Below are positions 1 through 64,000 of a stretch of 64,000 bases of DNA, one piece after another. Below the pieces are notes generated by a model. That model was not told the origin of the DNA. It was given only the letters and a program-made list of their open reading frames with translations, and ran no database searches. Origin of the DNA: Chloroflexota bacterium. Its GTDB lineage: Bacteria > Chloroflexota > Anaerolineae > UBA4142 > SHND01. The stretch spans positions 62,001 through 126,000 of the forward strand of contig JACQWQ010000026.1 of assembly GCA_016209205.1 (NCBI GenBank), given 5' to 3'. The position numbers and the translations under genes were made by a program. The first letter of the stretch is position 1; every line of letters begins with the position of its first letter.

Positions 1-593
1 GCTGGGCTCCTTGAATTTTGAGAGATGTATGTGTTACGCCGCAACGGAAAGGACTGGGGCGCGCGAAACAGTGCTTCTACGATGAAAGCAGAAGGCAAAG
101 AAGGATGGAGAGAGGGGGAGGGGGAGAGAGGGGGAGGGGGGGAGAGGGAGAGAGGGAGCGATGGAGCGATGGAGCGATGGAACGATGGAGCGATGGAGCG
201 ATGGAGCGATAGAGTGATGGAGCGATGGAACGATGGAGCGATGGAGCGATAGAGTGATGGAGCGCGTAAAACTGCCTGTCCCGAACCGAGTGAGGGATGA
301 AACGAGATGCGAGAAACGAGAGACGATACGCGATATGCGATTCGCGATACGCGATACGCGAGGTGACGGAGCAAGGCGGAGGACGAGCATGGTGGGCGCT
401 CCTTTCCAAAACGTGTTTAGAAAACTGTGTCAGCGCAAACGTAACAGCGGGCGCATTATTTATCCGTTTTGGAGCTGTGTCCATTTGCCGCCTATCTTGT
501 GATCGCGCAGTTGGACTGCGCGATGCCGCGCGTCAGACCGCCCCCGCGGCTCCCGGGCTTTATTCATTCATGCCGCGCTGCGTCATAAACCTA
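1..593. repeat. Gene-free left edge with short tandem repeats
   Basis: No supportable gene. Positions about 105-160 are GAGAGGGG-type purine repeats and 158-262 are an 8-bp tandem repeat with unit GATGGAGC and minor variants. Positions 300-362 hold 7-bp CGATACG-type repeats. The open frames over this stretch translate to repetitive Arg/Ser/Met-rich strings on both strands and are artefacts of the repeats. The rest (365-590) has no recognisable feature. Confidence 0.8.
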
Positions 594-622
594 TTGACGC
601 GCGCGCAAAGCAATGCTATACT
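594..622 (+). promoter_or_regulatory. Sigma70-type promoter of the TetR-family gene
   Basis: The -35 box TTGACG (594-599) and -10 box TATACT (617-622) are separated by exactly 17 bp. Transcription would start near 629, about 75 nt upstream of the regulator's ATG at 703. It is one of the best consensus promoters in the window. Confidence 0.7.
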
Positions 623-627
623 CTCTC

Positions 628-653
628 TACCGACCGTTAGGTAGAATCGGTCG
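628..653. promoter_or_regulatory. Probable autoregulatory operator of the TetR-family protein
   Basis: Positions 628-643 (TACCGACCGTTAGGTA) form an imperfect dyad, with 12 of 16 positions symmetric. A second inverted pair, CGACCG (631-636) and CGGTCG (648-653), overlaps it. The site covers the expected transcription start just after the -10 box, where a repressor would block RNA polymerase. TetR-family operators often look like this; binding is inferred. Confidence 0.5.
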
Positions 654-702
654 CTAGTGATCGCGTTTGTGACGCACTGCGTCACAAAGCGAACGGGAGA
701 CT

Positions 703-1434
703 ATGGCGTCTCATACTCGACGAACGAGCTCCGGGCGCGTCAACGGACGCGCGCCAACCGCATCCACCCCGCCTTCCTCTGTGCGCCTGCCTGCGCCGCG
801 CGACGGCGCAGCGCCGCGCGCAAAATCGCCTGCCCCCGCCAACCACGCTAAACAAGCTGAAATTTTCGCCGCCGCCCTGCGCCTCTTTCAAGCCAAGGGC
901 TATCACGGCGCGTCCATGCAAGACCTCGCCAACGCCGTCGGCATGCAAAAGGCATCCCTCTATTACTATTTTCACAGCAAAGAAGAATTGCTCGTGCAGG
1001 TCTGCGAACGCGGCACCGGCGCGTTCACGCAAGAATTGGCAGAAATCGTTGCGTCCGATTTGAACGCGAGCGAAAAATTGCGCCGCGCGTTGGAATGTCA
1101 TCTCGTCGCGTTGTGCGAGCAGCTCGACCTCTTTACCGTGTTTCTCCGCGAACAAAAATTTCTCGGCGCCGCGCAAAAGAAACAGCTGCGCGGCGAAGGC
1201 AAAAAACATGCCGAACTGTTGGCGACGATTCTGGCGCAAGGCATCGCGACGGGCGAATTCCGCGCGGTGAATGTGACGGTGACGACGCTGGCGCTGCTCG
1301 GCATGTGCAATTGGTTGTACGAGTGGTACTCGCCCGACGGCGCGCTGACCCCGCGCGAAATTGCCGCCATGTTTGCGGAATTGGTGTTGAACGGTTTGGC
1401 GCAAGATACACGCAAGGCAAAGAGAAACAAGTAA
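703..1434 (+). CDS. TetR/AcrR-family transcriptional regulator (KstR2/FadR-like)
   Basis: 243-residue DNA-binding regulator. A Pro/Ala/Arg-rich extension of about 45 residues precedes a typical TetR helix-turn-helix (about residues 52-98) with GYHGASMQDLANAVGM and the recognition stretch KASLYYYFHSKEEL. The C-terminal ligand domain includes NWLYEWYSPDGALTPREIA, a pattern common in regulators of acyl-CoA metabolism. It heads a block with an acyl-CoA ligase (2299) and an acyl-CoA dehydrogenase (4652), so a fatty-acyl-CoA effector is plausible. GGGAG lies just upstream of the ATG. The long N-terminal extension may be disordered, and a later start cannot be excluded because there is no internal Met before the HTH. 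Family assignment is firm; ligand and targets are inferred. Confidence 0.88.
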   Translation: MASHTRRTSSGRVNGRAPTASTPPSSVRLPAPRDGAAPRAKSPAPANHAKQAEIFAAALRLFQAKGYHGASMQDLANAVGMQKASLYYYFHSKEELLVQVCERGTGAFTQELAEIVASDLNASEKLRRALECHLVALCEQLDLFTVFLREQKFLGAAQKKQLRGEGKKHAELLATILAQGIATGEFRAVNVTVTTLALLGMCNWLYEWYSPDGALTPREIAAMFAELVLNGLAQDTRKAKRNK

Positions 1435-1690
1435 TCAGTGACCAGTAATCAGTGACCAGTAATCAGTGACCAGTAATCAGTAATCAGTGATCAGTGGACA
1501 GTGACCAGTAACCAGTAATCAGTGATCAGTGGACAGTGATCAGTGACTGATGACTGATGACTGATGACTGATGACTGATGACTGATGACTGATGACTGAT
1601 AACTGATAACTGATAACTGATAACTGATAACTGATGACTGATGACTGATGACTGATAACTGATAACTGATAACTGATGACTGATGACTGA
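1435..1690. repeat. 7-bp tandem repeat array (CAGTAAT / ACTGATG words)
   Basis: About 250 bp of degenerate heptamers: CAGTAATCAGTGAC-type units at the start, then runs of ACTGATG and ACTGATA. It fills the space between the regulator and the AhpC-like gene, ending just before the Shine-Dalgarno sequence at about 1696. The minus-strand open frame through it is a repeat artefact. Confidence 0.9.
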
Positions 1691-1710
1691 CCACCGGGAG
1701 GATTTTTACA

Positions 1711-2142
1711 ATGGCGTTGTTAGAAGTTGGTTCCAGCGCACCCGCATTCAAAGGGATGAATTTGTTGGGCGGGGAATTTGATTTTGAAACGCTCAAGGGC
1801 GCGAAAGGAATCGTCCTTACCTTTTCACCCGATCAAATCAATCCCGCACAGGTTTCGTGGGCGAAAAACTTGTACGAAAAAAATCGCGCCGACATCGAAA
1901 TGGTTTCCGTCACGCGCAAAATTCCGAGCGTCACGATGGCGAAAGCGTTTTTGATGCAGCTCGGGATCAAGTTCCCGGTGATATACGACCAAAAGCAAGA
2001 AGTCTTTGGCATGTACGGTGTGGACACTCCGGTCGTGATTTATGGGATCAATAAAGACGGCGTGATTACGTACGCCACGCAAGTGGAACCCAGAGATTTC
2101 AAGCAAGCGGTGGTCGAAGAGGCGATGGCGAAAGCAAAGTGA
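1711..2142 (+). CDS. AhpC/TSA (peroxiredoxin-like) fold protein without cysteine
   Basis: 143 residues with the N-terminal pattern of the thioredoxin/AhpC-TSA fold: LEVGSSAPAF, then FDFETLKGAKGIVLTFSP, where a peroxiredoxin would continue to its peroxidatic cysteine. Here the segment reads SPDQINPAQVSW, and the whole protein contains no Cys. It therefore cannot use thiol-peroxidase chemistry and may be a structural or regulatory derivative. The C-terminal half keeps the expected order (FPVIYDQKQEVFGMYGV, then VVIYGINKDGVI). GGGAGGA precedes the ATG. It sits between the TetR regulator and the acyl-CoA ligase on the same strand, so co-expression is possible, but repeats separate the genes. Confidence 0.75.
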   Translation: MALLEVGSSAPAFKGMNLLGGEFDFETLKGAKGIVLTFSPDQINPAQVSWAKNLYEKNRADIEMVSVTRKIPSVTMAKAFLMQLGIKFPVIYDQKQEVFGMYGVDTPVVIYGINKDGVITYATQVEPRDFKQAVVEEAMAKAK

Positions 2143-2298
2143 GAGCGGGAGAGTGGGAGAGATAGAGAGAGGGAGAGCGGGAGAGCGGGAGAGATAGAGA
2201 GAGGGAGAGATAGAGAGCGGGAGAGATTCACTCTATCACTCGCTCACGCAATCACTCCATCTCTCCATCACTCCATCACAAAAAGGAGAGAGGGAGCA
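2143..2298. repeat. Purine-rich 8-bp repeats between the AhpC-like gene and the ligase
   Basis: GAGAGCGG / GAGATAGA words from about 2143 to 2226, then CACTCCAT-type words to 2280. The Shine-Dalgarno sequence of the ligase (AAAGGAG) follows immediately. Confidence 0.85.
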
Positions 2299-4005
2299 AT
2301 GGACAAACCATGGCAAAAGGTGTACGAACCGGGCGTGCCGGCAGAGATTGATTATCCCGAAGGGATGGTCGTGCCGGATTTTCTGGAACGGGCAGCGGCG
2401 CGTTTCCCGAACAATCCCGCGACGATTTTTCCGGCGGCGATCGGCAGTCGTATGTTGGCGGGACGTTTGACGTATCGTGATTTGGATACGGCGGCAAATC
2501 GTTTTGCGAACGCGTTGATGCAGCTCGGCGTGCGCAAGGGCGACCGCGTCGCTTTGCTCTTTCCCAACTCGCCGCAGCTGGTGATTGCCTACTTTGGCGC
2601 GTTGAAAGCGGGCGCGGTCGTGATCGCGTTCAATCCCGTGTACACCGAACACGAAATCGAACGGCAGTTGAACGACTGCGGCGCAGAAACGATCGTCACG
2701 ATGACGAAATGGTATCCGGCGATCAAAAAGGTGCAGGCGAACACGCGCGTGACGCGCGTGATCGCGACCAACATCAAGGATTATTTTCATCCCGTGGCGT
2801 CGCTGCTCTTTACCCTCGCGAAAGAAGAAAAAGAAGGATTCCGCGTCCAGCTCGACCCGAAAGATTATTCATTCAAGATGATGCTGCAAGGCGCGAGCGA
2901 CACGAAACCGAACGTAAAAATTTCGCCGGACGACATCGCGTTGTTGCAATACACCGGCGGCACGACCGGCGTTCCGAAAGGCGCGGTGTTGACGCATCGC
3001 AACCTCGTATCGAATTGTTTGCAATCCGTCTCGTGGTTCACCACCGCGCAAGACGGCAAAGAGGTAACGCTCTCGATTATTCCGTTTTTTCACATGTACG
3101 GCATGATGATTGGCATGCTGCTGACAGTTGCCAAGGCGGGTGCGTTGGTCTTGTTCCCGCGCTTTGATTTGCAGCAAGCATTTATGGCGATTGACACGTA
3201 CAAGCCGACGATTTTCCCCGGCGTGCCCGCGCTGTATATCGCGTTCATCAACAGCCCGGATGTACACAAACATGACTTGCATTCCGTCAAATCGTGTTTG
3301 TCCGGCGCGGCGCCCTTGCCGCAAGAAGTCCAAACCGCTTTTGAAATGTTGACGCAGGGACGACTCGTGGAAGGATACGGCATGACGGAATCGTCGCCGC
3401 TGACGCACGCGAATCCATTACGCGGCGAGCGCCGCACGGGCAGCATCGGCGTGCCGGTCCCGTCCACCGAAGCGCGCATCGTGAATCCCGATAATGCCGA
3501 CGAAGTGATGCCGCGCGGCGCGGTCGGCGAATTGGCGCTCAAAGGTCCGCAAGTGTTTCAGGGCTATTGGAATCGTCCCGAAGAATCGGTCAACACACTG
3601 CGCAACGGTTGGTTGATCACCGGCGACATTGCGCGCATGGACGACGATGGTTTCTTTTACATCGTCGAGCGTAAAAAGGACATGATTATTATCGGCGGGT
3701 ACAAAGTATTCCCGCGCGATATTGAAGAAGAATTGTTCAAGCATCCCAAGATCAAAGAAGCGACGGTCATCGGCATCCCGCATCCCAAGATGGGTGAAAT
3801 TCCCAAAGCCTTCGTCGTGCTCAAGGACGGCGAGACCGCAAGCGAAGCCGAAATCGTCGAGTACATGGCGAAAAACGTCGCCGATTACAAAGTGCCGCGC
3901 CAAATCGAATTTCGCACTGCACTGCCGAAAACGATTATTGGCAAAGTGTTGAAACGGCAGTTGCTGGAAGAAGAAAAAGCCAAGATGAAGGCAAAGGTCG
4001 GGTAG
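2299..4005 (+). CDS. fadD: Long-chain fatty-acid--CoA ligase (AMP-forming)
   Basis: 568 residues of the ANL superfamily. It activates a fatty acid with ATP to an acyl-adenylate and then forms acyl-CoA, the entry step to beta-oxidation. Visible motifs: the phosphate-binding loop YTGGTTGVPKGA (about residue 218), GYGMTESSPLTH (about 359), the ribose-binding GDIARMDDDGFFYIVERKKD (about 442), and the C-terminal catalytic lysine in PKTIIGKVLKRQL. The length is normal for FadD, and the N-terminal KVYEPGVPAEIDYPE suits the long-chain group. Its neighbours are a TetR regulator and an acyl-CoA dehydrogenase, the next beta-oxidation enzyme. Exact chain-length specificity cannot be read from sequence. 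Confidence 0.93.
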   Translation: MDKPWQKVYEPGVPAEIDYPEGMVVPDFLERAAARFPNNPATIFPAAIGSRMLAGRLTYRDLDTAANRFANALMQLGVRKGDRVALLFPNSPQLVIAYFGALKAGAVVIAFNPVYTEHEIERQLNDCGAETIVTMTKWYPAIKKVQANTRVTRVIATNIKDYFHPVASLLFTLAKEEKEGFRVQLDPKDYSFKMMLQGASDTKPNVKISPDDIALLQYTGGTTGVPKGAVLTHRNLVSNCLQSVSWFTTAQDGKEVTLSIIPFFHMYGMMIGMLLTVAKAGALVLFPRFDLQQAFMAIDTYKPTIFPGVPALYIAFINSPDVHKHDLHSVKSCLSGAAPLPQEVQTAFEMLTQGRLVEGYGMTESSPLTHANPLRGERRTGSIGVPVPSTEARIVNPDNADEVMPRGAVGELALKGPQVFQGYWNRPEESVNTLRNGWLITGDIARMDDDGFFYIVERKKDMIIIGGYKVFPRDIEEELFKHPKIKEATVIGIPHPKMGEIPKAFVVLKDGETASEAEIVEYMAKNVADYKVPRQIEFRTALPKTIIGKVLKRQLLEEEKAKMKAKVG

Positions 4006-4075
4006 TCGGGTGGTCGGGTGGTCGGATAGTCGGGGAGTTGGGGAGTCGGATGGTCGGAAAGTCCAACGCCGGTGA
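4005..4075. repeat. GTCGGATG-type 8-bp repeats
   Basis: Short array of GTCGGGTG / GTCGGATG / GTCGGGGA octamers between the ligase stop and the next start codon. Related words recur on the opposite strand at 4590-4640 just before the acyl-CoA dehydrogenase. Confidence 0.8.
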
Positions 4076-4087
4076 GGGAGGTTAACA

Positions 4088-4500
4088 ATGAAGATTGAGC
4101 GATTTGAAGATATCCGAGCTTGGCAAGCCGCGCGAGAGTTGACCAAAGAAATCTACCGGATCACAAACTCGGGCAAGTTCGCGCGAGATTACAAATTGCG
4201 AGACCAAATTCGCGATGCGTCCGGCTCGAGCATGCACAATATCGCAGAAGGATTCGATTCGAGTTCGGATGAAGATTTCGCGCGGTTCTTACGCTTTCGC
4301 GCCGTTCCGTGAGTGAAGTTCAATCGGAGTTATATATTGCGCTCGATCAAGAATACATCGCGCAAAAAGAATTTGACGCCATCTACGCCCAAGCCGAAGG
4401 CGTCAAAAAACAAATCAACGCATTCATTTCGTATCTGCTCTCGAGATGGTCAGCCCGCAGGGGCTGTATGGGCTCAGGACTGTCATATCGAACGGAGTGA
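4088..4500 (+). pseudogene. Four-helix-bundle (23S rRNA IVP-like) protein, frameshifted
   Basis: The first frame (4088-4312) begins MKIERFEDIRAWQAARELTK and runs through RDQIRDASGSSMHNIAEGFD, the signature of the four-helix-bundle family first noted in 23S rRNA intervening sequences. It then breaks after FARFLRF. The family continuation (RRSVSEVQSELYIALDQEYI) is in the -1 frame and runs to about 4435. A single missing G near 4300 (TTTCGCGCC instead of TTTGCGCGCC) explains the break. The 3' end runs into a dispersed 98-bp palindromic repeat, so the native stop may also be lost. Function of the family is unknown. A sequencing error is possible. Confidence 0.8.
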
Positions 4501-4539
4501 GATATCTCGCTCCGCTCGATATGACAAGTCCTGTGCAGC
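4442..4539. repeat. 98-bp dispersed palindromic repeat, copy 1
   Basis: Nearly identical to 28741-28838, with one mismatch (4448 G versus A). Its core from TGTCATATCGA to TCGATATGACA is an imperfect inverted repeat around the centre GAGATATCTC, so either strand would fold into a long hairpin. A third, partial copy lies at 55585-55622. It overlaps the 3' end of the broken four-helix-bundle gene. Confidence 0.9.
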
Positions 4540-4651
4540 AACAATCGCCAATCCTTTCGCGACAAGCCAACCAAGCGACCATCAGATAAACCGACTAGCC
4601 GACCATCCGACGAACTGGCGAACCGACCATCCGACCATGAAGGGAGGACCT

Positions 4652-5842
4652 ATGTTGACAGACCATAAATCTTCTACGCTAACTCAGGCGCCGCAAATGT
4701 ACTTTGATCTTTCCGAAGATCAAAAACAATTTCAAGAACTCGCGCATACGTTTGCGGAAAATGAAATTCGCCCCGTCGCGCCCAAGTATGACGAAGCGGA
4801 AGAATTTCCGTGGGACGTTATCAAAAAGGCGAACGAACTCGGCTTGATGACGTACGCGTTTCCCGAAGAGTATGGCGGCGCGGGCGCCACGAGCGCAGTC
4901 ACCAGTTGCGTCGTCACCGAAGAATTGGCGTGGGGCTGCGCGGGTGTGGCAACTGCGATGGGCGGTACGGGTCTGTGCGCGACGCCGATTCTGATTGCGG
5001 GCAATCCCGCGCAAAAGGCAAAATATCTCACGCGCCTCGCCGCTGCCCACAAACTCGCGCTCGGCGCGTATGCCATCACCGAACCGAACGCGGGCAGTGA
5101 CGTGGCTTCGATGAAGACGACCGCGAAAAAAGTGAGCGGCGGGTACGTGCTGAACGGCACGAAACAATTCATCACCAACGGCGGGTTGGCGGACATCTAT
5201 GTCATCTTTGCGACGCTCGACCCCGCGCGGCGCGCCGACGGCATTTGCGCGTTCATTGTCGAAAAGGACATGGGCGTGAAACCGGGCAAAAAAGAAAAAA
5301 AGATGGGCATCCGCGCGTCGCACACCGCGCAGATTCACTTCGAAGACGTTTTCGTTCCCGAAGAAAACCGGTTGGGTGATGAAGGCGACGGGTTCTTGGT
5401 GGCGATGCGCACGTTCGAGCACACGCGCCCTGATGTGGCGGCGATGGCCGTCGGCGTCGCCCGCGCGGCGTTCGAATACGCGATGGACTATTCGCAGCAG
5501 CGCGAACAATTCGGCAAACCAATTGCGCGTTTGCAGGCGATTGGGTTCATGCTCGCCGACATGGCGACGGACATTGACGCGTCGCGTTTGCTGACGTGGC
5601 GCGCGGCGTGGATGCTCGACCAGGGGTTGCCCGTCAACAAAGAAGCGTCCATGGCAAAACGCTTTGCGGCGGATACCGCGATGAAGGTGACCACCGACGC
5701 CGTGCAAATTCTCGGCGGCGTCGGCTATATGCGCGATTATCCGGTGGAAAAGTGGATGCGCGACGCGAAAATTATGCAGATCTACGAAGGCACTAGTCAA
5801 GTGCAGCGCGTCGTGATTTCGAGAATGTTGACGGGGTGGTAA
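4652..5842 (+). CDS. Acyl-CoA dehydrogenase
   Basis: 396-residue FAD-dependent acyl-CoA dehydrogenase that introduces the alpha-beta double bond in beta-oxidation. The start at 4652 was chosen because AGGGAGG lies just upstream and the protein then begins near the normal position (MYFDLSEDQKQFQELAHTFAE); the open frame extends further 5' only through the frameshifted neighbour and repeats. Family features: the FAD/substrate segment AYAITEPNAGSDVASMKT, GTKQFITNGG, the YSQQREQFGKPI motif, and the catalytic base Glu379 in IYEGTSQVQR, as in medium-chain enzymes. It belongs functionally with the acyl-CoA ligase upstream; an electron-transfer flavoprotein is not in the window. Confidence 0.93.
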   Translation: MLTDHKSSTLTQAPQMYFDLSEDQKQFQELAHTFAENEIRPVAPKYDEAEEFPWDVIKKANELGLMTYAFPEEYGGAGATSAVTSCVVTEELAWGCAGVATAMGGTGLCATPILIAGNPAQKAKYLTRLAAAHKLALGAYAITEPNAGSDVASMKTTAKKVSGGYVLNGTKQFITNGGLADIYVIFATLDPARRADGICAFIVEKDMGVKPGKKEKKMGIRASHTAQIHFEDVFVPEENRLGDEGDGFLVAMRTFEHTRPDVAAMAVGVARAAFEYAMDYSQQREQFGKPIARLQAIGFMLADMATDIDASRLLTWRAAWMLDQGLPVNKEASMAKRFAADTAMKVTTDAVQILGGVGYMRDYPVEKWMRDAKIMQIYEGTSQVQRVVISRMLTGW

Positions 5843-5854
5843 TTACAAAGAAGC

Positions 5855-5883
5855 AACGGCGGGCATTTGAAATGTCCGCCGTT
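5855..5883. terminator. Hairpin between convergent genes
   Basis: AACGGCGGGCATT (5855 onwards) pairs with AATGTCCGCCGTT ending at 5883, with one G-T pair in a 13-bp stem. It lies between the plus-strand acyl-CoA dehydrogenase stop and the minus-strand lipoprotein stop, so it can serve both directions. The T tract is poor. Confidence 0.55.
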
Positions 5884-5892
5884 TGCGTTAAC

Positions 5893-7323
5893 TTACTTGT
5901 CAGGAACCCCAACTACATATAAAGCTCTCTGGTCGGGTCCCCAATCTCCTACAGCTGCAAGAAAGCGTCCGTTTGGAGACCACGGTCCCGGGAAAACTGA
6001 TTCTGATTCCATAGTCCATGCTTTCAGCTTATCTCCAGAAGGAATTGAGAACACAAGGATTTCATTTGCAGAATGGACGGCTGTACGATTGCCTTCCGGA
6101 GACCAGCTGATGGGAAATGGATGTTCCTTTTGCGTTAAAAAAAGTTCTGCCCGAGTCCCAAGAGGATCTACAGCGCGTGCCCACGCCTTGTAGCCATCAT
6201 CATACGCGATCAAGCCCAAGCCATTTGGAGATAATGCTCCGAAATGTTGAAAAGGCAGTTCTTCCACCTCTCCGTTTTCGGAATGATAGAGCAGTACCCC
6301 TTTTATGTTCTCTGCTAAATCGGAGAGAGCAATATGGTACATGTCCGAGCCCTCGCTTGCTTGTGCAGCTGCGATGAGCGTCGAATCGACTGGACGGTTG
6401 AACAATTGTGGCGCAATCTCAATAGCATTCTTGCCAATTGTCACGAGCAATGGACCCTGATCCAGAGTATTGCCAATAACAAATTGCTCGTCGTTGAGCC
6501 AAGTTGGTCCGCTCCATTCTCCTTCTGCATCAGGATATTTCCATTTTACATTGTCCAATATCTTGCCAGTTTCTAAATCTATGGCAAAAGTATTTGCGAT
6601 AAAATCTGGAGAACCCGTCTGCGTAGTCGTGGAAAACCTCTTTCCGGAAGGCGACCAAGTAATTCCCGTTCCACCTTGCACGGGTCGTGTGGACTGAGAT
6701 TGCGAATCAAAAAGGAGAGTACCTTCTTCACCAACAAGCACAAAGGACGTATGCCGTGGACTGTGGCTTGCAATGCGATGTATTTGAAATGGAAACAGTG
6801 AATTTAAATTGGAGAAATCGTCATTACAGGGTTTTCCAGCTAGGATTTGTTGAGCATCTGTAATCATCAAGACCCGTCCATCTGCTAACCAATCGAGTGG
6901 ATTCGCAAAGTAACCATAGCCAACGCGTTGTGACGGCTGACAAGTTTCACCTGTCTGCACATTAAGGAAATGTAAAGTGCCGGGCGGGTATTCAAATGAT
7001 TTCTCTGCTTCGGAGGGCGTGAATTCCCAATAGGCAAGCCACCGACCGTCGGGCGACCAGCTATGTACTCGAATGTCCCCGGCAGTCACTGTGGGTTGAA
7101 TGAGTCCTTCGTTAGATCGAGATGTGGGAGCGGGAACGCGGGAACTTGTGTCAGGAGTTATTGTAAGACGAGGTGAAGGTTCTGGCACAGGAGAACTTGC
7201 TGTAGGTTGAGGGATTAAAGTCGGGCTTGGGAATGGGTTAGTGCTTTCCCTCATACAGCCAATCAACAGAACTACGACGCTCAGGAAAGCAATGCATTGA
7301 AGTATCTTCATCTGCTGGTACAT
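5893..7323 (-). CDS. Lipoprotein with TolB/WD40-like beta-propeller repeats
   Basis: About 476 residues from the ATG at 7323 (an alternative ATG is at 7311; the longer frame overlaps the upstream gene). A lipoprotein signal (MKILQCIAFLSVVVLLIGC) has a lipobox ending in Cys17 of the shorter form, followed by a Pro/Thr/Ser-rich linker. The body carries repeated propeller blade motifs of the S-W-S-P-D/E-G type: SWSPDGRWLAYWE, ITWSPSGKRF, ISWSPEGNRTAVH, PWSPNGRFLAAVG. These are typical of TolB-like or WD40-like Pd40 propellers involved in protein-protein contacts on the cell surface. It begins 22 nt after the endonuclease III-like stop and may be transcribed with it. Specific role unknown. Confidence 0.75.
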   Translation of the reverse strand: MYQQMKILQCIAFLSVVVLLIGCMRESTNPFPSPTLIPQPTASSPVPEPSPRLTITPDTSSRVPAPTSRSNEGLIQPTVTAGDIRVHSWSPDGRWLAYWEFTPSEAEKSFEYPPGTLHFLNVQTGETCQPSQRVGYGYFANPLDWLADGRVLMITDAQQILAGKPCNDDFSNLNSLFPFQIHRIASHSPRHTSFVLVGEEGTLLFDSQSQSTRPVQGGTGITWSPSGKRFSTTTQTGSPDFIANTFAIDLETGKILDNVKWKYPDAEGEWSGPTWLNDEQFVIGNTLDQGPLLVTIGKNAIEIAPQLFNRPVDSTLIAAAQASEGSDMYHIALSDLAENIKGVLLYHSENGEVEELPFQHFGALSPNGLGLIAYDDGYKAWARAVDPLGTRAELFLTQKEHPFPISWSPEGNRTAVHSANEILVFSIPSGDKLKAWTMESESVFPGPWSPNGRFLAAVGDWGPDQRALYVVGVPDK

Positions 7324-7345
7324 AGATTGGTTCCGAAAGTCTATT

Positions 7346-8017
7346 TCACTGTGTGCGTTGAAAATACGCGCACAAATCCTTGAGCGGACAAATCGCACAG
7401 CGCGGATTTTGCGCGCGGCAGATTTCACGTCCGAGTCGAATCAAGTTGACGTGCAGCGCGTAATAGCGTTTCGGCGGAATCTGCGCTTCGAGCAATTCAT
7501 GCGCTTGTTCCGCCGAGGTTTTTTCAGAAATCCAACCGAGCCGCCGCGTGACGCGATGCACGTGCGTGTCCACCGGAAACACCGGACGTTTTTGCGCGAA
7601 CAGCAAAACGATGGACGCGGTTTTTGGTCCTACGCCTTGCATTTGCATCAACCATTTGCGCGCGTCGGCTGTGCCCATTGCATTCAAAAAATCCAAATTG
7701 ATTTTGCCGCGCTCGCGTTCGATGAATTGCAGCGCGTGTTTGATGTAACGCGCTTTGTCGTTCGCCAGCCCCGATGCGCGAATGACGCGCGCAATGTCAG
7801 TCACCCGCGCGTCGCGCAGTTTTCCCCACGTGGGATATTTGGCAATCAGCGCGTCATACGCGGCATCGCTTTGCGCGTCGGTGGTGGCTTGCGAAAGAAT
7901 GCAGCCGACCAACGCTTCAACGGGGTCGCCGCCTTGCAATTGTGGATTGCCGAACACACGGACGAGAATCTTATCCGTCGCGCGAACCCTTTGTGACAAT
8001 TCCGTTTTACGCGGCAT
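7346..8017 (-). CDS. nth: Endonuclease III-like DNA glycosylase/AP lyase
   Basis: 223 residues of the HhH-GPD base-excision-repair family, which removes oxidised pyrimidines and cleaves the abasic site. The helix-hairpin-helix reads MQGVGPKTASIVLLF and contains the catalytic lysine position. The catalytic aspartate is Asp150 in FPVDTHVHRVTRRLG. The C-terminus carries the 4Fe-4S cysteines with the C-x6-C-x2-C-x5-C spacing (CRAQNPRCAICPLKDLC). The ATG at 8017 overlaps the TGA of the upstream HAD gene by one base (TGATG), suggesting coupled translation; an in-frame TTG precedes it. Some HhH-GPD members are MutY-like or have narrower substrates, but the Lys and Asp favour endonuclease III. Confidence 0.88.
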   Translation of the reverse strand: MPRKTELSQRVRATDKILVRVFGNPQLQGGDPVEALVGCILSQATTDAQSDAAYDALIAKYPTWGKLRDARVTDIARVIRASGLANDKARYIKHALQFIERERGKINLDFLNAMGTADARKWLMQMQGVGPKTASIVLLFAQKRPVFPVDTHVHRVTRRLGWISEKTSAEQAHELLEAQIPPKRYYALHVNLIRLGREICRAQNPRCAICPLKDLCAYFQRTQ

Positions 8018-8772
8018 CAATGCGTCTCCGCGCCGAGCCAGCGTCGGAGAATATCTTGTACGCCGCGCGCATCCGGAAAAGAGGAAACATCGTGGACGTT
8101 GGCTTTTACATCCGGCGTCGCATTCGCGGGCGCGGCGGAGTGGGCAACGCGTTTCAAAAAAGTTAAATCCGCAGGCGCATCGCCGATGCCGCCAAACTCG
8201 CTGAGGGGAATGTCAATTTCGCGCGCCAGCCATTCCGCGCCCGCGCCTTTATCAATCCCCGGCGGCAAAATTTCGACGGAGCTGACCGAGGCGTACAAAG
8301 AAAAATCGCCCAATGCGCTCCCGAGCGCGCCGCGCGCCCGCGCCGCAATTTCGTCGAGCGTGAGCGCCGTACGCGCGGGGTAAAGCGTGAGGTTGATTTC
8401 CTTGCCGGGCTGAAGAATGGCAAGTTCGCGTTCGACCAATTCGCGCTGCAAAATGCTTTTTATTTCCGCGCGTTGCGCGCGCAGCGCAAGCGTAAACGCG
8501 GGGTGTTCGAGAAAACGATACGGCTGAGGAAAATACAAACCCGCGCCGTTTTCATAAAGCGCGGGGAGATAGCCGTCAATCGCCTGCATCATCGCTTCGA
8601 CATACGGTTGTTGCCGCCCCGTGCACAACGTAACCGCGAACGGCGCAGCGCCGCTGTGCGCACGTTGATTCAATTCTGCGACGAATCGTAATACGTCAAA
8701 ATCCCACGGTTTGGCTTCGCCGGGCGTCAAACACCCGTCAACGTCAATCAACACTACTCGCAAGCGGGTCAT
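8017..8772 (-). CDS. HAD-superfamily (Cof/SPP-type) hydrolase
   Basis: 251 residues with the four HAD motifs. Motif I is LIDVDGCLTPG with nucleophile Asp10 and Asp12; motif II is TLCTGRQ; the motif III lysine is in PPGIDKGAGAEWLA; motif IV is GGIGDAPADLTFLKRV. The large insert between motifs II and III is the C2-type cap of sugar-phosphate or phosphoglycolate phosphatases. It is probably a cytoplasmic phosphatase of a small phosphorylated metabolite. It overlaps the nth-like gene by one base in the same direction. The substrate cannot be inferred. Confidence 0.8.
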   Translation of the reverse strand: MTRLRVVLIDVDGCLTPGEAKPWDFDVLRFVAELNQRAHSGAAPFAVTLCTGRQQPYVEAMMQAIDGYLPALYENGAGLYFPQPYRFLEHPAFTLALRAQRAEIKSILQRELVERELAILQPGKEINLTLYPARTALTLDEIAARARGALGSALGDFSLYASVSSVEILPPGIDKGAGAEWLAREIDIPLSEFGGIGDAPADLTFLKRVAHSAAPANATPDVKANVHDVSSFPDARGVQDILRRWLGAETH

Positions 8773-8970
8773 CGTGATACAGCCCTAACTCGGACAAAGC
8801 AGAAATCAAATCAGGAAACCGCGAATCTTTGCGCGAACTTTGCACGACGAATCTACGCGAATTTTTTCGTATTCTGATTCGCGCCGATTCGTGCGACGCG
8901 ATGCGTCGCGTCAATTCGCGGTGGGAAAATTTTTTTTTACTTTTTGTGCAAAGGGCTGAGTAAGCAAGTA
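8773..8970. other. Gap between two minus-strand operons
   Basis: About 200 bp without a gene. It contains short GCGA/TTCG-rich imperfect repeats (8820-8930) and a T9 run at 8931-8939. No convincing promoter or terminator was identified. Confidence 0.5.
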
Positions 8971-10044
8971 CTATTCTTCGCCAATCAAGCGCGCGTGCTC
9001 GGGCGGGAGGTACAAATGGACCCGTTCACCCGCAGCATGGCGCTTGCCCTCACTCGCCTGCACGCGCAATTCCAAGTCGCCCACGCGCACCCGATAGTCG
9101 AATTTTTCGCCCAAATAGGTCGCTTTGATGATTTGCCCTTCGAGGATATTTGCTTGTGTGCGGTCGTCTACGAGTTTGATGTCGCCGGGGCGAACGAACA
9201 CGAGGGACGCGTGTCCCGCCGTATCGTTCGGCAGTGCAGTCACTTGAAGGGTATGCGCGCCCACTTGGACGGTGGCGCGGCCGTCCTGGATCGTTTGCAC
9301 CTGCGCGGGCAAAAAGTTTGCCAGCCCGATGAAATCGGCGACGAATTTGGAACGCGGGCGCTCGTAAATCTCTTCGGGCGTCCCGAGCTGCGCGAGTTTT
9401 CCTTTGTTCATAATCGCGATGCGGTCCGAGAGCGCGAGCGCTTCTTCTTGATCGTGGGTCACGTAAATCGAAGTGATGTTCAAACGGCGCTGCAAATCGC
9501 GAATCTCGAAACGCATTTCCTCGCGCAGCTTGGCGTCGAGATTGGACAGCGGTTCGTCAAACAACAACACTTTGGGTTCGACGACCAACGCGCGCGCCAG
9601 CGAGACGCGCTGCTGCTGCCCGCCGGACATTTGATTCGGCATCCGGTTTTCAAGCCCGGTCAATTTTGTCAGCGCCATGATTTGTGAAACGCGCCGCCGA
9701 ATCTCGTCGTTCGATAATTTTTTGATGCGCAAACCGTACGCGATATTTTCAAACACCTTGAGATGCGGAAAAATCGCGTAACTTTGAAAGACCATCGCCA
9801 TGTCGCGTTTGTTCGGCGGCACTTGTTCCAATTGGCGCTCTGCCAACGCGATGTGCCCGCTCGTCGGAAATTCAAAACCGGCGATCAAACGCAGGGTGGT
9901 TGTTTTGCCGCAGCCCGAAGGTCCGAGAAACGTAAAGAATTCGCCTTTGCCGATTTCGAGCGACAAATCCTCCACCGCGCTGACAATCCCCTCTTGCCCG
10001 CGCCCGGGGAATTTTTTGGTGATGTGGTCGAGAGTCAGAAACAT
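8971..10044 (-). CDS. ABC transporter ATP-binding protein, Fe3+/polyamine (FbpC/PotA) type
   Basis: 357-residue ATPase of the molybdate/iron/polyamine importer class. The Walker A motif GPSGCGKTT is at residues 41-49, the ABC signature MSGGQQQRVSLARAL near residue 140, Walker B LLFDEPLSNLD, and the H-loop TSIYVTHDQEEALAL follow. A C-terminal TOBE-type domain (about 280-357) is typical of this class and may bind regulators or substrate. It is the last gene of a binding protein-permease-ATPase operon on the minus strand. Only a 75-bp repeat-containing gap separates it from the permease gene. It powers import through the 10120-12468 permease. Confidence 0.9.
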   Translation of the reverse strand: MFLTLDHITKKFPGRGQEGIVSAVEDLSLEIGKGEFFTFLGPSGCGKTTTLRLIAGFEFPTSGHIALAERQLEQVPPNKRDMAMVFQSYAIFPHLKVFENIAYGLRIKKLSNDEIRRRVSQIMALTKLTGLENRMPNQMSGGQQQRVSLARALVVEPKVLLFDEPLSNLDAKLREEMRFEIRDLQRRLNITSIYVTHDQEEALALSDRIAIMNKGKLAQLGTPEEIYERPRSKFVADFIGLANFLPAQVQTIQDGRATVQVGAHTLQVTALPNDTAGHASLVFVRPGDIKLVDDRTQANILEGQIIKATYLGEKFDYRVRVGDLELRVQASEGKRHAAGERVHLYLPPEHARLIGEE

Positions 10045-10049
10045 TACGA

Positions 10050-10118
10050 AAGCAGTTATCAGTCATCAGTAGTCAGTCACTAGTCACTGGTCACTGATCA
10101 CTGATTACTGGTCACTCT
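10050..10118. repeat. CAGTCATCAGT/ACTGATC-type heptamer repeats
   Basis: Short array of 7-bp words related to those at 1435-1690, between the permease stop and the ATPase start on the minus strand. No Shine-Dalgarno sequence is evident for the ATPase. Confidence 0.75.
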
Positions 10119-10119
10119 C

Positions 10120-12468
10120 TCATCCCGCGCCCAGCGTGATATCCGCGCTCGCGCGAAACGCGCGGCCTGCCCAGAGATACAACAATCCGATGGCGGCGAG
10201 CACGATGACGATCAACACGACCGAATACGCGGCGGCAAGACTTAACCCGCCCTGTTCCACTTCGCTCAGAATCAATGCCGTGAGGATGGGCCACTTGGGT
10301 GTCGAAAGAAAAATAATTGCCGAAAGCGAAGTCATGTGCCGCGCAAAACTGAAAATCAATCCGGCAATGAACGCGGGCAAAATCAACGGCAGAGTCACAC
10401 GGCGAAACGTGTGCTGCGCGTCGCCGCCGAGGGACGTGGAGGCTTCCTCAATCGCGGGATCAATTTGCTGAAGTGAGGCGATGCTCGCGCGCACCGTGGC
10501 GGGCAAGGAACGCACCGCGTACGCCATCAAGACAATGTACGCGGTGCCGACAAGCGCCAGCGGTTGTCCGTAAAAGGTCAACGCCCCACTGCCCGCGAGC
10601 AAAATCAGCGCGGCAAGTAGACGCGTGCGTGCGCTCCATACGGCAACCACGAATGCCCCCAGGACAGTGTACGTAAACCCCACCAGCGCGAGCGGCGGTT
10701 GAAAGAGCAGGGTAATCCACGAAGCGACCGAAGTCACCAGTCCCGGCAAATAATCGCCGCCAAGACGGCGCCCCCACAGTGCCAGTGGGTCGGTCAACAA
10801 CAAAATCCATTGCCGTCCGAGCAAATACACTGCCATCAACGCGAGCAGCACAAAGACGCGGCGTTTGGCTTGGGCCTCGACGCAAAGCAGACTCGCCAGC
10901 GCCAGCGCCATGAAAATCCCCGCGCCATACAACAGCCACTGCATTTCCGCGAGGGTGGGCAGCCAATTCAAACCGCCGGTCAAAAAACTAAACGCGGACG
11001 CGGCGCGCGCCTTGTCGTCATAAGCAAGCCAGGCCAAGACAATCCCGCTCAATGAACCGGCAACCAAAACGATCAAGCGCCAACTGGTTTGTTTCGTCGC
11101 CGCGCCGACCAAAAAATACGCGAGCGCGGCAAACACGATGACGACGACAAACATCGGCGGACGAATGAACGCGATGATGTAACCAATGCCGAGAATCGTG
11201 CCCGGCACTGCGCCGCCCAAATTCGACATAAAGTCCACGGCTTCTTTGCCGCTAAAAGTTTTGCGCACGACCAAAAAAGCAATGAGCACGCCCGCGATGC
11301 CCGCCAGCGGCGTGGCGAGCGCCGCGAGGAATGTGGTATCGAGAATCGCTTCTAGCCCGCGTTTGAATACACCGGTGAAATGAGTCAGATCGAGAGTGTA
11401 ATCAATGCCCCACAATTTTGTGATCGAACCGGCGAAAATGGTCAAATACAGCGAGAGGATGAGCAGCAGCACGAGGATGGTCAAGGCGATGAACGTCCAG
11501 CGCACGATGGGTTCTTTGACGAACGTCGCCGCGCCGCTCGTCGGTTTGCCCGTGACGGCGATATACGAACGGCGTGAAACCCAATACCGCTGCAAAATAA
11601 AAACCGTCAGCGTGGGCAGCAGCAGTACGAGCGCGAGCGCCGCGCCTTTTTGCTGATCGTGCTCGCCGTTGACTGCAATCCAAATCTGCGTCGAGAGGAC
11701 GGTGATGTTACCGCCGATGAGAATCGGATTGCCGAGATCCGCGAGCGATTCGACAAACATCAAGAGAAATGACGCCGCGATGCCCGGCGTCAACAAGGGC
11801 AAGGTGACGGTGCGAAAAATATGCCACTTGCTCGCGCCGAGTGACAATGCCGCTTCTTCCATCGAAGGGTCAATGCGTTCCAGCATCCCGCGCAGAATCA
11901 AATACGCGATGGAAAAAAAGGTGATGATTTGACAGAAAATGATTCCGTCGAGACCATAAACGTCGTTTACGCCCGGACCGAAACGAATGTGCAACAGATC
12001 GCGCGTGACCAAGCCCGCGCGTCCAAACAATAAAATCGCGGCGAGGGCGATGGCAAACGGCGGCGAAATCGTCGGCAGCAACGCGAGCGCGTGCACCAAA
12101 CCTTTGAACGGAATTTCACAGCGCACGACGGTATAGGCAAAGAGAAAGCCCAAGGCCGTGCTGCCCAACGCGGCGAGCACGCCCATCTCCACCGTCCAAG
12201 CCAGAATTTGCCAATATACCTGCGCATAGCCCGGTTCCAGATAACGCGCAAAATAGTTCAAACTGAATTGACCTTCGGGCGTAAAAAATCCTTGCACGAT
12301 TACGCGCGCGAGGGGAAAGACAATGAATGCAAAAATAAAAACGCCCACGGCGAGCAAGCCCACCAGCAGCGCGGGGTCGCGCGCGATGAGCCGAAACTCG
12401 CGCACGCGGCGGGCGAGCGCAGCGTTCGAGCTTGAAGCCGCAGAGGATAGTGGAAAGGACACGTCCAT
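10120..12468 (-). CDS. Double-domain ABC permease, FbpB type, with an extra membrane insert
   Basis: 782 residues with two fused binding-protein-dependent permease domains, as in FbpB/SfuB iron permeases. The first EAA loop is EEAALSLGASKWHIFRTVTL and the second is EEASTSLGGDAQHTFRRVTL. Family members are usually about 500-560 residues. The excess lies in the second domain: after PGTILGIGY (about residue 422) there are roughly 200 residues with several added hydrophobic segments before the expected GTAYIVLMAYAVRSLP (about 641). The insert itself looks partly repetitive. The gene lies between its binding protein (upstream) and ATPase (downstream). The start at 12468 is uncertain. Confidence 0.87.
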   Translation of the reverse strand: MDVSFPLSSAASSSNAALARRVREFRLIARDPALLVGLLAVGVFIFAFIVFPLARVIVQGFFTPEGQFSLNYFARYLEPGYAQVYWQILAWTVEMGVLAALGSTALGFLFAYTVVRCEIPFKGLVHALALLPTISPPFAIALAAILLFGRAGLVTRDLLHIRFGPGVNDVYGLDGIIFCQIITFFSIAYLILRGMLERIDPSMEEAALSLGASKWHIFRTVTLPLLTPGIAASFLLMFVESLADLGNPILIGGNITVLSTQIWIAVNGEHDQQKGAALALVLLLPTLTVFILQRYWVSRRSYIAVTGKPTSGAATFVKEPIVRWTFIALTILVLLLILSLYLTIFAGSITKLWGIDYTLDLTHFTGVFKRGLEAILDTTFLAALATPLAGIAGVLIAFLVVRKTFSGKEAVDFMSNLGGAVPGTILGIGYIIAFIRPPMFVVVIVFAALAYFLVGAATKQTSWRLIVLVAGSLSGIVLAWLAYDDKARAASAFSFLTGGLNWLPTLAEMQWLLYGAGIFMALALASLLCVEAQAKRRVFVLLALMAVYLLGRQWILLLTDPLALWGRRLGGDYLPGLVTSVASWITLLFQPPLALVGFTYTVLGAFVVAVWSARTRLLAALILLAGSGALTFYGQPLALVGTAYIVLMAYAVRSLPATVRASIASLQQIDPAIEEASTSLGGDAQHTFRRVTLPLILPAFIAGLIFSFARHMTSLSAIIFLSTPKWPILTALILSEVEQGGLSLAAAYSVVLIVIVLAAIGLLYLWAGRAFRASADITLGAG

Positions 12469-12560
12469 AAAAATGGTGAGGGTGCGTGAAAAAGCAGAGT
12501 GCTGGCAAATGAGTTGGCAAGATGTCGGCGAATGATGGTTCGGCAGAGTTTACCCTGAGC

Positions 12561-12659
12561 GCAGTCGAAGGGCTCACCACATGGTTGCACTCATTCGCCT
12601 GCGCGGTGTCGGAGTTGAACTCCGAGAACCTGCAGGGACACGAGTACAACTCGTGTCCC
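12561..12659. repeat. Double-hairpin dispersed repeat, copy 1
   Basis: CTCACCACATGGTTG (12572 onwards) is followed by two hairpins: CGGAGTTGAACTCCG (610-624) and GGGACACGAG-tacaa-CTCGTGTCCC (635-659). They are separated by a CCTGCAGG spacer. The same arrangement recurs at 17562-17647 with different stem sequences but the same GAG-tacaa-CTC loop core. Confidence 0.75.
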
Positions 12660-12675
12660 AACAGGAAGAGACGGT

Positions 12676-12705
12676 GAGTGTGCGCGGTGCATTCCGCGCA
12701 CACTC
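12676..12705 (-). promoter_or_regulatory. Strong hairpin between binding-protein and permease genes
   Basis: A perfect 12-bp stem, GAGTGTGCGCGG / CCGCGCACACTC, with a 6-nt loop. On the minus strand it follows the binding-protein stop (12760) and precedes the permease start (12468). With no T tract it is more likely a partial terminator or an mRNA stabiliser than a full terminator. Confidence 0.6.
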
Positions 12706-12759
12706 GTTACTGATCACTGATCACTGATTACTGGTAACTGATGACTGATTACTGTATCC

Positions 12760-13866
12760 TTATTGCGGCGGTTTCGCGATTTCGTTGGTGAATTTGTCAA
12801 TGAACGCCTTTTTGTTTGTGCCGCAGTAATCAAAATTGTAATCAATCAGTTTGACTTGCAGCAGCTCGGGCTTGGACGCTTTCGCGCCATTCACCGTCGG
12901 CGCTTGATACGCTTTGAATTTTGGTCCGAGCTCTTGGGTGGTGGGTTCGAGCGCCCAATCGAACCATGCTTTCGCAATGGCTATATTCTTGGCGCCCTTC
13001 ACCATGCCCATCCCGCCGATTTCATAGCCCGTCCCTTCGGCGGGGAAGCTGAGCGTTAATGGCAGACCACTTTCGGTACCTGCGACGATATCGTGCGAGA
13101 ACACCACACCGACCGCGCCTTCGCCTTTACCGACCGATTGAACCGGCGCCGCGCCGCTCTTGGTAAACTGCGCGACTTGCTGGGCGAATTGTTTCAAGTA
13201 CTCCCAACCTTTTTCTTCACCCCGTTGCTGCAGAATCGTGCAGAGAAACGTGTACGAGGTGCCCGATGTCGCGGGATGCGCGATATAGATTTGGCCCTTG
13301 AATTCGGGCTTGAGCAAATCGTCCATGGACGCGGGCGGTTTCGCGTTCGGGTTGTTCTTGAGGAAATCGTTGTTAGTGGCGAAACCGAGCGAGCCGACAT
13401 AAATGCCCACCCATTGCCCGTCCGGGTCGAGCATCAATTTCGGATCGCGGATATTGGCATAGTTGGGTGATTTGTACGGTTCGAGCAGTCCTTCCTTTTT
13501 TGCCGCGACAAAGGAATCAATCGGACCGCCCCACCAAATGTCGAACTGCGGGTTGTCTTTTTCATTGCGCAAACGCGTCAACGATTCACCGCTAGAAAGC
13601 CGCACAAAGTTTACCGTGACGCCGGGATATTTCGTTTCAAACTCCTTTTTCATCCCGTCGCAATACTCTTGCTGCGGCGTGCAGAGCATGTTCAGTTCGC
13701 CCTTGAGTTCTGCCACCGGCGCGGCGGTCGGGGGTGGGGGCGAGGTGGGCTGCGCAGCGGCAGTCGGAGGTGCGCTGGTCGGGGCTGCGGTTGGAGTCGC
13801 ACACGCGACAAACAACGTCAAGAGGATGGCGAGTGCCATCAAGACAAAGGGGATGCGGGACTTCAT
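12760..13866 (-). CDS. ABC transporter substrate-binding lipoprotein (Fe3+/polyamine family)
   Basis: 368 residues from the ATG at 13866, chosen because AAGGAGGAGA lies directly upstream and a lipoprotein signal follows (MKSRIPFVLMALAILLTLFVACA, lipobox Cys near residue 22). An Ala/Pro/Thr linker then tethers a class II periplasmic-type binding domain: ELNMLCTPQQEYCDGMKKEFE, FDIWWGGPIDSFVAA, GIYVGSLGFATN. The fold family binds Fe3+, 2-aminoethylphosphonate, thiamine or polyamines. The paired tyrosines of ferric-binding FbpA are not obvious, so the substrate remains open. It is the first gene of the operon with the 10120 permease and the 8971 ATPase. Confidence 0.87.
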   Translation of the reverse strand: MKSRIPFVLMALAILLTLFVACATPTAAPTSAPPTAAAQPTSPPPPTAAPVAELKGELNMLCTPQQEYCDGMKKEFETKYPGVTVNFVRLSSGESLTRLRNEKDNPQFDIWWGGPIDSFVAAKKEGLLEPYKSPNYANIRDPKLMLDPDGQWVGIYVGSLGFATNNDFLKNNPNAKPPASMDDLLKPEFKGQIYIAHPATSGTSYTFLCTILQQRGEEKGWEYLKQFAQQVAQFTKSGAAPVQSVGKGEGAVGVVFSHDIVAGTESGLPLTLSFPAEGTGYEIGGMGMVKGAKNIAIAKAWFDWALEPTTQELGPKFKAYQAPTVNGAKASKPELLQVKLIDYNFDYCGTNKKAFIDKFTNEIAKPPQ

Positions 13867-13888
13867 TTCTTCTCCTCCTTGAGAGAAT

Positions 13889-13930
13889 AGAGTTGCGACA
13901 AGCAGAAGTTGGCTTGCGCATCGCAACTCT
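13889..13930 (-). promoter_or_regulatory. Structured 5' leader of the binding-protein gene
   Basis: AGAGTTGCGA (13889-13898) pairs perfectly with TCGCAACTCT (13921-13930). An inner 5-bp helix (CAAGC/GCTTG) is separated from it by an asymmetric bulge. The structure ends 23 nt upstream of the ATG at 13866, just before the Shine-Dalgarno sequence. No known riboswitch consensus was recognised. Confidence 0.5.
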
Positions 13931-14123
13931 GTTATGAAATCTGACAGCCAAGCACTGCTAATATAACACAGGTTTGCAAGATTGCCGCTGTGGAATTTGC
14001 GGGGAGTGTGTATCGAAATTTTGGGCGACAGGATCGGGCGAATAGAATTCGCGCCAACGAAAACACAAACACGTGCTGCAATCCAATAGATTACCACACA
14101 CATTGGGAATCCATGTGTTCCAA

Positions 14124-14163
14124 AATATGACGCACACCCCTTGCAGGGAGTGTGCGTCATATT
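14124..14163. repeat. Perfect 14-bp-stem hairpin
   Basis: AATATGACGCACAC (14124-14137) pairs with GTGTGCGTCATATT (14150-14163) around CCCTTGCAGGGA. It sits in the gap downstream of the response-regulator stop. It may act as an mRNA 3' end; no T run follows on either strand. Confidence 0.65.
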
Positions 14164-14258
14164 CTGTTGTGGCATGCGTTGGACTCGTGCCACTGCGCAA
14201 TTTGCGAGTTTCTGTTGTGGCGCAAGTTGGACTCGTGCCACTGTGCAATTTGCGAGTT
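14163..14258. repeat. Two 48-bp tandem direct repeats
   Basis: Units at 14163-14210 and 14211-14258 begin TCTGTTGTGG and end TTTGCGAGTT, with a few mismatches. The second runs into a GAGTTGAACTC palindrome near the response-regulator stop codon. Confidence 0.8.
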
Positions 14259-14269
14259 GAACTCGCCTA

Positions 14270-14917
14270 TTATTGCCGCGCTTCGGTCTGCGCCAACAGT
14301 GCGGCTTCGACGCGATTGCGGACGTGCAACTTTTGCAAAATGTTGGTCATGTGGTGCTTGACCGTTTTTTCACTCAAGAATAACGCCGCCGCGATTTCTT
14401 TGTTGCTCTTGCCGTTCGCCACAAATTCCAAGATTTCCCGCTCCCGTTCGGTCAGATCGTCGAGCGGTCCTTTTTGTTTTTTGCCCGATGCGGCGTCTTT
14501 GTAATCGGACAACAGCGCGGCGGCGAGCGTCGGCGTGACGTAGGCTTCGCCGCTATGAACCGCACGCAAAATGCTTTTTAGTTCGCGCGCGGCAACGCCT
14601 TTGACAATGTACGCGCGTGCGCCCGCTTTCAACGCTTGCACCACATCGTCCTCTTCTTCCGACGCGGTGAGCATGACGATTTTGGTGACCGGACTGATCG
14701 CCGCGATTTTTTGCACGACGTTCAAGCCGCCGCCGGGAATGTTAATGTCGAGCAGCAGCAAGTCGGGTAAATGTTCGCCCGCAAGTTTTACCGCTTCGGC
14801 CGCCGTCGTCCCTTCGGCGATGACTTGAAAATCATCTTCGGCGCGCAACGTATTCACCACGCCATCGCGGAACAGTGGATGATCGTCAATGACGACGATT
14901 TGAATTTTTTCAGTCAT
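14270..14917 (-). CDS. NarL/FixJ-family response regulator
   Basis: 215 residues. The receiver domain (about 5-120) has acidic residues Asp11/Asp12, phosphoacceptor Asp57 in LLLLDINIPGGG, the conserved Thr in MLTASEE and Lys in AYIVKG. The C-terminal LuxR-type HTH (about 150-210) reads LTEREREILEFVANGKSNKEIA and LSEKTVKHHMTNILQKL. It is the output partner of the NarX-type kinase encoded immediately upstream (15359-16768). About 440 bp of nested mobile elements separate the two, with the element boundary only 13-14 nt from this start codon. No Shine-Dalgarno sequence is visible there. Target genes are unknown. Confidence 0.92.
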   Translation of the reverse strand: MTEKIQIVVIDDHPLFRDGVVNTLRAEDDFQVIAEGTTAAEAVKLAGEHLPDLLLLDINIPGGGLNVVQKIAAISPVTKIVMLTASEEEDDVVQALKAGARAYIVKGVAARELKSILRAVHSGEAYVTPTLAAALLSDYKDAASGKKQKGPLDDLTEREREILEFVANGKSNKEIAAALFLSEKTVKHHMTNILQKLHVRNRVEAALLAQTEARQ

Positions 14918-14930
14918 ACAGTTTCAGCTT

Positions 14931-15367
14931 CAAGACCTGACACAGTACATCACAAATGTCATTTCGAACGGAACGCAGTGGAGTGAGAAATCCTTCGGCT
15001 ATGCTCAGAGTTTGTGAAAATATCCCCCTTCTTCGCCGCAATGGACTGCGTTACCGCAACATCTAGTAGGTCATTGGTTGTGTCCATACTAGATATGGGC
15101 GCAAGCCGTCTACGGAGTGTCCGCCAACCGAGTGATCCACGAAGGACACAAAGCACACGAAGAATCTTGGTGCCCTTCGTGTCCTTCGTGGATCATACAG
15201 CCCCCGCGGGCTGAGCATCTCGAAATGACAGTTTCCCAAATTGTGATGTACTGTGACAAGTTTTCAAGCCGTACGTTTCACATATCGCGTGCGTCGTGTA
15301 CATCGCGAATCGTGCAAGTGACGCGTACGCTGCGATGTATGTCATCGCAAGAATCCTGTCAGGTCTC
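14931..15367. mobile_element. Four-level nested palindromic elements between kinase and regulator
   Basis: The outermost element has ends AAGACCTGACA (14932 onwards) and TGTCAGGTCT (ending 15366). Inside lies an element with ends CAGTACATCACAA (14943-14955) and TTGTGATGTACTG (15241-15253), flanked by the duplication TGACA (14938-14942 and 15254-15258). Inside that are ends TGTCATTTCGA (14957-14967) and TCGAAATGACA (15220-15230). A 77-bp element (15119-15195), identical to one at 62386-62462, lies in the centre. No transposase gene is present. The outer end supplies the TGA stop of the kinase gene. Confidence 0.85.
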
Positions 15368-16768
15368 GGCTAACGGCAAATGCGCGAGCACGTGCGTGCC
15401 CTGTCCGGGCGAACCGGTGATTTGAAAAGCGCCGCCCAAACTTTCGACGCGGTCACGCATCCCGACGATGCCGAGGTGTTTCGCGTCATCGCTTTGAGCT
15501 TGCCCGTTCACGCCGGGTCCTTGATCGGAAACGTGAATCGTGAGCACATTGTTTTGTGCGCTCACGTGTACGTGTTGCCCGACGCCGCCCGCGTGACGAA
15601 ACGCATTCGTCAGTGCTTCTTGAATCACGCGATACAGTGTGATTTTGATGGGTAATGACGCTTGATCGGGCAGCGCGTCCATTTGCACGTCAACGTGCGT
15701 ATTGGTGCGGCGTTCGTGTGTGCGTACGACGCGCGCCACGATTTCTGCTGGCGCGAGATTGTTTAACTGCGGTACGCCCATACCGGATGAAATCGCGCGA
15801 ATCTCTCGCAGCGCATGGTGCAGTGATTGTTTTACTGCGACCAAATCTGTTTGGTCTTGACACTCTTCGCCGTTTGATGGTTTCGCCTCGGAACGCGCCA
15901 TCACATCATCCAGCTTTAATTGCGCCAGCCCCAAATCTTGCGCAGGTCCGTCGTGCAATTCCGCGCTGATGCGACGCAAGACGCGTTCATTCACCGCGGT
16001 AGTTTGCGCGGCGGCGCGGCGCACGCGTTCGTCGAGTTCCGCATTCTTGTGCAATACTTGTTGCAAGCGCTGTACTTGCGCGCTCAATTCGGTTTGTTGC
16101 CGCGAAATCGTACCGCTTGCGCCGCGCACAAAGCCAACCAACAGCAAATACATTACGATGGTGATAAGACCGACAATCAGCCAAGTCTGTTGTACGGCTG
16201 CGCCGACATCGCTTTGCAGTTCGTCTACGGATTGATAAAACTCGGCGACGGCGATGAGGTCGTTGGAGCCGGCGCGTCGCACGGGGCTGTAGATCTCGAG
16301 CAGCGGTTTGCCGCGCGCGCGTTCTGCCACATTTTCTGCGGCGTCGAGCGCGCTGATTTCGGCTGCGACTTGCCCGCCCAATGCTTCTGCCAGTTCCGGT
16401 TTGATGGGAAAGATTTGTCCGACCAACGCGGGATTGTTGGCATACAAAACGCGTCCGTCGCGATCCCACACTTTGAAGGCAAAGATCTGCTCGCCCAACG
16501 GCGTCTCGTGTAACAAATTGTCCAACTGCTGTGTCTGTGTCGCGCTGATTTCCGTATGGTCACTTAATTCTTGCAAGTGCGGTGCAATTGCCGTGTCCAC
16601 ATAGACCGCCGCTGTTTCGGCAGTACGATGAATGACGCCTTCTTGAATCTGCCAGTTGAGCCACGCGCCGATGCCTGCCATGCCCGCGCCGAGAATGACG
16701 AGACTCGCCAGCAAAAAACGCTGTTCCCACGTGAGGCGATTGAAGAAAGCTTGAGTTCCCTTCCGCAT
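15359..16768 (-). CDS. NarX-type sensor histidine kinase
   Basis: 469 residues from the ATG at 16768; the open frame extends upstream but overlaps the divergent gene at 16937. There are two membrane segments (about 18-40, LLASLVILGAGMAGIGAWLNW, and about 195-215, WLIVGLITIVMYLLLVGF) flanking an extracytoplasmic sensor region. The HisKA_3 phosphoacceptor histidine is near residue 271 in ISAELHDGPAQDLG. The HATPase domain has EALTNAFRHA and HLGIVGMRDRVESLGG, and ends in HLPLAET. The terminal Glu-Thr-stop is encoded by the end of a mobile element (GAGACCTGA). TATAAT lies about 14 nt upstream of the ATG, which would give a very short leader. It pairs with the NarL-type regulator downstream. Confidence 0.9.
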   Translation of the reverse strand: MRKGTQAFFNRLTWEQRFLLASLVILGAGMAGIGAWLNWQIQEGVIHRTAETAAVYVDTAIAPHLQELSDHTEISATQTQQLDNLLHETPLGEQIFAFKVWDRDGRVLYANNPALVGQIFPIKPELAEALGGQVAAEISALDAAENVAERARGKPLLEIYSPVRRAGSNDLIAVAEFYQSVDELQSDVGAAVQQTWLIVGLITIVMYLLLVGFVRGASGTISRQQTELSAQVQRLQQVLHKNAELDERVRRAAAQTTAVNERVLRRISAELHDGPAQDLGLAQLKLDDVMARSEAKPSNGEECQDQTDLVAVKQSLHHALREIRAISSGMGVPQLNNLAPAEIVARVVRTHERRTNTHVDVQMDALPDQASLPIKITLYRVIQEALTNAFRHAGGVGQHVHVSAQNNVLTIHVSDQGPGVNGQAQSDDAKHLGIVGMRDRVESLGGAFQITGSPGQGTHVLAHLPLAET

Positions 16769-16936
16769 TTCGCTGCTGATTATAGCACTCGCCTGTGATT
16801 TCGATACTAGACCAAAGTCCGATTTTTGACCGACCTTCGCGCGGGGAAAAATGAGACTTGCGCCCGTTCCGCGTTTGGGGCGGGGCAGATATGATGCATG
16901 TATGAATGCAGATTCACAAGGAAAGGAGTCAGGAAA

Positions 16937-17329
16937 ATGAAACTCAAATTGTTCGTTCTCGCCGCACTGGTCGCCGTGATCATGGTCGGGGGCTTTCACC
17001 AAGGGGCACTTGCCAAAGGGACCAGAACACGCATCGCGCTGACCGCGAGCGCCGATTATCCCGCCGCCAAAGGCAAAGCGACGTACATAGTGAACGGCAA
17101 GCAACGCGAATTTCAGGTCGAAGTGGAAAACGTGAAAAAACTCGCCGGTCAGTCCGTGAAGGTGTTCGTGAATGGCACACAAGTTGGCAGCGCGGTAGTG
17201 AATTCGCTCGGCGCGGCGCGCCTTTACTTGAACACGAACTTGGGCAACGCAGTACCGTTCATCAAAGCGGGCGATCAGGTTCAAGTGAAAACCTCAGCCG
17301 GCAAACTGATCGTCTCGGGTAAATTCTAA
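16937..17329 (+). CDS. Small secreted protein of unknown function
   Basis: 130 residues. The start at 16937 is supported by AAAGGAG with 8-nt spacing; the upstream in-frame ATG (16898) lacks this. A cleavable signal peptide is evident (KLKLFVLAALVAVIMVGGF, cleavage probably after ALA near residue 28). The mature part is rich in alternating hydrophobic/polar residues (KATYIVNGKQREFQVEVE, VKVFVNGTQVGSAVVN), suggesting a beta-sandwich of about 100 residues with no cysteine. It is divergent from the kinase gene and followed by a palindromic element and a terminator. I do not recognise a named family. Confidence 0.75.
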   Translation: MKLKLFVLAALVAVIMVGGFHQGALAKGTRTRIALTASADYPAAKGKATYIVNGKQREFQVEVENVKKLAGQSVKVFVNGTQVGSAVVNSLGAARLYLNTNLGNAVPFIKAGDQVQVKTSAGKLIVSGKF

Positions 17330-17357
17330 CTGACGAATCAAATAGAATTCGGAGCAT

Positions 17358-17478
17358 CCAGACCGGACAGGTTTTGAAAACGGACGCGTCACATATACCG
17401 TTTGCGCGGTACATCACGGTTGCGATACATAAAACGTACGTGGCGCTGAAGTTCATCGCAAAAACCTGTCCGGTCTGG
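17358..17478. mobile_element. Palindromic MITE-like element, AGACC family, copy with perfect 18-bp ends
   Basis: The left end CCAGACCGGACAGGTTTT (17358-17375) and right end (17461-17478) are perfect 18-bp inverted repeats. The interior, read in reverse complement, matches the element at 21691-21814 (TGCGATGAA, TACGTTT, TGTAC and TGTGAC segments in the same order). The copies are therefore members of one family in opposite orientation. Confidence 0.88.
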
Positions 17479-17482
17479 AATA

Positions 17483-17518
17483 AAAAACTCTGTTCAGAAT
17501 ATTCTGGGCAGAGTTTTT
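17483..17518. terminator. Bidirectional terminator
   Basis: AAAAACTCTG (17483-17492) pairs with CAGAGTTTTT (17509-17518) around a CAGAATATTCTG core, followed by more T. It can terminate the secreted-protein transcript and, in reverse, traffic from the lipoprotein gene at 17682-18206. Confidence 0.75.
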
Positions 17519-17561
17519 TTTATGCCAACCGTCTTGGTTGGCACAGCATGGTTCGACTATG

Positions 17562-17647
17562 CTCACCACATGGTTGGACTGCTGTGCATCAATGATTCGG
17601 AGTACAACTCCGCTCCCTTGCAGGTCAATGAGTACAACTCATTGACC
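17562..17647. repeat. Double-hairpin dispersed repeat, copy 2
   Basis: CTCACCACATGGTTG (17562 onwards) is followed by hairpins CGGAG-tacaa-CTCCG (598-612) and GGTCAATGAG-tacaa-CTCATTGACC (623-647). They are separated by CCCTTGCAGG. Stems differ from copy 1 (12561-12659) while arrangement and loop are kept, as expected for compensatory change. Confidence 0.75.
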
Positions 17648-17681
17648 AACAGTGACCAACAGTGCAACTTTGGAAAGTGTT

Positions 17682-18206
17682 TTACTGGGTTTTCTTGGTG
17701 CCTTCGAAGCGAATGTAAAACACTTGGGTCTGTTTGGTTTGGTCGTCTTGCACGGGCAGGATGAGCAGAACCGTTTGCTTGCCGCCGTCGCCCGTTTTAC
17801 CAAAGACGCAAAAGCCCGCGCTGCCGCTGGTATCTCCCGTGCCCGCCGTACAGCCGGGGGTATCGGAGGAATTCCAACCTGCCGCTTGCATTTTCTCCAG
17901 CGTGTAAAACTCGGCGACTTGCTGCGGCGTCAGCGCGGATTGGTAGGCGATGAAATCGAATTTGTCGAGTCTCGTATCGCTGCTGCTGTCGTTGTTGGCC
18001 GCTTGGATAAAACCTTGAATGATGAGCTGTACGGGCAGCGGCAGATCCAAATTCACTTTGGTTGCGCCGTCGAGCGCGGGAACGTCGGACCAAAGATTGG
18101 CAACGGTGCCTGCGTTCTGTCCCGTCACGTTTTTCGCCAGATCACAACCCGCAACGAGCACGCCAACCAAAACCACCAGAATAAGCAGAACACACTTGAT
18201 TCTCAT
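17682..18206 (-). CDS. Lipoprotein of unknown function
   Basis: 174 residues from the ATG at 18206, preceded by GGAGG. A lipoprotein signal ([21 protein letters not shown]) places the lipidated Cys at residue 21. The mature region contains an amphipathic segment (LPLPVQLIIQGFIQAANN) and DFIAYQSALTPQQVAEFYTLEKM, then a Gly/Thr/Ser-rich stretch with two Cys (GCTAGTGDTSGSAGFC) that could form a disulfide. It ends VFYIRFEGTKKTQ. The pattern of a molecule compared with time-stepped Tyr/Glu helices resembles small surface lipoproteins of Chloroflexota, but I do not recognise a named domain. It is convergent with the secreted-protein gene, sharing the terminator at 17483. Confidence 0.7.
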   Translation of the reverse strand: MRIKCVLLILVVLVGVLVAGCDLAKNVTGQNAGTVANLWSDVPALDGATKVNLDLPLPVQLIIQGFIQAANNDSSSDTRLDKFDFIAYQSALTPQQVAEFYTLEKMQAAGWNSSDTPGCTAGTGDTSGSAGFCVFGKTGDGGKQTVLLILPVQDDQTKQTQVFYIRFEGTKKTQ

Positions 18207-18382
18207 CGTAACCTCCACGACCGCGAGGAAAAGAACATGTCGGTGCTTGACCAATTTCAGAATGCCGGAGCGTGCGCCGGGGAATCGAATGCGGCAAAAA
18301 CATGGCACAGCCCCACATATATTGATTATGCCACAGCTTTAGCCAAATGATTTTTTCAATCTGGTGTCAATTGGCGCGCAAA

Positions 18383-18410
18383 TTGACAGGCGCGTTGGGC
18401 AGGTTATAAT
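18383..18410 (+). promoter_or_regulatory. Perfect-consensus sigma70 promoter
   Basis: TTGACA (18383-18388) and TATAAT (18405-18410) are separated by 16 bp. Transcription would start near 18418 and leave a leader of about 320 nt before the binding-protein ATG at 18737. Confidence 0.75.
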
Positions 18411-18736
18411 AGTCGTCGTTTTCTGCTCCCCACATGAATCCCCAACTCGATTTCACTTGTTCTCGCAGCTGTACCGTGCGGAAACGCTGCACAGGGTCGT
18501 CGGCGTTTCCGCGTCTTGGTTTCCCGCAATAATTCCTTTGGCGCCTTTTCCCGGACGTTTTGGGTGTGGTGTCTGATTCCGTAAGTCCGTAATATAGCGT
18601 ACGATCCGTTTTGCCGCGTTCGTTTCGGAACGGCACGCGCGAACCGTTCTTGGATTCTGAACCGCCGTGCAAAGCGATTCAAAAAAAAATAGATTGTGCG
18701 CAAGCACAATGGTTCATCTTTTTCTGGGAGGAGAAG
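18411..18736 (+). promoter_or_regulatory. Long structured leader or possible independent small RNA
   Basis: The gap has no supportable gene. It contains a hairpin with a perfect 10-bp stem, GCGGAAACGC (18478-18487) and GCGTTTCCGC (18503-18512). Near the 3' end is a GCAA-loop hairpin ATTGTGC-GCAA-GCACAAT (about 18693-18710), just ahead of the Shine-Dalgarno sequence GGGAGGAG (18726-18733). No known riboswitch or ncRNA family was recognised. Confidence 0.45.
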
Positions 18737-20551
18737 ATGCAAAACAAACGCAAGACTACGCCCCGCGCGCTTGTACTCGCGGGCGTACTCGGAATTCTTA
18801 TCGCAGCGCTGGCGCTTGCCGCCTGCGGCGGCGTCCCGGCAAATGTGCAGCCCACGATTCAGGCGGCGGCGCAAACTGCCCAAGCCGTGGCGCCGACCGT
18901 GCAAGCGGCGGTCACGAATATCGCGCCTACGGTACAAGCGGCAGCACAAACCGCGCAAGCACAAGTGACGCAGCTAGCCCCGACGGTGCAAGCGATTGCA
19001 ACGACGGTCGCACCGACGGTGGCGGCCGTAGCGACACAAGCGGCAGGCGGACAGCCCAGCGGCACGCTCACGTACGCCAGCAACATTGACGACATTGTAT
19101 CGCTCGATCCGGCAATCGCGTACGAATTCAGCGGCGTGGTGACGGATCACAACGTATATGAAGGTCTCGTGCAGTTTATTGGCTCGGACCTTGCCAATCT
19201 CAAACCCGCGCTCGCGGACAAATGGGACATCAAGGACGCGGGCGATAAATGGGAACTCACCTTTACGCTGCGCGACGGCGCGAAATTCTCGACGGGCAAT
19301 CCGGTCACGGCAGACGACGTGGTGTTTTCGATCCAACGCGCGATCGCGTTGAACAAATCCCCCGCGTTCCTCTACATTGACATTGCCAAATTGACGCAAG
19401 ACAGCGTCGTCGCCAAGGACCCCAAGACCGTCGTCATCACAATGCCCAAAGACGCCAGCCCACAAGCACTCCTCACCATTTTCACCTTCACACTCGGCGG
19501 CATTGTGGATTCCAAAGAAGCCAAAGCACATGAAAAAGACGGCGACTTTGGGTCCGGCTGGCTGCTCGATCATTCCGCAGGCACCGGTCCATACATGATT
19601 GACCACTGGACCAAAGATGTCGAAGTGCTGCTCAAAGCGAACCCGAACGCGAGCGTGCAGCCGAAACTCGCGCAGGTGCTCATCAAACACATTCCCGAAT
19701 CGAACAATCAACAATCGCAGCTCGAAAAGGGCGATGTGGACGTGGCGCAAAATCTTACGCCGGAACAAATCGGCGATGTGACCAAGAAACCGGGCGTGAC
19801 TTTTGCAAAAGGCAACAGCTTGCTCTTGTTCTATGTCGGCATGAACGTCACCGTGAAACCACTCGATAACGAAAAGGTGCGCGAAGCGATTCGCACCGTG
19901 ATTGATTACGACGGCATCACGAAAGATTTGCTTTCGGGCAACGGCACGAAATGGCAGACAGTCATTCCGAACGGTTTGCTCGGTGCGAATCCCGATGCGC
20001 CGTTCCAACAAGATATTGAAGCGGCAAAGGCGTTGTTAAAAGAAGCGGGCGTCGAAGGCGGCTTTGAAATCGAACTTGGCGTGCCGACCGGCGCTGCGCC
20101 CGGTGGGGTGGCGTGGGCGGACCTTGCCGCCAAAGTGCAGTCCGACCTCGATCAGGTTGGCATCAAAGCCAACATCAAACAGGTCGCGCAAGCCGAACTA
20201 CTCACGAACTATCGCGCGCAAAAAGGGCAGCTGACCATGATTCTCTGGGGTCCCGATTTCCCCGACCCCGATGCGAACGTGGGCCCATGGACCGACTATG
20301 CCGCAAAATCCATTGCCTACCGCAACGCGTGGGATGACAAAGACGCGGCGGCGCAAGGACGCGCGGCGGCGCTCGAAACCGATCCGGCAAAACGCGCGGC
20401 GGCGTACAAAACATTGACCGATTACATTCTCCACAAAGGTCCGTACGCGGTGTTGTATCAACCGACGCAGTTGTTTGCGCTGCGCGATAACGTCAAGGGC
20501 TTTGAATGGAATCCGATGGGGTACGCGGATTTCTGGACCATCAGCAAGTAG
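18737..20551 (+). CDS. Peptide-type ABC transporter substrate-binding lipoprotein (SBP_bac_5)
   Basis: 604 residues from the ATG at 18737, preceded by GGGAGGAG; the longer open frame includes leader sequence. A lipoprotein signal (LVLAGVLGILIAALALAAC) is followed by a repetitive Ala/Pro/Thr/Val/Gln linker of about 75 residues built from variations on APTVQAA. The class II extracellular domain then starts at GTLTYASNIDDIVSLDPAIAY. Family features include VYEGLVQF, KWDIKDAGDKWELTFTLRDG and FSTGNPVTADDVVFSIQRA. It delivers oligopeptides or related ligands to the permeases at 20664 and 21819. No ATPase genes follow, so it must share them or they lie elsewhere. Substrate undefined. Confidence 0.92.
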   Translation: MQNKRKTTPRALVLAGVLGILIAALALAACGGVPANVQPTIQAAAQTAQAVAPTVQAAVTNIAPTVQAAAQTAQAQVTQLAPTVQAIATTVAPTVAAVATQAAGGQPSGTLTYASNIDDIVSLDPAIAYEFSGVVTDHNVYEGLVQFIGSDLANLKPALADKWDIKDAGDKWELTFTLRDGAKFSTGNPVTADDVVFSIQRAIALNKSPAFLYIDIAKLTQDSVVAKDPKTVVITMPKDASPQALLTIFTFTLGGIVDSKEAKAHEKDGDFGSGWLLDHSAGTGPYMIDHWTKDVEVLLKANPNASVQPKLAQVLIKHIPESNNQQSQLEKGDVDVAQNLTPEQIGDVTKKPGVTFAKGNSLLLFYVGMNVTVKPLDNEKVREAIRTVIDYDGITKDLLSGNGTKWQTVIPNGLLGANPDAPFQQDIEAAKALLKEAGVEGGFEIELGVPTGAAPGGVAWADLAAKVQSDLDQVGIKANIKQVAQAELLTNYRAQKGQLTMILWGPDFPDPDANVGPWTDYAAKSIAYRNAWDDKDAAAQGRAAALETDPAKRAAAYKTLTDYILHKGPYAVLYQPTQLFALRDNVKGFEWNPMGYADFWTISK

Positions 20552-20553
20552 CG

Positions 20554-20652
20554 GTAGTAACGAATTTATTCGTTTACTACGGCTTTTATATACGCGCATA
20601 TAAAAGCGAATGCCAAGACGCGCCGCTTTGGTTGATTCCAAAGCGGCGCGTC
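20554..20652 (+). promoter_or_regulatory. Three consecutive hairpins between binding-protein and permease genes
   Basis: The first pairs GTAGTAACGAAT with ATTCGTTTACTAC (about 20556-20579, one bulge). The second pairs CTTTTATAT with ATATAAAAG (about 20583-20606). The third is a perfect 15-bp stem, GACGCGCCGCTTTGG (20617-20631) with its complement (20638-20652). The third overlaps the 5' part of the longest permease frame, arguing for the GTG start at 20664. Confidence 0.65.
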
Positions 20653-20663
20653 GAATCCTCGGC

Positions 20664-21680
20664 GTGAATTTCGGAACTTTTTTGTTACGACGCCTCATTG
20701 GCATTGTCGGCGTGTTGGTTGGCGTGTCCATCATCACGTTTGCGATTTCGCATCTGGTCACAACGGACCCCGCCGTTGCCGCGCTCGGCGATCACGCGAC
20801 CGACGAACAGATCGCGCAGTTCCGCGCGGAATATGGTCTCGATAAACCGGTGCTCGAACAGTACGTGATCTATGTCCAGAATCTGCTGCGAGCCGATCTC
20901 GGCACGAGCATTCGCACCCGGCGTCCGGTCGCGCAAGATTTGATTCAATTTTTTCCGGCGACGCTGGAGCTCTCGATGGCGGCGTTGGTGATTGCGTTGT
21001 TGATTGGCATTCCCGCGGGCATCTGGTCGGCGGTGTATCGCAATCGTTTGCCCGATCACATCGTACGCGTTTTCGCGCTCGTCGGCGGCTCGCTGCCCAT
21101 TTTTTGGTTGGGGCTGATTGCAGTGGATGTGTTTTACAATGATTTGAGTTTGCTTCCGGCGGGCGGACGCCTTGACGATTTTTTGCAGCCGCCGCAAAAC
21201 ATTACGGGCTTGTTTGTGTTGGACAGCTTGCTCACGGGAAATATGGTCACGCTGCAAAACAGTCTATGGCATTTGGTGTTACCCGCGTTGGTGCTCGGCT
21301 ATTTTTCAACGGCGGTGATTGCGCGCATGATGCGTTCGAGCATGTTGGAAGTATTGCACCAAGATTACATGCGCACCGCGCGCGCCAAAGGGCTGCGCGA
21401 GTTCGGCGTCATCGTGGGGCACGGTTTTCGCAACGCGTTCATTCCGACGCTGACGATCATCGGCATCACGTTCGGCAGTTTGCTCGCGGGCGCGGTGCTG
21501 ACCGAAACAATCTTTACGTGGCCCGGACTGGGACGCTACGCGACGGCGTCCGCCATCTCGCTCGATTTTCCCGCAGTGATGGGCGTAACGCTGCTCGCCG
21601 CGTTTGTGTACCTGCTCGGCAATTTCGTGGTGGACATTGCTTACGCGTGGCTTGACCCGCGCATTCGACACGGTTCCTGA
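20664..21680 (+). CDS. ABC transporter permease, DppB type
   Basis: 338 residues from the GTG at 20664; an ATG at 20610 would add 18 residues that coincide with a perfect hairpin, so I prefer the later start, though neither has a clear Shine-Dalgarno sequence. The typical N-terminus [20 protein letters not shown] leads to a first membrane helix, then the DppB extracytoplasmic region (ATDEQIAQFRAEYGLDKP) and five further hydrophobic segments. The EAA-type loop reads YMRTARAKGLREFGVIVGHG and the end is YAWLDPRIRHGS, as in DppB/OppB. It forms the channel with the permease at 21819. Confidence 0.9.
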   Translation: MNFGTFLLRRLIGIVGVLVGVSIITFAISHLVTTDPAVAALGDHATDEQIAQFRAEYGLDKPVLEQYVIYVQNLLRADLGTSIRTRRPVAQDLIQFFPATLELSMAALVIALLIGIPAGIWSAVYRNRLPDHIVRVFALVGGSLPIFWLGLIAVDVFYNDLSLLPAGGRLDDFLQPPQNITGLFVLDSLLTGNMVTLQNSLWHLVLPALVLGYFSTAVIARMMRSSMLEVLHQDYMRTARAKGLREFGVIVGHGFRNAFIPTLTIIGITFGSLLAGAVLTETIFTWPGLGRYATASAISLDFPAVMGVTLLAAFVYLLGNFVVDIAYAWLDPRIRHGS

Positions 21681-21690
21681 TAGTGAACAT

Positions 21691-21814
21691 CCAGACCTGA
21701 CAGGGTTTTTTGCGATGAATTTCATCGCCGCATACGTTTCATATATCCCGAACGCGCTGTACATCGCGATTAGTCTGTGTGACACGTACGTTTTAGAAAC
21801 CTGTCAGGTCTTGG
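21691..21814. mobile_element. AGACC-family palindromic element inside the permease operon
   Basis: AGACCTGACAGG (21693-21704) is inversely repeated at 21800-21811. The interior corresponds in reverse complement to 17358-17478. It occupies nearly the whole gap between dppB-like (stop 21680) and dppC-like (ATG 21819) genes, so it is transcribed with them and would fold as a hairpin. Confidence 0.88.
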
Positions 21815-21818
21815 GAAT

Positions 21819-22715
21819 ATGGCGCAAGCGATTTCTTCTGAACTGACAACCACGTTCATACCTGCTGCAGAAACGCGCACGCGGCGCCACTTGCCCGCGC
21901 CCCTGCGCAGCCCGCTGACGGTTGCAGGCATGATCATCATTGTCGTCTTTATCGCGCTCGCGCTTGCCGCGCCGCTGCTCGCGCCGTACGAACCGCAGCA
22001 GCAAAAACTCGCGCAGCGTTTGAAAGCGCCGACGACAGAACACATCATGGGTACCGATCAACTCGGACGCGACATGTGGAGCCGTTTATTGTACGGCGCG
22101 CGCATTTCATTGACCATCGGTTTGGTCGTCGTGTTTTCGGCAGGCATCTTTGGCACACTCATCGGATTGGTATCGGGATACGCGGGTGGAATCGTGGACG
22201 AAGTGCTGATGCGCCTCACCGACATTTTCTTTTCATTTCCCGCGCTGATTCTGGCAATGGCGATTGCGGGCGCGCTCGGCCCTGATTTGGGGAATACGAT
22301 GATTGCGATTGCGGTGGTGTCGTGGCCCGTGTACGCGCGTCTGGTGCGCGCGCAGGTATTGTCGCTGCGCCGCCGCGAATTTATCGAAGCCGCTGAAGCG
22401 GTGGGCGTGCCGACGCCGCGTTTGTTGTGGCGGCATCTTTTGCCCAACACGCTCGCGCCGATTCTGGTGCAGGCGAGTTTCGATATGGGCGCGGCGATTC
22501 TCGCGGCGGCGGGGCTGAGTTTCATCGGCTTTGGCGCGCAGCCGCCCACACCGGAATGGGGTGTGATGATTAGCGAAGGGCGCAAATATGTCGGTACCCA
22601 TCCGTGGCTTTCGCTCTTTCCCGCACTCGCGATTTTGCTCACCGTCGCCGCGTTCAACCTCATCGGCGATGGACTGCGTGATGCGTTGGATCCGCGTTTG
22701 CGTTCGCAGTTGTAA
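21819..22715 (+). CDS. ABC transporter permease, DppC type
   Basis: 298 residues, second permease of the peptide-type importer. The N-terminal cytoplasmic segment is followed by a helix (TVAGMIIIVVFIALALAAPL), the DppC hallmark HIMGTDQLGRDMWSRLLYGAR, and the EAA loop FIEAAEAVGVPTPRLLWRHLLP. It ends NLIGDGLRDALDPRLRSQL. The ATG lies only 4-5 bp after the end of a palindromic element, which replaces any normal ribosome-binding region; translation may depend on coupling or on the hairpin. It partners with the upstream DppB-type permease and the binding protein at 18737. Confidence 0.91.
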   Translation: MAQAISSELTTTFIPAAETRTRRHLPAPLRSPLTVAGMIIIVVFIALALAAPLLAPYEPQQQKLAQRLKAPTTEHIMGTDQLGRDMWSRLLYGARISLTIGLVVVFSAGIFGTLIGLVSGYAGGIVDEVLMRLTDIFFSFPALILAMAIAGALGPDLGNTMIAIAVVSWPVYARLVRAQVLSLRRREFIEAAEAVGVPTPRLLWRHLLPNTLAPILVQASFDMGAAILAAAGLSFIGFGAQPPTPEWGVMISEGRKYVGTHPWLSLFPALAILLTVAAFNLIGDGLRDALDPRLRSQL

Positions 22716-22965
22716 GATATGTGAAACGTCAAACGTCAAGCGTCAAACGTGAAACGTCAAACGTAATGCGTCAAACGTCATTCCATCGCTATATGGAGTG
22801 GCGTTTTTTATCCGCGATGATTGGAGAATGGAGACTGGAGATTGAGAGTGGGAGAGATTGAGAGAGGGAGAGAAGGAGAGATTGAGAGAGGGAGAGATTG
22901 AGAGAGAGGGAGAATTTTGAATTTCTAATTTCCAATTTCTAATTTCCAATTTCCATATCGAGAGG
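22716..22965. repeat. CGTCAAA heptamers followed by GAGAGATT-type octamers
   Basis: 22725-22780 has 7-8 bp CGTCAAA/CGTGAAA units. From 22840 to 22965 the sequence turns to GAGAGGGAGAGATTGA words and AATTTCCAATTTCTA units. It separates the permease operon from the MFS gene. Confidence 0.85.
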
Positions 22966-22976
22966 AATGTGTATTC

Positions 22977-24230
22977 ATGAAATTGAATCAACTCGGAACT
23001 TTTCTGCGCTCACCACGCTTTCCCATTTTCATGATTGTGTTTGTGGATGTGTTGGGACTCGGCATCACGATTCCGGTGCTGCCGCTGTTTGCGCAAAATC
23101 AACTCGGCGCGGCGGCATGGCAAATTACTTTGCTCACGTCCGTTTTTTTTACAGCGCAATTTTTTGCCGCGCCGTTTTTGGGACGCCTGTCGGATCGCGC
23201 GGGACGCCGCCCGGTGTTGATTCTGTCGCAAGCGGGAACGCTCACGGCATTGCTGATGAACGCGTTCGCGCCGACGCTTGTCTTTTTGTATCTCTCGCGC
23301 ATCATTGACGGCGTCACGGGCGGCAATATCACCGTCGCGCAAGCGTACTTGTCAGACATCACGGACGAGACAACGCGCACGCGCGGGATGGGTCTGATCA
23401 ACGCCGCGTTTTCGCTCGGCTTTATTTTTGGGCCCGCGTTCGGCGGGCTGCTCGCCGCGCAGTTTGGACCGCGCGTGCCGTTTTTCGCAGCGGCGGTCAT
23501 GTCGCTGCTGACCATTTTGCTCTCGACCTTTTTGCTGCCCGAGTCGTTGACGCCCGAACGACGCAAGCACGAGCATTCGGCGGCGCAGCTCACGCCGAAA
23601 CGCAGCCATTGGGAATTGGTGCGCGTGCCTGCGGTGGGCTTGCTTTTGCTGATTGCGTTAGGCACACAGTTCAGTTTCTTTTCCTTCCAAACCGTGTACG
23701 TGCTGTGGTCGGAAAAATTATTGTTTCCGGGACAATCGCAAGCGTACGTCACGCAAGCCATCAGCATCATTCTCACGTTGATTGGCATTTGCGGCGTGAT
23801 TACGCAAGTGTGGCTCGTGGGTCCGTTGGTGAAACGGTTCGGCGAAGTGAATCTGGTGAATGTCGGCAACGTAATGCGCGCGCTCGCGTTTGCGCTGCTT
23901 GCCGCGTTCCCGCTTGTCCTTTCTGCGTTCGCCGTTATTCCGTTCATGGCAATTGGCGGCGGAGTCGCGCTGCCGTCCCTTATGGCGCTGCTGACGTTTG
24001 CCGCGCCGCCGGGCGCGCGCGGCGGCGTTCTCGGCTTGAGTCAATCGGCGTCCGCGTTGGGCAGTATCCTCGGTCCGCTGCTGGCGGGTTTTCTCTTTGA
24101 CGCCGTGAACCCGAATGCGCCAATGGTTGCGGCGGCATTGATTATGGGATTGGCAGTGCTGATTGGTTCAAGTCTGTATCGGTTGCCATTGCATCGTCCC
24201 ATGCAAGCGGCTGCGCCGGATCGCCCCTAG
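22977..24230 (+). CDS. Major facilitator superfamily transporter (TetA-like drug efflux)
   Basis: 417 residues with about twelve hydrophobic segments. The first helix carries FVDVLGLGITIPVLPLFAQ, as in TetA and related proton antiporters. The conserved loop 2-3 motif of the MFS is GRLSDRAGRRPVLI. The fifth-helix motif is FSLGFIFGPAFGGLL, typical of drug antiporters. It is likely a proton-coupled exporter of a small hydrophobic compound. It is a single-gene unit flanked by repeats upstream and a palindrome at 24242 downstream. GAGAGGA lies upstream of the ATG at somewhat long spacing. Confidence 0.9.
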   Translation: MKLNQLGTFLRSPRFPIFMIVFVDVLGLGITIPVLPLFAQNQLGAAAWQITLLTSVFFTAQFFAAPFLGRLSDRAGRRPVLILSQAGTLTALLMNAFAPTLVFLYLSRIIDGVTGGNITVAQAYLSDITDETTRTRGMGLINAAFSLGFIFGPAFGGLLAAQFGPRVPFFAAAVMSLLTILLSTFLLPESLTPERRKHEHSAAQLTPKRSHWELVRVPAVGLLLLIALGTQFSFFSFQTVYVLWSEKLLFPGQSQAYVTQAISIILTLIGICGVITQVWLVGPLVKRFGEVNLVNVGNVMRALAFALLAAFPLVLSAFAVIPFMAIGGGVALPSLMALLTFAAPPGARGGVLGLSQSASALGSILGPLLAGFLFDAVNPNAPMVAAALIMGLAVLIGSSLYRLPLHRPMQAAAPDRP

Positions 24231-24241
24231 TTTATAAAGTC

Positions 24242-24314
24242 CAAGACCCCAAGTGTTTTCGCCGCATTGTGTCACATGATCAACAAGGATGTTCAAAAAC
24301 ACTTGGGGTCTTGC
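24242..24314. repeat. Palindromic element with perfect 18-bp ends
   Basis: CAAGACCCCAAGTGTTTT (24242-24259) is exactly inverted at 24297-24314 around a 37-nt interior. The AAGACC....GTTTT ends resemble the AGACC element family. It lies right after the MFS stop and may serve as its transcript end. Confidence 0.8.
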
Positions 24315-24332
24315 CTCGCCGCGCGATTTTAA

Positions 24333-24361
24333 TTGACGCCGCGCGCGCGGTGTGCTATATT
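24333..24361 (+). promoter_or_regulatory. Sigma70-type promoter for the beta-helix gene
   Basis: TTGACG (24333-24338), a 17-bp spacer, TATATT (24356-24361). The leader to the ATG at 24533 is about 165 nt and shows no distinctive structure. Confidence 0.6.
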
Positions 24362-24532
24362 TGAAGCGCCGCGATTTTGTCTAGCGCGGCATGACGCCCC
24401 GAATTCCGTGTCGTGAGAACACACAAGCCCACTCTTGTGATTTCCCGACACTGCCAGAACGAGTCGCTTCGCTAAAGCGTCTCGGTTTTGTGGTTGTAAC
24501 TCGAACCTCAGTCCCCAGTCCTCATTACTCGT

Positions 24533-26313
24533 ATGACCGGTCCTCGAATTGTTCTCTTGACTTTGCTCGCGCTCGTTGTTGGCGCGATAGGTTTGTATTT
24601 GGCATTAGAACCCGCGCCCGCAGAACCGCTCGACGAAGTGGCGATGCGGACGCAGGCAATTGCGGCATCTTCGGCTTCGACGGGGCTGGGCGTTTTGGTC
24701 CCCAAAATGGCGCTCGCCGCGCAAATTGTCGAACCGCGTCCCGGCGAAGCCTCAGTCCTCGTCGCGTTTGCGCGCAAAACAAAAACACCGGCGCCAACAC
24801 CGGAACCAACCGACCGACCGACGATCCGACCCACTGACCAACCGACGATCCGACCGACCGCTCTTCCACCCACCGCGATTCCCTACACGTTGACCCCCGC
24901 GCCGACCGAGCCGCCGCGACCGACGCGCACGCCGCGTCCAACCAAAACACCCGCACCGACACGAGACCCCAACGCACCGGAGCCGACGCTCGCGCCGCCG
25001 ACGGAAGCGCCGCCTTCGGGACCCGCGCTCACGGCGGCGATTGGCAGCTGCGGCGCCATCACCAAACCGGGCGGTTATTATTTGACCGGCGCATTGCGCA
25101 GCGACGGCGACTGTCTCAACATTCGTGCGAGCAACGTCGTCCTCGATTGTAAAGGGAACAGCATTCAAGGCGCGAGCTTTAACGGCGTCGGCGTCGTCGT
25201 GCGCAAACTCGGCATTCTCGGCAACGAGCGTCCGAAAAATATCGAGATTCGCAACTGCACCGTCTCGGGTTATCGGCACGGTATCTATGTCGAAGGTTCT
25301 TCCGGCATTCACATTCATCACAATGTCCTCACGAAAAATTACGACGATGTGGATGGGCGACGCTACGGCATTTTTCTCGGCATGGTCGAGGGGGGGGGAT
25401 TCGGCTCAACGAGTCGGATCACGGCGTTGTCGAGAACAACAACGCGAATTCCCAAGCCATCGGCATTGACGTGCGCACGAGCAGCAGCATCAGTATCAAC
25501 AGCAATGATTCGTCCAACAATTCCGCGTGGGGCATCAACCTCGTGCAAACGACCAACAGTCAAATTGCAGGGAACACGACGAACGGCAACGTGCGGTACT
25601 GTACGTGGGGCGCGGGCGTCGTCGGTCCCGGCTGCGACGCGGGCGGCATTACGCTGCAAGACGGTTCGAACGGCAATCGCATTTTGAACAACGAAGTCGG
25701 CAGCGGCAACGGCAACGGCATTTTCATCAAAGCGCACGGCGTCCCTTGCGGCAACAACAATGTCATCGCGGGCAATCACATTCACGACATCATGTACAAC
25801 GCGGTGGAACTCGGCTTTTGTACCGGCAATCAAATCGTCGGCAACAACATTCACAACAGCATTGACGGCATCTGGATGGGGTTCGCCAAAGGCAACGTCA
25901 TCAAAGACAACACGATTGCCAACATGAACAATCACGGTGTCATCGTCTTGAACAGTTTTGAGATCGAGGTCAGCGGCAATCAGATCATCAACGCGCGCGA
26001 CGGCATTTATTTTTTCTGGGAGCAAAAGAATCCCGGCGATTTCTGGTGGCTCGACGTAAATCAATTCGCCTCACGCAACAATCGCATTTTTAGCAACACG
26101 CTGCGCGACAACGCCGGCTCGGGCATCTTTCTCGAAAACTCGACCGACAATGAGGTTCACAACAACGTCTTTGCCAACAATGCAAAAAATATCAAACTCA
26201 AAGGCAACACGAACGGCAACGAGATCCGCGACAACCAAGAAGGAAGGGTGGCTGAAGGGTTCGTGAAAAAATTTTTGCAAAATTTCTTCACGAACCTTTC
26301 AGCGGGTCTTTAA
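24533..26313 (+). CDS. Secreted right-handed beta-helix (NosD-like) protein, frame broken at a G9 tract
   Basis: About 593 residues if repaired. The N-terminus has a membrane anchor or signal (IVLLTLLALVVGAIGLYLAL), then a Pro/Thr/Arg-rich linker (about residues 80-160), then parallel beta-helix repeats with NosD-like turns (SNVVLDCKGNSIQG, NIEIRNCTVSGYRHGIYV, SGIHIHHNVLTKN). At 25390-25398 a run of nine G shifts the frame. The continuation (GGIRLNESDHGVVENNN onward, with SGNQIINARDGIYFF and NEVHNNVFANNAKNI) is in another frame and would need ten G. The upstream frame ends at 25687, and the 3' part stays open to 26313. It could be phase variation, mutation or a sequencing error. Probable role: carbohydrate binding or processing at the cell surface. 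Confidence 0.8.
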
Positions 26314-26314
26314 G

Positions 26315-26776
26315 ATGACTGACGAACAACTCGCGCAATTTCTCGTCGCCGCGAAACGCGCGACGTATGCGGCACAAGGCGATAGTGCGTCCGTAACGCC
26401 GCTGCTGCCCAGTTCGCGTCAACTTGAATTTCGGCTCGGCAACGTGCTGTATCGCGACATTTATTTCGGGTTCGCGTTTTTCGTCGGACAAGAGACGGTG
26501 CACGTGGACGACGCGCCGGTGTGGGCGATGGGTTATGCGGGCGGCATCGTTGACGCGAACGCGGACGAGGGCGCGGTGTATAAATTCCTGCAATTCGCGC
26601 TGCGCCAAGTGGACGCCGCAAGCCCCTATCGCGGTCCTGGACTGATTCGTGGTGAGGGCTTTCAATACACGTCGCAGACAACCGGAACGCTCGACAATTT
26701 TTGGGGCATCGAGCGGATTTCGCAGGCGCGCGCGGTGGTGTACGAATTGCGTTATCACGGAGGGAAACTTCGGTGA
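26315..26776 (+). CDS. DUF5680-like protein
   Basis: 153 residues, beginning one base after the stop of the beta-helix gene. It matches what I recall of the DUF5680 family: QLAQFLVAAKRATYAAQ near the N-terminus, SSRQLEFRLGNVLYRDIYFG, the PVWAMGYAGGIVD segment and the C-terminal YRGPGLIRGEGFQYTSQ followed by RAVVYELRYHGG. Family members often stand alone or behind an XRE-type HTH; none is present here. There is no signal peptide, so it is cytoplasmic. Biochemical function is unknown. The tight junction suggests co-transcription with the beta-helix gene, but a functional link is not evident. Confidence 0.75.
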   Translation: MTDEQLAQFLVAAKRATYAAQGDSASVTPLLPSSRQLEFRLGNVLYRDIYFGFAFFVGQETVHVDDAPVWAMGYAGGIVDANADEGAVYKFLQFALRQVDAASPYRGPGLIRGEGFQYTSQTTGTLDNFWGIERISQARAVVYELRYHGGKLR

Positions 26777-26985
26777 GGAAGAGCGGGGGAGATAGAGAGA
26801 GCGAGAGAGCGAGAGAGCGAGATAGCGGGAGAGCGAGAGAGATAGAGAGATAGAGAGAGCGAGAGAGCGAGAGAGCGAGAGAGTCACTCCATCACTCCAT
26901 CACTCCATCATTTCATCACTCCATCACCCCATCACTCTTTCACTCTTTCACTCCATCGCTCCATCACTCCATCGCTCCATCTTGA
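26777..26985. repeat. GAGAGAGC and CACTCCAT octamer arrays
   Basis: Purine octamers (GAGAGCGA words) to about 26880 are followed by their pyrimidine-rich counterparts (TCACTCCA words) to 26985, so the two halves could pair loosely. They fill the gap ahead of the hydrolase gene. Confidence 0.85.
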
Positions 26986-26991
26986 TACAAC

Positions 26992-28731
26992 ATGAATCAT
27001 TCCATCATCGCCCAATACAACCTTCGCGTGCCCATGCGCGACGGCGTCACATTGTCGGCAGATGTTTTTCGACCCGCAGAAACGAAACAGGACGCACGCG
27101 TGCCTGTGATTTTGGTGCGGACCCCGTACAACAAAAATCAGAAATCGTACATCGAACCCGCGCGTTATTTTGCGGAACGCGGCTATGCGTACGTGACAAT
27201 GGACGTACGCGGACGCGGCGACTCGGACGGCGAGTTTGTGCCGTATCGCCATGAAGGGCGCGATGGGCACGACGCGGTGGAATGGTGCGCCGCGCAAACG
27301 TGGAGCAACGGCAACGTCGGCACGCTCGGCGCGTCGTATCTTGGACGCATTCAGTGGCTCACCGCTTTGGAAATGGCGCGACATCACCCGCCCCCAAACA
27401 ACGCGCTCGCTTTAGAAAGCCAAGCGGGTGATGTTGCGCCACCGGAACACTTGAAAACCATGATCGTGATGGTTACGCCGTCCGACCCGTTCGTGGAAAC
27501 TCCGACCGGCGTGCCCGGCTTGCAGCATTTGTGCTGGCTGTATTTGGTGAACGGACGCCTGCGCCAACCGATGGAAGAAATCAACTGGGACCCGATCTAC
27601 GCGCATCTGCCGCTTGCGACGATGGACGAGCGCGCGGGCTTTGCGTCGCCGAGATGGCGTGAGGAATTGAAACATCAAACGCTCGACGCGTACTGGCAAG
27701 CGTGGTGCTATCAAAATAAATTCGACCAAATCAACTTGCCCATCTTGCACATTTCGGGCTGGTACGACGACGAACAAATCGGCACGCCGCTGAATTTTAC
27801 CGGCATGACGACGCGCGGCGCGACGGAATTTGCGCGTACGCATCAAAAGTTATTGATGGGTTCGTGGGGGCACAATGTCAATGCGACGCAAAAACTGGGC
27901 GAAGTGGACTTTGGCGCGGACGCGTTGATTGATCTGCGCGGATACGAGTTGCGCTGGTTCGATGCGTGGCTGAAAAATCAAGACGACGGTATTACGCGCG
28001 AACCTGCCGCGCGCATTTTTGTGATGGGCGAAAACAAGTGGCGCGCTGAACATGAATTCCCGCTCGCGCGCACCCAGTACACGAATTTTTATTTGCACAG
28101 CGACGGCAATGCGAACAGTCGTTACGGCGACGGCGCGTTGTCACTTGAAGCGCCGCGCACGGAAAAGACAGACCGCTATCTGTACGACCCCGCGCGTCCG
28201 ACGCCGTACATCACCGACGCGACCTCGTCCCAAATCGGCGGACCGGACGATTACGCGGCGGTGCAGCAGCGCGGCGATGTATTGGTGTACGTAACCGCGC
28301 CGCTGGAAAAAAATGTCGAAGTCGTCGGACCCGTGCGTGTCACGCTGTATGCCGCATCGTCGGCGCGCGATACAGATTTCACCGCGCTGTTGTTTGACGC
28401 GCATCCAAGCGGTTTTCGACAGCGTTTGTGCGACGGCATCGTGCGCGCACGGTACCGTGAGGGGATGGCGCACGCGTCGTTGATCGAGCCGCACAAGGTT
28501 TATGAATTCAACATTGACGTGTGGTACACCGCGCACGTTTTTTTTGCCGGACACCGCATTGGCTTGCAAATCGCGTCGGCGGCATTTCCGAAATACGCGC
28601 GCAATTTGAACACGGGCGGCGATTTGGCGACCGAAACGGAAATGGTGCAAGCCGCGCAAACGATCTATCACGACACCGCGCATCCGTCGGCGTTGGTGCT
28701 GCCGGTGATTAGAACTCACCTTACGCAGTAA
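26992..28731 (+). CDS. CocE/NonD-family hydrolase (X-Pro dipeptidyl-peptidase S15 type)
   Basis: 579 residues: alpha/beta-hydrolase domain, cap and C-terminal jelly-roll. The N-terminus RVPMRDGVTLSADVFRPAE is typical. The nucleophile elbow reads GTLGASYLG with Ser near residue 111. The acid/His partners are probably in HISGWYDDEQIG (about 257) and MGSWGHNVN (about 288). The C-terminal third (about 375-575) resembles the PepX_C domain. Members cleave acyl or ester bonds, including glutaryl-7-ACA, cocaine and X-Pro peptides. There is no signal peptide, and no Shine-Dalgarno sequence is obvious upstream of the ATG. Natural substrate is unknown. Confidence 0.88.
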   Translation: MNHSIIAQYNLRVPMRDGVTLSADVFRPAETKQDARVPVILVRTPYNKNQKSYIEPARYFAERGYAYVTMDVRGRGDSDGEFVPYRHEGRDGHDAVEWCAAQTWSNGNVGTLGASYLGRIQWLTALEMARHHPPPNNALALESQAGDVAPPEHLKTMIVMVTPSDPFVETPTGVPGLQHLCWLYLVNGRLRQPMEEINWDPIYAHLPLATMDERAGFASPRWREELKHQTLDAYWQAWCYQNKFDQINLPILHISGWYDDEQIGTPLNFTGMTTRGATEFARTHQKLLMGSWGHNVNATQKLGEVDFGADALIDLRGYELRWFDAWLKNQDDGITREPAARIFVMGENKWRAEHEFPLARTQYTNFYLHSDGNANSRYGDGALSLEAPRTEKTDRYLYDPARPTPYITDATSSQIGGPDDYAAVQQRGDVLVYVTAPLEKNVEVVGPVRVTLYAASSARDTDFTALLFDAHPSGFRQRLCDGIVRARYREGMAHASLIEPHKVYEFNIDVWYTAHVFFAGHRIGLQIASAAFPKYARNLNTGGDLATETEMVQAAQTIYHDTAHPSALVLPVIRTHLTQ

Positions 28732-28740
28732 ATGTCATTT

Positions 28741-28838
28741 CGAGATAGTCAGCCCGCAGGGGCTGTATGGGCTCAGGACTGTCATATCGAACGGAGTGAG
28801 ATATCTCGCTCCGCTCGATATGACAAGTCCTGTGCAGC
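28741..28838. repeat. 98-bp dispersed palindromic repeat, copy 2
   Basis: Differs from 4442-4539 at a single base. It is preceded by TGTCATTTCGAGAT, the same edge seen inside the nested element at 15220-15230 and near 55321. It begins just after the hydrolase stop. Confidence 0.9.
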
Positions 28839-29060
28839 CGTTTTTGCTCACGCGGAGTTCGCGTGCGAAATCTCGGCGGTGGCAAAGCGTGCGAAATCTC
28901 GGCGGTGGCAAAGCGAGATTTCGGCGATGAACTGCATCGCATCGCAAGAAACCGCTCCTTGAAAACTTGTCCCGAAGGCATGTCCCGAAGAATTGAGGGA
29001 ATTGAGGGATGACAGTGCGTAACAGAGTTAGAAGTTAGAAGAATAAAGTAACGCCACGAC
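28839..29060. repeat. Intergenic remainder with short direct repeats
   Basis: Two adjacent 26-bp units beginning GCGTGCGAAATCTCGGCGG (about 28861-28913) and a GCGATG-aactg-CATCGC palindrome (about 28923). No supportable gene. Confidence 0.65.
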
Positions 29061-29098
29061 AAAAAGACGAGTCGCCCACAAGGGCGACTCGTCTTTTT
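29061..29098. terminator. Strong bidirectional terminator
   Basis: AAAAAGACGAGTCGCCC (29061-29077) is perfectly inverted at 29082-29098 with a 4-nt loop and T tracts in both orientations. It separates the convergent hydrolase and surface-protein genes. Confidence 0.9.
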
Positions 29099-29117
29099 GT
29101 GTACGGAATTCTGTTGT

Positions 29118-32100
29118 CTATGGTATGCGAGCGGGCGCGAGGATGGCGCTATCGCGCGGCAATCGCGCGCGGAGCGCACCCAAGAGCACCCCGCGCAGCG
29201 TATTGACGTACCGCGTCAGCGTGAAACTGGGGCCGGACACTGGCGTGTATATGGGAAGCCGCATCGCCGTTTTCTTGGTTACGCCAAAGTTCGTCGGGTC
29301 GCAAGCAGCGCCCTGAAGTTTGATGGTCTTGGCTGTGGTCGCGCGCCAACCTTTGGGCACGGCGATCTTGATGGTCTTGTTGCCTTTTTTGACCTTGGCA
29401 AACTCAAAGCGTCCGTCAGCAGCGGTCTTGACCTTGAGCTTGTCGGCGCCGCGCTTGAGCGTCACGCGCACGTTGGCGAGTCCGGTTTCTCCATTATCCA
29501 GGACGCCGTTTTGATTCGCATCGTCAAACACAAGACCGGTCACGGTCTTGCAGGCGTTTCCGGTTGCGCTCGGCGTCGCGGTCGGCTGTGTGAGCGGGGC
29601 GGGTGGACCTCCGGCAGGCACTAACCCGGCGTACCAGAAATACTGTGCATCACCCGAGACGATCGGAATGACGACCGTATTGCCGGTGGTGGGATCGGCG
29701 TCGCTGTCGAGGTATTCGTCCGTGCCTTGATCTTGGAGCGTAAAGCTTTGTCCGGTTGGCAGGACAAAATGGAGCCAGTAATTTCCCGGTTCCAACCCGC
29801 TAAAGTTATAAAAGCCGTCGAACGCGGTGTACGTTGAAGAGAGCAAGGTGTTGTTCGTGTCATAGAGTTCTACGCCGACATTGGCAACGCCCGGCTCGAT
29901 CCAATCGTACAAACCATCCCTGTTTTGATCGTCCCACACGTATCCGCCAATTGCGCCAGCGCGCCACATTCCGGCGTCCCACGTGAGATCGTTTTCGCCT
30001 GACTCGAGGGTTGTAATTACCGTGTCTCCGGTGACTAGGTCTGCGTCGCTGTCTGCCGCGTTGTCGCCCACATCGCGCAGCGTAAAGTTGTACCCTTCGA
30101 GCGCATAAAAGCGCACATAATAGTCACCGACGAGCAGGTTGTCGAACAGATAATAGCCGTTCACGTCCGCATTGGTCGAACTGACGAGGTTGTTGGTGCT
30201 GTCGTACAGTTCGACATACACGTCCGGCAAACCGGGTTCGCCCGCATCTTGAATGCCGTTGTGGTTCATGTCTTCCCAAACATAGTCGCCCAAGCTGGCA
30301 GGAAGCGGTGTCGGTGTGTTCGTCGGCGTATTTGTCGGCGTGAATGTTGGCGTATTTGTCGGTGTGTCGGTTGGTGTGAATGTTGGCGTGAACGTTGGCG
30401 TATTTGTCGGTGTGTCGGTTGGTGTGAATGTTGGCGTGAACGTCGGCGTATTCGTCGGCGTGTCAGTCGGCGTGAATGTTGGCGTATTTGTCGGTGTGTC
30501 GGTCGGCGTGAATGTTGGCGTGAACGTTGGCGTATTCGTCGGCGTGTCGGTCGGCGTGAATGTTGGCGTATTGCTTGGCGTGAACGTCGGCGTGTCGGTC
30601 GGTGTATTCGTCGGTGTGTTCGTCGGCGTGTTCGTCGGCGTATGAGTCGCGGTGTTGGTTGGCGTGTTAGTCGGCGTGCTCGTGAACGTCGCGGTGTTCG
30701 TCGGTGAGTTCGTCGGCGTATGAGTCGCGGTGTTGGTTGGCGTGTTAGTCGGCGTGCTCGTGAACGTCGCGGTGTTCGTCGGTGTGTTGGTCGGCGTAAA
30801 CGTCGGTGTATTTGTTGGTGTGTTGGTGAATGTCGCGGTGTTCGTCGGTGTATTCGTCGGCGTGTTCGTGGATGTCGCGGTGTTGCTTGGCGTGAACGTC
30901 GGCGTGTCGGTCGGTGTATTCGTCGGCGTGTTCGTTGGCGTGTCGGTCGGTGTATTCGTCGGCGTGTTCGTTGGCGTGTCGGTCGGTGTATTCGTCGGTG
31001 TGTTCGTTGGCGTGTTCGTCGGCGTATGAGTCGCGGTGTTGGTTGGCGTGAACGTTGGCGTATTTGTCGGTGTATTGCTTGGCGTCAACGTCGGCGTATC
31101 TGTCGGCGTGCTGGTGAACGTTGCAGTACTCGTCGGCGTACTCGTTGGCGTTTCGGTCGGTGTATTCGTCGGCGCGCTTGTCGGGAGCACGATGGGTGTG
31201 TCCGTCGGCGTTGCATTTGGAACCGGCGTTTGGGTCACACACTCGTTCGCGGTGTAGTGATAGATCACCGTCACATCGCCCAAGGCCTGGGTTTCGTGCG
31301 TGGACACAACATTGCCGGGACCCACCTGTGAAAAGTTCGCTACCGCGCCTGCGGTAATCGTCATGGCACCCGCGCCGATGTACGGACTCACAGCCGAACT
31401 GGAGGTCAAGAGTGTGCTTTGCGACGCGCTGACACTTTGCCAGCCGAAATCGTGACCGCTCGTTCCGGCGTAATCGAGCGTGCCGTCGTACGCGGTGGCG
31501 TGGAACGTGCCGTTGATCGCGGCGGGCGCAACGTTGAGCGTAAAGCCCGAACCGGAAAGCGTCATGGTCCCGTTGACGGTGCTTGCAATCGAAACGGTCG
31601 TATTGGGTATCGCCACCTGTCCGGTGTGCTCGACCTGAATGTGACTCAAAATCGAGCCGTTCGCCAGAATTTCAACTGAGTTCAACGTGCCGAGCGCGGG
31701 ATCGAATTGTTGAATGGTTTGCGTTTTGGCTGTCGGACCGCTCCAATCGGTGACGGCTGCGGGGAAGGTGACGACTTGTACGATGCTGGCATCCAAGCCG
31801 CTGCCGGGCGGGCAGGGTGTCGCGGTAAAGGTTGCCGTGTGGGTTTGTGTCGGCGTGAACGTCGCGGTGCTCGTCGGTGTATCGGTCCGCGTGCTGGTCG
31901 GCGTCTTGGTGCTCGTCGCCGTTTTGGTGTTCGTCGCCGTCTTGGTATTGGTCGGTGTCTTGGTATTGGTCGGTGTCTTGGTATTGGTCGGTGTCTTGGT
32001 ATTGGTCGCAGTAAACGTGGGCGTGACCGTCGGTGTGTCGGTCGGCGTGCGCGTGGGTGTAGGCGTTGATTCTGGGCGACAATCGCCGGTGTATGGCGCA

Positions 32101-34448
32101 AGGTTGGATTGCCCGCTGCCTTCGAGCGACTTGCCGATTAACTGCCCGTGAATGACACCATTGCTAAAGACGATTGCCGCATCGGGCGCGAGAATGCTGC
32201 CCTCGATGCCAATGCCGTTAAGGGTGAGACCGGTCGTTTGGTAGAAATTGTAAAGCACCTCGTTGCGCGATACGCCATTCAAGAAAATGCCAAAGTTCGT
32301 CATCTGATTCGTCGCGCCGTCAACGTTGACGATGACGGTCGAACCGGCGGGCGCGTTGATGGTCAACGTATTGGCGTGCGACATGTCATAGCCCGACACG
32401 TTGAATACGTTCAGCGCCGCATCGGCGCCCGTCAATGTAATTTGCGCGGTGGCGCCGCCCCAATACTGAACGGTGATAGTGCCATTCGCAGGATAGGTTG
32501 ACCAATTGTTCGCGAGGGCGTGCAGTTCCACGCTCGCGGCATTGAAATCAATTCGTCTGCCTTGGATCAGTTGTCCGTCAATCGTCGTCGAAGCCGATAC
32601 GTTTGCCGCGCGGCCATAAACGGCATTGCCCCAATACACGCGTCCCCCGTTAAAGGTAAGATTGCCGCCTATGACGAGAATATCTTGCCCGGTGTATTGC
32701 GCGGGGTCTAGTTGGTCGCCGACGCTGTAATTGGAAAGCGTAACGTTGCCGCCCGCCGCCATACGTCCCTGCGTATCCGAGCTCGGCTGACTGATGCTGC
32801 CGAGCATGAACACATTCCAATCGGAAGCAATCCCTAGCGGGGCAGTCGGACAATCCACCGGTTGTGGCGTCCAGGTAGGCAGCCACGTCGCAGTCGGCGT
32901 GTTGGTTACGGTGAACGTCTTGCTGGGTGTAAAAGTATTTGTTGGCGTAAAGGTATTGGTCGGCGTTTTGGTGTTGGTCGGCGTCTTGGTAATCGTCGGC
33001 GTCTTGGTAATCGTCGGCGTCTTTGTATCTGTCGGTGTATTGCTCGGTGTCTTGGTGTTGGTCGGCGTCTTGGTGTTGGTCGGCGTCTTGGTGTTGGTTG
33101 GCGTCTTGGTGTTGGTCGGCGTCTTGGTGGGTGTCTTGGTGTAGGTCGGCGTTTTGGTATTGGTTGGCGTCTTGGTGAATGTCGCGGTCTTGGTCGGAGT
33201 AGCCGTTGCAGGCGGCGTTTGGGTCACGCACGCCACCGCTTTGTATAGATAAATAACCGTCACATCGCCCAAGGCCTGGGTTTCGTGCGTGGACACAACA
33301 TTGCCGGGACCCACCTGTGAAAAGTTCGCTACTGCGCCTGCGGTAATCGTCATGGTACCCGCGCCGATGTAGGGACTCAATTCCGAAGCATAAGTCAAGA
33401 ACTTGCTTTGCGACGCGCTGGCACTTTGCCAGCCGAAATCGTGACCGCTCGTTCCGGCGTAATCGAGTGTGCCGTCGTACGCGGTGGCGTAAAAAGTGCC
33501 GTTGATCGCGGCGGGCGCAACGACGCGGATTTGGCTTTGGAAGGCGCCATTCGCGAGAATTTTGACTTTGGTCAACGTGCCGAGCGCGGGATCGAATTGT
33601 TGAATGGTTTGTGTTTTAGCCGTCGGACCGCTCCAATCGGTGACGGCTGCCGGGAAGGTGACGACTTGTATGATGCTGGCATCCAAGCCGCTGCCGGGCG
33701 GACACGGCGTCGCGGTAAAGGTTTTTGTGAACGTCGGTGTTTTGGTGTTGGTCGGCGTTTTGGTGAACGTCGGTGTTTTGGTGTTGGTCGGCGTTTTGGT
33801 GAACGTCGGTGTTTTGGTGTTGGTCGGCGTTTTGGTGAACGTCGCGGTCTTGGTGTTAGTCGCGGTCTTGGTGAAGGTCGCGGTCTGGGTATTGGTCAGC
33901 GTTGCGGTGGCTGTGGCTGATTCGTCGCCGCAGTGTCCGGGACCGATGATGCCGTTGTTGTAATTGTCGAGGGTTGTCGCGTAACGGATGCCTATTTCGC
34001 GCGCGGGATTGCCGGGGTTGCTACCTAACGGATTTGCCGCCAGCCAGCCGTCGGCATCTGCAATCGTCGCGTCTAGCGCGCCCGGGTCCGCGCCCTGCGC
34101 GACGTTCAATTTCGCGCCAATCAATTGGCGCGCGAGAATATATGTGGCGTCGCCTTGCGGTGGGGTGTCGAGAATGGCGAGCAACTGTGCTTGATCATAG
34201 GTAACGTTGCCGAGTGTGAGTGACGAAAGAGTCCACGCTTCCGGATGAGTTTTCCAATAGCCAATGGTGTAGGTGCAGTTCTGGGCTGTCGTAGTGGACG
34301 TTGGTGTTTTGGTTGGCGTGTTGGTGGCGAGGATGCCATTCGAAACATTGGGCGGCGCCGCCAAAAGCGGGAGCGTCGCGGTCGTCAAGGCAAAAATCAA
34401 GGCAAGCGCAGCGAGCAGCGCAAAAACAAAACGCTGTAGAGCTTTCAT
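29118..34448 (-). CDS. Giant modular surface protein (choice-of-anchor, SdrD-B-like, Thr/Pro linkers)
   Basis: 1776 residues from the ATG at 34448, chosen because a signal peptide follows ([20 protein letters not shown]). Order, approximate: a [15 protein letters not shown] domain (58-180); a TNTKTPT linker; a choice-of-anchor E-like domain (245-410, [18 protein letters not shown]); linker; a choice-of-anchor A-like domain (533-790, [10 protein letters not shown] and [11 protein letters not shown]); linker; a second choice-of-anchor E-like domain (880-1078); a 300-residue [11 protein letters not shown] linker; three SdrD B-like domains (1385-1730, [48 protein letters not shown]). The Asp/Asn loops suggest Ca2+ binding. 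No sortase signal or C-terminal membrane helix is visible. It is probably an adhesin or sheath protein. Confidence 0.88.
30305..31210. repeat. Coding tandem repeats of the longest TPTNTPT linker
   Basis: About 900 bp of 6/12/18-bp repeats (GTCGGCGTGTTC-type words on the plus strand) encode the longest Thr/Pro/Asn/Asp linker of the surface protein. Similar shorter arrays are at 31850-32075, 32880-33200 and 33720-33900. Length variation by slippage is likely. The Cys/Arg- or Val/Gly-rich plus-strand frames are shadows. Confidence 0.85.
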
Positions 34449-34788
34449 GTAACCGCCTATGAATTTATGAGCCCGGGGTCCGCATTGTGAATGGCGCGAT
34501 AGTTTGCCATTCGACGCAATGCGATTCGAAGCGACCAAAGGGTCTCGGGTAGCGAATAAAGGATTTGCTCTCCGCAACGGAGAGCTTGTCGAGCGTGCGC
34601 ACGAATCGTTCGAGCAAGAAGGATAATCTGCTCCGGCGAGATTGTACACCAAAGGACGTGAGCGTTGTCAATAGCCCAAATGGTGGGTCATTTTGGTATT
34701 GCAAAAATAGCAACTTGCGGTTTTTCGGGCGGGTGCATTTGGCGGGGATGTCCAGGGTGGCTTTTGGCGCGCCGAACCACAAGCCCTA
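34449..34788. promoter_or_regulatory. Divergent intergenic region with structured leader
   Basis: For the minus-strand surface-protein gene the leader includes a composite hairpin: CGCATTG and CAATGCG (outer, about 34484-34527) enclose GAATGG and CCATTC. Further out is GCTCTCCG-caa-CGGAGAGC (about 34567-34585). No riboswitch consensus was recognised. The remainder shows nothing else. Confidence 0.45.
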
Positions 34789-34818
34789 TTGCCTGTCACG
34801 CGGGCGGAGTGATATAAT
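34789..34818 (+). promoter_or_regulatory. Promoter of the signalling/exopolysaccharide cluster
   Basis: TTGCCT (34789-34794), an 18-bp spacer and a consensus TATAAT (34813-34818), 25 nt before the ATG at 34843. A TGGAG ribosome-binding site lies between. Confidence 0.65.
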
Positions 34819-34842
34819 TCGCTCTGTCTTTGGAGCATCGCA

Positions 34843-35775
34843 ATGGAAAAGGTTGGCAATCGGCTGCGCGAAAAAGTTCTCATCGTGGACGACTCACGCC
34901 TGCACCGCGCCCTTGCCGCTGACATTCTTGCCAAAAACGGTTACGCGACCGTGCAAGCAGAAAGCGGTTTGCGCGCGCTCGAGCTGGTCAACAGCGAAAG
35001 CCCGGACCTCGTCGTGCTCGACGCCCTCATGCCCGAATTGGACGGCCTCGACGTGGTGCGCCGCCTGAAAGACGACCCCTTTACGCATCACATCCCCGTG
35101 CTCATCATCAGCAGTCAGGAAGCGAAACCGAATCAGATCCAGTTGCTGCGCGACGGCGCGGACGGCTATTTAGAAAAACCGTTTCAAGCCGAAGAACTGG
35201 TTGCCAATGTCGAAGCGCTGCTGCGGCGCAGTTACCAGTTCAATTCGTTGACGAAACTGCCGGGTGCGCCGTACCTGCATCGTCAAATCAACGCGCGGCT
35301 CGCGCAGAATCAGCCGAGCGCGGTCGTCTATGCGGATATTGACCATTTTCGTCCGTTCAATCAAGCGTACGGGCATACCGCGGGCGATCAGGTCTTGCTT
35401 CAAGTGGCGCATTTGTTGGTCGAAACCCTTCCGTCGCGCAGCGCGTTTGTGGCGCATCTCGGCGGCGATGATTTTATTGCCGTACTGCCGCCTGAAGTGG
35501 CCGAGACGTTTGCCCAAACGATTGTGGATCACTTTCGCGGGCTGCGCGATCAATTTTACGAGCCGGAAGATTTGGTGCGCAAACATATTCTGGTCGAAGG
35601 CCGACGCGGCGAGCAGCGCCCCGCGCCCTTGATGACGCTTTCCGCCGCGCTCGTCAGCAATGATCGCCGCGCCCTCATCAATTACGTTCAAGTCAGCGAC
35701 TTGCTTGCCGAAGTCATGCGCTATCTCAAAACACAAGGGGGAGGAAACTGGGCGCGCGACCGGCGCACACGATGA
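34843..35775 (+). CDS. Response regulator with degenerate GGDEF domain
   Basis: 310 residues. The receiver domain (about 6-125) has VLIVDDSRLHRA, phosphoacceptor Asp60 in LVVLDALMPELDG and Lys in GYLEKPF. The second domain (about 140-300) aligns with GGDEF proteins (YADIDHFRPFNQAYGHTAGDQVLLQ), but its signature is GGDDF at 207-211 instead of GGDEF/GGEEF, and the C-terminal half is poorly conserved. It may be a weak or inactive diguanylate cyclase, perhaps a nucleotide sensor. It is the first gene ahead of a CheA-type kinase and an exopolysaccharide cluster, suggesting control of surface polysaccharide. c-di-GMP synthesis is unproven. Confidence 0.85.
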   Translation: MEKVGNRLREKVLIVDDSRLHRALAADILAKNGYATVQAESGLRALELVNSESPDLVVLDALMPELDGLDVVRRLKDDPFTHHIPVLIISSQEAKPNQIQLLRDGADGYLEKPFQAEELVANVEALLRRSYQFNSLTKLPGAPYLHRQINARLAQNQPSAVVYADIDHFRPFNQAYGHTAGDQVLLQVAHLLVETLPSRSAFVAHLGGDDFIAVLPPEVAETFAQTIVDHFRGLRDQFYEPEDLVRKHILVEGRRGEQRPAPLMTLSAALVSNDRRALINYVQVSDLLAEVMRYLKTQGGGNWARDRRTR

Positions 35776-35853
35776 GTGCTGAGGAACAAGTGCTGAGGAC
35801 TGAGTGAGCTCAGTCTTGCACTCATCCCTCAGTCCGCATCGCTCAGTCCTCGC

Positions 35854-37332
35854 ATGTCTGCTGACCTTGACAAATACCGCGCGTTATATTTTGCGGAAGC
35901 GCAAGAACAACTTGTCGCGATTAACCGCAGTTTGGAGGCGCTGGCGGAAGCGCCGCAAGACCGCACTGAATTGACGACGGCGTTCCGCGCGGCGCACACT
36001 TTGAAAGCCATGTCCGCCACGATGGGCTATGGCGAATTGACGCGTGCGGCACATGCGTTGGAAGATTTACTCGCGCGCACACGCGAGCAGAATGAAACCC
36101 CGTCCGAAATCACTCTGCGTCTTTTACACAACGCCGCCGAAGACATTAACGTGCGGCTCCGCCGCGCCGAGACGACCGCCATCATTACCGCCGTCGAAGA
36201 ACCCGCTGCCCCCGACGCGCTTGCCCAAATTCTCACCTCACCGCTGCGCGCCAACGTGCGCGTGCACCAGCAGGATTTGAATCTCTTGCTCGAAATCGTC
36301 GCCGAACTCGCAGTGAGCAGCAATTTGCTCGAACACGCGGCGCTGGAAAACAAAACGACACGGACCGATGCGGCGGTGCGTACGCAACGCGAGCTGGTCA
36401 GTCAGGTGCGCCGCTTGACGTGGCAACTCAATATGGCGCCTATCGGTCCGGTGTTTGATCGCTACGCGCGTGTCTTGCAAGAACTCGCGCGGCAGCAAAA
36501 CAAAACCATGCGTGTGGTGACGCAAGGCGTAGATGTGGAACTGTGCCACGCGATGCTCGACGAATTGAACGAACCGTTTCTACATCTCTTGCGTAACGCG
36601 GTCACGCACGGCGTCGAACTGCCTGCCGAACGGACATGGGCGCACAAAGACCCCGTCGCCACGATTACCTTGCGCGCCCAGCGCAATGGCGACCGCGTTT
36701 TGATTCAGGTCGGCGACGACGGGCGCGGCATGGACGCGGGCGCAATTTTGCAAGCGGCGTATTCGCAGGGCCTGGTCTCGCGCGAAAAACGCCGCAGTAT
36801 GAATGCGCGCGACGCGCTGCGTTTGATTCTCTTGCCCAATTTTTCCATGTCGCGCACGGTGACACAGAACGCGGGGCGCGGCATTGGCATGAGCGTGGTG
36901 CAAGAACATCTCAACGCGGTGGGTGGAAGCATCGAAATCAAAACCGAACTCGGCCACGGCTCTATTTTTACACTTGACGTACCGCGGCTCGTCGGACTCA
37001 TCGAAGTCGAACTCGTCCGCAAGGGCGCCAAAGTGTACGCCATTCCGACTGCGCAGATTCAAGAGACCCGCGTGTGGCTCCCCGCCGAAATTGAGAAACG
37101 CGTCAAGAGCGGCAGCTTGAACAAAGAGTACATTCTCGATGTCGAATCCCTCCGAACGATCCATCCGCACGCGCTGGCAAATCCGGCAGGGGTGTCTTTG
37201 GTGGAACTTGCCGAACCGCAAGGCGTCGCGTTTTGCGTGGACGAATTGCTCGACAAGGCGCTGCTCAATTACCCGTTCGCCGTGCGTGCGGCGGCGATTC
37301 CCATCCTCGATCCGGCGGTCCTTTTTTCCTGA
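35854..37332 (+). CDS. CheA-type histidine kinase
   Basis: 492 residues with the CheA domain order in short form. The Hpt domain (about 1-110) has phospho-accepting His47 in AAHTLKAMSATMG. There is no clear P2 domain. Next come a dimerisation/linker segment, the HATPase (about 240-385) with FLHLLRNAVTHGVE, VGDDGRGMD and GRGIGMSVVQEHLNAVGG, and the C-terminal CheW-like domain (about 388-490, LVGLIEVELVRKGAKVYAIP). No MCP, CheW or CheY gene is adjacent; the REC-GGDEF protein immediately upstream is the likely phosphorylation partner. It is probably a non-flagellar Che-like module controlling the downstream polysaccharide genes. Confidence 0.9.
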   Translation: MSADLDKYRALYFAEAQEQLVAINRSLEALAEAPQDRTELTTAFRAAHTLKAMSATMGYGELTRAAHALEDLLARTREQNETPSEITLRLLHNAAEDINVRLRRAETTAIITAVEEPAAPDALAQILTSPLRANVRVHQQDLNLLLEIVAELAVSSNLLEHAALENKTTRTDAAVRTQRELVSQVRRLTWQLNMAPIGPVFDRYARVLQELARQQNKTMRVVTQGVDVELCHAMLDELNEPFLHLLRNAVTHGVELPAERTWAHKDPVATITLRAQRNGDRVLIQVGDDGRGMDAGAILQAAYSQGLVSREKRRSMNARDALRLILLPNFSMSRTVTQNAGRGIGMSVVQEHLNAVGGSIEIKTELGHGSIFTLDVPRLVGLIEVELVRKGAKVYAIPTAQIQETRVWLPAEIEKRVKSGSLNKEYILDVESLRTIHPHALANPAGVSLVELAEPQGVAFCVDELLDKALLNYPFAVRAAAIPILDPAVLFS

Positions 37333-37440
37333 GTGCGCACGGGCGCGCAACTTTATTCTTTTCCCTCCTTGTGTTATTGTTGGGCGCGCGTGCGGCACAC
37401 GTTTGGGGTGTGCTGGCATACCTAGGCGCATTCTCCTCGC

Positions 37441-38523
37441 TTGAAACTCGCATTTGTCGTCAGTTGGCTGAATCAATATGGCGGTGCGGAACGCGTGCTC
37501 GAAGCGGCGCACGCGCTCTTTCCCGACGCGCCCGTGTATACCTCCATGTACGATCCCGCGGCCATGCCGCGCGCGTATCGCGCCTGGGATATTCGCGTCT
37601 CGTTCATGAATCGCCTGCCCCTAGTGCACCGCCGCCACCAGGTTTTTCTGCCGCTGTATCGTTTCGCGTTCGAAGCATTTGATTTGCGCGGCTATGACGT
37701 GATTTTGAGCATCACGAGCGCGTTCGCACACGGCGTCAAAAAACCCAACGGGGCGCGGCATCTGTGCTACTGCCTCACGCCCGCACGGTTTCTCTGGCAG
37801 TACGATGAATACGTGCAAAACGAAGCGGTGAACGGCGCGGCGCGTTCGGTGCTGCCCGCGCTCGTTTCGTCGCTGCGCGAATGGGACAAACGCGCCGCAT
37901 CCCGCGTGGACGAGTTCATTGCGATTTCGCACGAGGTGCAGCAGCGCATTGCGGCGAGTTACGGGCGCGCGTCGTGTTTGATTTATCCGCCGGTGGACGT
38001 GACGTCGTTTCATATTGCGCCGCCGTCCAGCGTGGGCGATTATTTTTTGATCGTCTCGCGGCTCATCCCCTACAAGCGAATTGATTTGGCGATAGAGGCA
38101 TTCAATCGCACCGGCTTGCCGCTGGTGATTGCCGGCGATGGCCGCGACCGCGCGCGCCTGGAAGCGTTGGCGAAACCGAATGTGAAATTTCTCGGGCGCG
38201 TTTCCGACGCCGAGCGTCTGGATTTGATGGCGCGCTGTCAAGCGTTCGTCTTTCCCGGGGTGGAAGATTTTGGCATCACGCCGTTGGAAGCGAATGCCGC
38301 GGGACGCCCTGTGATTGCGTACGGCGCGGGGGGCGCGCTCGACACGATTGTAGAGGGGATGAACGGCGTTTTGTTTCACCAACCCACCGCAGAGGCGTTG
38401 GAAGATTGTATGCATTGTTTCGACGCCGCCGCGTTCGACCCGCAAAGAATTCGCGCGCACGCGGAAACCTTTGATACGCGCGTGTTTCAAGCCGCGTTAA
38501 GAGAGCGCATCCTGGCCAAGTGA
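37441..38523 (+). CDS. GT4-family glycosyltransferase
   Basis: 360 residues with a GT-B fold. The TTG at 37441 is the likely start, since KLAFVVSWLNQYGGAERVLEA is the expected beginning of this family and no nearby ATG fits. The donor-site motif is EDFGITPLEANAAGRPVIAY (about residue 275) with the E-x7-E glutamates. GDYFLIVSRLIPYKRIDLAIEA is the Rossmann-2 entry. It probably adds mannose or a related nucleotide-activated sugar during exopolysaccharide assembly. It leads a run of polysaccharide genes (38603-43830). Donor and acceptor are undetermined. Confidence 0.88.
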   Translation: MKLAFVVSWLNQYGGAERVLEAAHALFPDAPVYTSMYDPAAMPRAYRAWDIRVSFMNRLPLVHRRHQVFLPLYRFAFEAFDLRGYDVILSITSAFAHGVKKPNGARHLCYCLTPARFLWQYDEYVQNEAVNGAARSVLPALVSSLREWDKRAASRVDEFIAISHEVQQRIAASYGRASCLIYPPVDVTSFHIAPPSSVGDYFLIVSRLIPYKRIDLAIEAFNRTGLPLVIAGDGRDRARLEALAKPNVKFLGRVSDAERLDLMARCQAFVFPGVEDFGITPLEANAAGRPVIAYGAGGALDTIVEGMNGVLFHQPTAEALEDCMHCFDAAAFDPQRIRAHAETFDTRVFQAALRERILAK

Positions 38524-38528
38524 TGTAT

Positions 38529-38557
38529 TTGCGCCAATGGAATGGGTTTGTTATACT
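38529..38557 (+). promoter_or_regulatory. Internal promoter before the first Wzz-like gene
   Basis: TTGCGC (38529-38534), a 17-bp spacer and TATACT (38552-38557), about 46 nt ahead of the ATG at 38603. It starts right after the glycosyltransferase stop codon. Confidence 0.5.
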
Positions 38558-38602
38558 CGGCGTGCCGTGTTCGATAGCCCGCGCGGCGCAGCAAGCACCT
38601 CC

Positions 38603-39277
38603 ATGACAGAAATTCGTGAATACTGGCGCATCCTTCGCGCCCGGTGGTACATTCCCGCTTTACTTGTCGTACTGACCGTAATCTTTTCCGCACTGCTGTA
38701 TCAAGCGCCGCCGCCGCAGTATACGGCGTCCACGCGCTTTACCATCAGCGTTTCTGCCGACCGTCCGCTGCAAGGCGTGGACCCCGTGCTCACCGGCGCC
38801 CAGGCGTCCGAATACATCCGCGACGATTTTGTGGAGGTCATTCGCAGCGATTTGTTCGCCAAAGATGTGAACGCCGTTTTGAACGACCCGCAATTGAAAA
38901 TCGGCAAAGGGAACATTTCGGGCGCGGTCGAAAAACAGCGCCGCATCATGTCGCTGACGATTACGTGGCACAACCCCGATCAAGCCAAACGGATTGCCGA
39001 CGCGGCGGTGCAAGCATTGGCGACGCAAAACGCAAAATACTTTGCGCAAATGGGTGCACAGGGCGCAACCGTCACCATTCTGGACGACCCCACTGTGTCT
39101 GCCGTAACGCCCGGCTTGCGCGAACGTCTCGACATTTTCCTTCGCGCGGCGATTGCGCTGCTCGCGGGCATCGTCCTCATTTTCATTTTGGATTACATGG
39201 ACGATTCGGTGCGCGGCGCACGCGATGTGGAAAAAATGGGACTGAGTGTGCTGGGGGAGATACCGGATAAAAAATGA
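38603..39277 (+). CDS. Wzz/CapA-type polysaccharide co-polymerase (first copy)
   Basis: 224 residues from the ATG at 38603; the open frame starts 22 codons earlier but that part overlaps the promoter. Topology is characteristic: an N-terminal helix (IPALLVVLTVIFSALLY), a long extracytoplasmic region starting with the Wzz-like PQYTASTRFTISVS, and a C-terminal helix (FFLRAAIALLAGIVLIF-type) ending with a short cytoplasmic tail (RDVEKMGLSVLGEIP). It controls chain length and activates the cognate BY-kinase (CpsD-type, 40262). Two such proteins are present; they differ widely in sequence. Confidence 0.85.
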   Translation: MTEIREYWRILRARWYIPALLVVLTVIFSALLYQAPPPQYTASTRFTISVSADRPLQGVDPVLTGAQASEYIRDDFVEVIRSDLFAKDVNAVLNDPQLKIGKGNISGAVEKQRRIMSLTITWHNPDQAKRIADAAVQALATQNAKYFAQMGAQGATVTILDDPTVSAVTPGLRERLDIFLRAAIALLAGIVLIFILDYMDDSVRGARDVEKMGLSVLGEIPDKK

Positions 39278-39279
39278 TG

Positions 39280-39415
39280 GCGAGATGGAGAGAGTGAGTG
39301 AGGGAGAGAGCGAGTGATCGGTTATCAGTTATCAGTAATCGGTGACCGACAAGTCGGCGATAGGCGATTTGCGATTAGCGATTCGCTCTGCTAAGATATT
39401 TGCGTTCGCTCGCTG
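39280..39415. repeat. Short degenerate repeats between Wzz-like genes
   Basis: GAGAGTGA and ATCAGTTATC words, then GATAGGCGATTTGCGATTAGCGATT-type 7-8 bp units to about 39390. The Shine-Dalgarno sequence of the next gene is AAAGGAG at about 39418. Confidence 0.7.
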
Positions 39416-39433
39416 GAAAGGAGTCGGTTGACC

Positions 39434-40159
39434 ATGGATTTGCGTGAATACGCGCGCGTGTTGCTGCGGCGCGGTTGGATCGTCATCGTCGTCGCTATCG
39501 TCGGCGCGTTGGGGGCGCTGCTGTTTAGTCGTTTGCAAACGCCCGTGTACCGTTCGACGATTACGCTGAGCGCAGTGCCGTCGCGTTCGTCCGATTACGG
39601 ACAAAGTCTCGCCATCAAAAACTTGCTGCGCTTGTACGGACAGCAAATGCAGACCAAAGTCATTGCGCAGCAAGTGATTGACCAATTAACGCTGGATATT
39701 GCGCCCGAAAAATTTTTGAGCGGGGTCGAAGTCAGTCCGAGCGAAGCTGATTTTACGATTCAGGTTGCGGTCAAAGACCCAAATAAAAACATGGTGCAAC
39801 AAATGGTGCAAACACTGGCTGAAAAATTTGTAATTTTGCACCAACAAGAAAATTTGCAGATGGACCAGAACGACCGCATTCTGGTCAACATTCTTGATAA
39901 CGCCACACCCGCTGAACAATTTTCGCCCAAGACGATGATCAATGTGATCGCGGGCGGCATTCTCGGCGCGCTCGCGGGCGTGCTGGCGATTTTTGTGATC
40001 GAGTACATCCAGTCGGGATACATTCGCAAGCCCGAAGATGTGGAACGCTCGCTCCAGCTTACCGTGCTCGGCGCCATTCCGACCGTTAACGTCAAAGATG
40101 CGACGCCGAAACCGACCACGACCGTCAAGCGTCAAACGTCAAACGTAACCAGCAGTTGA
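39434..40159 (+). CDS. Wzz/CapA-type polysaccharide co-polymerase (second copy)
   Basis: 241 residues from the ATG at 39434; a TTG two codons earlier is also possible. AAAGGAG precedes. The N-terminal helix (GWIVIVVAIVGALGALLFS) follows MDLREYARVLLRRG, a Wzz-domain start. The extracytoplasmic region (about 40-175) is rich in Gln/Glu coiled-coil-like sequence (QQMVQTLAEKFVILHQQENL). The C-terminal helix is VIAGGILGALAGVLAIFVIEY. The tail RKPEDVERSLQLTVLGAIP resembles the kinase-activating end. The final residues (VKRQTSNVTSS) derive from a CGTCAAA-type repeat. It probably works with the CpsD-type kinase encoded next. Confidence 0.85.
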   Translation: MDLREYARVLLRRGWIVIVVAIVGALGALLFSRLQTPVYRSTITLSAVPSRSSDYGQSLAIKNLLRLYGQQMQTKVIAQQVIDQLTLDIAPEKFLSGVEVSPSEADFTIQVAVKDPNKNMVQQMVQTLAEKFVILHQQENLQMDQNDRILVNILDNATPAEQFSPKTMINVIAGGILGALAGVLAIFVIEYIQSGYIRKPEDVERSLQLTVLGAIPTVNVKDATPKPTTTVKRQTSNVTSS

Positions 40160-40261
40160 CGTTTCACGCATCACGCCTGTCGCCAATCGCGTATCGCACT
40201 ATCGCACGATTGTTCGGATGCAGTTCATCCGCACTATCGCGCTCACTTTTACGCATCACGT

Positions 40262-40936
40262 ATGACGATATCCACACTTATCACCATTTCCAATCCACGC
40301 TCGCCCATCGCCGAAGCGTACCGCACGCTGCGCACGAATTTGGAATTTTCCAATCTCGACAAATCACTGCGCACGATTCTCGTCACGTCGGCGAGCGCGG
40401 AAGAGGGCAAGTCCACGACGCTGGCGAATTTGGCAGTTACCATCGCGCAAAGCGGCAAACGCGTCATTTTGGTGGACGCCGATTTGCGACGTCCGACGCA
40501 GCACCAAATTTTTGGTTTGAAAAACAATGCCGGGCTTTCGGACATGGTGCGCGACGATGCCATGCTCGCGCAGCCGCCGCTCCAAGAAACCGGCGTCCAA
40601 CATCTCAAGGTCTTGACCAGCGGGCAGCTTCCGCCCAACCCGGCGGAAATTCTTGGCTCGAAACGCATGAGTGAAATTCTTGCGGCACTCCTCGAGCACG
40701 CTGACCTGCTTTTGTTCGACGCGCCGCCGCTCCTCGCCGTGACCGACGCGGCAGTGCTTTCCAGCAAAGTGGACGGCGTCCTGCTTGTCGTCGGCGCGGG
40801 GAAAACGAAACGCGAACACGCGAAAAAAGCGCAAACGCAACTGGAAAAAATCAACGCACGCATCCTCGGCGCCGTCGTCAACAACGTCAAAGCCGAAAAA
40901 GGCGCGCAGTATTATTATGCGGAAAGTAATCAGTAA
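40262..40936 (+). CDS. CpsD/CapB-family tyrosine kinase (BY-kinase)
   Basis: 224 residues. Walker A reads SASAEEGKSTTLANLA, Walker A' is VILVDADLRRP, and Walker B is LLLFDAPPLLAVTD. The C-terminus carries a short tyrosine cluster (QYYYAES), the usual autophosphorylation target. In this family the cytoplasmic kinase needs the membrane activator (Wzz/CapA-type; here encoded by the two preceding genes) and controls polysaccharide chain length and export. The 100-bp gap upstream contains heptamer-like TATCGCA words and no clear Shine-Dalgarno sequence. It is the third gene of the assembly set. Confidence 0.9.
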   Translation: MTISTLITISNPRSPIAEAYRTLRTNLEFSNLDKSLRTILVTSASAEEGKSTTLANLAVTIAQSGKRVILVDADLRRPTQHQIFGLKNNAGLSDMVRDDAMLAQPPLQETGVQHLKVLTSGQLPPNPAEILGSKRMSEILAALLEHADLLLFDAPPLLAVTDAAVLSSKVDGVLLVVGAGKTKREHAKKAQTQLEKINARILGAVVNNVKAEKGAQYYYAESNQ

Positions 40937-41015
40937 CCAGTGACCAGTCATCAGTGACCAGTGACCGGCAGCACTGATGACTGATGACTGATAACTGATA
41001 ACTGATGACTCGTGA
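40925..41015. repeat. CAGTGACC / ACTGATA heptamers
   Basis: Heptamer array overlapping the 3' end of the kinase gene and lying just upstream of rmlA. Words are the same type as at 1435-1690 and 10050-10118. Confidence 0.8.
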
Positions 41016-41022
41016 CTCTTGA

Positions 41023-42087
41023 ATGAAAGGTCTAGTACTCTCCGGCGGCAAAGGTACGCGCTTGCGTCCGCTCACGTATACCGGCGCGAAACAACTTGTG
41101 CCCGTCGCCAATAAACCGATTTTGTTTTACGCGCTGGAAGATTTGGTCGAAGCGGGCGTCAGCGACATTGGCATTATCATTTCGCCTGAAACAGGCGAAC
41201 AGGTGCAGCAAGAAACCGGCGACGGTGCGCGTTTTGGCGCACGCCTCACCTACATTTTGCAGCCCCAGCCATTGGGCATCGCGCACGGCATCAAAATTGC
41301 GCAGGACTTTGTCGGCGCGGAGCCGTTCATTCTGTTTCTCGGCGATAATTTCATTCGCGGCGGCATCGTGCCGCAAGTCAACGCCTTTCGTAACGAGGCG
41401 ATGGACGCGCAAATTATTCTATACGAAATGCAAGACCCCAGTTCGATGGGCGTCGCCGTATTGAACGGGGACGGGCGCGTACAGCGCGTCGTCGAAAAAC
41501 CCAAGCAATTTATTTCGCCGTACGCGGTGATTGGCATTTACATGTTCGGTCCATCCGTCTTTGACGCCGTGAACAATATCAAACCGTCGGCGCGCGGTGA
41601 ATTGGAAATCACCGACACGATTCAATATCTGGTGGATAAAGGGTTGAATGTCCGCGCGCACAAGCTCGCCGACGCGTGGGTGGATACGGGACGCATCGGC
41701 GACATGCTTGAAGCAAATCGCCTCGTTTTGGATATAATGGAGAGCAAAAATCAAGGCACGGTGCAAGACTCGATTATCGAAGGCAGGGTGATTTTGGAGG
41801 AAGGGGCGCGCGTCGTCAGTTCCAAAATCCGAGGGCCCGCCATCATCGGCAAGCGCACAGTGGTGCAAAACGCCTTTGTCGGTCCGTACACGTCCATCCA
41901 TTATGATTGCGTCGTAAGCCATTGCGAAATCGAGCACAGTATCGTACTGGAACAGAGTTGTCTGGAAAATTTACACACGCGCATCGCCGACTCACTGATC
42001 GGACGCAACGTTCAGATCAAACACGCCGAAGGACCTACCAAAACGATCCGCTTGATGCTTGGCGATTTTTCACAGGTGGGTATTTAG
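41023..42087 (+). CDS. rmlA: Glucose-1-phosphate thymidylyltransferase, long form
   Basis: 354 residues. The nucleotidyltransferase domain starts MKGLVLSGGKGTRLRPLTYT, with KQLVPVANKPILFYALEDL and the metal-binding FLGDNFIRGG. At about 250 the protein continues into a left-handed beta-helix C-terminal domain (GARVVSSKIRGPAIIGKRTV and CVVSHCEIEHSIVLEQSC), which distinguishes the long form from the 290-residue RfbA. It converts glucose-1-phosphate and dTTP to dTDP-glucose, the substrate of RmlB at 42799. The last codons (GDFSQVGI-stop) are repeated twice downstream. Confidence 0.92.
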   Translation: MKGLVLSGGKGTRLRPLTYTGAKQLVPVANKPILFYALEDLVEAGVSDIGIIISPETGEQVQQETGDGARFGARLTYILQPQPLGIAHGIKIAQDFVGAEPFILFLGDNFIRGGIVPQVNAFRNEAMDAQIILYEMQDPSSMGVAVLNGDGRVQRVVEKPKQFISPYAVIGIYMFGPSVFDAVNNIKPSARGELEITDTIQYLVDKGLNVRAHKLADAWVDTGRIGDMLEANRLVLDIMESKNQGTVQDSIIEGRVILEEGARVVSSKIRGPAIIGKRTVVQNAFVGPYTSIHYDCVVSHCEIEHSIVLEQSCLENLHTRIADSLIGRNVQIKHAEGPTKTIRLMLGDFSQVGI

Positions 42088-42189
42088 TGCAAGAACGCTG
42101 GAATCGCCCGCGATTTCTCTCAGGTGGGCATTTAAGGCAAGAAGGATGAAATCGCCGGCGATTTTTCGTAGGTCGGAATTTGATATAGC
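42061..42189 (+). repeat. 48-bp tandem repeat of the rmlA 3' end
   Basis: Units start at 42061, 42109 and 42157. The first encodes the terminal GDFSQVGI of RmlA. The second translates in the same register to RDFSQVGI-stop; the third to GDFS-stop-VGI-stop. Divergence increases along the array. It precedes the Shine-Dalgarno sequence of the next small gene. Confidence 0.85.
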
Positions 42190-42203
42190 CAGAGGAGGCA
42201 ACT

Positions 42204-42458
42204 ATGCCAACGGAGGCACGCGGAAATATCCGCTATACGGATCTCTTTATCGTACTTGGCAAATTCATCACCGACAAGAACATGAAAGATGTATGTGTGA
42301 TGGAATTCGAGGACGGCGTTATTGTGACCGGCTCGGTGATCTATGACGCGCGCGGCGGTTACAGGCGCGAGCAAGAGACGTACGTGCTGTCGGCAAGTGA
42401 ATTGGGGAGCATGATTGACAGCAGCGACAGTAGCAAACGCGGTTTGTTCGGGCGTTGA
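42204..42458 (+). CDS. Small protein of unknown function, paralogue 1 in the rml cluster
   Basis: 84 residues with an AGAGGAGG ribosome-binding site. The sequence is NIRYTDLFIVLGKFITDKNM followed by VCVMEFEDGVIVTGSVIYD and EQETYVLSASELGSMI. It aligns with the next small protein over its length, with the shared pattern Y-(T/S)-(D/E)-x(2)-x-V-(L/I)-G-(K/R), a central GD/DG strand and a Y-x-L-S-A-(S/E)-(E/D) end. It is likely a small alpha/beta protein, with no signal or membrane segment and no cysteine cluster. Its position between rmlA and rmlB suggests a role in sugar nucleotide or polysaccharide synthesis, but function is unknown. Confidence 0.75.
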   Translation: MPTEARGNIRYTDLFIVLGKFITDKNMKDVCVMEFEDGVIVTGSVIYDARGGYRREQETYVLSASELGSMIDSSDSSKRGLFGR

Positions 42459-42471
42459 AAGGCGGCACAGT

Positions 42472-42720
42472 ATGGAGCGTCCAAAAATTGAGGGCAGAGT
42501 TTTGAGCTATTCTGAAATCTTGCGCGTGATCGGACGTTATCTGGACCGGCACGGCATCGGCGAGACGCGCGTGATCGAGACCGGCGACAGTTTCATCTTG
42601 CAAGGCGTACTTCAAACCGGACCGCGCACCGGCGAACGGGACACCTATCAGCTCAGCGCCGAAGACATCGTGGATTTGCGCAACGATGCCACCGCGCAAC
42701 GCGGCAAACAAATCTTTTAG
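42472..42720 (+). CDS. Small protein of unknown function, paralogue 2 in the rml cluster
   Basis: 82 residues from the ATG at 42472, only 13 nt after the stop of its paralogue. The sequence reads GRVLSYSEILRVIGRYLDRH, VIETGDSFILQGVLQTG and DTYQLSAEDIVDLRND. It matches the first paralogue in pattern and length, indicating tandem duplication and divergence; a heterodimer is possible. There are no catalytic motifs I recognise. It is followed by rmlB with about 80 bp between. Confidence 0.72.
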   Translation: MERPKIEGRVLSYSEILRVIGRYLDRHGIGETRVIETGDSFILQGVLQTGPRTGERDTYQLSAEDIVDLRNDATAQRGKQIF

Positions 42721-42798
42721 TTTTGGATTTATGATTTCTGACTGCGCGTGAAAATCGGGCAGCCATGTAAATCCCAAGTCAGCAAGCAGCAACCACTC

Positions 42799-43830
42799 AT
42801 GAAGAATTTGCTGGTCACGGGCGGCGCGGGCTTTATCGGCTCGAATTTTGTCCGCTACATGTTTCAAGAATATCCGCAGTACAACATCGTCGTCTATGAC
42901 AAATTGACCTACGCGGGCAATCTCGAGAATTTACGCGATGTCGCACGCGATCCGCGCTACGCATTCGTGCGCGGCGACATTTGCGACGCGGACGCGGTGC
43001 GCGACGCGCTGCGTAAACATCACATTGATGCCATCGTCAATTTTGCCGCCGAGTCGCACGTTGACCGTTCCATTCTCGACGCGGACGCGTTCTTGCGCAC
43101 AAACGTCATGGGCACGTTCGTTTTGCTCGAAGCGGCGAAAGAGTTCGGATTGGAGCGGTATCATCAAATTAGCAGCGACGAAGTGTACGGCTGGGTGGAC
43201 AAGCCCGCGCTGGAAACCGACCCGCTGATTCCGCGTTCCCCGTATGCCGCCGCCAAAGCGAGCGGCGATTTGATGGTAAACGCGTATTATGTGACCCACG
43301 GCGTTCCGACGACGATCACGCGTGGTTCCAACACGGTGGGACCCTATCAATATCCCGAAAAAGTCGTGCCGCTGTTTGTGACGAACGCGCTGGAAAATCT
43401 ACCGCTGCCGTTATATGGCGACGGCAAACAGGTGCGCGATTGGTTGTATGTGACCGACCACTGCGAAGCGGTGGATTTGGTATTGCATCAAGGCAAAATC
43501 GGCGAAGTATATAACGTCGGCGGTGAGAACGAACGCGAAAATGTGGAGGTCGTAAAAATTATTTTGGACACGCTCGACAAAGCGCCCGACCTCGTACGGC
43601 GTGTCACAGACCGTTCGGGGCACGACCGCCGTTATGCGCTCGATTTGGAAAAAATCCGCGCGCTCGGCTGGCAGCCGCGTCATTCGTTCGAACAAGCGTT
43701 GACCGACACGATTGAGTGGTACGCCAACAACGCGTGGTGGTGGCAGAAAATCAAGCGCGGGGAATATCGCGAGTACTACGAGAAACAGTACGGGGAGCGG
43801 TTAAGAACTTCGGAAGCGGTAGCCGTGTAA
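42799..43830 (+). CDS. rmlB: dTDP-glucose 4,6-dehydratase
   Basis: 343 residues from the ATG at 42799; the open frame starts 17 codons earlier without support. It is an extended SDR enzyme that converts dTDP-glucose to dTDP-4-keto-6-deoxyglucose using bound NAD. Motifs: NLLVTGGAGFIGSNFVRY (dinucleotide site), YDKLTYAGNLENL, FAAESHVDRSI, ISSDEVYG and the catalytic Tyr-x3-Lys in RSPYAAAKASGD (Tyr near residue 149). It follows RmlA in the pathway. RmlC and RmlD are not in the window, so the end product (rhamnose or another 6-deoxysugar) is open. A strong terminator follows the stop codon. Confidence 0.94.
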   Translation: MKNLLVTGGAGFIGSNFVRYMFQEYPQYNIVVYDKLTYAGNLENLRDVARDPRYAFVRGDICDADAVRDALRKHHIDAIVNFAAESHVDRSILDADAFLRTNVMGTFVLLEAAKEFGLERYHQISSDEVYGWVDKPALETDPLIPRSPYAAAKASGDLMVNAYYVTHGVPTTITRGSNTVGPYQYPEKVVPLFVTNALENLPLPLYGDGKQVRDWLYVTDHCEAVDLVLHQGKIGEVYNVGGENERENVEVVKIILDTLDKAPDLVRRVTDRSGHDRRYALDLEKIRALGWQPRHSFEQALTDTIEWYANNAWWWQKIKRGEYREYYEKQYGERLRTSEAVAV

Positions 43831-43872
43831 AAAAAAATGACGTTGCCCAGCAACGTCATTTTTTTTACACGG
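43823..43872. terminator. Strong bidirectional terminator after rmlB
   Basis: CCGTGT plus an A9 run and TGACGTTG pairs with CAACGTCA plus a T8 run and ACACGG, with loop CCCAG. The rmlB stop codon lies inside its left arm. It also can end the minus-strand gene at 43964. Confidence 0.92.
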
Positions 43873-43963
43873 TTTCTATTTTACGTAGCACCGTTGGATT
43901 TTGCAGCTTGGTGTCAACGAATCGAAACGAATAAACGAATGGACACGGACGAGCAAAAAGCGG

Positions 43964-44410
43964 CTATTCTTTCGGCTTGTAACCCCAGCGCTTGCGCCGA
44001 AATTCATGAAGATTGTCGGGAGGAAATTTGCGCTCATATTGCAGACGCGGACGTCCAAAGTTGACGAGCAAGCCAACATTACATGTTTCCAGAATATCCG
44101 CCGAGAAATAATCAATCAATTGTGCTTCATCATCACCCGTGAGCTGCCAAGATTGTGCCTTGATTTCAAGCCAGACACATTTCTTGATACGAAAATCCGG
44201 TTTATAGACGATGAGAGTATCTCCATTTTCATCCTGCACCACGAGCTCGACAAATTCCTCATACTCGATCCCCAGCTCGTCGAATTTGCGTGCCAGCGCG
44301 CGTTGGTACACTATCTCGCGGTGTCCGGGACCCAAATCGTTATGCACCGCCATGCACGCGCCAATAATACGATAGGTTAGATTCCCATGTCCATCGCTTA
44401 CGAGTGGCAT
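43964..44410 (-). CDS. GxxExxY protein
   Basis: 148 residues from the ATG at 44410, with GGAGGG upstream. The family signature is present: IIGACMAVHNDLGPGHREIVYQ, where G-x2-E-x2-Y is GHREIVY. Next come EYEEFVELVVQD, VYKPDFRI and WLEIKAQSWQLTGDDEAQLI, a pattern also seen in PD-(D/E)XK-like nuclease folds. These proteins are common in environmental genomes, often near carbohydrate genes, and lack an established function. The C-terminus (RRKRWGYKPKE) lies toward a terminator shared with rmlB. It is cytoplasmic, with no signal peptide. Confidence 0.85.
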   Translation of the reverse strand: MPLVSDGHGNLTYRIIGACMAVHNDLGPGHREIVYQRALARKFDELGIEYEEFVELVVQDENGDTLIVYKPDFRIKKCVWLEIKAQSWQLTGDDEAQLIDYFSADILETCNVGLLVNFGRPRLQYERKFPPDNLHEFRRKRWGYKPKE

Positions 44411-44457
44411 AGTGCCCTCCGTTGATTGGTTTATACGCTCGTGCGTTGTCGAAGCGT

Positions 44458-44583
44458 TAGAGCGGATTCCGAATTGATTGGTGGTGTCAGCGTAGGGGCG
44501 ACGGCTTGTCCTCGCCCATTCCAGTTGGGCAACCACAAGGGATTGCCCCTACCATCCCACAAACGAATCAGGAATTCGCTCTA
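44458..44583. mobile_element. MITE-like element, TAGAGCGGATTCC family, copy 1
   Basis: TAGAGCGGATTCC (44458-44470) is matched by GGAATTCGCTCTA (44571-44583), 12 of 13 positions complementary. The interior has a second palindrome (GTAGGGGCGA...TTGCCCCTAC). A related element is at 57639-57733. It sits upstream of the GxxExxY gene. Confidence 0.75.
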
Positions 44584-44589
44584 GTGTGC

Positions 44590-44703
44590 CAAGCTTGTGC
44601 ATTCGCGCATTCATGATTGATTCGTTGGTGCGTCAGGTTCGCGCATTCGTTTATTCGTTTTTCATTCGTTGACACCAAAGTTCCCCGATTCGTTTATTCG
44701 TTC
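44590..44703. repeat. ATTCGTTT / GTTGACACC repeats
   Basis: Words ATTCGTTTATTCGTT and GTTGACACCAAAGTTCCCC recur three times and extend into the 3' end of the EamA gene, which ends in NEKRINEWGTFGSE encoded by this repeat. A similar word occurs at 43908-43938. Confidence 0.75.
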
Positions 44704-45702
44704 TCATTCGCTGCCAAAAGTTCCCCATTCGTTGATTCGTTTTTCATTCGTTGACACCACCACATTCGCCGTGCGCGCCAAATACAAGCCGACGAAAATA
44801 ACGATTGCGCCCGCAATTTTCAGTACGGTCAAGGACTCGCTCAAAAATACTGTCGCGGCGAGTGTGGCGATGACGGGCGTGAGATTGTTGTACATTGCCG
44901 TACGCGCGCCGCCGATGCGCTGCACGCCGATATTCCAAATCACGTACGCGACGACAATCGCGAAAATCGCGGAATACAATAACCCGCTCCAGCCGCCGGG
45001 ACTAACGCTTGGCCATGGTTGCGCCAACAGCGCGGGGATGCTGAGAATGACCAAGGGAATTGTTCCAAATAGCGTCGAGAGCGCGGTAAGTGAAAGCGAA
45101 GAATAGCGTTTGAGCAGCGGCGCGGAAAGAACGGAATAGAGCGACCATAAAATGGTCGCGGCGAGAATGAACACATCGCCCAACAACGCGGATGAATCCA
45201 GCGTCAAATCGCCGCTCGAAAATACGATCAATGTGATGCCGAGGAATGAAAGCGCAATCCCGACCCACCCGCGTAGCGTGAAACGTTCGCCGCGAATGAA
45301 ACGATTGAGCAGCACAATGAACGCGGGGGTGGAGGCGAGAATCAACGCGCTGTTCGATGCTTTGGTCAGCGCGAGTCCGTTCAAAAAGAGTGGTTGATAT
45401 ATGGTCGTGCCGACGATGCCGAGCAGCGCGACCTTGCCCCAGTCCGCGCGCGGAATGCCAAACCCGCCTTGCCGCCATTTTACAACCAAGACGAGCAGCG
45501 TTCCCGCGATGACAAAGCGTCCCGCCATAAACGCGAACGGCGAAATTTCTGACAGCGTCGTTTTGATGACGATAAAGTCGAGTCCCCAAATGACCGTCAT
45601 CGCAATCAGCGCCGCGTCCGTCAGACCGAAAACAATTTTCGATTCCGATCGCGGCAAGGATTGTTTGTTAGCTTTCGATCCGGAGGCGATAGGTCTTTCC
45701 AT
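44704..45702 (-). CDS. EamA/DMT-family transporter
   Basis: 332 residues with about ten hydrophobic segments and two EamA repeats: ALIAMTVIWGLDFIVIK with SPFAFMAGRFVIAGTLLVL, and LLGDVFILAATILWSLYSVL with YVIWNIGVQRIGGARTAMYNNLTPVIA. It is probably an exporter of small metabolites. The start ATG directly follows the stop codon (TGAATG) of the upstream fusion gene, so translation may be coupled. The C-terminal NEKRINEWGTFGSE is encoded within an intergenic-type repeat and is probably an extension of the original protein. Substrate unknown. Confidence 0.88.
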   Translation of the reverse strand: MERPIASGSKANKQSLPRSESKIVFGLTDAALIAMTVIWGLDFIVIKTTLSEISPFAFMAGRFVIAGTLLVLVVKWRQGGFGIPRADWGKVALLGIVGTTIYQPLFLNGLALTKASNSALILASTPAFIVLLNRFIRGERFTLRGWVGIALSFLGITLIVFSSGDLTLDSSALLGDVFILAATILWSLYSVLSAPLLKRYSSLSLTALSTLFGTIPLVILSIPALLAQPWPSVSPGGWSGLLYSAIFAIVVAYVIWNIGVQRIGGARTAMYNNLTPVIATLAATVFLSESLTVLKIAGAIVIFVGLYLARTANVVVSTNEKRINEWGTFGSE

Positions 45703-47574
45703 TCAGTCGGATCCCAAGTCTTCAAATTTTACCGCTTTACTGTGCCAACCTTTTTGCAGCGAATCCACAATCATCTGACATACCCGGCGCGGACGCACCG
45801 GTTCTTCCAACAAGTGCGAAATGGGCATCCAGATTGGCGTGTAGGTTCCATGTTCCGGTCCTTGGAACCCAAGCATCTCTGTGCCTGTTCCCGTACCAAA
45901 TTCGCCCTCGCTGATGGCACTCAAAAAATAATATTGGAGATCGCCGCGAAAGGTAACTTGCGCCACGAGCTGTTGAACCTCGACGCGCAGTCCCAGCTCT
46001 TCGTACACCTCCCGTGCGGCAGCCTCGCGGAACGATTCACTCACTTCGACTTGACCACCGGGAAACAGATAATACACCAGCCCGGCGCGATGTCGTTCAA
46101 TCAATGCAACGGAATCACCGCGGAGGATAATCGCGGCGGAACGTATTCGAGTGCACCAGCGACCACGCGAGACTGGCGACACGGGCGAATGGCGATGGAG
46201 ATATGCTTCGATGACTTCGCGGACGATGGTCGGTACCTCAAACTCTGTTTTTTGTTCCTGCTCCAAAACCAGAAAACCCACATTCGGAATCGTTCCGGCA
46301 TCCGTGTGCGCGAGTGCGTAAAGCCGATTCATGTCGAGCGGTTCGTCATTCACCAGCACGCGCTTGATGCGCGCGCCGACCGCTGCGGCGGGGTCATATT
46401 CCACCACCATTCCGCTGATTTGTAAAATACCCACGGGCGCACCGCGAAAGCCGTGATGCTGAACTTCTGTGATCGCAGGATCAAGACCGCGTTCCAACGT
46501 CGCCACGAGCTGCGCGCCGGGCACCAACGTCACGCACGGATTTGCTCCCGAAAAGCACACGGCATCCATGTCGCCGAACGTAATCGCCCCCGCCGCCAAG
46601 CCCCGATGTAATAACCCCGTCGCGACGATCGCGAGTTCGGCGTGCATGTATTCTCGTAATGCGTCGGCGGTCAGATTGCCGATGCCGCATTCGTGAAAGT
46701 AATCGAGATCGAACGGGGCAGATGCCACGCCAATCTGCTGCGCCATCGATGCCGCAACCTCACGCTCGGCATTCGCAACCGCCGCCGTGATCGCCGGGTC
46801 GGGTAACTCATCGGGCGGCACATCGAGCACTTGCGCCGCGCAGGTCACGACGCGCCCGTTCGCATCCAGCGTCAGATTTACGCGACCGAGCGCGTTGGCG
46901 AACGAGCCCGCCTGCGCGATCAGCACACCATTGTGAATTTCCCCATTTGGCAAAAGGTCGTGTGAGTGCGCGCCGATGATTGCATCAATGCCCGCCACAC
47001 ATTCCGCCAAACGCCGATCATCGCGTAAACCGAGATGTGATAATACGATGAGGGGCGCGACATTCTGGCTTGACAGTTTCGCGACGAGCTCGCGCGTCAT
47101 GTCACAAAAATCTGGAAAGTGCAAGCCAAAGACTTGATAGAGACCGTCCCACGGCGCCGTGAGTCCGATGACGCCCATCGTCAAACCGTTTGGCAGCGGG
47201 ACTAGAGCGTACTCGTGTAGACCTTGTGGCAGTGGACCATCACCATCGCGACAATTCGCCGCGAGGATGGGAAAGCGAGCCCGCGCGGCGACGGCTGCCA
47301 TTGTCTGAGGTCCGTACGACAGCATGATGTCATTGCCCATCGTCTGCAACGTGTAACCCATCGCGTTCAAGATGGGTGAGAACGCGGCGCCTTTGGTGAT
47401 GCTGACCAAACGCACACGTCGGTCGGCGGCGTCCCCGGCATCCCAAAAGAAAACGGTTCGTCCTTCCGCTTGCGCCTGTGCGCGCAGTCGCCGTGCGAAC
47501 GCGCTCAGGCGCGCCATCGCGTCGAGATGCCCGTGCATATCGTTCGTGTGAAAGATAGATAGTTGCACATTCAT
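45703..47574 (-). CDS. 5'-nucleotidase-like / Nudix fusion protein
   Basis: 623 residues from the ATG at 47574, which overlaps the methyltransferase stop (ATGA). The N-terminal part (about 1-245) is a UshA-type metallophosphatase: HTNDMHGH with Asp12 and His14, DAGD (45-48), His180 in VLSHLG and GAHSH (201-205). The usual GNHE motif is GND at 80-82, so the catalytic His is replaced by Asp. A 5'-nucleotidase C-terminal domain follows (about 270-460, GNLTADALREYMHAE). The C-terminal Nudix domain has a perfect box near 508-530 (GQVEVSE, REVYEELGL). There is no signal peptide, so it is cytoplasmic. It may hydrolyse dinucleotide or nucleotide-sugar bonds and then process the nucleotide; the order is inferred. 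Confidence 0.85.
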   Translation of the reverse strand: MNVQLSIFHTNDMHGHLDAMARLSAFARRLRAQAQAEGRTVFFWDAGDAADRRVRLVSITKGAAFSPILNAMGYTLQTMGNDIMLSYGPQTMAAVAARARFPILAANCRDGDGPLPQGLHEYALVPLPNGLTMGVIGLTAPWDGLYQVFGLHFPDFCDMTRELVAKLSSQNVAPLIVLSHLGLRDDRRLAECVAGIDAIIGAHSHDLLPNGEIHNGVLIAQAGSFANALGRVNLTLDANGRVVTCAAQVLDVPPDELPDPAITAAVANAEREVAASMAQQIGVASAPFDLDYFHECGIGNLTADALREYMHAELAIVATGLLHRGLAAGAITFGDMDAVCFSGANPCVTLVPGAQLVATLERGLDPAITEVQHHGFRGAPVGILQISGMVVEYDPAAAVGARIKRVLVNDEPLDMNRLYALAHTDAGTIPNVGFLVLEQEQKTEFEVPTIVREVIEAYLHRHSPVSPVSRGRWCTRIRSAAIILRGDSVALIERHRAGLVYYLFPGGQVEVSESFREAAAREVYEELGLRVEVQQLVAQVTFRGDLQYYFLSAISEGEFGTGTGTEMLGFQGPEHGTYTPIWMPISHLLEEPVRPRRVCQMIVDSLQKGWHSKAVKFEDLGSD

Positions 47575-48380
47575 TGCAGCTGTTCCTTGGGTCTCACCAC
47601 CAGGATTTGTTTCCACGGCTCTTGCATGCTCCAAAAATCGGTGCGGTTATAATCGCCCCAATAGTCAACGATTTCAAAACCCGCGCGCGCGATGAGATGT
47701 TCCAGCTCGCGCGGGAAAATGTATGTGAGTTGTAGGTCGCTAATGAATTCGTGCTGGAACACGCCGTTGACGTACTCGCGATGGCGGAACTTGACCAGAA
47801 TGCGCTGGCGCAGCGTGTCATAGCGCGTCAACGAGTCGCGCTGCACGCGCACGCCGCCTTCGCTCAATGCTTCATCCTGTTCGTTCGCCCACACCGCCGG
47901 GCGCGCTTGATTCGCAATCCGTGTGAGGTCGGGCACAAAAAGATCGAATGCAAAGACGCCGCCCGGTTTGAGATGCCGCCGCACGCTGTCGAACAATGCG
48001 AGTTGGTCCTCTGTCGTTCTCATAATGAGCAGCGTGTTGAACGGCAAATAGACGATATCGAATTGTTGCACGAGATCGAAAGCGCGCATGTCGCCTTGAT
48101 GCAGCGTAACGCGTTCGCGGATGGACGCGGGCGCTTTGGCGAGCCGCTTTTGCGCTTCGGTCAACATCCACGGCGAGTGATCCAGCCCGTGCACGCGCAC
48201 ACCGCTCTCGGCGACGGGATACGTCACGCGCAGTGTGCCGCACGCGAGTTCCAACGCGACGCCTTCGCGCCCCGCGTATTCCTGCGTCAGTCCTTGCCAA
48301 AACGGAATGTCGTCGGTCTTCCAGCGATATTCGAGATCGTAACGCGTCGCCTCGCGTTCTTTATAGTAAATGTCGTCCAT
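47571..48380 (-). CDS. SAM-dependent methyltransferase (class I)
   Basis: 269 residues from the ATG at 48380; the open frame extends upstream through GTTGGAA repeats. Class I motif I is ALELACGTLRVTYPVAESG (instead of the more usual GxGxG), motif II is VHGLDHSP, then LHQGDMRAFDLVQQFDIVYLPFNTLL and HLKPGGVFAFDLFVPD. The C-terminal lid resembles small-molecule or nucleoside methyltransferases in Chloroflexota. It shares four bases (ATGA) with the 5'-nucleotidase/Nudix fusion start, implying translational coupling and a possible nucleotide-derived substrate. Target unknown. Confidence 0.83.
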   Translation of the reverse strand: MDDIYYKEREATRYDLEYRWKTDDIPFWQGLTQEYAGREGVALELACGTLRVTYPVAESGVRVHGLDHSPWMLTEAQKRLAKAPASIRERVTLHQGDMRAFDLVQQFDIVYLPFNTLLIMRTTEDQLALFDSVRRHLKPGGVFAFDLFVPDLTRIANQARPAVWANEQDEALSEGGVRVQRDSLTRYDTLRQRILVKFRHREYVNGVFQHEFISDLQLTYIFPRELEHLIARAGFEIVDYWGDYNRTDFWSMQEPWKQILVVRPKEQLQ

Positions 48381-48450
48381 GGTTTGGAAGTTGGAAGTTG
48401 GAAGTTGGAAGTTGGAAGTTAGAAGTTGGAATCTAACCTCCAACCTCCAA
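48381..48450. repeat. GTTGGAA heptamer array
   Basis: Five or more GTTGGAA units from 48386 to about 48430, followed by an ATCTAACCTCCAACCTCCAA stretch partly complementary to them. It lies between the methyltransferase start and the ProRS stop (both minus strand). Confidence 0.9.
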
Positions 48451-48453
48451 TTT

Positions 48454-49890
48454 CTAATACGCTTTTGCAAACACGACGCGCCCTTCGCTCTCACTGCCGC
48501 AGCGAATACACTTGCCAATCTCTTGTACTTGGTCAAAGGGAATGCAGCGGATGGTTGCTTTGGTCTCACGTTGAATCGCTTCTTCGCACGTGCGGTCGCC
48601 GCACCAATGCGCCATAAGGAACCCTGCGCCGCCTTCGCCTGCGGTGCGTTCTTGAAATTCCGCGTACGTGTCCACGACGAACGTATTGTCGTCCTGAAAT
48701 TTTTTCGCGCGTGCGTACAGCGTATCGTGAATGTGGTCGAGCAGCTGTTTCGCTTCGCTCAACAGGTTGGCGATAGGCACGAATTTCTTTTCACCGGTAT
48801 CGCGCCGCGCCATCACGACTTGATTTTTCTCAATGTCCTTTGGGCCGATTTCGATGCGTAGAGGCACGCCGCGCATTTCCCAATCGTTGAATTTGAAACC
48901 GGGCGTCACGCTGTCGCGCGCGTCAATCTCGACGCGATAATCGGACAGGTCGCGTTTCAGGCGTTTCGCCGCTTCGATAACCGGCGCAGGATCGCCGCGC
49001 TTGCCCAAGATGGGCACGATGACGATTTGGGTGGGCGCAATGCGAGGTGGCATCAACAAACCCTTGTCGTCGCCGTGTGTCATCAGGATGCCGCCAATCG
49101 CACGTGTGGAAAGCCCCCACGACGCGGACGCGATATATTGCAATTCGTTGTTGCGGTCGAGATAGCGAATGTCGAACGATTTCGCAAAGTTGTGCCCGAG
49201 GTTGTGCGACGTGCAGCTTTGTAGCGCGCGCCCGTCGCCCATCAACGCTTCGAGTGTGTAGGTAATGTCCGCCCCGGGAAATTTTTCTTTTTCGCTTTTG
49301 CGCCCCGCGACGGAAGGCATCGCCGCCGCGTTCGTGTAAAAGTCGAGATACGCGTCGTTGAGAATGTCCAACGCGTACTGATTGCACTCGTCCCACGTCG
49401 CGTGGAAGGTGTGTCCTTCTTGCCACAAAAATTCCGATGTGCGCAAGAACAGGCGCGTGCGCAATTCGTAGCGAAAGCAGCTGTTCCACAGATTCAGCAG
49501 CAAAGGCAAATCGCGGTACGAGTGAATCCAATCGCGCACGGTCATGTTGATCGTCGTTTCCGACGTGGGGCGCACCGCATAAGGTTCTTCGAGTTGTTCC
49601 CCGCCGCCGACGGTGACGAGCCACAAGTTGGGCGCGAACCCTTCGACGTGTTCTTTTTCTTTTTGGATGTACGACAAGGGAATGAATGTGGGAAAGAACG
49701 CGTTTTTCGCGTCGTGCAGTTTGAAACGTTTGTCTAAATACGCTTGAATGTTTTCCCACAGCGCATAGCCATAAGGTTTGATAATCATCGTCCCTTTTGC
49801 CGCGCCGTAATCGGCGAGGTCCGCGCGCTGGACGATCTGGTTATACCATTCCGCAAAATTTTCACTGCGGGGGGTGAGTTGGTCTGCCAT
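48454..49890 (-). CDS. proS: Prolyl-tRNA synthetase, archaeal/eukaryal type
   Basis: 478 residues from the ATG at 49890, with GGAG upstream; the longer frame is unsupported. It charges tRNA-Pro. The short form without an editing domain is recognised by KGTMIIKPYGYALWENIQAY, motif 2 (FRYELRTRLFLRTSEFLWQEGHT, in part) and motif 3 (LMTHGDDKGLLMPPRIAP). An anticodon-binding domain follows (TQIVIVPILGKRGD), and a C-terminal Cys-containing zinc-type domain (CGDRTCEEAI, GKCIRCGSESEG) ends FAKAY, as in type 3 ProRS. This type is typical of several bacterial phyla including Chloroflexota. It is essential; no tRNA gene is near. Confidence 0.95.
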   Translation of the reverse strand: MADQLTPRSENFAEWYNQIVQRADLADYGAAKGTMIIKPYGYALWENIQAYLDKRFKLHDAKNAFFPTFIPLSYIQKEKEHVEGFAPNLWLVTVGGGEQLEEPYAVRPTSETTINMTVRDWIHSYRDLPLLLNLWNSCFRYELRTRLFLRTSEFLWQEGHTFHATWDECNQYALDILNDAYLDFYTNAAAMPSVAGRKSEKEKFPGADITYTLEALMGDGRALQSCTSHNLGHNFAKSFDIRYLDRNNELQYIASASWGLSTRAIGGILMTHGDDKGLLMPPRIAPTQIVIVPILGKRGDPAPVIEAAKRLKRDLSDYRVEIDARDSVTPGFKFNDWEMRGVPLRIEIGPKDIEKNQVVMARRDTGEKKFVPIANLLSEAKQLLDHIHDTLYARAKKFQDDNTFVVDTYAEFQERTAGEGGAGFLMAHWCGDRTCEEAIQRETKATIRCIPFDQVQEIGKCIRCGSESEGRVVFAKAY

Positions 49891-50199
49891 TTTGTTTTCT
49901 CCTGAACGATTGAAATCGTTACTACTGTCGAAACGAAAACGCACTCGCATGACGAGCGAGTGCGCGACAAAGCCAACGAAAATTTGTCGAGAAGGCATCC
50001 ACTCATCGTGCGGGTGGGTAGGCGTCGCCAAAGGACGGCTTGGCAGGCGCTACCCCTACAATTGTTGGAATCCCCCTCGACCGTCGTGGGCTTTAGCGGG
50101 ACGGTGAGGGGGCGCGCGGCAACGGTCCGTCGGGGTTCTGCACAAAATACAGAACGCGGCGCAGTGAGCGAGTGGATAACAGGGAAAGAATCATCTTGG
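49891..50199. other. Gap upstream of proS
   Basis: No gene. A GACTGAGCG-like stretch of mixed repeats and GGGATTCC-type words; the region 50040-50110 includes GCGCTACCCC, resembling the core of the 44458 element. No T-box or clear promoter was found for proS. Confidence 0.5.
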
Positions 50200-50300
50200 C
50201 AAGACCTGACAGGTTTTCAAATCGTACGCTTATCGTATCGCGTTTGCTTTGTACTGCGCGATTGGTGAACGTGTCGCGTCCGGTTCAGAAACCTGTCACC
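50200..50300. mobile_element. AGACC-family palindromic element, divergent copy
   Basis: AAGACCTGACAGGTTTTC (50201 onwards) is mirrored by GAAACCTGTCA ending at 50298. The interior has TCGTACGC, TATCGCG, TGTACTGCGCG and GTGTCGCGTCCG segments in the same order as the 21691 element, though eroded. Confidence 0.75.
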
Positions 50301-50403
50301 TAGATTTTGCCCAAATTGGGCTACAAATCATCGGAAGAGTCGTATGCTTGATACCATTAGCGAGGACGTGCCAATGTTTTGTGTGACTGGCGATGTCCTT
50401 CGG

Positions 50404-51495
50404 TCAACAACTTGTCTTCAACACTGAACGATGTTCAGACGAATACGGCGCATCCGAAAAAATACGCGACGTTATCATATCCGCTGCGGCATCTTTTGAC
50501 AAATCGGCGGAGACAATTTCCAGCACGGGTTCCGGGATTCCGGCATCGGGGTTCGACGCGGGTTGGTTCGCGCCGCGCCAGGCGACGACCCATTGCTCGA
50601 TGGCGCGCGCAATTTTGCGCGACAGGCGCGGACTGCGTTTGCGCACCATGTCCTCGGCCGCTTCGGCAAAGCCGACGTCGTACGTGTGATGTTCCAACTC
50701 CTGCTGGTTCAAAGACCAGTGGTGATCGGTGATCCACAAATACAAATCCGCTTCGGTGCGCCCAGAAAATTCGCGCAGGATGTTACGCTCGCGAATCAAG
50801 CTTACAATCGGCAGGTAGACGAAATCATACCAATCGGTGACCGCTTCTTGCCACGAAACATCGCGCCGGTAATCCAAGCCCAAAAAGTATTGATGCACGA
50901 CGATGTGCTCGAGCAGACGCGCATAACCGCCGGGCTGCGAAAAATCAAGGTTCACGTCAGGACGCAGTTTGTCTAACTGCGTTTTTTCCAAGAACGACGC
51001 GTACTCGCCTAATGCTTCGAGATTGGTGGGATCGAGCCGCTTGAGGTTCGTCGTGAGCGGCGTACGCGTGTGCATCTCGATGACTTGTGCGTCAATGTAT
51101 TCTTGCCCGATCTGCCGCGCCACCGAAACGCGATGGTGCCCGTCGCGCACAAAATACACGCTGCCCACTTGATACAATTGAATCGGCGGCAGGTTCACAT
51201 CGCGCATCCGCAATTCGTCAATTTTTTTCCAGCGCGATTTCGTGCGCACCTGTGACGGCAAAAACGCGCGGTCAAAATCGTAATAACGGTTCGACGTGGT
51301 ACCGACGATTTGGGCGACGGGCACGGCTTGAACGCCGCGATAGCTTTGTCCATAAATCGGCAGCGAGCTGCGCACTGCGTCGAATGACAACAATTCGTTC
51401 GGGCGACGATTCAAAAATGCGCCCACGTCGTTCCAGAACGCGCGCAAACGCGCTTCGTTAAAATCCTGTTCCGTTCGAGCAGAAAACTGGTCCAT
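50404..51495 (-). CDS. ParB/sulfiredoxin-like domain protein
   Basis: 363 residues from the ATG at 51495; no convincing Shine-Dalgarno sequence. The central segment LYQVGSVYFVRDGHHRVSVA, with DGHHR, matches the ParB-like nuclease/sulfiredoxin fold in which this loop binds nucleotide. The region upstream (IVGTTSNRYYDFDRAFLPSQ) and downstream (LPIVSLIRERNILREFSGRT) looks like the DUF4032-type C-terminal architecture. No HTH or partition partner is seen, so a chromosome-partition role is unlikely. Its neighbour is a metallophosphoesterase on the same strand (105 nt between). Function unknown. Confidence 0.7.
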   Translation of the reverse strand: MDQFSARTEQDFNEARLRAFWNDVGAFLNRRPNELLSFDAVRSSLPIYGQSYRGVQAVPVAQIVGTTSNRYYDFDRAFLPSQVRTKSRWKKIDELRMRDVNLPPIQLYQVGSVYFVRDGHHRVSVARQIGQEYIDAQVIEMHTRTPLTTNLKRLDPTNLEALGEYASFLEKTQLDKLRPDVNLDFSQPGGYARLLEHIVVHQYFLGLDYRRDVSWQEAVTDWYDFVYLPIVSLIRERNILREFSGRTEADLYLWITDHHWSLNQQELEHHTYDVGFAEAAEDMVRKRSPRLSRKIARAIEQWVVAWRGANQPASNPDAGIPEPVLEIVSADLSKDAAADMITSRIFSDAPYSSEHRSVLKTSC

Positions 51496-51600
51496 AGAAA
51501 AATCGCGTATCGCAAATGGCAGATAGCCGATGGCAGATGGCAAATCGCGGATCGCGGATCGCAAATCACTGATGACTGCTCACTGCTCACTGCTCACTGC
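51496..51600. repeat. GCAAATC / GCAGATG heptamers and GCTCACT words
   Basis: 7-bp words (ATCGCGG, GCAAATC, AGATGGC) followed by four GCTCACT units at 51577-51605. They sit between the phosphoesterase stop and the ParB-like gene start. Confidence 0.8.
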
Positions 51601-52221
51601 TCACTGATGCCCCGCAAGGTCAATCAACTTGTATCCGTACGTGTTGATGATCAATGTGTGCCCACGCACGGATTGGCGCACCGCGCGATTGTCGTACAGG
51701 TGAATGTGACCGTGCAGTAGATAGTCGGGATGATAGCGGTCAATCAAACTGAGAAATGTTTTGAATCCCTGATGCGCCGCGTCCCCGCCGTCGTGAATGC
51801 CAAAGGGCGGCGAATGCGTGACCAAGACATCGAGATAGCGCCCGTTGCGGATACGATTCAGCCACAACTTGAGCGCGAGAAACATGCTCTTGGCGCGCAT
51901 TTCGTTTTCGGTGTATTGATAGCGCGGCGCGTCATTGTAACGGATCGAACCTTCCAGCCCTGCGAGCAGCAAACCGTTGTGCTTGGCAACGCGTCCGTCG
52001 AGATTGACGCAGCCCTCGGGATATTCGCGTGCGCCGCCGCGCGCGCCGTGATTGCCCATGACATAGTACAACGGTTTGTCGAGCATCGTGACAATGTATT
52101 CCAAATACGCGCTCGGTAAATCGCCGCACGAAACGACGAAATCCACATCGCGCGCGATTTCGCGCACGGTGGGACTGTACAATGCTTCTACGATTACGTC
52201 ACTGATGGCAAGGACGCGCAT
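51601..52221 (-). CDS. Calcineurin-like metallophosphoesterase
   Basis: 206 residues from the ATG at 52221; the longer frame is unsupported. Metal motifs: VSCGDLPS, VMGNHG, THSPPFGIH and HGHIHLYDN. The first motif, normally D-x-H, reads SDVIVEALYSP, so the first histidine is replaced; this variant recurs in a bacterial subfamily and may alter metal use. It ends YGYKLIDLAGHQ. It is cytoplasmic, with no signal peptide. Its leader contains a promoter and terminator-like hairpin (52262-52355), suggesting attenuation. Substrate unknown (nucleotide, phosphodiester or phosphoprotein). Confidence 0.82.
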   Translation of the reverse strand: MRVLAISDVIVEALYSPTVREIARDVDFVVSCGDLPSAYLEYIVTMLDKPLYYVMGNHGARGGAREYPEGCVNLDGRVAKHNGLLLAGLEGSIRYNDAPRYQYTENEMRAKSMFLALKLWLNRIRNGRYLDVLVTHSPPFGIHDGGDAAHQGFKTFLSLIDRYHPDYLLHGHIHLYDNRAVRQSVRGHTLIINTYGYKLIDLAGHQ

Positions 52222-52261
52222 GGTCCATTCTCGCACGCTGCGGTTCAGTGCAGCGGCTTGG

Positions 52262-52306
52262 TCATTGAAAAAAAAGCCCTGCCTCGCAAAATGCAAAGGA
52301 CAGGGC
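52262..52306 (-). terminator. Intrinsic terminator ahead of the phosphoesterase gene
   Basis: On the minus strand, the 52276-52306 hairpin (stem GCCCTG/CAGGGC plus CT/AG) is followed by eight T (52268-52275). It lies in the leader of the 51601-52221 gene, about 41 nt upstream of its ATG, so it would end transcripts before the gene. Confidence 0.75.
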
Positions 52307-52326
52307 GGCAATGCTCAAGTGTTTAC

Positions 52327-52355
52327 AGTATAGTGCAGAACGCGGGGCTGAACAA
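52327..52355 (-). promoter_or_regulatory. Promoter for a short transcript or attenuated leader
   Basis: On the minus strand, TTGTTC (52355-52350), a 17-bp spacer and TATACT (52332-52327). Transcription would begin near 52320 and run into the terminator at 52306-52262 after about 55-60 nt. Confidence 0.55.
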
Positions 52356-52464
52356 AATCGCGGAGGTTGCCCGCATCCGTAGCATAGCCCCTCGTGGGCG
52401 TCGAACGCGCACAAGGCGCTATGCTACAAAATCGGTTTGTTGGGCATCACCAGAAAAAATCGCC

Positions 52465-52493
52465 TTGACGCCGCGCGCGCGATGTGGTATAGT
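52465..52493 (+). promoter_or_regulatory. Promoter of the LysM gene
   Basis: TTGACG (52465-52470), 17-bp spacer, TATAGT (52488-52493). The leader to the ATG at 52586 is about 85 nt and ends with AAAGGAGAA. Confidence 0.65.
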
Positions 52494-52585
52494 GCGCGCT
52501 GTAACCCGGCGGCATTATCCTGTGCGTGCGAATTGCGTGCAATTTGCCTGCGAATGAATAGTTCGCTCATAAAGGAGAATGACCG

Positions 52586-53377
52586 ATGAAATCGCTTTGT
52601 ACCAAGGGCATTCTGTATTTCTCCCTCGCCCTCTTGGTCGTCGCCGCCGTCGCTTGCACTCAAAGCAAGCCCGCTGCTCCGACCCCAACCCTTGTCCCTC
52701 TTGCCAACGAAACTATTGTTATCCCTTCCGGCAATGAATCACCGGTTGCCCCCGCGGGCAATCAAACCCCCGTGGACAGTGCAACGCTTGTACCGCTGCC
52801 TGCTGACCAAACTCCGGTAGCTCCACCTGGCGACGCGACGCCTGTCCCGCCGCCGCTTGAAACGCCCGGCGCGAATGTGACGCCCATCATTGTCGAGCCG
52901 ACGCTTTTGCCGACGCCGACGACGGTAGGAGATTCGGGGCAACCCTCCGTGCAGCCGACGCCCGGTGTGCCCGGCGGCGACACTGGCGCTCAACCGACTG
53001 GGGCGTGTTCCAATCCGTACGTTGTCCAGCCCGGCGAATGGTTCTATGCGATTGCGCGCAAGTGCGGTGTTACACCGCAAGCTTTACTTGCCGCGAATCC
53101 GGGCATGAATCCAAACTTGCTGCGCCCCGGTCAACAACTCAACATGCCCGGCGGCACATCCGGCGGCGGTGCGCCACCGCCTGCGCAGCCGACCGATACA
53201 ACCGGTGGAACGCAACCGCCGAGCGGCAGTTGTTCGAATCCGTACGTCGTCCAACGTGGTGACACGCTGTACAGCATCGCGCAAAAATGCGGCACGACCG
53301 TTGCGGCGCTTCAGCAAGCGAACGGTATTCCTGCGCCCGAATATATTTTTCCGGGACAACAACTGCGGATTCCATAG
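52586..53377 (+). CDS. Lipoprotein with two LysM domains
   Basis: 263 residues. A lipoprotein signal (MKSLCTKGILYFSLALLVVAAVAC, lipidated Cys near 24) leads to a Pro/Thr/Val-rich linker (about 28-140) with repeated motifs such as PVAPAGNQTP. Two LysM domains follow: about 141-186 (NPYVVQPGEWFYAIARKCGV, LLRPGQQLNMP) and 218-262 (NPYVVQRGDTLYSIAQKCGT, IFPGQQLRIP). Each has two Cys that could form a disulfide. LysM binds peptidoglycan or chitin-like glycans, so this is probably a surface glycan-binding lipoprotein. It has its own promoter. Confidence 0.9.
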   Translation: MKSLCTKGILYFSLALLVVAAVACTQSKPAAPTPTLVPLANETIVIPSGNESPVAPAGNQTPVDSATLVPLPADQTPVAPPGDATPVPPPLETPGANVTPIIVEPTLLPTPTTVGDSGQPSVQPTPGVPGGDTGAQPTGACSNPYVVQPGEWFYAIARKCGVTPQALLAANPGMNPNLLRPGQQLNMPGGTSGGGAPPPAQPTDTTGGTQPPSGSCSNPYVVQRGDTLYSIAQKCGTTVAALQQANGIPAPEYIFPGQQLRIP

Positions 53378-53598
53378 ATCGCGTATCGCGTATCGCGGAT
53401 CGCTGATGGCAGATAGCCGATAGCCAATCGCGTATCGCAAATCGCATGTCGCGTATCGCACTATCGCACTACCGCACTATCGCACTACCGCACGATTGCA
53501 CTATCGCACCATCGCACTATCGCACTATCACACTATCGCACTACAGGCGCGCATTCTAACGAGTGCGCGCCTTGTCTTTTTGAGGCAATTGTGGCATT
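53378..53598. repeat. GCGTATC heptamers and GCACTATC octamers
   Basis: 7-bp GCGTATC/GCGGATC units to about 53455, then 8-bp GCACTATC/GCACTACC units to 53545, between the LysM gene and the Nudix gene. The intervening ACAGGCGCGCATTCTAACGAGTGCGCGCCTTGT (53543 onwards, in part) forms a hairpin that may terminate the LysM transcript. Confidence 0.85.
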
Positions 53599-53631
53599 GT
53601 GGCGCGCACATTCTTGTCAATTGGAGCGACA

Positions 53632-54168
53632 ATGGAACAACTCATCAAAAGTGAGTATGCGTATCAAGGGCGCGTAGTGAATCTGCGTTTGGATACGGTG
53701 CGCGTGGGAAACGGCGCTGTGACTGTGCGCGAAATCGCGGAACATCACGGCGCAGTGGCAATGATTCCGCTCGACGACACGGGCAACGTGACGTTGGTGA
53801 AGCAATGGCGCGCGGCGACGGGACGCGTGATGTTGGAAATTCCGGCGGGCACATTGGAACCGAACGAGAATCCCGAAGAGGGCGCGCCGCGCGAATTAAA
53901 AGAAGAAACGGGCTTGACCGCCGCGCGTTGGGACTTTATCGTGCGCTTTTTCCCCAGCCCCGGTATTCTCACCGAAGAAATGTTTTTATATCTCGCGCGC
54001 GATTTGTCGCAGGGCGCGCAAGAATTGATGGGCGACGAAGACATAGAAGTTGTGAAATTACCGCTCGACGACGCGATTGCGCGCATTGGGACAAGTGAAA
54101 TCGCGGATGCGAAAACGATTGTCGGGCTTTTGCTGACGCGGGAGAAATTACGTACAATCAAGACCTGA
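53632..54168 (+). CDS. nudF: Nudix hydrolase, ADP-ribose pyrophosphatase type
   Basis: 178 residues from the ATG at 53632, preceded by TTGGAG. The Nudix box G-x5-E-x7-REU-x-EE-x-GU is complete: GTLEPNE, then GAPRELKEETGL. Upstream IPAGT and downstream FFPSPGILTEEMFLYLA (with E-x-x-Q/E pattern) are typical of ADP-ribose pyrophosphatases, which hydrolyse ADP-ribose to AMP and ribose-5-phosphate. The C-terminus is IKT-stop, whose last Lys-Thr-stop (AAGACCTGA) comes from the end of an AGACC-family element. It may be cotranscribed with the acetyltransferase at 54459. Confidence 0.88.
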   Translation: MEQLIKSEYAYQGRVVNLRLDTVRVGNGAVTVREIAEHHGAVAMIPLDDTGNVTLVKQWRAATGRVMLEIPAGTLEPNENPEEGAPRELKEETGLTAARWDFIVRFFPSPGILTEEMFLYLARDLSQGAQELMGDEDIEVVKLPLDDAIARIGTSEIADAKTIVGLLLTREKLRTIKT

Positions 54169-54450
54169 CACAGTACCACACAATTTCACCAACCTGCTCG
54201 CGAGGGATTACGGATGGAGTTCATCCGAGTAATCCCGACGGGAAATGGCGGATTACTCGAATGCTCCGATGAAGCGGACGCAGTTCGTCCGATGCATCGG
54301 CGTTCATTCGCATCCGCCGCGAGCAGGGGGAAGCGCCAAATTGTGATGTATTGTGACAGGTTTTTGAAATGTCCGCGTAGCATAAGACGTCCGCGATGTA
54401 CGCCGCGAATGTTGTACGGAAAACGGGCGCGATAAAAACCCGTGAGATCT
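54159..54450. mobile_element. AGACC-family element with nested insertion
   Basis: Outer ends are CAAGACCTGACA (54159-54170) and a degenerate AAACCCGTGAGATCT (54436-54450). Inside, ends CAGTACCACACAA (54171-54183) and TTGTGATGTATTG (54341-54353) are flanked by the duplication TGACA (54166-54170 and 54354-54358). The same arrangement is found at 14931-15367. It bridges the Nudix and GNAT genes. Confidence 0.85.
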
Positions 54451-54458
54451 GTATCGGT

Positions 54459-55040
54459 ATGACTCTAATTTACGGCACGAAAACGGTTTTGCGTCGCATC
54501 GAAGAGCGTATGAGCGATGCGGAAATCGCGCGCTTGTACGAATGGAGCCGCGACCCCGAACTCTTGCGCCTGAGCGGCGGTATCGTCACCGAGCTTTCGC
54601 CGGAAGAATTTCGCGAGCACGTGCGCGGCGAACGCTTGTATGGTCCCACGAACCGCCGGATGTTTTTGATTTTCGCGCGCGAGAATTTAGAACTGATCGG
54701 ACGGCTCGGCATTTTCGCGATTGATTGGAACCGGCGCGCCGCCGAGCTGGGCATTGTGATTGGCGAGCGCGCGTATCAAAATCGCGGTTATGGCCGCGAT
54801 GCGCTATATACGCTGCTGCACCATCTGTTTACGTCGTCGTCGCTGAATCTGATTTATTTGTACACGTTTGCCGATAACACGCGCGCGCAACATGCCTTTG
54901 TGTCGCTCGGGTTTCGCGTCACCGAGCAAGGTCCGCGCTTTACGCCCGAGGTCGGCGAATTTCAAGGCGTGAAAATGGAATTGACCCGCGCGGAATTTTT
55001 GGAACTGGATTTGGCGCACGCGGCGCTGCACGTGCTGTGA
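54459..55040 (+). CDS. GNAT-family N-acetyltransferase
   Basis: 193 residues from the ATG at 54459, just after the mobile element; the in-frame extension to 54396 lies within the element. The RimJ/RimL-like pattern is TVLRRIEERMSDAEIARLYEW, then AELGIVIGERAYQNRGYG (acetyl-CoA-binding R/Q-x2-G-x-G/A) and LIYLYTFADNTRAQHAFVSL followed by GF. It may acetylate a protein N-terminus, an aminoglycoside or a nucleotide-linked amino sugar. No Shine-Dalgarno sequence is seen. Substrate unknown. Confidence 0.87.
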   Translation: MTLIYGTKTVLRRIEERMSDAEIARLYEWSRDPELLRLSGGIVTELSPEEFREHVRGERLYGPTNRRMFLIFARENLELIGRLGIFAIDWNRRAAELGIVIGERAYQNRGYGRDALYTLLHHLFTSSSLNLIYLYTFADNTRAQHAFVSLGFRVTEQGPRFTPEVGEFQGVKMELTRAEFLELDLAHAALHVL

Positions 55041-55940
55041 TTTTTGACAGGATTGAGGCGATGCACTACATCGCAATTAACAGGATTCGATTCGAAATGG
55101 GAGCTCAGAAGCTTGTTAATCTTGGCTACTGGACTCTGGCGAATTTTGAAAACGGGCGAATTCTAGTTATTTCCGAAGGGTCGTATTAGAGCGTGAGAAC
55201 AAGCGTTCGTCGGAAAATAACTATAGTTTCAGTAGTGGTTAGAAATTCGCCAGAGTCCAGTTGGCTATACTGCGCGAGGTAACAAATTGCGCTTTTCTAT
55301 GCTGTCACTCACCTTACGCAGTGTCATTTCGAGATGCCCAGCCCACGCGGGCTGCGTGACCCGCAGAAACTGTCATGCTGAGGGACGAAGCATCTCTGGT
55401 TTGGCGTAGAGAGTCTGGCGATGACATACATCGCAAGTCCCTTCAGAATGACAGCTGGAAGTTTCTGTGCAGCGGTTTTTGCGACGAGAATTTTGCGACG
55501 AGAAATCTCGTTTGTGCGCCATCGAGATTTCTCGCAAAACTTGTGGCGATGCAGTTCATCGCATGAAGAATGAAGGAACGGCTGCACAGGACTTGTCATA
55601 TCGAACGGAGTGAGATATCTCATGGAGCCTGCCACGCGGAGCCTGCCACGCGGAGCCTGCCACGCGGAGCTCGCAGCCGTGGCTCGCAGCAGTGGTTCGA
55701 TATGCCAAGTCCTGTGCAGCGCAGTGAAGAATCCTTCGGCTACGCTCAGAGCCTGCCCTGAGGAATCGAAGGGACAGGTTCTCTACATGGCGCTAGCCAG
55801 AGAACTTGTCCTGAGGAATCGAAGGATTCTTCACAGAGTTTACTCGCGATGGAGTTCATCGCACGAAGCATGAAGGGTTCAGAATGACAAAACGCAAAAT
55901 GTGCCCGTGTTCAGTATAGTCAAGTCGGATAGGAGTACTT
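55041..55940. repeat. 900-bp gene-free stretch filled with dispersed repeats
   Basis: Contains a MITE (55129-55260), copies of TGTCATTTCGAGAT-type repeats (55321 onwards), a partial third copy of the 98-bp palindrome (55585-55622), four GGAGCCTGCCACGC units (55625-55668) and two GCGATG...TTCATCGCA palindromes (55547-55563 and 55848-55864). No supportable gene. Confidence 0.75.
55129..55260. mobile_element. MITE with perfect 18-bp ends and 7-bp target duplication
   Basis: Ends CTGGACTCTGGCGAATTT (55129-55146) and its exact reverse complement (55243-55260). The flanks are TTGGCTA on both sides (55122-55128 and 55261-55267). The 96-bp interior contains no open frame of note. No second copy was noticed. 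Confidence 0.92.
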
Positions 55941-57605
55941 GTGTGTTGCCAAGTTAGGACCTTTTTTTTCGTTTTCCTCGCATGCCTTTTCCTCGTCAAC
56001 TGCCGCCAAACGACGGCGACGCAAGACATCGAACTTGCATTGAATCTCGGGGCAGAACCGGCGACAATTGATCCGCTGCTCGCCACCGACCCGCCGACGA
56101 TTCAACTCGATCAGCTGTTGTTTGCCAATTTGATTCAATTGAATGAAGCCGACGGCGCGCCGCAGCCCGGACTCGCGCGCGAATGGCTCGTCTCGCCCGA
56201 CGGGTTGATTTGGGAATTTCATTTGCGCGACGATGCAGCGTGGGTGAGATACGATGCAGAGGACGGCGAAATCATCAAGCTGCGTACTATCAACGCGCAA
56301 GATGTCGTGTACAGCGTGCAACGTTTGTTCGACCCGCGCACCGCGTCAGGATATGCCGCGCGGTTTGCTCCGCTTTTGCGCAACGCCGACCGCCTGGTGC
56401 GCGCCGACCCGCGTACGTCCCCGGATGATTTGCAGCGTTTTGCGGATGAATTGGGCGTACGTGCGACGGACGAATTCACGGTGCAGTTTGAATTGAACGC
56501 GTCCACCTCCGCGTTTCCGACGATTGTGGGCGCGTGGCTCGGACGCGTCGTGCCGCGTGAAAACATCGAGGAGCTGGGCGTAAATTGGACGGACTTGGGC
56601 GCAATGTGGACGAGCGGTCCGTACGTATTGGTGGACCGCGAACCGTTCCGCTTTTTGCTCTTGCGGAAAAATCCCGCGTATTACGACGCGGACAACGTCG
56701 CCATCGAACGCTTGCGATTTCGTTTACTGCCCGATGTCGAGTCGGCGCTGGACGCGTATTTGCGTGGGGAATTGGACACGACGGACCCGTACGACAGCAT
56801 TGAGGGCGCGAATTATGACCGCGTACAAGCCGACCCCGCGCTGCGGCGCGATTTGAAATTACTGCCCGGCTTGTGTACTCAGTACATTGCATTCAACACG
56901 AGCAAGCCGCCGTTCGACGCGGTGGAAATGCGGCAGGCGTTCGCGCTCGCGTTGAACCGCAACGATGTGGTGTCCCAAGTTTTCGAAATGGGCGAACCGG
57001 CGCGCTGGTTCACCCCCCCCCAGGTGAATGCCGCACCCGACCGCAACGCGGACGTTGGGATTGATTTTAACGCGCCGCTCGCCAAGACGACGCTCGATCA
57101 AGCGCGCGCGGTAGGGGTGCGCTTACCCACCGCGTTGACCTTTGGCACGAACACGAATCCGGTGTTTCTCGACGCAGCGGTGGCGGCGATTCAAAATTGG
57201 CGCGCCACGCTTGGCGCATCCATCACGGTTGAGGATACGGATTGGGACACGTATCGGGAACAGTTGGCGAAAGACCCCCCCCCCTTGTTTCGGATGGGCT
57301 ATTGCGGTCAATATCCTGACGCGCACAATTTCGCGTACGACGCGTGGCATTCCGGCTCGCCGTACAATTACACGAAATGGTCGAGCGCGACGTACGATCA
57401 GCTGGTCTCGGCGGCGGCGCGCGAGACGGATGTTTTGAAACGCCGCTTGTTGTATTCGCGCGCGGAAAAAATTTTGGTGGAACAAGAGGCGGTGATTATT
57501 CCGCTGCTGTGGACGCAACGCGCGTCCCTGACACGTCCGCGCGTGGAACGCACGTACGCGGTGATGGAAGGGTACGACCAGATTGAGAATTGGAGGATCA
57601 AGTAA
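55941..57605 (+). CDS. ABC transporter substrate-binding lipoprotein (SBP_bac_5), GTG start
   Basis: 554 residues. The GTG at 55941 has AGGAG six nt upstream. The signal has a lipobox ending LVNC with Cys21. The mature domain starts ELALNLGAEPATIDPLLATD and has DVVYSVQRLFDPRTASGYA and YGQYPDAHN-like (FRMGYCGQYPDAHNFAYDAW, in part) family features. Binding-protein class C (DppA/OppA-type) is clear. It is the first of two adjacent binding proteins (next at 57884) preceding one permease pair, so they may deliver different substrates to the same transporter. Confidence 0.9.
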   Translation: MCCQVRTFFFVFLACLFLVNCRQTTATQDIELALNLGAEPATIDPLLATDPPTIQLDQLLFANLIQLNEADGAPQPGLAREWLVSPDGLIWEFHLRDDAAWVRYDAEDGEIIKLRTINAQDVVYSVQRLFDPRTASGYAARFAPLLRNADRLVRADPRTSPDDLQRFADELGVRATDEFTVQFELNASTSAFPTIVGAWLGRVVPRENIEELGVNWTDLGAMWTSGPYVLVDREPFRFLLLRKNPAYYDADNVAIERLRFRLLPDVESALDAYLRGELDTTDPYDSIEGANYDRVQADPALRRDLKLLPGLCTQYIAFNTSKPPFDAVEMRQAFALALNRNDVVSQVFEMGEPARWFTPPQVNAAPDRNADVGIDFNAPLAKTTLDQARAVGVRLPTALTFGTNTNPVFLDAAVAAIQNWRATLGASITVEDTDWDTYREQLAKDPPPLFRMGYCGQYPDAHNFAYDAWHSGSPYNYTKWSSATYDQLVSAAARETDVLKRRLLYSRAEKILVEQEAVIIPLLWTQRASLTRPRVERTYAVMEGYDQIENWRIK

Positions 57606-57638
57606 CCCAAATTCCTTACCGCCTTTTAATCCCTAATT

Positions 57639-57733
57639 TAGAGCGGATTCCTGATTCGTATGTGGGCGCAAGACCTTTCGGGTTTCCGAAAACCCGAAAG
57701 GTCTGCCCACCAATCAAAGTGGAATTCGCGCTA
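57639..57733. mobile_element. MITE-like element, TAGAGCGGATTCC family, copy 2
   Basis: TAGAGCGGATTCC (57639-57651) and GGAATTCGCGCTA (57721-57733) form the ends, as in 44458-44583. Inside lies a perfect 15-bp palindrome AGACCTTTCGGGTTT / AAACCCGAAAGGTCT whose AAGACC end resembles the AGACC family. It separates two binding-protein genes. Confidence 0.78.
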
Positions 57734-57784
57734 ATTGGCGGCGCGAGACTGGTGGAATAAAAAATATATCTGCGCAGCGCCGCC

Positions 57785-57813
57785 TTGACACTCCTAAACC
57801 GTTATGATAGGAT
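57785..57813 (+). promoter_or_regulatory. Promoter ahead of the second binding protein
   Basis: TTGACA (57785-57790), 17-bp spacer, TAGGAT (57808-57813). The -10 box is weak. The ATG at 57884 follows with GGAGGAAG upstream. Confidence 0.5.
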
Positions 57814-57883
57814 GCCCCAATTCGGTCGAGTGTCGAGCTGCCTTGTGTGAGTTTACAAGGCGCTGTGATGGAGGAAGTTGGAC

Positions 57884-59647
57884 ATGTCTGAAAATCGCGG
57901 CTTGATTGCCGTTGTCATTGTGCTGTTGGTCGCCTTGGTGGGAGTGATCTGCATTGGCTTTGGCGCATTGGTCTATTGTCCACAGCCGGGCAGCGTGTGC
58001 GGCGGACTGTTTGGCGCGCCATCCAATGTTTCGCAAGCGAATACGCCGCAGCCGCAGGCGACTGCGGCATCCAATCAGGGTCAAAACCAGACCCCGAACC
58101 AGAATCAAAATCCGCCCAGCAATAACACTGCGCCCGCAGGCAATGTACTGCGTCTCCCCGGCGGCAGCGGTCTCGGCGGCGACCCCCCCACACTCGATCC
58201 GGCCAACACCAGCGATGTCGAATCCGCAACTTATATTGTCGAAATTTACAGTGGTCTCGTCGGTTTCAACAAGGACTTGAAAATCGTTCCCGATCTCGCG
58301 GAAAAGTGGGACGTGAGCAACGACGGCAAAACCTACACGTTCGCGCTCCGCAAAGACGCCAAGTTTCACGATGGGCGCCCGGTGACCGCGCAGGACGTAC
58401 AGTATTCGCTCGAACGCGCGGCGGACCCGAAAACGCGCTCAACCGTTTCGCCGCTGTATCTCGGCGACATTGTCGGTTTCATGGACAAGTACACCGGCAA
58501 AGCGACTCAAGTCAGCGGCATCAAGGTCATTGACAACTCGACGATTCAAATTGACATTGACAAGCCGATTTCGTATTTCCTCGCTTCGCTCGCACATCCG
58601 ACCTCGTACGTCGTGGACAAATTCAATGTGGAATCGGGCGAACAGCCGTGGTACTTGAAACCGAACGGTACAGGTCCGTACAAGCTCGTGCAATGGGACC
58701 AGGGTCAACAGATCATTCTCGAAAAGAACGCGGACTATTACGGCGAGATCAAGCCGTCGGTGGATCGCATCGAACTGATTCTCGGCGGCGGTTCGGCGAT
58801 GACGCGTTACGAGAACGGCGACCTCGACGCGGTGCGCGTCTCGATTGCCGACATTGAGCGCGTGAGCGATCCGACCAATACGTTGAATAAAGAACTGGTG
58901 ATCGAACCGCAGCTTTCGACCTCCTTCCTCGTATTCAATACGCGCAAAGCGCCCTTTGACGATCCCAAAGTGCGCCTGGCGTTTGCCATGTCCATTGACA
59001 AGCAAAAACTGAACGATGTCGTGTTCAAGAAAATGCCTGTCGTCGCCACCGGCATTTTGCCCCAAGCGTTCCCCGGTTTTAATCCGAATCTGCAAGGCAT
59101 TCCGTACGATCCGGAAGGCGCCAAGAAATTGCTCGCGGAATCGAAATATGCCGGCAGTCTGCCCGATATTGTGTGGAGCACGGTGGGCGGCGGCGGCACG
59201 GCGGGTTCCGACGTGCAAGCGATTGCCGAAATGCTCAAGGAAAATCTCGGCGCGAACATTTCGGTCGAGCAAACCGATTGGGCAACCTACCTCTCGCAAA
59301 TCAATGGCAGCAACATTGACTTTCAGATGTTCGACATCGGCTGGAGCGCGGACTATGTGGACCCGCACAATTTTATCGGGCTGTTGTTCCGCGGCGGCAG
59401 CTTGAACAACTGGAGCGGCTATGACAATCCTGATGTCAACAAACTGATTGACGAAGCGAGCGTCGAGCCGAATCTGGAAAAGCGCATCCAAACGTATCAG
59501 CAAGCCGAAGAGCTGATCTTGAAGGACGCGCCGGTTTTACCGCTGACGTATGGACGCGATTATTGGTTGACCAAGCCGTACGTCAAAGGTGTATTTTATC
59601 CGCCGCTGGTCATCGAACGCCTCAAATACATCACGATTGAAAAGTAA
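57884..59647 (+). CDS. ABC transporter substrate-binding protein (SBP_bac_5), membrane-anchored
   Basis: 587 residues from the ATG at 57884 with GGAGGAAG before it. The N-terminus has a single hydrophobic segment (GLIAVVIVLLVALVGVICIG) without a standard lipobox, then a Gln/Asn/Pro-rich linker (about 55-85). The class II binding domain starts NVLRLPGGSGLGGDPPTLDP and has VTAQDVQYSLERAADPKTRS, family-specific SGLVGFNKDLKIVPDLAEKW and WSADYVDPHN. It precedes a DppB/DppC permease pair (59803, 60809). Its sequence differs clearly from the SBP at 55941, so they are not recent duplicates. Confidence 0.92.
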   Translation: MSENRGLIAVVIVLLVALVGVICIGFGALVYCPQPGSVCGGLFGAPSNVSQANTPQPQATAASNQGQNQTPNQNQNPPSNNTAPAGNVLRLPGGSGLGGDPPTLDPANTSDVESATYIVEIYSGLVGFNKDLKIVPDLAEKWDVSNDGKTYTFALRKDAKFHDGRPVTAQDVQYSLERAADPKTRSTVSPLYLGDIVGFMDKYTGKATQVSGIKVIDNSTIQIDIDKPISYFLASLAHPTSYVVDKFNVESGEQPWYLKPNGTGPYKLVQWDQGQQIILEKNADYYGEIKPSVDRIELILGGGSAMTRYENGDLDAVRVSIADIERVSDPTNTLNKELVIEPQLSTSFLVFNTRKAPFDDPKVRLAFAMSIDKQKLNDVVFKKMPVVATGILPQAFPGFNPNLQGIPYDPEGAKKLLAESKYAGSLPDIVWSTVGGGGTAGSDVQAIAEMLKENLGANISVEQTDWATYLSQINGSNIDFQMFDIGWSADYVDPHNFIGLLFRGGSLNNWSGYDNPDVNKLIDEASVEPNLEKRIQTYQQAEELILKDAPVLPLTYGRDYWLTKPYVKGVFYPPLVIERLKYITIEK

Positions 59648-59666
59648 ATGATATGGCGCGGTCGCA

Positions 59667-59697
59667 CGCGGACGCAACAAGGTATGTTGTGTCCGCG
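59667..59697 (+). promoter_or_regulatory. Hairpin between binding-protein and permease genes
   Basis: CGCGGACGCAACA (59667-59679) pairs with TGTTGTGTCCGCG (59685-59697), 12 of 13 bp, loop of 5 nt. It follows the binding-protein stop by about 20 nt. A TTTAGTTTATG tail makes partial termination possible. Confidence 0.65.
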
Positions 59698-59802
59698 TTT
59701 AGTTTATGTCGTTGCGACTGATTACTGACCACTGATTACTGACGTAAGTTGCGACCGCGTGCGCGGTCTGCGCTACATCGCAGCCCGCGCCTTCCCTTTT
59801 GT

Positions 59803-60759
59803 ATGCTCGCGTATATCGTTCAGCGTCTGATTTGGCTGCCCGTTCTGCTGATCCTGATTTCGCTCGTCACCTTTGCGTTAGGTCTATACGGTCCCGGCGA
59901 CCCCGTTCAAGTGATGATGGGCTTGCACACCAATCCTCAAATCGTCGAGCAAGTACGCCAAGAGTACGGTTTTGACCAACCATTTCTGGTGCAGTATTGG
60001 AACTATATTACGAACGCGCTGCAAGGAAATTTTGGCTACTCTCTGGTAAAATATCAGGGGCAGCGAGTCAGCGATTTGATTGCCAAACGCCTCCCCATCA
60101 CCTTACAATTAAATCTAGTCGCCATTCTCTGGAGCGTGCCGCTCGGAATCGCGTTGGGCATCTTTGCGGCATTAAAGCGCAAGTCGTGGCTGGATGTGTT
60201 TGTGCGCGGGGTGGTCATTCTGGGCATCTCCCTGCCGGTCATCGGTTTAATGCCGGTGTTGGATTTTGCCCTGTCGCGTAAACATGAACTCGGCGCGTTG
60301 GTCATCGGTCCATTTCTGCCGCCCGGCGGATGGCGGGGCATCTTTGCGCCACACATTATCCAACCGGCGTTTATTTTGGGTTTAGGTTTGCTCGCCGTCT
60401 ATACGCGCCAGACCCGCGCGGCAATGATCGAAGTGATGAGTGCCGATTACGTGCGCACCGCGCGCGCCAAAGGTTTGAAAGAGTGGATGGTGGTCATGCG
60501 CCACGCGCTGCGCAATGCGTGGATTCCCTTGATCACCATCATCGGTTTTACCTTGGCGGGTTTGTTCGCAGGTTCTTTTCTCGTCGAACAATTCTATTCG
60601 ATTCCCGGCATCGGCGCATTGGCGTACGAATCACTGCTTTCCAAAGAATATTATGTTATCATGGCGTTCACGCTGATTGCCGCCACGGTGTACGTCATTA
60701 TCAATTTGATTATTGATATCGCGTACGCGTTCGTAGACCCGCGCATTCGGTACAAGTGA
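59803..60759 (+). CDS. ABC transporter permease, DppB type (second operon)
   Basis: 318 residues from the ATG at 59803; the longer frame has no support. N-terminal MLAYIVQRLIWLPVLLILIS starts the first membrane segment, then the DppB-type region HTNPQIVEQVRQEYGFDQPF. Further hydrophobic segments are followed by the EAA loop DYVRTARAKGLKEWMVVMRH and the end YAFVDPRIRYK. Six membrane helices are expected. It forms a heterodimeric channel with the next permease and uses the ATPases at 62862 and 63908. Confidence 0.92.
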   Translation: MLAYIVQRLIWLPVLLILISLVTFALGLYGPGDPVQVMMGLHTNPQIVEQVRQEYGFDQPFLVQYWNYITNALQGNFGYSLVKYQGQRVSDLIAKRLPITLQLNLVAILWSVPLGIALGIFAALKRKSWLDVFVRGVVILGISLPVIGLMPVLDFALSRKHELGALVIGPFLPPGGWRGIFAPHIIQPAFILGLGLLAVYTRQTRAAMIEVMSADYVRTARAKGLKEWMVVMRHALRNAWIPLITIIGFTLAGLFAGSFLVEQFYSIPGIGALAYESLLSKEYYVIMAFTLIAATVYVIINLIIDIAYAFVDPRIRYK

Positions 60760-60808
60760 CGCGAAAGTGCGAGCTGTAGTGACGAATTGATTCGTCTATC
60801 TTTGAGTT

Positions 60809-61795
60809 GTGGCTACCCAATCTGTTACTTTACCAAATGTGCAAACGCAACCGGTGGTTAAACCGCGTCCGGCGTGGTATGTGACGTGGCAGCGGTTCGC
60901 GCGCAACAAACCAGCGCTGTTGGGACTGTGCGTTATCACGCTGTTGGTGCTGACAGCCCTATTTGCGCCAATGCTTGCGCCGTACGATTATGCCAAGACC
61001 AATTTGAATAATGTAGAAAAGCCGCCGAGCGCAGAGCATTGGTTGGGCACCGATCAGATCGGGCGCGACATGCTGAGTCGGTTGATTTACGGGGCACGCT
61101 CGGTCGTCTTTGTCATCTTTATCGTCTCGACCATTTCGCTTACGCTTGGTTTGACTTTGGGCGCGATTGCCGGATATTTTGGGGGCTGGTCCGATACACT
61201 CATTTCGCGGGTGATTGATTTCTTGTTCGCATTTCCTGACCTGCTTTTCATCTTTTTTATCGCGGCGACCCTCAAACCAGCCATTGTAAACAGTTTGAAA
61301 AGTTTCGGACAAACGAATAATATACAGGGGCTTGTAGATTTCGTCCGTTCGGGGTACGCCGATTATTTGGTCGTCATGGTGGCGCTAAGTATACTGGGCT
61401 GGGCGGGACTGGCGCGTTTGGTACGCGGGCAAATTTTGTCGCTGCGTGAAAAAGATTTCGTGCTCAGTGCGCAAGCGGTTGGTGTGCCGACGTATAAAAT
61501 CATTTTTCGCTATTTGATTCCCAATTCGCTCGCGCCCATCTTGGTTGCCATTTCGATGGGCTTGGGCGGGATTGCACTCGCCGAAGGGATTTTGGCTTAT
61601 CTCGGCATTGGTTTGCAGCCGCCGAATCCGAGCTGGGGCATCATTCTTTCCGACAACGTCGGACGCTATTGGCGCGAGTGGCCCGAAATGCTGTGGCTGA
61701 TTTTTCTGCCCTTTGTCATCATGGCGTCTGTCGTCTTTGCCTTTAATTTCGTCGGCGATGGATTGAACGAGGCGCTGAATCCGGAATTGCAGTGA
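60809..61795 (+). CDS. ABC transporter permease, DppC type (second operon)
   Basis: 328 residues, with a GTG start at 60809 in the usual position for the family and no clear Shine-Dalgarno sequence. The cytoplasmic N-terminal segment is followed by ALLGLCVITLLVLTALFAPM, the DppC hallmark EHWLGTDQIGRDMLSRLIYG, and the EAA loop FVLSAQAVGVPTYKIIFRYL. It ends NFVGDGLNEALNPELQ. An insertion of about 40 residues after LLFIFFIAATLKPAIV (roughly 155-195) makes it longer than most DppC. A small gene and a broken retropepsin gene separate it from the ATPase genes. Confidence 0.9.
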   Translation: MATQSVTLPNVQTQPVVKPRPAWYVTWQRFARNKPALLGLCVITLLVLTALFAPMLAPYDYAKTNLNNVEKPPSAEHWLGTDQIGRDMLSRLIYGARSVVFVIFIVSTISLTLGLTLGAIAGYFGGWSDTLISRVIDFLFAFPDLLFIFFIAATLKPAIVNSLKSFGQTNNIQGLVDFVRSGYADYLVVMVALSILGWAGLARLVRGQILSLREKDFVLSAQAVGVPTYKIIFRYLIPNSLAPILVAISMGLGGIALAEGILAYLGIGLQPPNPSWGIILSDNVGRYWREWPEMLWLIFLPFVIMASVVFAFNFVGDGLNEALNPELQ

Positions 61796-61799
61796 GAGT

Positions 61800-61920
61800 G
61801 GAAGAGTGCGATAGTGCGATAGTGCGATAGTGCGATAGTGCGATAGTGCGGATGAACTGCATCCGAGCAATCGTGCGGTAGTGTAATAGTGCGATATGCG
61901 ATATGCGATTTGGGATTTAT
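61800..61920. repeat. TGCGATAG octamer array
   Basis: Five TGCGATAG units at 61807-61848, then degenerate GCGGATGAACTGCATCCG and TGCGATATGCGATTTG words to about 61920. It interrupts the operon between the permease and the small gene. Confidence 0.88.
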
Positions 61921-61998
61921 GATCTCTCACGTTTGTTCGGGCCAAGTTTTTGATTTATGATTGCGTCTCGCGGGTTGGGAAATGAACAAGGACCGAAA

Positions 61999-62262
61999 AT
62001 GATGGAAGCGACAAAAACACAAGTGAGGCAACCGGTAACATTGGACGAGATTTTGCCAGTGATACACCGACTCCTCCCTTCCGAGAAGCTAGTTCTCATT
62101 CGGATCCTTGCGGATGATCTCGCCGAAGAAACCAATGTTTTGACACACATACCGCCGGGCGTCTATGAGTTGTACACTCCGTACGAGATTGAGGGGCTTA
62201 CGGACGAGATGATCAAGCGCTTTGAATCTCTACCAAAACCAGTCATTCAAGATGCGAATTAA
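61999..62262 (+). CDS. Small acidic protein paired with a retropepsin-like gene
   Basis: About 87 residues from the ATG at 61999 (next ATG 62002; the frame opens at 61957). It reads QPVTLDEILPVIHRLLPSEK then LVLIRILADDLAEE, and TPYEIEGLTDEMIKRFESL. It looks mostly helical and has no signal peptide. It resembles the small proteins that often precede retropepsin-like aspartic proteases, in the style of antitoxin-like partner proteins, but I do not recognise a named family. Its stop overlaps the ATG of the next gene (62252) by eleven bases, so the two are translationally coupled. Confidence 0.65.
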   Translation: MMEATKTQVRQPVTLDEILPVIHRLLPSEKLVLIRILADDLAEETNVLTHIPPGVYELYTPYEIEGLTDEMIKRFESLPKPVIQDAN

Positions 62263-62765
62263 GTATTCCTTGGTGCAACCCCAATACGGTAATGTTGGAC
62301 GGTTGCCAATGTTACCTTTGACGCTTTCCTTTTCTGGGCAAGAGCGCGAGGTAATTGGGTTGGTGGATAGCGGCGCAATGCTGAATGATCCACGAAGGAC
62401 ACGAAGGGCACCAAGATTCTTCGTGTGCTTTGTGTCCTTCGTGGATCACTCGGTTGGCGGACATGCTGAACGCACGTCGCCAACCTCTGTATGTTCTCCC
62501 ATACCACATCGGTTTGGAATTGGGAGCAAGATGGGATGCAGAAGCAGCAACTTTGTCGTTAGGCGGGAGCTTTCGCGGTGTACCAGCAATGGAGCTTGCT
62601 GTAGTGGGAAGTGTGGGTTCTTTTCTGCCCGTCAATCTTTTTTTTGCTTGGTCGCAGAGTGACGACGTTAGAGTCATCTTGGGTCAATACAACTTTTTTC
62701 AAGAATACGACGTTCATTTTTATCGCTCGCAATTTGCATTTGAAGTCAATCCCAAATCAAGGTGA
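62252..62765 (+). pseudogene. Retropepsin-like aspartic protease gene interrupted by an 85-bp insertion
   Basis: Starts at ATG 62252 (MRIKYSLVQPQYGNVGRLPM). The first part ends GLVDSGAMLN, containing the aspartic-protease DSGA motif. At 62386 a 77-bp palindromic element plus one 8-bp duplication (ATGCTGAA at 62378-62385 and 62463-62470) shifts the frame. Downstream, in the third frame, the protein continues LYVLPYHIGLELGARWDAEA and ends with DDVRVILGQYNFFQEYDVHF and RSQFAFEVNPKSR. Removing exactly 85 bp restores one open frame of about 142 codons. The restored protein resembles bacterial retropepsin-like proteins. As it stands it is probably inactive. Confidence 0.88.
62386..62462. mobile_element. 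77-bp palindromic mobile element, recently inserted
   Basis: TGATCCACGAAGGACAC (62386-62402) is inverted at 62433-62449, followed by a 14-bp tail ending GGCGGAC. It is identical over all 77 bp to the reverse complement of 15119-15195. Flanking ATGCTGAA copies are the target duplication. There is no coding capacity; a transposase must act in trans. Confidence 0.93.
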
Positions 62766-62861
62766 GCGGTTATCGCGTATCGCGTATCGCAAAGCGCATA
62801 TCGTATTGACATTTCCGTTCTTGCGATACGCGATAGGCAATACGCTATCCGCGGAGGCATC
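62766..62861. repeat. GCGTATCGC-type short repeats
   Basis: TATCGCGTATCGCAAAGCGCATATCG words, 7-bp type as at 53380. GGAGG of the next gene lies at 62852. Confidence 0.75.
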
Positions 62862-63893
62862 ATGGGCAACGTACTGCTCGATGTTCGCAATCTACGTACA
62901 GAGTTTGTCACACAGGACGGCGTCGTCCACGCGGTCAACGGCGTAACGTTCGCACTGGAAGAAGGCGAAACGCTCGGTCTCGTCGGCGAATCGGGTTCGG
63001 GTAAATCCGTTTCGATGCTGACGGTCATGCGTCTGATTCCGATGCCGCCGGGGCGCATTCCGTCGGGCGAAGTCATTTTTCAGGGTCAAGATTTGCTGAA
63101 ACTCTCGCCGGAAGAAATGCGCCAAATTCGCGGCAACAAAATCGCGATGGTGTTTCAGGACCCGATGACTTCGCTCAATCCGGTCTTGACCATCAGCACA
63201 CAAATTACCGAATCGCTCGAACTCCATCTCGGCATGTCCAAAGACAAAGCGCGCAAGCGCGCGGTCGAATTGCTCAAGATGGTCAACATCCCCGAAGCCG
63301 AGCGTCGCCTCGACGATTATCCCCATCAGTTTTCCGGCGGGATGCGCCAGCGCGTTATGATTGCGATGGGGCTGTCGTGCTCGCCGCAATTGCTCATCGC
63401 CGACGAGCCGACCACCGCGCTCGACGTGACCATTCAGGCGCAAATCACCGACATTGTGAAACGCCTCAAGAGCGAACTCGGCATGGCGATTATTTGGATT
63501 ACGCACGACCTCGGCGTCATCGCCGGGCTTGCCGACCGCATCAATGTCATGTATTCGGGATACATTGTCGAAACGGCGCACACCAAAGAAATGTTTGCCA
63601 ACCCGCTGCACCCGTACACGGTTGGCTTGCTGGGTTCGATTCCGCGTCTCGACGAAGGCAAAAAAGAAAAGTTGACCCCGATTGAAGGGTTACCGCCGGA
63701 TTTGGTCAACATGCCGACGGGCTGTCCCTTCCACGATCGCTGCTCATTCCGCACGCAAAAGTGTTTGGAAGAAAATCCGCCGTTGATGTCGGTGGGTGTC
63801 AAACACTGGTCCGCCTGTTGGAATTATGAAGCCGTTCGCGAAAAGCGCGACGAGATTTTGCATCGCGAAATCCTGCAACCCGTGACTGCCTAA
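62862..63893 (+). CDS. Peptide ABC transporter ATP-binding protein, DppD/OppD type
   Basis: 343 residues with GGAGG upstream. Walker A is GESGSGKS (42-49), the Q-loop region is [13 protein letters not shown], the signature [16 protein letters not shown], Walker [15 protein letters not shown] and the H-loop [12 protein letters not shown]. The C-terminal oligopeptide extension has [14 protein letters not shown], the cysteine pattern often seen in DppD/OppD-type subunits. It hydrolyses ATP to power the 59803/60809 permease pair. The next ATPase gene starts 15 nt downstream. Confidence 0.95.
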
Positions 63894-63907
63894 GAGACAA
63901 AGGAGCC

Positions 63908-64000
63908 ATGACGTATCATCACGCACCCTCGCCAAACGACACGCGTGATGCTGCATCATCAATGACCATGGAAGTGCAGACCAAAACCGGCACGGCGCAA
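63908..64000 (+). CDS. Start of the next gene, probably DppF/OppF-type ATPase (partial)
   Basis: ATG at 63908 with AAAGGAG at optimal spacing, 15 nt after the DppD-type stop; open to the end of the window (31 codons, beginning MTYHHAPSPNDTRD). No domain is reached yet. Position and spacing suggest the second ATPase of the operon. Identity is inferred from context alone. Confidence 0.55.
   Translation, partial: MTYHHAPSPNDTRDAASSMTMEVQTKTGTAQ

Follow-up and report, generated by a model that had tools for sequence, protein, structure and literature searches.

A gene-less two-hairpin mobile element that interrupts a retropepsin-like gene in a Chloroflexota bacterium, with a split TGWT target and a possible integron-type mode of movement

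The window, by which we mean the whole stretch of 64,000 nucleotides analysed here, contains a retropepsin-like gene broken by a palindromic sequence of which a second copy lies elsewhere in the same stretch: positions 62386–62462 are the exact reverse complement of 15119–15195 over 77 bp. The locus raises the questions of what was inserted, where the insertion ends and which enzyme placed it there. An earlier note on this DNA proposed a recently moved, non-autonomous element of 77 bp with a 14-bp asymmetric tail, bounded by an 8-bp target duplication and moved by a DDE-type transposase. The recent movement of a non-autonomous element into the gene is borne out by the identical copies, by uninterrupted homologues and by a length of 106–124 bp that leaves no room for a gene; the proposed length, tail, duplication and enzyme have to be given up. 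The features discussed are as follows.

62252–62387, + strand: 5′ part of the interrupted retropepsin-like gene, MRIKYS...DSGAMLN (homologue alignment)
62386–62387, + strand: host TG, left half of the split target TG^WT (fam1 copies)
62386–62448, no strand: hairpin 1, a long palindrome, TGATCC...GGATCA (folding)
62388–62493, + strand: the fam1 element, ATCCACG...CTCTGTATG, 106 bp (copies, empty site in homologues and, for the cut, fam2 and irregular copies)
62452–62485, no strand: hairpin 2, a 14-bp stem with one extra base, GGTTGGCG...CGCCAACC (copies and folding)
62494–62495, + strand: host TT, right half of the split target (copies; homologues have N-V-L-P there)
62494–62765, + strand: 3′ part of the interrupted gene, VLPYHIG...NPKSR and stop (homologue alignment)
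15119–15195, − strand: truncated fam1 copy, comprising hairpin 1 and no more than the beginning of hairpin 2 (copy comparison)

The element, fam1, consists of hairpin 1 followed by hairpin 2 and carries no gene. Its own genome (G000; 6.38 Mb in 279 contigs) contains 12 perfect copies of the 77-mer and 11 further copies at 97–100% identity, and 22 of these 23 extend rightward into the second hairpin, the beginning of which is what had been described as the asymmetric tail. The right side is exact as far as CTCTGTATG in 18 copies, exact but 2–3 bp short in L002 and L005, and altered in L021 (one change) and L022 (several changes); the sole exception is the copy at 15119–15195, which stops inside hairpin 2. 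Over the loci fetched, a regular expression gave 28 distinct full copies, of 106 bp (n = 20), 107 bp (n = 5) and 124 bp (n = 3), the expression missing L002 and L018; hairpin 2 alone, with up to three mismatches, has 47 matches in G000. Most copies are single and scattered, a few are in tandem, some are nested and several lie inside genes. fam1 is a genuine mobile element: it carries no gene, is present in many copies and has been active recently. In the window at 14957–15230 the truncated copy is seen to lie between inverted CATTTCGA-type repeats, which belong to a separate repeat family.

These copies also dispose of the target duplication. The octamer ATGCTGAA is indeed found on both sides of the 77 bp, at 62378–62385 and 62463–62470, and it is the one point in favour of a DDE-transposase MITE of 77 bp. 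Because 22 of the 23 copies continue to the right with the second hairpin, the right-hand ATGCTGAA is part of the interior of hairpin 2 and not a duplication. The left-hand ATGCTGAA is made up of native codons of the gene; it stands at the window copy only among the 23 left flanks, and since no other left flank has it, its match to the interior of hairpin 2 is read as coincidence. Other copies lack such a duplication, a finding that the earlier note had itself named beforehand as counting against its proposal. The ends of fam1 are not inverted repeats of each other, as those of a DDE MITE would be, and the homologues indicate an insert of 106 bp. A DDE MITE with an 8-bp duplication is thus refuted by the copies, and we give it next to no credence.

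The protease-like protein is matched in nine of 20 genomes of the order, G000 included, and has no match to a Pfam family. Its three closest relatives are uninterrupted, reading DSGATINVLPY, DSGATVNVLPY and DSGAMMNVLP (the last with one stop at another place in the frame) against DSGAMLN / VLPY in the window. The insertion therefore lies between ...AATG and TTCTCC, and exactly 106 bp have to be removed. It had been claimed that removal of 85 bp restores a single open frame. It does leave an open frame, but not uniquely, since removal of 106 bp equally leaves one, the two lengths agreeing modulo 3; the 85-bp removal would, in addition, leave seven residues (ARRQPLY) that are lacking in every homologue aligned across that point. 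A small open frame at 61999–62262 overlaps the start of the protease-like gene, possibly forming a two-gene unit with it, and the pair is flanked by GCGATAGT tandem units and GCGTATCGC-type inverted repeats (61800–61920 and 62766–62850).

Empty sites were also reconstructed at other copies, where ten frames were joined and six of them run against Pfam. An NB-ARC domain (1–224) spans the fam1 junction at 138, a YNCE propeller (124–211) spans that at 199 and a GAF domain spans a junction in a sub-piece; a GH30C match adjoins its junction, and two of the six joined frames have no Pfam family. Open-frame length across the joins showed no difference between exact removal, removal shifted by +1 or +2 and the element left in place (12, 9, 11 and 14 of 28, respectively).

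Outside G000, hairpin 2 with up to three mismatches has no match in 395 other genomes sampled from the class. A 108-bp query matches 11 of 39 relatives, among the matches listed through the hairpin 1 palindrome only, and none of five same-genus genomes. Neither the first pattern for hairpin 2 nor its relaxed version had a match in the genome collection, and there was none in viral contigs either, G000 being possibly absent from both; the 106-bp element has no match in plasmids and phages. As a known RNA family the element was rejected, there being four sub-threshold matches only, three of them to miRNA-type hairpins and lying over the element. A literature search with the letters of the palindrome listed unrelated papers, and among the papers listed for scattered gene-less attC elements there was no account of them, the attG paper Loot 2024 lying outside the scope. 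As a separate observation, stand-alone CCACGAAGGACACGAAG...CTTCGTGTCCTTCGTGG palindromes without hairpin 2 occur in 11 of the 39 relatives (G007, G008, G009, G012–G016, G025, G030 and G038; loci L056–L083), and a letter search of papers found no description of these.

Where fam1 ends was read from its copies and from other families at the same target. At a fixed offset 3′ of hairpin 2, TGWT stands in 36 of 45 readable copies (TGAT 15, TGTT 21; 46 copies were found, one at a fetched edge) against a background of 0.8%. The left ends of the 28 full copies read TGAT (21), TGTT (4) or CGAT (3), and in 14 of the 28 the left and right tetranucleotides are unlike. With bodies that are near-identical, such unlike ends exclude any duplication longer than 2 bp; one of just TG may be compatible with the fam1 data taken alone. 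Nine copies that are identical over 108 bp have TGAT (five) or TGTT (four) at the right end, a split that is unlike a strict base-pairing guide. WT is present on the right at all 27 regular fam1 sites, and the left side of the 23 near-identical copies is TG in 21 and CG in two; the G at −1 in the 27-site alignment is imposed by the search pattern and is less constrained in the 23-copy set, and some decayed copies lack the left TG/CG. In the 27-site alignment C at +3 and CG at +6/+7 are favoured 3′ of WT (P from 5e-5 to 9e-4 per position, uncorrected), and the left host flank has G at −12 in 18 sites and C at −7 and −6 in 14 and 15. The register adopted for the window copy is host TG, element, host WT; taken by itself, this copy would also allow edges as much as 2 bp further left (62386–62491).

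Two further repeat families share this target.

L197 (same place as L152), L158, L175, L194 and L230, e.g. L175:8815–8908: copies of fam2
L144:6506–6714, L196:9982–10190, L168 and L151: copies of fam3

The 94-bp two-hairpin element fam2 has five identical copies in a 1.86-Mb pool that includes some overlap, inserted at TG^TT, TG^AT, CG^TT, TG^AT and TG^TT. Two of them sit at a fam1 TGAT, one of these within fam1 between its hairpins, and one is at a fam1 right end. These sites therefore exclude a cut before TG and leave TG^WT or T^GWT. The third family, fam3, is a longer non-coding repeat of at least 209 bp with an unsettled left edge; its end shows G and then WT in four of four copies. Two of these stand directly 5′ of fam1, and one lies within the tail of a gene for a tyrosine recombinase. 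In our reading the irregular L002 and L005 would be regular under TG^WT, except that they fall slightly short on the right, and where the left end is CGAT these letters would close a different inserted family (fam2 in L014, fam3 in L013 and L046).

On the bottom strand fam1 both ends in AWCA and abuts AWCA, and this brings in an alternative in which fam1 is a PATE/MITE of the IS200/IS605 kind. An HUH-Y1 transposase would read hairpin 2 as the left end and hairpin 1 as the right end of the bottom strand and insert a single-stranded circle 3′ of AWC(A). Two near-terminal hairpins, no duplication, a short conserved target and the lack of a gene all suit such an element, and PATEs with these features are described in extracts of PMC3119063. 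In addition, extracts of PMC6006769 pair class 3 Y1 proteins with hairpins that have a CnGA foot, and the foot of hairpin 2 is CAGA in 25 of its 32 distinct sequences. No class 3 Y1 protein was found in G000, however; a cut after the full AWCA, which fam1 alone would permit, is ruled out by fam2; and a single enzyme would need to act on families whose hairpins differ and to accept A or T freely at W. A strand test by local GC skew, a weak one, gave no replication-strand bias (22 of 46 copies at 5 kb, 26 of 46 at 10 and at 20 kb).

The resident Y1 genes bear on the same alternative. Four Y1 transposases of G000 exceed the Pfam cut-off, and eight are found at E up to 10. L031 is an IS200-type TnpA (NF033573, 92.5 bits against a cut-off of 55), and the NF047646 cut-off is exceeded by three REP-associated Y1 genes, L032, L034 and L137, but not by L033; candidate enzymes are thus at hand. 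The fetched flanks of the four over-cut-off loci contain no fam1 ends, however, nor do 30 loci fetched from relatives (of 32 matches), and a decayed fam1 remnant about 0.8 kb from a sub-threshold Y1-like match is the only association. L031 with its palindromic array was tried as a partner of fam1 and differs in sequence. That array (L031:1860–2175) is a tandem one upstream of the tnpA gene, and fragments of its unit occur at other genome sites. All in all the Y1 alternative, the chief competitor of the integron-type reading set out below, seems unlikely to us and is ranked beneath that reading. Rolling-circle mobilization of the IS91 kind can point to one Y2 transposase gene in G000 (L124). 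Its fetched flanks are without fam1 ends, on which ground it was rejected, and both ends of fam1 are exact; its probability is very small.

Predicted DNA folding gives two hairpins on each strand of fam1 (z-scores −8.1 and −9.0). Pairing holds for 96.7% of cells over the 32 distinct sequences of hairpin 2, in which the extra base keeps its position. At one pair both partners change (C-G 14, T-A 14), a count of such pairs reached by 337 of 500 shuffles, and the cell count was reached by none of the 500; the putative stem is modestly supported by this covariation. When the ends are joined, the bottom strand forms an outer stem over the cut, whose 13 bp are capped by the size of the piece folded, then a 5/2 spacer without pairing and, with its extra base, the stem of hairpin 2; the basal arms of hairpin 1 can likewise pair around hairpin 2 in a circle. 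This fold is alike in three of the four structures printed, with L022 slightly different. The bottom strand is the more stable for joined-end pieces of 12 of 12 distinct fam1 elements and of fam2. For the whole fam1 circle the top strand is slightly more stable (−33.1 versus −32.3), as it is marginally for the one native site folded (−17.6 versus −17.2) and somewhat for fam3.

A full-length integron integrase is encoded at C231 (322 amino acids, no internal stop, 462 bits against a cut-off of 265). Its closest solved relative is IntI4 (2a3v), a Vibrio cholerae protein. Broken integron integrase copies lie at C49 (L194) and C156 (L195), the former with a fam2 copy about 3.5 kb away. Two attC-like sites recognized by eye adjoin the C231 gene; both are of the form TAACGGTTGGGTTCAG...CTGCAACC...GTT, with GGTTGGG...CAACC..GTT. 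A strict attC scan around the three integrase loci returned nothing, missing even both of these, a pattern fitted to them recovers one of the two, and a relaxed scan gave over 30 noise-like matches. GGTTGG and CAACC are common to the by-eye sites and hairpin 2 at corresponding places, a weak resemblance because the two are complementary to each other. No attI site was identified, and near the full-length gene only a degenerate fam1 copy was seen, about 9 kb off. Since an integrase exceeds the cut-off in 18 of 40 genomes, G000 included, its presence alone says little; 17 of the 39 relatives have one without fam1.

The enzyme might instead be another resident tyrosine recombinase acting by an attC-like mechanism, for example the four-copy IntI-like family of C271, C36, C160 and C188 (L141, L197, L196 and L144), whose members share about 67–81% DNA identity in their longer pieces. 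This family fits the integrase model without the integron-specific segment. A hairpin-1-like palindrome lies shortly upstream of the C271 and C160 genes, fam1 and fam2 lie about 0.7 kb from the C36 gene, and the preference in the host flanks is for G^WTC..CG, where IntI would be expected to use a purine-rich box. Within the side windows printed, however, no gene of the four has fam1 or fam2 ends as its immediate boundaries, and the flank preference becomes modest once corrected for the positions tested. The palindromes upstream of two such genes, together with the failure of the strict scan at the native sites, count for this alternative and against the integron-type reading; we still regard the alternative as improbable.

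We favour, at a little under even chances, the reading of fam1 as a gene-less integron-cassette-like element scattered by an integrase at G^WT. The grounds are the split G^WT core without duplication, the free choice of W, the use of one core by more than one family, the fold of the circle and the full-length IntI gene; weighed against them were R boxes off consensus, the palindromic bodies, the lack of linkage and of attI, and the mixed strand stability. The palindromes of fam1 and fam2 run along the whole body, for which a cassette offers no reason. The likely, if unproven, mechanism is single-strand or circle recombination of the integron kind at G^WT. Single-stranded or circular fam1 would adopt an attC-like fold: its outer stem would hold the cut, its spacer would be asymmetric and unpaired, and its inner stem would carry an extra-helical base. 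An integron-type tyrosine recombinase, probably the resident IntI, would then insert this molecule into duplex DNA, with G^WT as the minimal core, giving host G / WT...G / WT host with no duplication, and repeated rounds would scatter copies over the genome, some of them tandem or nested and some within genes. We infer the role of IntI, the adjoining sites as attC, the folded strand or circle as intermediate and movement that is still going on.

A broader proposition, which we hold more tentatively and with more doubt than belief, is that an integron-type integrase underlies a MITE-like invasion, in which several families of gene-less miniature cassettes, kept by their attC-like fold alone, spread over the whole genome via G^WT sites and enter genes, and the integron serves as an intragenomic transposition engine. 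If this is a burst of identical gene-less cassettes, an attC-like fold alone would suffice for a selfish element. The proposition, if true, would also suggest an origin for scattered single attC-like sites and provide a natural set of some 40 sites showing what an environmental recombinase accepts. Should the Y1 alternative be true, fam1 would still be a compact element with a target split by the cut.

Several known systems resemble fam1 in part. REP/REPIN sequences with RAYT (TnpA-REP) share short palindromes in many copies, and RAYT genes are present in G000. In contrast to them, fam1 copies are precise inserts that do not adjoin RAYT genes, several of them lying inside genes, no fam1 ends occur at RAYT loci, and the REP foot (GTAG/GTGG; GT[AG]G) is replaced by CAGA in 25 and CAAA in five of the 32 distinct hairpin 2 sequences. 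PATEs, which are IS200/IS605-related, have near-terminal palindromes, no terminal inverted repeats, no target duplication and no transposase gene (PMC3119063, in extract), and fam1 has the same layout; it differs in that no parent IS with its ends was found (four Y1 loci here, 30 from relatives), in that the target is split by the cut and in that more than one family uses the same core. CALINs, the lone attC sites of IntegronFinder, likewise stand away from an integrase, but they are clusters of cassette sites, whereas fam1 is gene-less and mostly single.

The closest comparison is with the integron. Integron cassettes are able to enter secondary sites, which were first summarized as GWT. In the extracts consulted of PMC10127599, such sites are described as GNT, A is accepted in place of T and cleavage of GAT between G and A is reported; further literature was cited in extract (PMC5934647, PMC11389934, PMC12772301, PMC9024848 and PMC11023631). 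Against a gene-bearing cassette in an attI array, fam1 is a gene-less element of 106–124 bp with a wholly palindromic body and tens of scattered copies. Its putative boxes, GTGGATC and G(A/T)TCCAC, and those of fam2, CCGAAC and GTTCGGG, depart from the R-box consensus RYYYAAC/GTTRRRY given in part of PMC12901181, as do the by-eye sites adjoining IntI. Like a cassette at a secondary (attG-type) site, fam1 shows no duplication, a G^(A/T)T junction, a WT start and a G end, and the attC junction G^TT (A^C on the bottom strand) has its counterpart in G^WT at five of five fam2 sites (T^GWT being possible there) and WT at 27 of 27 for fam1. The attC anatomy in extracts of PMC2727003 comprises an outer complementarity of 9–11 nt and two or three extra-helical bases. 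The joined ends of fam1 fold closely alike, with a long outer complementarity in which the cut lies, in place of the R stem, an unpaired asymmetric spacer, and an inner stem, in place of the L stem, that has one extra-helical base.
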